From an uncultured Anaerolineaceae bacterium (lineage in GTDB: Bacteria; Chloroflexota; Anaerolineae; Anaerolineales; Anaerolineaceae), in assembly GCA_937907495.1 (NCBI GenBank), contig CALESS010000428.1:1-7867 (forward strand): a stretch of 7,867 nucleotides of DNA, read 5' to 3'. How positions within the stretch are numbered: position 1 is the stretch's first letter; each line of letters begins with the position of its first letter. Below the pieces are notes generated by a model that worked only from the letters and a program-made list of their open reading frames with translations, was not told the origin of the DNA and searched no databases. The translations under genes and the position numbers were made by a program. Below are positions 1 through 7,867 of this stretch, piece by piece.

Positions 1-869
1 TCCCGGTCGAGCAGGACGCCCAGCCGTTCTTCAAAACCCAGGTCATCCAGGGAGGCGGGTCGCAGCTCCAGGGCTAGGTCATGGATCGAAGAAATCATGC
101 CGGTGACGGTGCGAGACATCCCGCTGATGACCGTTTCCTTCTCTGAACAATTATCCGCATGTTCCAATATCCGCAGGCCAATCAGCAGGGAGGTGAGATT
201 TTGCCCCATTTCATCATGCAGCTCGCGAGAGATGCGCTGGCGCTCTTCCTCCTGGGCGTTTACCACGCTATTTAACAGCTTTTTAAGGCGGGTCTCTTTT
301 TTGTGAAGCTCCTCCCAGAGACGGGCGTTTTCAATGACTACTCCCAGGTGGGGTGCAACGGTTCGCAACAGGTCAATATCTGCTTGGCGAATGTGCTGCG
401 GGTCATTGAAGGCGATGTTAAGCTGGCCCACGAGGCGGGTATTGGCGACGAGGGGAACGGAAACATGACCCACAATCAACTCTTCCGGCTGGTCCTCGTT
501 TTTGATGAGCAAGAGAGGGCAGCCCTTGGTCAACTGGCTGACGATGACGATTTCCCGGGTCTTCCGCACCCGGTCGCAGACGCAACTCACCAGGCAAGGC
601 GAAGGCCCACCCTGGTTGGAAAAGCATAACCCCTTGTAGCCGACAAACGAATAGCACTTTTCTTCCTGCTCGTGCAGGCAAACCCAACCGACAGCCGAAT
701 CAATCATAGCCAGCACAAATTCAAGGGCTTTCTCGAGCGTCTCGGCGAGGGAACTGGTAGTGCCCAGGATGCGAAAGATCGAATTGAGGATTTCCACTTC
801 CCGGGGCGGGGTGTTCGCCAGGTTGGTGGAGGGAGAAATTACACTATCGGGGGATTGGGTAGCTTCCAT
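1..869 (-). CDS. GAF-domain sensor histidine kinase, NarL/NreB-like (C-terminal part beyond left edge)
   Basis: Reading the minus strand from ATG at 869 gives 289 codons open to the window edge, so the gene is partial. Residues about 30-180 look like a GAF domain that ends in a helical linker (DLLRTVAPHLGVVIENARL). Residues about 200-232 carry the HisKA_3 dimerisation and phosphoacceptor box EERQRISRELHDEMGQNL, with H218 the predicted phosphorylation site. This is followed by LRPASLDDLGF (269-279), the usual run-up to the HATPase domain, which must lie off the left end. There is no membrane segment, so the kinase is predicted to be soluble. The GAF domain holds seven cysteines (64, 72, 82, 92, 96, 98, 117), including a PCxxxCxC cluster, which could bind an Fe-S cluster or act as a thiol switch. 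The ATG has only a weak purine-rich ribosome site, so the start is provisional. The gene diverges from the hydrogenase operon. A response regulator partner is expected further left; that is inference. Confidence 0.9.
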   Translation of the reverse strand, partial: MEATQSPDSVISPSTNLANTPPREVEILNSIFRILGTTSSLAETLEKALEFVLAMIDSAVGWVCLHEQEEKCYSFVGYKGLCFSNQGGPSPCLVSCVCDRVRKTREIVIVSQLTKGCPLLLIKNEDQPEELIVGHVSVPLVANTRLVGQLNIAFNDPQHIRQADIDLLRTVAPHLGVVIENARLWEELHKKETRLKKLLNSVVNAQEEERQRISRELHDEMGQNLTSLLIGLRILEHADNCSEKETVISGMSRTVTGMISSIHDLALELRPASLDDLGFEERLGVLLDR

Positions 870-996
870 GATTCTCGCTCTGTACGAATAAAGGATGGAT
901 AAGGATTGATTCGCAGGACGGTTGCCAGGGCTGCCGAAATTTCCATTCAGGGTGTCGTTAGAGAAAGTGCAAAGCTGGAGTGCGAGCCTGAATACT

Positions 997-1026
997 ATTA
1001 TAAACGAAAAGGGCCGGGGTTGTCAG
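997..1026 (-). promoter_or_regulatory. Predicted sigma-70-type promoter of the histidine kinase
   Basis: On the minus strand there is a perfect TATAAT -10 box (plus positions 997-1002). A CTGACA -35 box (plus 1021-1026) lies 18 nt upstream. Transcription would start near 990 and leave a leader of about 120 nt before the kinase ATG at 869. The -35 box is one arm of the inverted repeat at 1020-1040, so a protein bound there would block or modulate this promoter. Prediction from sequence only. Confidence 0.6.
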
Positions 1027-1040
1027 GATTTCCCTGACAA
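1020..1040. promoter_or_regulatory. Perfect inverted repeat, likely operator between divergent promoters
   Basis: TTGTCAGG (1020-1027) and its exact reverse complement CCTGACAA (1033-1040) are separated by 5 nt. The 21-bp site lies between the divergent kinase and hydrogenase genes. Each arm contains CTGACA read outward, so the site supplies a -35-like box to both strands. A dimeric regulator is the likely ligand. The sequence does not identify it, and the neighbouring kinase's response regulator is one candidate. Confidence 0.6.
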
Positions 1041-1064
1041 GAAAGTGCAAAACTCGCTTAAAAT
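1034..1064 (+). promoter_or_regulatory. Possible upstream promoter of the hydrogenase operon
   Basis: CTGACA (1034-1039) is followed after 19 nt by TAAAAT (1059-1064). The spacing is longer than ideal, which makes this weaker than the divergent kinase promoter. It uses the right arm of the inverted repeat as its -35 box. The second copy of the GAAAGTGCAAA repeat lies in its spacer. Confidence 0.35.
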
Positions 1065-1100
1065 ATGGGTGACTTCCTGATAGATTTCCAGCTTCCAGAA

Positions 1101-1109
1101 TGCTATTAT
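1101..1109 (+). promoter_or_regulatory. Extended -10 element, likely main hydrogenase promoter
   Basis: TGCTATTAT fits the extended -10 pattern (TG, one base, then a TATAAT-like hexamer). There is no good -35 box 16-18 nt upstream, which is typical of extended -10 or activator-dependent promoters. Transcription would start near 1116 and give a leader of about 80 nt before the hybO-like ATG. Confidence 0.45.
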
Positions 1110-1115
1110 CATCCT

Positions 1116-1139
1116 AATGTTCACTTGGACGTGCACATT
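1116..1139. promoter_or_regulatory. Imperfect palindrome at the predicted hydrogenase transcription start
   Basis: AATGTTCAC (1116-1124) and GTGCACATT (1131-1139) are complementary over eight of nine positions and are separated by TTGGAC. The site starts where transcription from the extended -10 would begin. It could be a repressor operator or a stem-loop at the 5' end of the mRNA. The CAC-N6-GTG core resembles sites of two-fold symmetric regulators in general, but I cannot assign a family. Confidence 0.35.
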
Positions 1140-1195
1140 TGCATTTTTGTTGCCATTTCTTTTCCCCATCACGATTGATACCAAGGAAAAAAGCT

Positions 1196-2362
1196 ATGAT
1201 CCCAAAACCAAAGAGTATTTCTGAGAATTTGGAGGAACAGGGCTTGAACCGGCGGGACTTCTTGAAGTTCTGTACGTTGATGGCTGCCACGCTGGCAATG
1301 CCCAAGGCGGTGAGCGCCCAGATTGCCCGGGCACTGGATACGGTCAGGCGCACCCCGGTAATCTGGCTGGAGTTCCAGGATTGCGCCGGCTGTACGGAGT
1401 CCTTCCTGCGGGCTTCGCGGCCATCCGCCGCGGAAGTGGTGTTGGAAACGCTTTCCATTGATTATCACGAGACGATCATGGCGGCTGCCGGCCGGGCGGC
1501 TGAAGAAGCAAAAGCCAAAACCATTGCCGAAGGTGGATACCTGCTGATTGTGGAAGGTTCCATCCCGATTGGTGAGACTGCGGCTTTTTGTTGCATCGGC
1601 GGACGCAGTGCGGGGGATATCCTGCAAGAGGCAACCCAGAACGCGGTGGCAGTAATTGCCGTTGGCTCCTGCGCTGCTTTTGGCGGCATCCCCAAGGCCG
1701 CCCCCAACCCCACGAATGCGGTAGGGGTAATGGACCTGGTGAAAGATAAGCCTGTATTGAATCTGCCCGGCTGCCCGCACAATGTGGTCAACCTGACGGC
1801 AACGGTCGTACACTTCCTGACCTTTGGAGCTTTGCCAGCCATGGATGATCTGCACCGCCCGTTGTTTGCCTACGGCGCTTTAATTCATGACAATTGTGAG
1901 CGCCGGGGTCATTTCGACAAGGGAGAATTCGTTCGCGCCTGGGGGGATGTATATCATCAGAATGGCTGGTGCCTGTACCAGATGGGCTGTAAAGGCCCGG
2001 TTACATCTCACAACTGCCCCTCTGTGAGGTGGAACGAAGGTGTGAACTGGCCGGTGGGCGGAGGGCACGGCTGCATTGGCTGCTCCGAGCCGGATTTCTG
2101 GGAGATGCCGACCTATGTGCCGGTGAAACTGCAAGATCAGACCCCGCCCACCGTGTATGCTCCGGCGGGAACCCAGAAAGAAGGTGTTACCCCGGAAGGG
2201 GCCGCCCTGACCGCAGGCACAATCGGCGTTGTGGCAGGGGCCGCTCTGGCCTTCGGTTATTCTGTGATGACCCAAAGAACCAAGGGGATTACCCCCGAGA
2301 TCGCCGAGGATGAACCTTCTCAAGAGCATGGGGAAGATGATCACTCTTCCTCGCATGAATAA
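1196..2362 (+). CDS. hybO: [NiFe] hydrogenase small subunit, Tat-exported and membrane-anchored
   Basis: This is the electron-transfer subunit of a group 1 (Hyb-like) hydrogenase, with 388 residues. ATG 1196 is chosen because AAGGA lies 8 nt upstream; the frame opens earlier, but only with a TTG at 1139. A twin-arginine signal (NRRDFLKFC, residues 18-26) ends near AVSA (41). Proximal cluster ligands are C63 and C66 (CAGC), C159 and C193. Distal ligands are H231, C234, C259 and C265. Medial ligands are C274, C293 and C296, with Pro286 in place of a fourth Cys, so a [3Fe-4S] cluster is expected. The two extra proximal-cluster cysteines of oxygen-tolerant enzymes are absent, so ordinary oxygen sensitivity is inferred. 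Residues about 337-357 form a C-terminal membrane anchor, followed by an acidic, His-containing tail. It is the first gene of the operon, 11 nt before the ferredoxin subunit. Confidence 0.95.
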   Translation: MIPKPKSISENLEEQGLNRRDFLKFCTLMAATLAMPKAVSAQIARALDTVRRTPVIWLEFQDCAGCTESFLRASRPSAAEVVLETLSIDYHETIMAAAGRAAEEAKAKTIAEGGYLLIVEGSIPIGETAAFCCIGGRSAGDILQEATQNAVAVIAVGSCAAFGGIPKAAPNPTNAVGVMDLVKDKPVLNLPGCPHNVVNLTATVVHFLTFGALPAMDDLHRPLFAYGALIHDNCERRGHFDKGEFVRAWGDVYHQNGWCLYQMGCKGPVTSHNCPSVRWNEGVNWPVGGGHGCIGCSEPDFWEMPTYVPVKLQDQTPPTVYAPAGTQKEGVTPEGAALTAGTIGVVAGAALAFGYSVMTQRTKGITPEIAEDEPSQEHGEDDHSSSHE

Positions 2363-2373
2363 GGGAGGTTATC

Positions 2374-3240
2374 ATGCCGATTAGTCGTAGAGATTTCTTT
2401 AAGATGGCCGGGGCAGGGCTGGGCGGCGTGGCGATGCTTGCCACTCCGCTGCCCGCCAGCAGCAAGAGCCTGGAAGCAGAAAACAGTGCATCCATGTTGT
2501 ACGATGCCACCAAGTGCGTTGGCTGCCGGGCTTGCCAGACGGCCTGCAAGGAGCGCTCCAACCTGCCCAAGGAAACGGATGCCTCCGGGTTGTATGAGGC
2601 TCCCCAGGATTTGAGCGCCTACACCTGGACGATGATAAAGATCTACAAGGCAGACGATGAGATGTCCTTTGTCAAAAACCAGTGCATGCACTGTATTGAG
2701 CCCGCCTGTGTGTCGGTATGTCCGGTGGCTGCGCTGGAAAAAACGGCGGACGGCCCGGTAATTTATCATGCCGATCGCTGCATTGGATGCCGGTACTGCA
2801 TGGCGGCCTGTCCATTTGGCATTCCCAAATCCCAATGGGATAAAGCGTTGCCACTGATCCAGAAATGTGATTTCTGCGCTGACCGATTGGCGAAAGGGGA
2901 AGAGCCTGCTTGCGGCGCCGCTTGCCCGACTGGGGCCTTGATTTCCGGGACCCGGGGTGAAATGCTGGATACAGCGCATACCCGGTTGGTCAGTAACCCG
3001 GGCTACGTGAATAAAGTGTATGGTGAGACGGAGGCGGGGGGGACCTCGATGTTATATATTGCCGGCGTGAGTGCGGAGAAATTGGGTTTTCCCGAACTGG
3101 ATGATACAGCATTACCCACCCTCGATTGGCCGTACATGAAAGCGGTGCCGTGGGTGGTGGGAGCCATGATCACCTTGAGCACCGGGGCTTACCTCTTCAC
3201 CCACCGTAAGACAACCGAAAAGCCCGAGAAGGAGGCTTAA
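2374..3240 (+). CDS. hybA: HybA-like periplasmic ferredoxin subunit with four [4Fe-4S] clusters
   Basis: This subunit carries electrons between the hydrogenase dimer and the NrfD-type membrane subunit. It has 288 residues. The start is supported by AAGGGAGG just upstream (2361-2368). A Tat signal (SRRDFFKMAG, 4-13) shows it is exported folded with its clusters. Sixteen cysteines fall in four ferredoxin groups: 48/51/54/58, 104/107/112/116, 136/139/142/146 and 165/168/180/184. That matches the four-cluster arrangement of the HybA/HmcB/DmsB-like family. Residues about 255-276 form a C-terminal transmembrane helix, as in E. coli HybA, so the protein is probably anchored beside HybB. It is somewhat shorter than E. 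coli HybA. Its stop lies one base before the next start, and the next gene's ribosome site (AAGGAGG, 3229-3235) is inside its coding sequence, so the two are translationally coupled. Confidence 0.92.
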   Translation: MPISRRDFFKMAGAGLGGVAMLATPLPASSKSLEAENSASMLYDATKCVGCRACQTACKERSNLPKETDASGLYEAPQDLSAYTWTMIKIYKADDEMSFVKNQCMHCIEPACVSVCPVAALEKTADGPVIYHADRCIGCRYCMAACPFGIPKSQWDKALPLIQKCDFCADRLAKGEEPACGAACPTGALISGTRGEMLDTAHTRLVSNPGYVNKVYGETEAGGTSMLYIAGVSAEKLGFPELDDTALPTLDWPYMKAVPWVVGAMITLSTGAYLFTHRKTTEKPEKEA

Positions 3241-3241
3241 G

Positions 3242-4417
3242 ATGGGAATTCGCATCGGAAAACTGGAAATGCGAAATTACCGGCTTGGCCCGGGTATGAT
3301 CCTGGTCTGGGTTTTGGGTGCGCTGGGGATGGGGGTGGCTGTCTGGCGATGGATTGTAGGACTCGGCCCGACCACCAATCTGAATGATGGGCGGGGCTGG
3401 GGATTGTGGATCAGTTTTGATATGATGAGTGGGATCGGCCTGGCCGCGGGAGCTTTTACAGTAGCGGCTGTGGTCTATTTATTCAATTTGAAGCAGTTCT
3501 ACCCCATCATCCGCCCCACCATCCTCACCGGGTTCATCAGCTACCTTCTGGCAGCTTTAACCCTGCTGGTAGACCTTGGCCAGCCGCAGCGCATCTGGCA
3601 TTTGCTGATCTATAGCAACATTCACTCACCGCTATTTGAAATTGGCTGGTGCGTGATGCTGTATTTAACGGTGCTGGCGCTGGAATTCAGCCCGATTCTG
3701 TTCGAGGCGCTCAATTGGAAAGTGCCGCTAAAGCTGATACGCAGCATCATGATTCCGTTGATTGTATTGGGTGTGACGCTTTCTACGCTCCATCAATCCA
3801 CCCTGGGGACGATGCTGACCATCCTGCCGCACCGGGTTCATCCGCTTTGGTATTCACCCCTCTTGCCGGTCTATTTCTTTTTGACGGCGGTGGCGGCTGG
3901 CCTGGCGATGACGGTTTTTGAGTCTTTTCATTCAGCCCGGACCTATGGTTATCCGTTTGAACTCAAACTGGTTTCCCGGTTGACCAAATCTGTACCCTAT
4001 GTGCTTGGCCTCTACCTGGTGGTGAGAATTGCGGAACTCTTAATCACCGGGGAGTACCGATTATTACTGGAAGGGGGAGCCGCCACCACCATGTTTATTG
4101 TTGAAATGGTCGGTGGGGTGATTGTTCCCATCCTGTTCTTTGCCGATCCTCGGACACGAAATGATCTACACGGCATCACCTGGGCAGCATTTTTCACCAT
4201 GGGCGGGTTGATTTTGAATCGCATGAATGCCGCCCTGATCTTTTTTGAGGGCGGGTATTACTTGCCTTCCCTGCCGGAAATAGCCGTTTCGGTAGGGTTA
4301 ACGTGCCTGGGCTTGATCATGTTTGACCTGGCAGTCCGTTTTCTGCCAATCCTCCCTGCACCCCGGAAACAAAAAGAAATTCAACCCAATACCCTGAAGG
4401 AGTCAGCCAATGCCTAA
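3242..4417 (+). CDS. hybB: HybB/NrfD-family integral membrane subunit (quinone-reactive)
   Basis: This is a polytopic membrane protein of 391 residues with about ten hydrophobic segments (roughly 18-40, 57-81, 93-112, 131-154, 167-187, 205-226, 250-268, 283-302, 310-333 and 345-370). It carries the usual NrfD/PsrC-family start ([11 protein letters not shown], then WGLWISFD). It has no haem-ligand pattern like the cytochrome b subunit of Hya-type enzymes. Family knowledge says HybB exchanges electrons with menaquinone and, in E. coli Hyd-2, may couple this to proton movement. The second segment (residues 60-72, [13 protein letters not shown]) resembles the conserved quinone-site helix of the family. 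The start is set by AAGGAGG 6 nt upstream. The 3' end overlaps the large-subunit gene by 8 nt, so their translation is coupled. Confidence 0.92.
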
Positions 4418-6122
4418 AATCGTCATTGATCCTATTACCCGAATTGAGGGGCACCTGCGCATTGAACTGGAAGTGGCCGATGGAAAAATCACCAAGGCCT
4501 GGTCTTCCACCACGATGTGGCGTGGAATTGAAGTGATTTTGAAAGGGAGGGATCCACGCGATGCCTGGACGTTTGCCCAGCGCATCTGCGGTGTTTGAAC
4601 GACGGTACATGCACTCAGCTCCGTGCGAGCTGTTGAAGATGCCCTGCAAATTAAAATCCCGTCGAATGCCCGTCTGATCCGGAACATCATTGAAGCCATC
4701 CAATATGTTCAAGATCATGTCGTTCACTTCTATCACCTGCATGCCCTGGATTGGGTTGATATCGTCAGCTCGTTGGATGCAGACCCGGAGGCGACCTCCA
4801 AACTGGCCCAGTCCATTTCGGATTGGCCGAAATCCAGCGCGGATTACTTCCGCGGTGTGCAAGAGCGGATTAAAACGTTTGTTTCCGGTGGTCAATTGGG
4901 GATCTTTGCCAATGCCTACTGGGGTCACCCGGCTTACAAACTTCCGCCGGAAGCCAACCTGATGGCGGTAGCCCACTACCTGGAAGCATTAGACTGGCAG
5001 CGGGAAGTGATCAAAGCCCATGCAATTCTGGGAACAAAAAATCCGCATTTACAGACCTACCTGGTGGGCGGGATGGCGAATGCCATCAACCCGAATAGCA
5101 CAGCAGCCCTGAACGCCGATAAGATCGCCTTCCTGCTGGACCTATTCAAGAAAGCCAAAGATTTTGTGGATAAGGTTTACCTGCCCGATGTGCTGGCAGT
5201 CGCTCCCTTCTACCTGGAATGGGCGGGAATGGGTGAGGGCCTGGGGAACTTCATGTCATTCGGAGATTTCCCCCAGACAGATGCGGTGGGTGAAGGCCTG
5301 GGTGATCTATTCATCCCGCGGGGTGTAATTTTGAACCGTGACTTGAGCAAGGTGTTACCGCTGGATGAAAACCTGATTGCAGAGTATGTGACCCACTCAT
5401 GGTATTCATACAGTGACGAGAGCGCTGGCCTGCACCCGCGGGTGGGAGAAACCACGCCCAATTACACCGGCCCAACGCCACCCTTCGAGTTTGTGGATAC
5501 CGAAAAGAAATATACCTGGCTCAAGGCGCCACGCTACGATAACAAAGCCATGGAAGTTGGTCCGCTGGCCCGGATGTTGATTGCTTATGCCTCCGGTCAC
5601 GAGCGGGTTCAGTACTGGGTGAATGCGGTACTGGGAAAACTGGGAGTAGGACCGGAAGTTCTGTTCTCCACCCTGGGGCGGATTGCTGCCCGCTGTGTGG
5701 AAACGGTGGTCATCGCCGAAAAGTTGGAAGAATGGACGATGGAACTGGCAGGCAACATAGGCCGGGGAGATTACCAGACCCACGAAAATGATCACTGGGA
5801 ACCCTCCACCTGGCCGGCGGAAGCCATAGGCTGGGGTTGGTCAGAGGCTCCGCGCGGTGCCCTGGGACACTGGATCCACATTAAGGATGGCAAGATTGCC
5901 AATTACCAGGCCATCGTGCCTTCCACCTGGAATGGTTCTCCACGGGATGCAAAGGGTCTGCCGGGTGCGTATGAAGCCTCACTGGTGGGCACGCCGCTGC
6001 TGGACCCGGATCAGCCGGTGGAAGTGCTGCGCACCATTCACTCCTTTGATCCCTGCATGGCCTGTGCGGTGCATCTGCTGGACCCGGACGGTAAAGAGCT
6101 TAAGGTTATCCAGGTCGTTTGA
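4410..6122 (+). CDS. hybC: [NiFe] hydrogenase large subunit, predicted selenoprotein (in-frame TGA at 4596)
   Basis: This is the catalytic subunit, which binds the Ni-Fe(CN)2CO centre and cleaves or forms H2. Reading through one TGA gives 570 residues, a normal family length; stopping there would leave 62. AAGGAG (4397-4402) supports ATG 4410. The N-terminal group 1 motif RIEGHLRIE is at 11-19. The first metal motif reads R58-I-C60-G-V-[TGA 63]-T-T-V-H67, with the TGA exactly in place of the second cysteine. The second metal motif DPCMACAVH has C549, C552 and H555, followed by a 15-residue tail that the maturation protease should remove after H555. C60 and C549 are expected to be terminal Ni ligands, and residue 63 and C552 bridging ones. 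No frameshift is needed, and conserved sequence continues directly after the TGA. The gene itself ends at a TGA, so TGA is also a stop here. Selenocysteine is the best reading; a nonsense mutation or base error is the alternative. A gene caller would split this into a 62-residue piece and a 499-residue piece from GTG 4623. Confidence 0.9.
4596..4598 (+). other. Predicted selenocysteine (UGA) codon 63 of the large subunit
   Basis: TGA replaces the Cys codon of the second residue of RxCGxC. It is in frame with both flanks (GGT GTT TGA ACG ACG). Trp codons in the operon are TGG, and the large-subunit gene ends at a TGA after its expected tail, so a general TGA-to-Trp code is not supported. Selenocysteine is the only standard recoding that would give a chemically sensible metal ligand. 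No selA, selB, selC or selD gene lies in the window to confirm the machinery. Confidence 0.8.
4611..4642 (+). promoter_or_regulatory. Candidate bacterial SECIS element within the large-subunit gene
   Basis: Starting 18 nt after the TGA, CAGCTC (4616-4621) pairs perfectly with GAGCTG (4627-4632) around the 5-nt loop CGTGC. A U-U mismatch and internal loop follow, and GCA (4611-4613) can pair with TGC (4640-4642) as a short lower stem. Bacterial SECIS elements sit directly after the UGA with an apical loop roughly 16-37 nt downstream and a G in the first two loop positions. Here the loop begins 24 nt after the UGA, has G as its second base, and shows GU as in E. coli fdhF. A U next to the stem base (4615) may play the part of the bulged U. 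A weaker competing pairing, GCAC (4611-4614) with GTGC (4623-4626), exists. Confidence 0.65.
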
Positions 6123-6589
6123 TGGCCAAAGATTTGATCCTGGGCGTGGGCAACCTGCTGTTGACCGATGAAGGGGTGGGGATTCACGTCGTGCAGAAAT
6201 TGCTGGAGTATGCAGACCTGCCCCCGGATGTTGAGATCGTGGATGGCGGGACGGCTGGCCTGGGATTGCTCTACTACCTGGAAGGTGTGAACCGCCTGGT
6301 GATCGTAGACGCGGTGGAACTGCATGCCGCTCCGGGGACGATTGTCCGATGGAGCGGGGAGCAGGTACCGGTATATATGGCGATGAAGGTCTCACCGCAT
6401 GAAATAACCCTGCCGGATTTTCTGGCGGCCGCCAGGCTGCGGGATTTATATCCACAGGAGGTGATCGTGTGGGGCATCCAACCGGAATCGCTGGAGGTGG
6501 GGGTGGATTTAAGCCCGACGCTGGCGGCGAAGCTGGATGAACTGGTGCAGAATGTGCTGGGAGAGTTCAGCCCGTCGAAGGAAAAGTAA
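6122..6589 (+). CDS. hybD: Hydrogenase maturation endopeptidase, HybD/HyaD family
   Basis: This 155-residue protease removes the C-terminal tail of the large subunit once nickel is inserted, which lets the active site close. ATG 6122 overlaps the large-subunit stop by one base (TGATG), so translation is coupled; a TTG one codon earlier is less likely. The N-terminal LILGVGNLLLTDEGVGIHVV is the family signature. The three metal-sensing residues known in E. coli HybD (E16, D62, H93) have clear counterparts at E17, D63 and H93. The length matches the family. It lies directly after the large subunit, and its expected cut site is after H555 of that protein. It would therefore have to recognise a large subunit with Sec rather than Cys at one metal position. 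No hypA-F accessory genes are in the window. Confidence 0.95.
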   Translation: MAKDLILGVGNLLLTDEGVGIHVVQKLLEYADLPPDVEIVDGGTAGLGLLYYLEGVNRLVIVDAVELHAAPGTIVRWSGEQVPVYMAMKVSPHEITLPDFLAAARLRDLYPQEVIVWGIQPESLEVGVDLSPTLAAKLDELVQNVLGEFSPSKEK

Positions 6590-6611
6590 AGAAGGTAAGT
6601 AAGTTAAGGAA

Positions 6612-6646
6612 AAAGACCACCCGGCCTGTGTTGCCGGGTGGTTTTT
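6612..6646 (+). terminator. Rho-independent terminator of the hydrogenase operon
   Basis: ACCACCCGGC (6616-6625) and GCCGGGTGGT (6633-6642) form a perfect 10-bp GC-rich stem around a 7-nt loop, followed by a T run (6642-6646). AAA upstream can extend the pairing into the T run. It lies 26 nt after the protease stop codon and closes the five-gene operon. Confidence 0.9.
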
Positions 6647-6656
6647 GGTTAAGGGG

Positions 6657-6678
6657 AAAACGGCCCGCAGGTCGTTTT
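6657..6678. terminator. Hairpin terminator, probably of the tRNA locus on the minus strand (possibly bidirectional)
   Basis: AAAACGGCC (6657-6665) pairs with GGTCGTTTT (6670-6678) with one G-U pair and a 4-nt loop. Both strands show a T run at the end of the stem, so it can work either way. It lies just beyond the 3' end of the tRNA-like sequence when that is read on the minus strand, where a tRNA terminator would sit. Confidence 0.5.
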
Positions 6679-6685
6679 AATCAAG

Positions 6686-6727
6686 TCGGGGCGAAAGGAT
6701 TTGAACCTTCGACCTCTTGCACCCCAA
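6686..6727 (-). other. 3' half of tRNA-Pro(GGG), probable integration attachment site (att core)
   Basis: Read on the minus strand, this stretch is tRNA positions 32-73. It has anticodon loop TTGGGGT (anticodon GGG with G37), the 3' strand of the anticodon stem GCAAG, variable loop AGGTC, T arm GAAGG-TTCAAAT-CCTTT, acceptor strand CGCCCCG and discriminator A. CCA is not encoded. The match stops exactly at the 5' edge of the anticodon loop. The next bases (TTTGG on the minus strand) cannot pair with GCAAG, and no D arm or 5' acceptor strand follows. A tRNA 3' half cut at the anticodon loop is the classic duplicate left by tyrosine-recombinase integration. Its orientation puts the chromosome on the left and the inserted element on the right. 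Confidence 0.75.
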
Positions 6728-7325
6728 CCAAACGGCGGGGGTTCGGACGGCTGAGAATGCCCTGTTGGAGGGGTTGCTGCTGGGGAAAAGCCCCTGGGAA
6801 GTGGGGCGAATGCTGAAGAAAGCCCTGGGGATAGGTTTGAGCCGGGCGTTGACCATTGCCAGGACGGAAACGCTGCGGGCGCACCGGGAGGCAACCCGGG
6901 CCAGTTACCAGGCGAACAAAGGCCTGGTGGGTGGCTGGATCTGGCACAGTGCGGCGGATGAGCGAACGTGTGGCTGCTGCTGGGCGATGCACGGAACGGA
7001 GCACAGCCTGGAGGAGGAATTGGACGGGCACCCGAATTGCCGTTGTGCGATGGTGCCGATATTGCCGGGAATCAACTTCGAGGTGAAACCGGGAGTGGAA
7101 TTGTTTGCCGGGCTGACGGCTGAAAAACAGATTCGGATTCTGGGGCCGGCAAAGTGGGCAGCCTGGAAGGACGGCCGGTTTGCACTGGGCGACCTGGTGG
7201 GGGTGAAGGAAAGTAGCGTTTGGGGGAGTATGCGGGTGGAGCGGAGTTTGGGGGATTTAATTGGTACGGAAACTGCCAGAGAGTATTACCCGATTAGGAA
7301 AAGGAGCACCAGTGGGTTCACCTGA
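6717..7325 (+). pseudogene. Phage Mu F-like / SPP1 gp7-type head morphogenesis protein, N-terminally truncated
   Basis: The frame encodes the C-terminal part of a minor head (portal-associated) protein. It has the family's helical run ALTIARTETLRAHREATRASY (44-64), then GWIWHSAADERTCGCC (73-88) with a following MHGTEH, and HPNCRCAMVPIL (105-116). This is the typical DERTCxxCxxxHG...HPNCRC arrangement, probably metal-binding. Full-length members are much longer, with an N-terminal region missing here. Phage-like sequence begins near codon 10, just past the tRNA fragment. Upstream the frame enters the tRNA sequence and meets a stop at 6702-6704. The only available start is TTG 6717, inside the tRNA core, with no ribosome site, so the fragment is probably not functional. 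It ends at TGA 7323-7325, and the same frame is open again afterwards. Confidence 0.75.
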
Positions 7326-7867
7326 TTTCGAGGTGAATTGTCAGACGTTGGATCCGCTATTCGGATTGGTGAAAGTGATATGGGATGGGTATATCACGAA
7401 GGAGTTTTACGATCCGATTATTTACCGATCTTTCATTTGGTGGAGGACGATGTTGAGTATACCCTGGGGCTATGGGGCAACCCGGAGCCTTCTTTCAATT
7501 TGCATGAAATTGGAACGACTGAAAACATTGTGGCTTTTGCTAGAAAATGGGGACGGGCTTATAACCAGGAAGGTATGGTTATGTTGTTACCAACACGAGC
7601 CGGGAGAGGTGGAGCGTTAAGCTGGGATTTTGGAAGAGAATTGACAACCGATGAGATGGATCGGTTGTTGGGTGGGATTATGAGTGTCAATGATGAGTTA
7701 ATGAAAACGGAAAACAATATTATTAACTGGATTGGGGTGACGGTTCGTGACCATCGGAAAATAGAATTTTGGGTGAGAGGTGATGAAGAAAGAGAGATTG
7801 GATATGAGTTGATTCGTACAGCAATTGAGAAATCAGGGCAGGAACTTCCCGAAGGCCGATGGGAAGG
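6728..7867. mobile_element. End of a probable decayed prophage or integrated element, running past the right edge
   Basis: To the right of the tRNA-Pro fragment there is a phage head gene cut off at its 5' end, followed by an unrecognised open frame. Base composition also shifts: the head fragment is GC-rich, and the stretch after about 7260 is visibly richer in A and T than the hydrogenase operon. An integrase gene is normally close to att, and none is seen at this end, so either it is at the far end or this part has been deleted. The intact tRNA-Pro(GGG) should lie at the other end of the element. Confidence 0.55.
7380..7867 (+). CDS. Unrecognised protein, partial (open to right edge), possibly phage-borne
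   Basis: Translation from ATG 7380 gives 162 residues with no stop before the window ends. The frame has been open since the TGA at 7323, so the start is uncertain; a weak purine-rich stretch (GGTGAAAG) precedes the ATG. The protein has a mixed alpha/beta look with many acidic and aromatic residues (for example FARKWGRAYNQEGMVMLLP, then LSWDFGRELTTDEMDRLL). It has no signal peptide, no membrane segment and no cysteine. I do not recognise the family. It shares the frame of the head fragment upstream. Head morphogenesis proteins of this class are sometimes followed by, or fused to, effector domains, so a former fusion is possible. An overlapping 119-codon frame at 7261-7620 is less convincing, being rich in Trp and Ile/Leu with no domain logic. 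Confidence 0.5.
   Translation, partial: MGWVYHEGVLRSDYLPIFHLVEDDVEYTLGLWGNPEPSFNLHEIGTTENIVAFARKWGRAYNQEGMVMLLPTRAGRGGALSWDFGRELTTDEMDRLLGGIMSVNDELMKTENNIINWIGVTVRDHRKIEFWVRGDEEREIGYELIRTAIEKSGQELPEGRWE

Follow-up and report, generated by a model that had tools for sequence, protein, structure and literature searches.

Does an in-frame UGA that falls on a nickel-ligand codon of a hydrogenase gene end the protein, or is it read as selenocysteine (Sec), and where in the active site would the selenium then stand? This question is raised by a 7,867-nt stretch of DNA (the window) from an uncultured Anaerolineaceae bacterium, in which a hydrogenase operon carries such a codon. The evidence makes it very likely that UGA 4596-4598 encodes a predicted selenocysteine that replaces the Ni-Fe bridging cysteine of a membrane-bound Hyb-type [NiFe] hydrogenase. 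The window contains the following features:

1196-2362, forward strand: hydrogenase small subunit, HybO-like, with a Tat signal
2374-3240, forward strand: HybA-like 4Fe-4S electron-transfer subunit (ferredoxin)
3242-4417, forward strand: HybB/NrfD-like integral membrane subunit, whose 3´ end extends into the 5´ end of the large subunit gene
4410-6122, forward strand: HybC-like large subunit gene of 570 codons, with the UGA read through at codon 63 (PF00374, E 8e-235)
4587-4589, forward strand: TGC codon of Cys60, the first N-terminal ligand, which is TGA in double-Sec relatives
4596-4598, forward strand: in-frame UGA, predicted selenocysteine 63, at the second ligand of the N-terminal RxCGxC
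4616-4632, forward strand: SECIS-like stem-loop with arms 4616-4621 and 4627-4632 and loop CGUGC at 4622-4626
4623-4625, forward strand: GTG in the SECIS loop, used by gene callers as the start of a truncated protein of about 499 amino acids (ORF 4623-6122)
6054-6065, forward strand: C-terminal CxxC ligands, DPCMAC, with Cys codons TGC and TGT
6122-6589, forward strand: HybD-like maturation protease, starting inside the TGA that ends the large subunit gene

The nickel ligands of [NiFe] hydrogenases lie in the motifs RxCGxC and DPCxxC, and the second cysteine of each bridges Ni and Fe. The translated large subunit reads MPKIVIDP...RICGV-U63-TTVHAL...HSFDPCMACAVH...VIQVV. It scores 781 bits against Pfam NiFeSe_Hases, with the domain over the full length, and contains the RxCGx(C/U), DPCxxCxxH and RIEGH motifs by which a Hyb-type [NiFe] hydrogenase is recognized; the order of the operon is hybOABCD-like. 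The gene has one internal TGA (4596-4598), and its terminator is a second TGA (6120-6122). When the protein is aligned with E. coli Hyd-1 (3uqy_L), its residues 60 and 63 fall on residues 76 and 79 of that chain, and residue 79 is the second Cys of RICGVC there; alignment with hydrogenases of solved structure is thus enough to place the predicted ligand. The closest solved chain to the window large subunit is 3myr_B.

An earlier note, made from the letters of the window, had claimed an in-frame UGA at the second Cys of the N-terminal motif, within a single unbroken frame that retains an intact C-terminal motif. The reading of the frame and the alignment to residue 79 of 3uqy_L bear out the first point, and the 570 codons with both cysteines of DPCMAC bear out the second. 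Its reading of the residue as a bridging Sec is supported by the alignment to known structures and was, if anything, too modest, as a double form with Sec at both N-terminal ligands exists. Canonical [NiFeSe] hydrogenases are recognized by DPUxxC; the window has DPCMAC, and both C-terminal ligands are Cys in 130/130 U-form sequences in which this motif was read (of 147).

Three further observations concern the flanks of the operon. A divergent histidine kinase with GAF and HisKA_3 domains (window 3-869, reverse strand) lies beside it and is a possible regulator. Downstream, positions 6717-7322 (forward strand) encode a Phage Mu F-like protein (PF04233) with a TTG start. By eye, positions 6684-6730 look like the end of a tRNA, and ARAGORN reported no tRNA.

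A genome collection was scanned with the pattern R-(I/F/L)-C-G-x-TGA-T-x-V-H, which returned 90 stretches. All 90, together with the window, are hydrogenase frames that run through the TGA, which indicates that the TGA in this motif is not a chance occurrence. Of the 91 frames, 71 reach a stop codon before their locus ends, always 502-527 codons past the TGA, and the remaining 20 are open to the locus end, over 18-497 codons. A large-subunit match is present in 89 of the 90 scan loci. The full hybOABCD-like order is found in 30 of these 89 and a partial order in most of the other scan loci, many of which are cut by the locus end; HybB follows HybD in seven. The stretches come from Chloroflexota (mainly Anaerolineae), Nitrospirota, Desulfobacterota/'Deltaproteobacteria', Spirochaetota and Rokuibacteriota, and two further bins carry the labels Firmicutes and Proteobacteria. 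In the plasmid collection, 139 records match the window protein, every one at less than 60% identity. A selenoprotein is typically marked by an in-frame UGA where its homologues have Cys, and this feature is present here. The earlier note had proposed a search for RxCGxU with TGA read as U; over all loci, those of the scan included, TGA stands at the second ligand codon alone in 92 distinct sequences, and Cys, present in other relatives, is the only alternative residue observed at that position.

Surveys of whole genomes with the window protein also uncovered relatives that read R-I-U-G-V-U, in which both N-terminal ligand codons are TGA (L092, L093, L095, L121-L124 and others). The forms are named here by the two N-terminal ligands, U standing for TGA. 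The 193 distinct stretches around the motif comprise 92 CxxU (a number inflated by the targeted scan), 55 UxxU, 46 CxxC and no UxxC; the pattern behind this count missed four loci, L118, L137, L197 and L200, of which two are CxxC and two UxxU. A direct UxxC pattern matched 0/295 genomes of the Nitrospirota and 0/249 of the Anaerolineae-type class (0/544). In that class, to which G001 belongs, 52/249 genomes match the window protein at 1e-100, with TGA in 23 of the 52. In the Nitrospirota (the phylum of G005), 106/295 genomes match at 1e-150; 68 have TGA, with two TGAs in 47 of the 68, and the 30 loci read there divide into 28 UxxU and 2 CxxC. In the Desulfobacterota (the phylum of G004), 143/345 genomes match at 1e-150 and TGA is present in at least 10; 27 of the 30 loci read are CxxC, L162 is UxxU, and L166 and L168 are CxxU. 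Six more loci of this phylum (L181-L186), again CxxU, make up a separate clade in which the motif is RxCGVU-T-x-x-H and the TGA falls on the same ligand.

On a FastTree tree of 175 of 220 rows, from which same-form near-copies above 93% were dropped and in which the ligand columns were masked, the three forms interleave, with at least 26 changes of form over the 175 rows (21 database proteins included) and at least 18 when the tree is restricted to the 154 rows read from DNA. The nearest row to the window is P0002, a Cys form known from protein letters only. Since CxxU and UxxU are both common and UxxC was not found in these genomes, the change at the bridging position seems to precede that at the terminal ligand. 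In five genomes (G012, G035, G579, G475 and G400) the large subunit is encoded twice, by genes that differ in form: UxxU occurs beside CxxU, for instance, or a Cys form beside either of these. Such pairs suggest isozymes that may be switched by the selenium supply. An internal TAA or TAG occurs in the large-subunit matches of G459 and G556 and in L105 (G236) and L117 (G108).

Bacterial SECIS elements are stem-loops that closely follow the UGA on its 3´ side and have a G as the first or second base of the loop, at a distance of 16-37 nt. In the window, the stem CAGCUC-CGUGC-GAGCUG begins 20 nt after the first base of the UGA, has such a G in its loop and places it 24 nt from the UGA. In the UxxU form, the loop G would be 33 nt downstream of the first UGA and 24 nt downstream of the second, distances that also fall in the 16-37 nt range. 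An uninterrupted stem of at least 6 bp is present in 78/81 CxxU, 37/56 UxxU and 5/50 CxxC sequences, compared with 7-12% of synonymous shuffles. When a bulge is allowed, the stem appears in 51/56 UxxU but also in 23/50 Cys forms and separates the forms poorly.

The comparative sets were chosen by a protein identity of at least 60% to the window and not by the stem, and contain 68 U-form and 33 Cys-form sequences. An earlier set matched on the stem codons, with its count of 49 sequences forming at least 5/6 pairs, was circular and was dropped. In the U set, 91.7% of the cells pair (a level reached by 0/500 shuffles), both sides change in 3/6 pairs (4/500) with 28 such cells (0/500), and the covariation score is 0.170 (0/500); these shuffles leave kinship in place. 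In its number of further pair types, the U set does not exceed the shuffles (497/500 as high). Slid partners in this set pair in only 29-60%. The Cys set pairs in 56.1%, as in shuffles (112/500). All six pairs are formed in 49/68 U sequences and in 1/33 Cys sequences, L167 (genome G729). L167 has TGT at both ligands, an intact stem, selA and selB in its genome and UxxU/CxxU neighbours on the tree, and is therefore likely a recent change of form from Sec to Cys.

The paired codons covary, AGC with GCT, TGC with GCA and GCC with GGC. The GCC/GGC pairing exchanges Ala for Gly in the right arm of eight UxxU sequences, where the residue yields to the RNA. Other clades have different stems at compatible distances, such as ACGCACUG-GCUU-CAGUGCGU, which suggests that the SECIS-like element was probably re-formed on more than one occasion. 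Free-energy folding gave ambiguous results and was set aside as proof of the SECIS in favour of the comparative counts: the 56-nt RNA of the window alone favours another pairing over the proposed stem (z -1.92, with 9/200 shuffles as stable), and RNAalifold calls the three inner pairs only. Rfam returned no SECIS match on the window.

The machinery for Sec insertion was sought in the 50 genomes behind L001-L050 (of the 90 loci). selA exceeds the cut-off in 48 and selB in 45; tRNA-Sec does so in 38, of which 35 reach at least 60 bits. The CxxU bin G049 is the sole one of the 50 in which none of the three is over the cut-off. In the Nitrospirota, 36 of the 68 TGA genomes (all with two TGAs) were compared with 36 of the 38 without TGA, the two with internal TAA or TAG being left out. 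selB is found in 36/36 genomes with TGA and in 20/36 without it (Fisher p 3.6e-6, which ignores kinship), and selA in 36/36 and 22/36, respectively. In the Anaerolineae-type class, selA is present in 22/23 TGA genomes and in 23/29 others (p 0.12; 3 of the 29 matches miss the motif), a contrast that is weak because selA is so common there (over the cut-off in 208/249 genomes). G054, the TGA genome of this comparison without selA, has selB.

These results bear on the residue that is inserted. Opal-suppressor tRNA-Cys species exist, and Cys occupies this position in the relatives that lack the UGA, so that the codon might be decoded as cysteine by such a tRNA, or as another residue under a changed code, and the enzyme would be an ordinary [NiFe] hydrogenase. 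The main text of PMC5424206, on Chloroflexi tRNA-Cys systems, does not contain the words UGA and opal. TGA also terminates 48/128 U-form genes with the end read, the window's included, which indicates that the code is not reassigned. The stem that covaries 3´ of the codon in U but not in Cys forms fits SelB-type decoding and would be needless for a suppressor tRNA, and selA and selB track the U form in the Nitrospirota. We regard decoding as cysteine or another residue as improbable and infer that the inserted amino acid is Sec.

The N-terminal motif is absent from 45 of the best 120 database homologues, and 42 of these 45 start at RAVE(D/N), just past the codon; the letter U occurs in none of the best 120, where the database may write U as C. 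Taken at face value, the 45 truncated entries would agree with a true stop at the UGA and a functional protein that begins at GTG 4623, as gene callers have it. Such a protein would be left without both N-terminal Ni ligands and RIEGH, and its GTG sits in the loop of the covarying stem. In addition, the 62 codons before the UGA keep the frame and are under purifying selection where dS can be estimated. Between the window and L057, dN/dS is 0.152/1.259 before the UGA and 0.138/1.507 after it, and in every pair with an estimable dS both flanks of the codon have a dN far lower than dS, dS before the codon being saturated in 2/9 pairs. A true stop is thus very improbable, and the truncated entries indicate that gene callers cut this class short.

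That the TGA is a point mutation of TGC or TGT in a pseudogene, or a sequencing error, and the enzyme dead, is barely credible here and is already contradicted for the family: TGA is one base from either codon and relatives with the letter C stand at 82-83% identity, but the codon is TGA in 92 CxxU and 55 UxxU distinct sequences, selection is purifying on both sides, and 142-144 of 144 U-form reads preserve the remaining catalytic motifs (RIEGH and the C-terminal motif in 144/144, APRG in 142/144, the reads not being deduplicated). The earlier note had counted against Sec the case in which all close relatives have Cys and this copy is otherwise inactivated; this was not seen, and relatives with TGA and intact motifs were found. 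The retained motifs, together with a dN far below dS, suggest that the enzyme is most likely active. Judged from its sequence, it is most likely a respiratory H2-uptake hydrogenase with Sec63 as a bridging ligand. Partner residues that differ between the Cys and U forms were also compared; as the comparison ignores kinship, no firm one is claimed.

Sec at the second N-terminal Cys, the new position put forward in the earlier note, is therefore supported by the recurrence of TGA, the covarying stem, the presence of sel genes in the U-form genomes looked at, with one bin as the exception, and the intact motifs. We propose that UGA 4596-4598 would be translated as Sec via SelA, SelB and tRNA-Sec, with the stem-loop at 4616-4632 likely directing the insertion. 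The selenolate would stand in for the second N-terminal cysteine, and the selenium of residue 63 would bridge Ni and Fe. The enzyme would oxidise H2 and pass the electrons via HybO, HybA and HybB to quinone. The family has often taken a second step, in which the codon of the other N-terminal cysteine, whose thiolate is a terminal ligand of Ni, is UGA as well, and two of the four Ni ligands would then be selenium; in this UxxU form, one SECIS probably serves both codons. A possible gain is faster reactivation together with resistance to irreversible oxidation of the ligand, and an alternative gain would be easier capture of Fe(CN)2CO during assembly. A lower pKa and faster reduction after oxidation are other effects that selenium may have.

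Beyond the window, it is probable, with somewhat less assurance than for the single codon, that these sequences represent a natural class of [NiFe] hydrogenases. This class would carry selenium at the bridging ligand (CxxU) and then also at the terminal one (UxxU), in a fixed order and in several phyla. Its double form would hold nickel with two selenolates and two thiolates, one stem-loop would decode two UGAs with their first bases nine apart, and databases would hide the class as truncated proteins. H2-oxidising selenoenzymes are then likely to be common among the Nitrospirota and the Anaerolineae, two groups whose annotation contains many truncated proteins that look dead.

In the known [NiFeSe] hydrogenases, Sec occupies the position of the first Cys of the C-terminal motif. 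The enzymes of sulfate reducers (HysA; PDB codes: 5jsu and 1cc1) and the methanogen FrhA and VhuA/VhuU resemble the window in that a UGA-encoded Sec replaces a Ni ligand. They differ in that their Sec stands at the first C-terminal Cys, where the window has TGC; the predicted Sec of the window belongs to the N-terminal motif, as its bridging ligand, and in relatives the terminal ligand of that motif is affected too. In Table 1 of PMC13188914, FrhA and MvhA/VhuA/VhuU are entered as UxxC. The available text of this 2026 inventory of 119 prokaryotic selenoprotein families and subfamilies gives hydrogenase large subunits as UxxC only, and describes Sec hydrogenases as exclusive to sulfate-reducing and methanogenic microorganisms; contrary to that description, the sequences reported here would place Sec-containing hydrogenases beyond these two groups. 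The parts of the open-access literature that were searched yielded no N-terminal Sec hydrogenase. As far as the inventory and this literature go, natural selenohydrogenases have so far had selenium at one position, the proton-carrying terminal ligand.

The double form shares its two Sec spaced by two residues with other UxxU selenoproteins, such as the Prx-like and FmdB-type proteins; Table 1 of PMC13188914 lists Prx-like, metal-binding and FmdB-type proteins with UxxU and no hydrogenase. E. coli Hyd-2 (HybOABC) and other Hyb-type respiratory hydrogenases share with the window the gene order (small subunit, HybA, HybB, large subunit, protease) and the catalytic motifs. Compared with these, the window has a UGA at the codon of the second N-terminal ligand and a SECIS-like stem within the coding sequence. 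The natural series CC, CU and UU offers a way to the part that each ligand plays in H2 turnover, oxygen damage, reactivation and cofactor assembly. According to the text of PMC11212049, which cites Evans et al. (PNAS 2021), E. coli Hyd-1 has been engineered with Sec at each of the four Ni-coordinating cysteines, which indicates that such a site can be made. These Cys-to-Sec variants of Hyd-1 cover the position found in the window; Sec is engineered there, whereas here it is predicted to be natural, widespread and often double.
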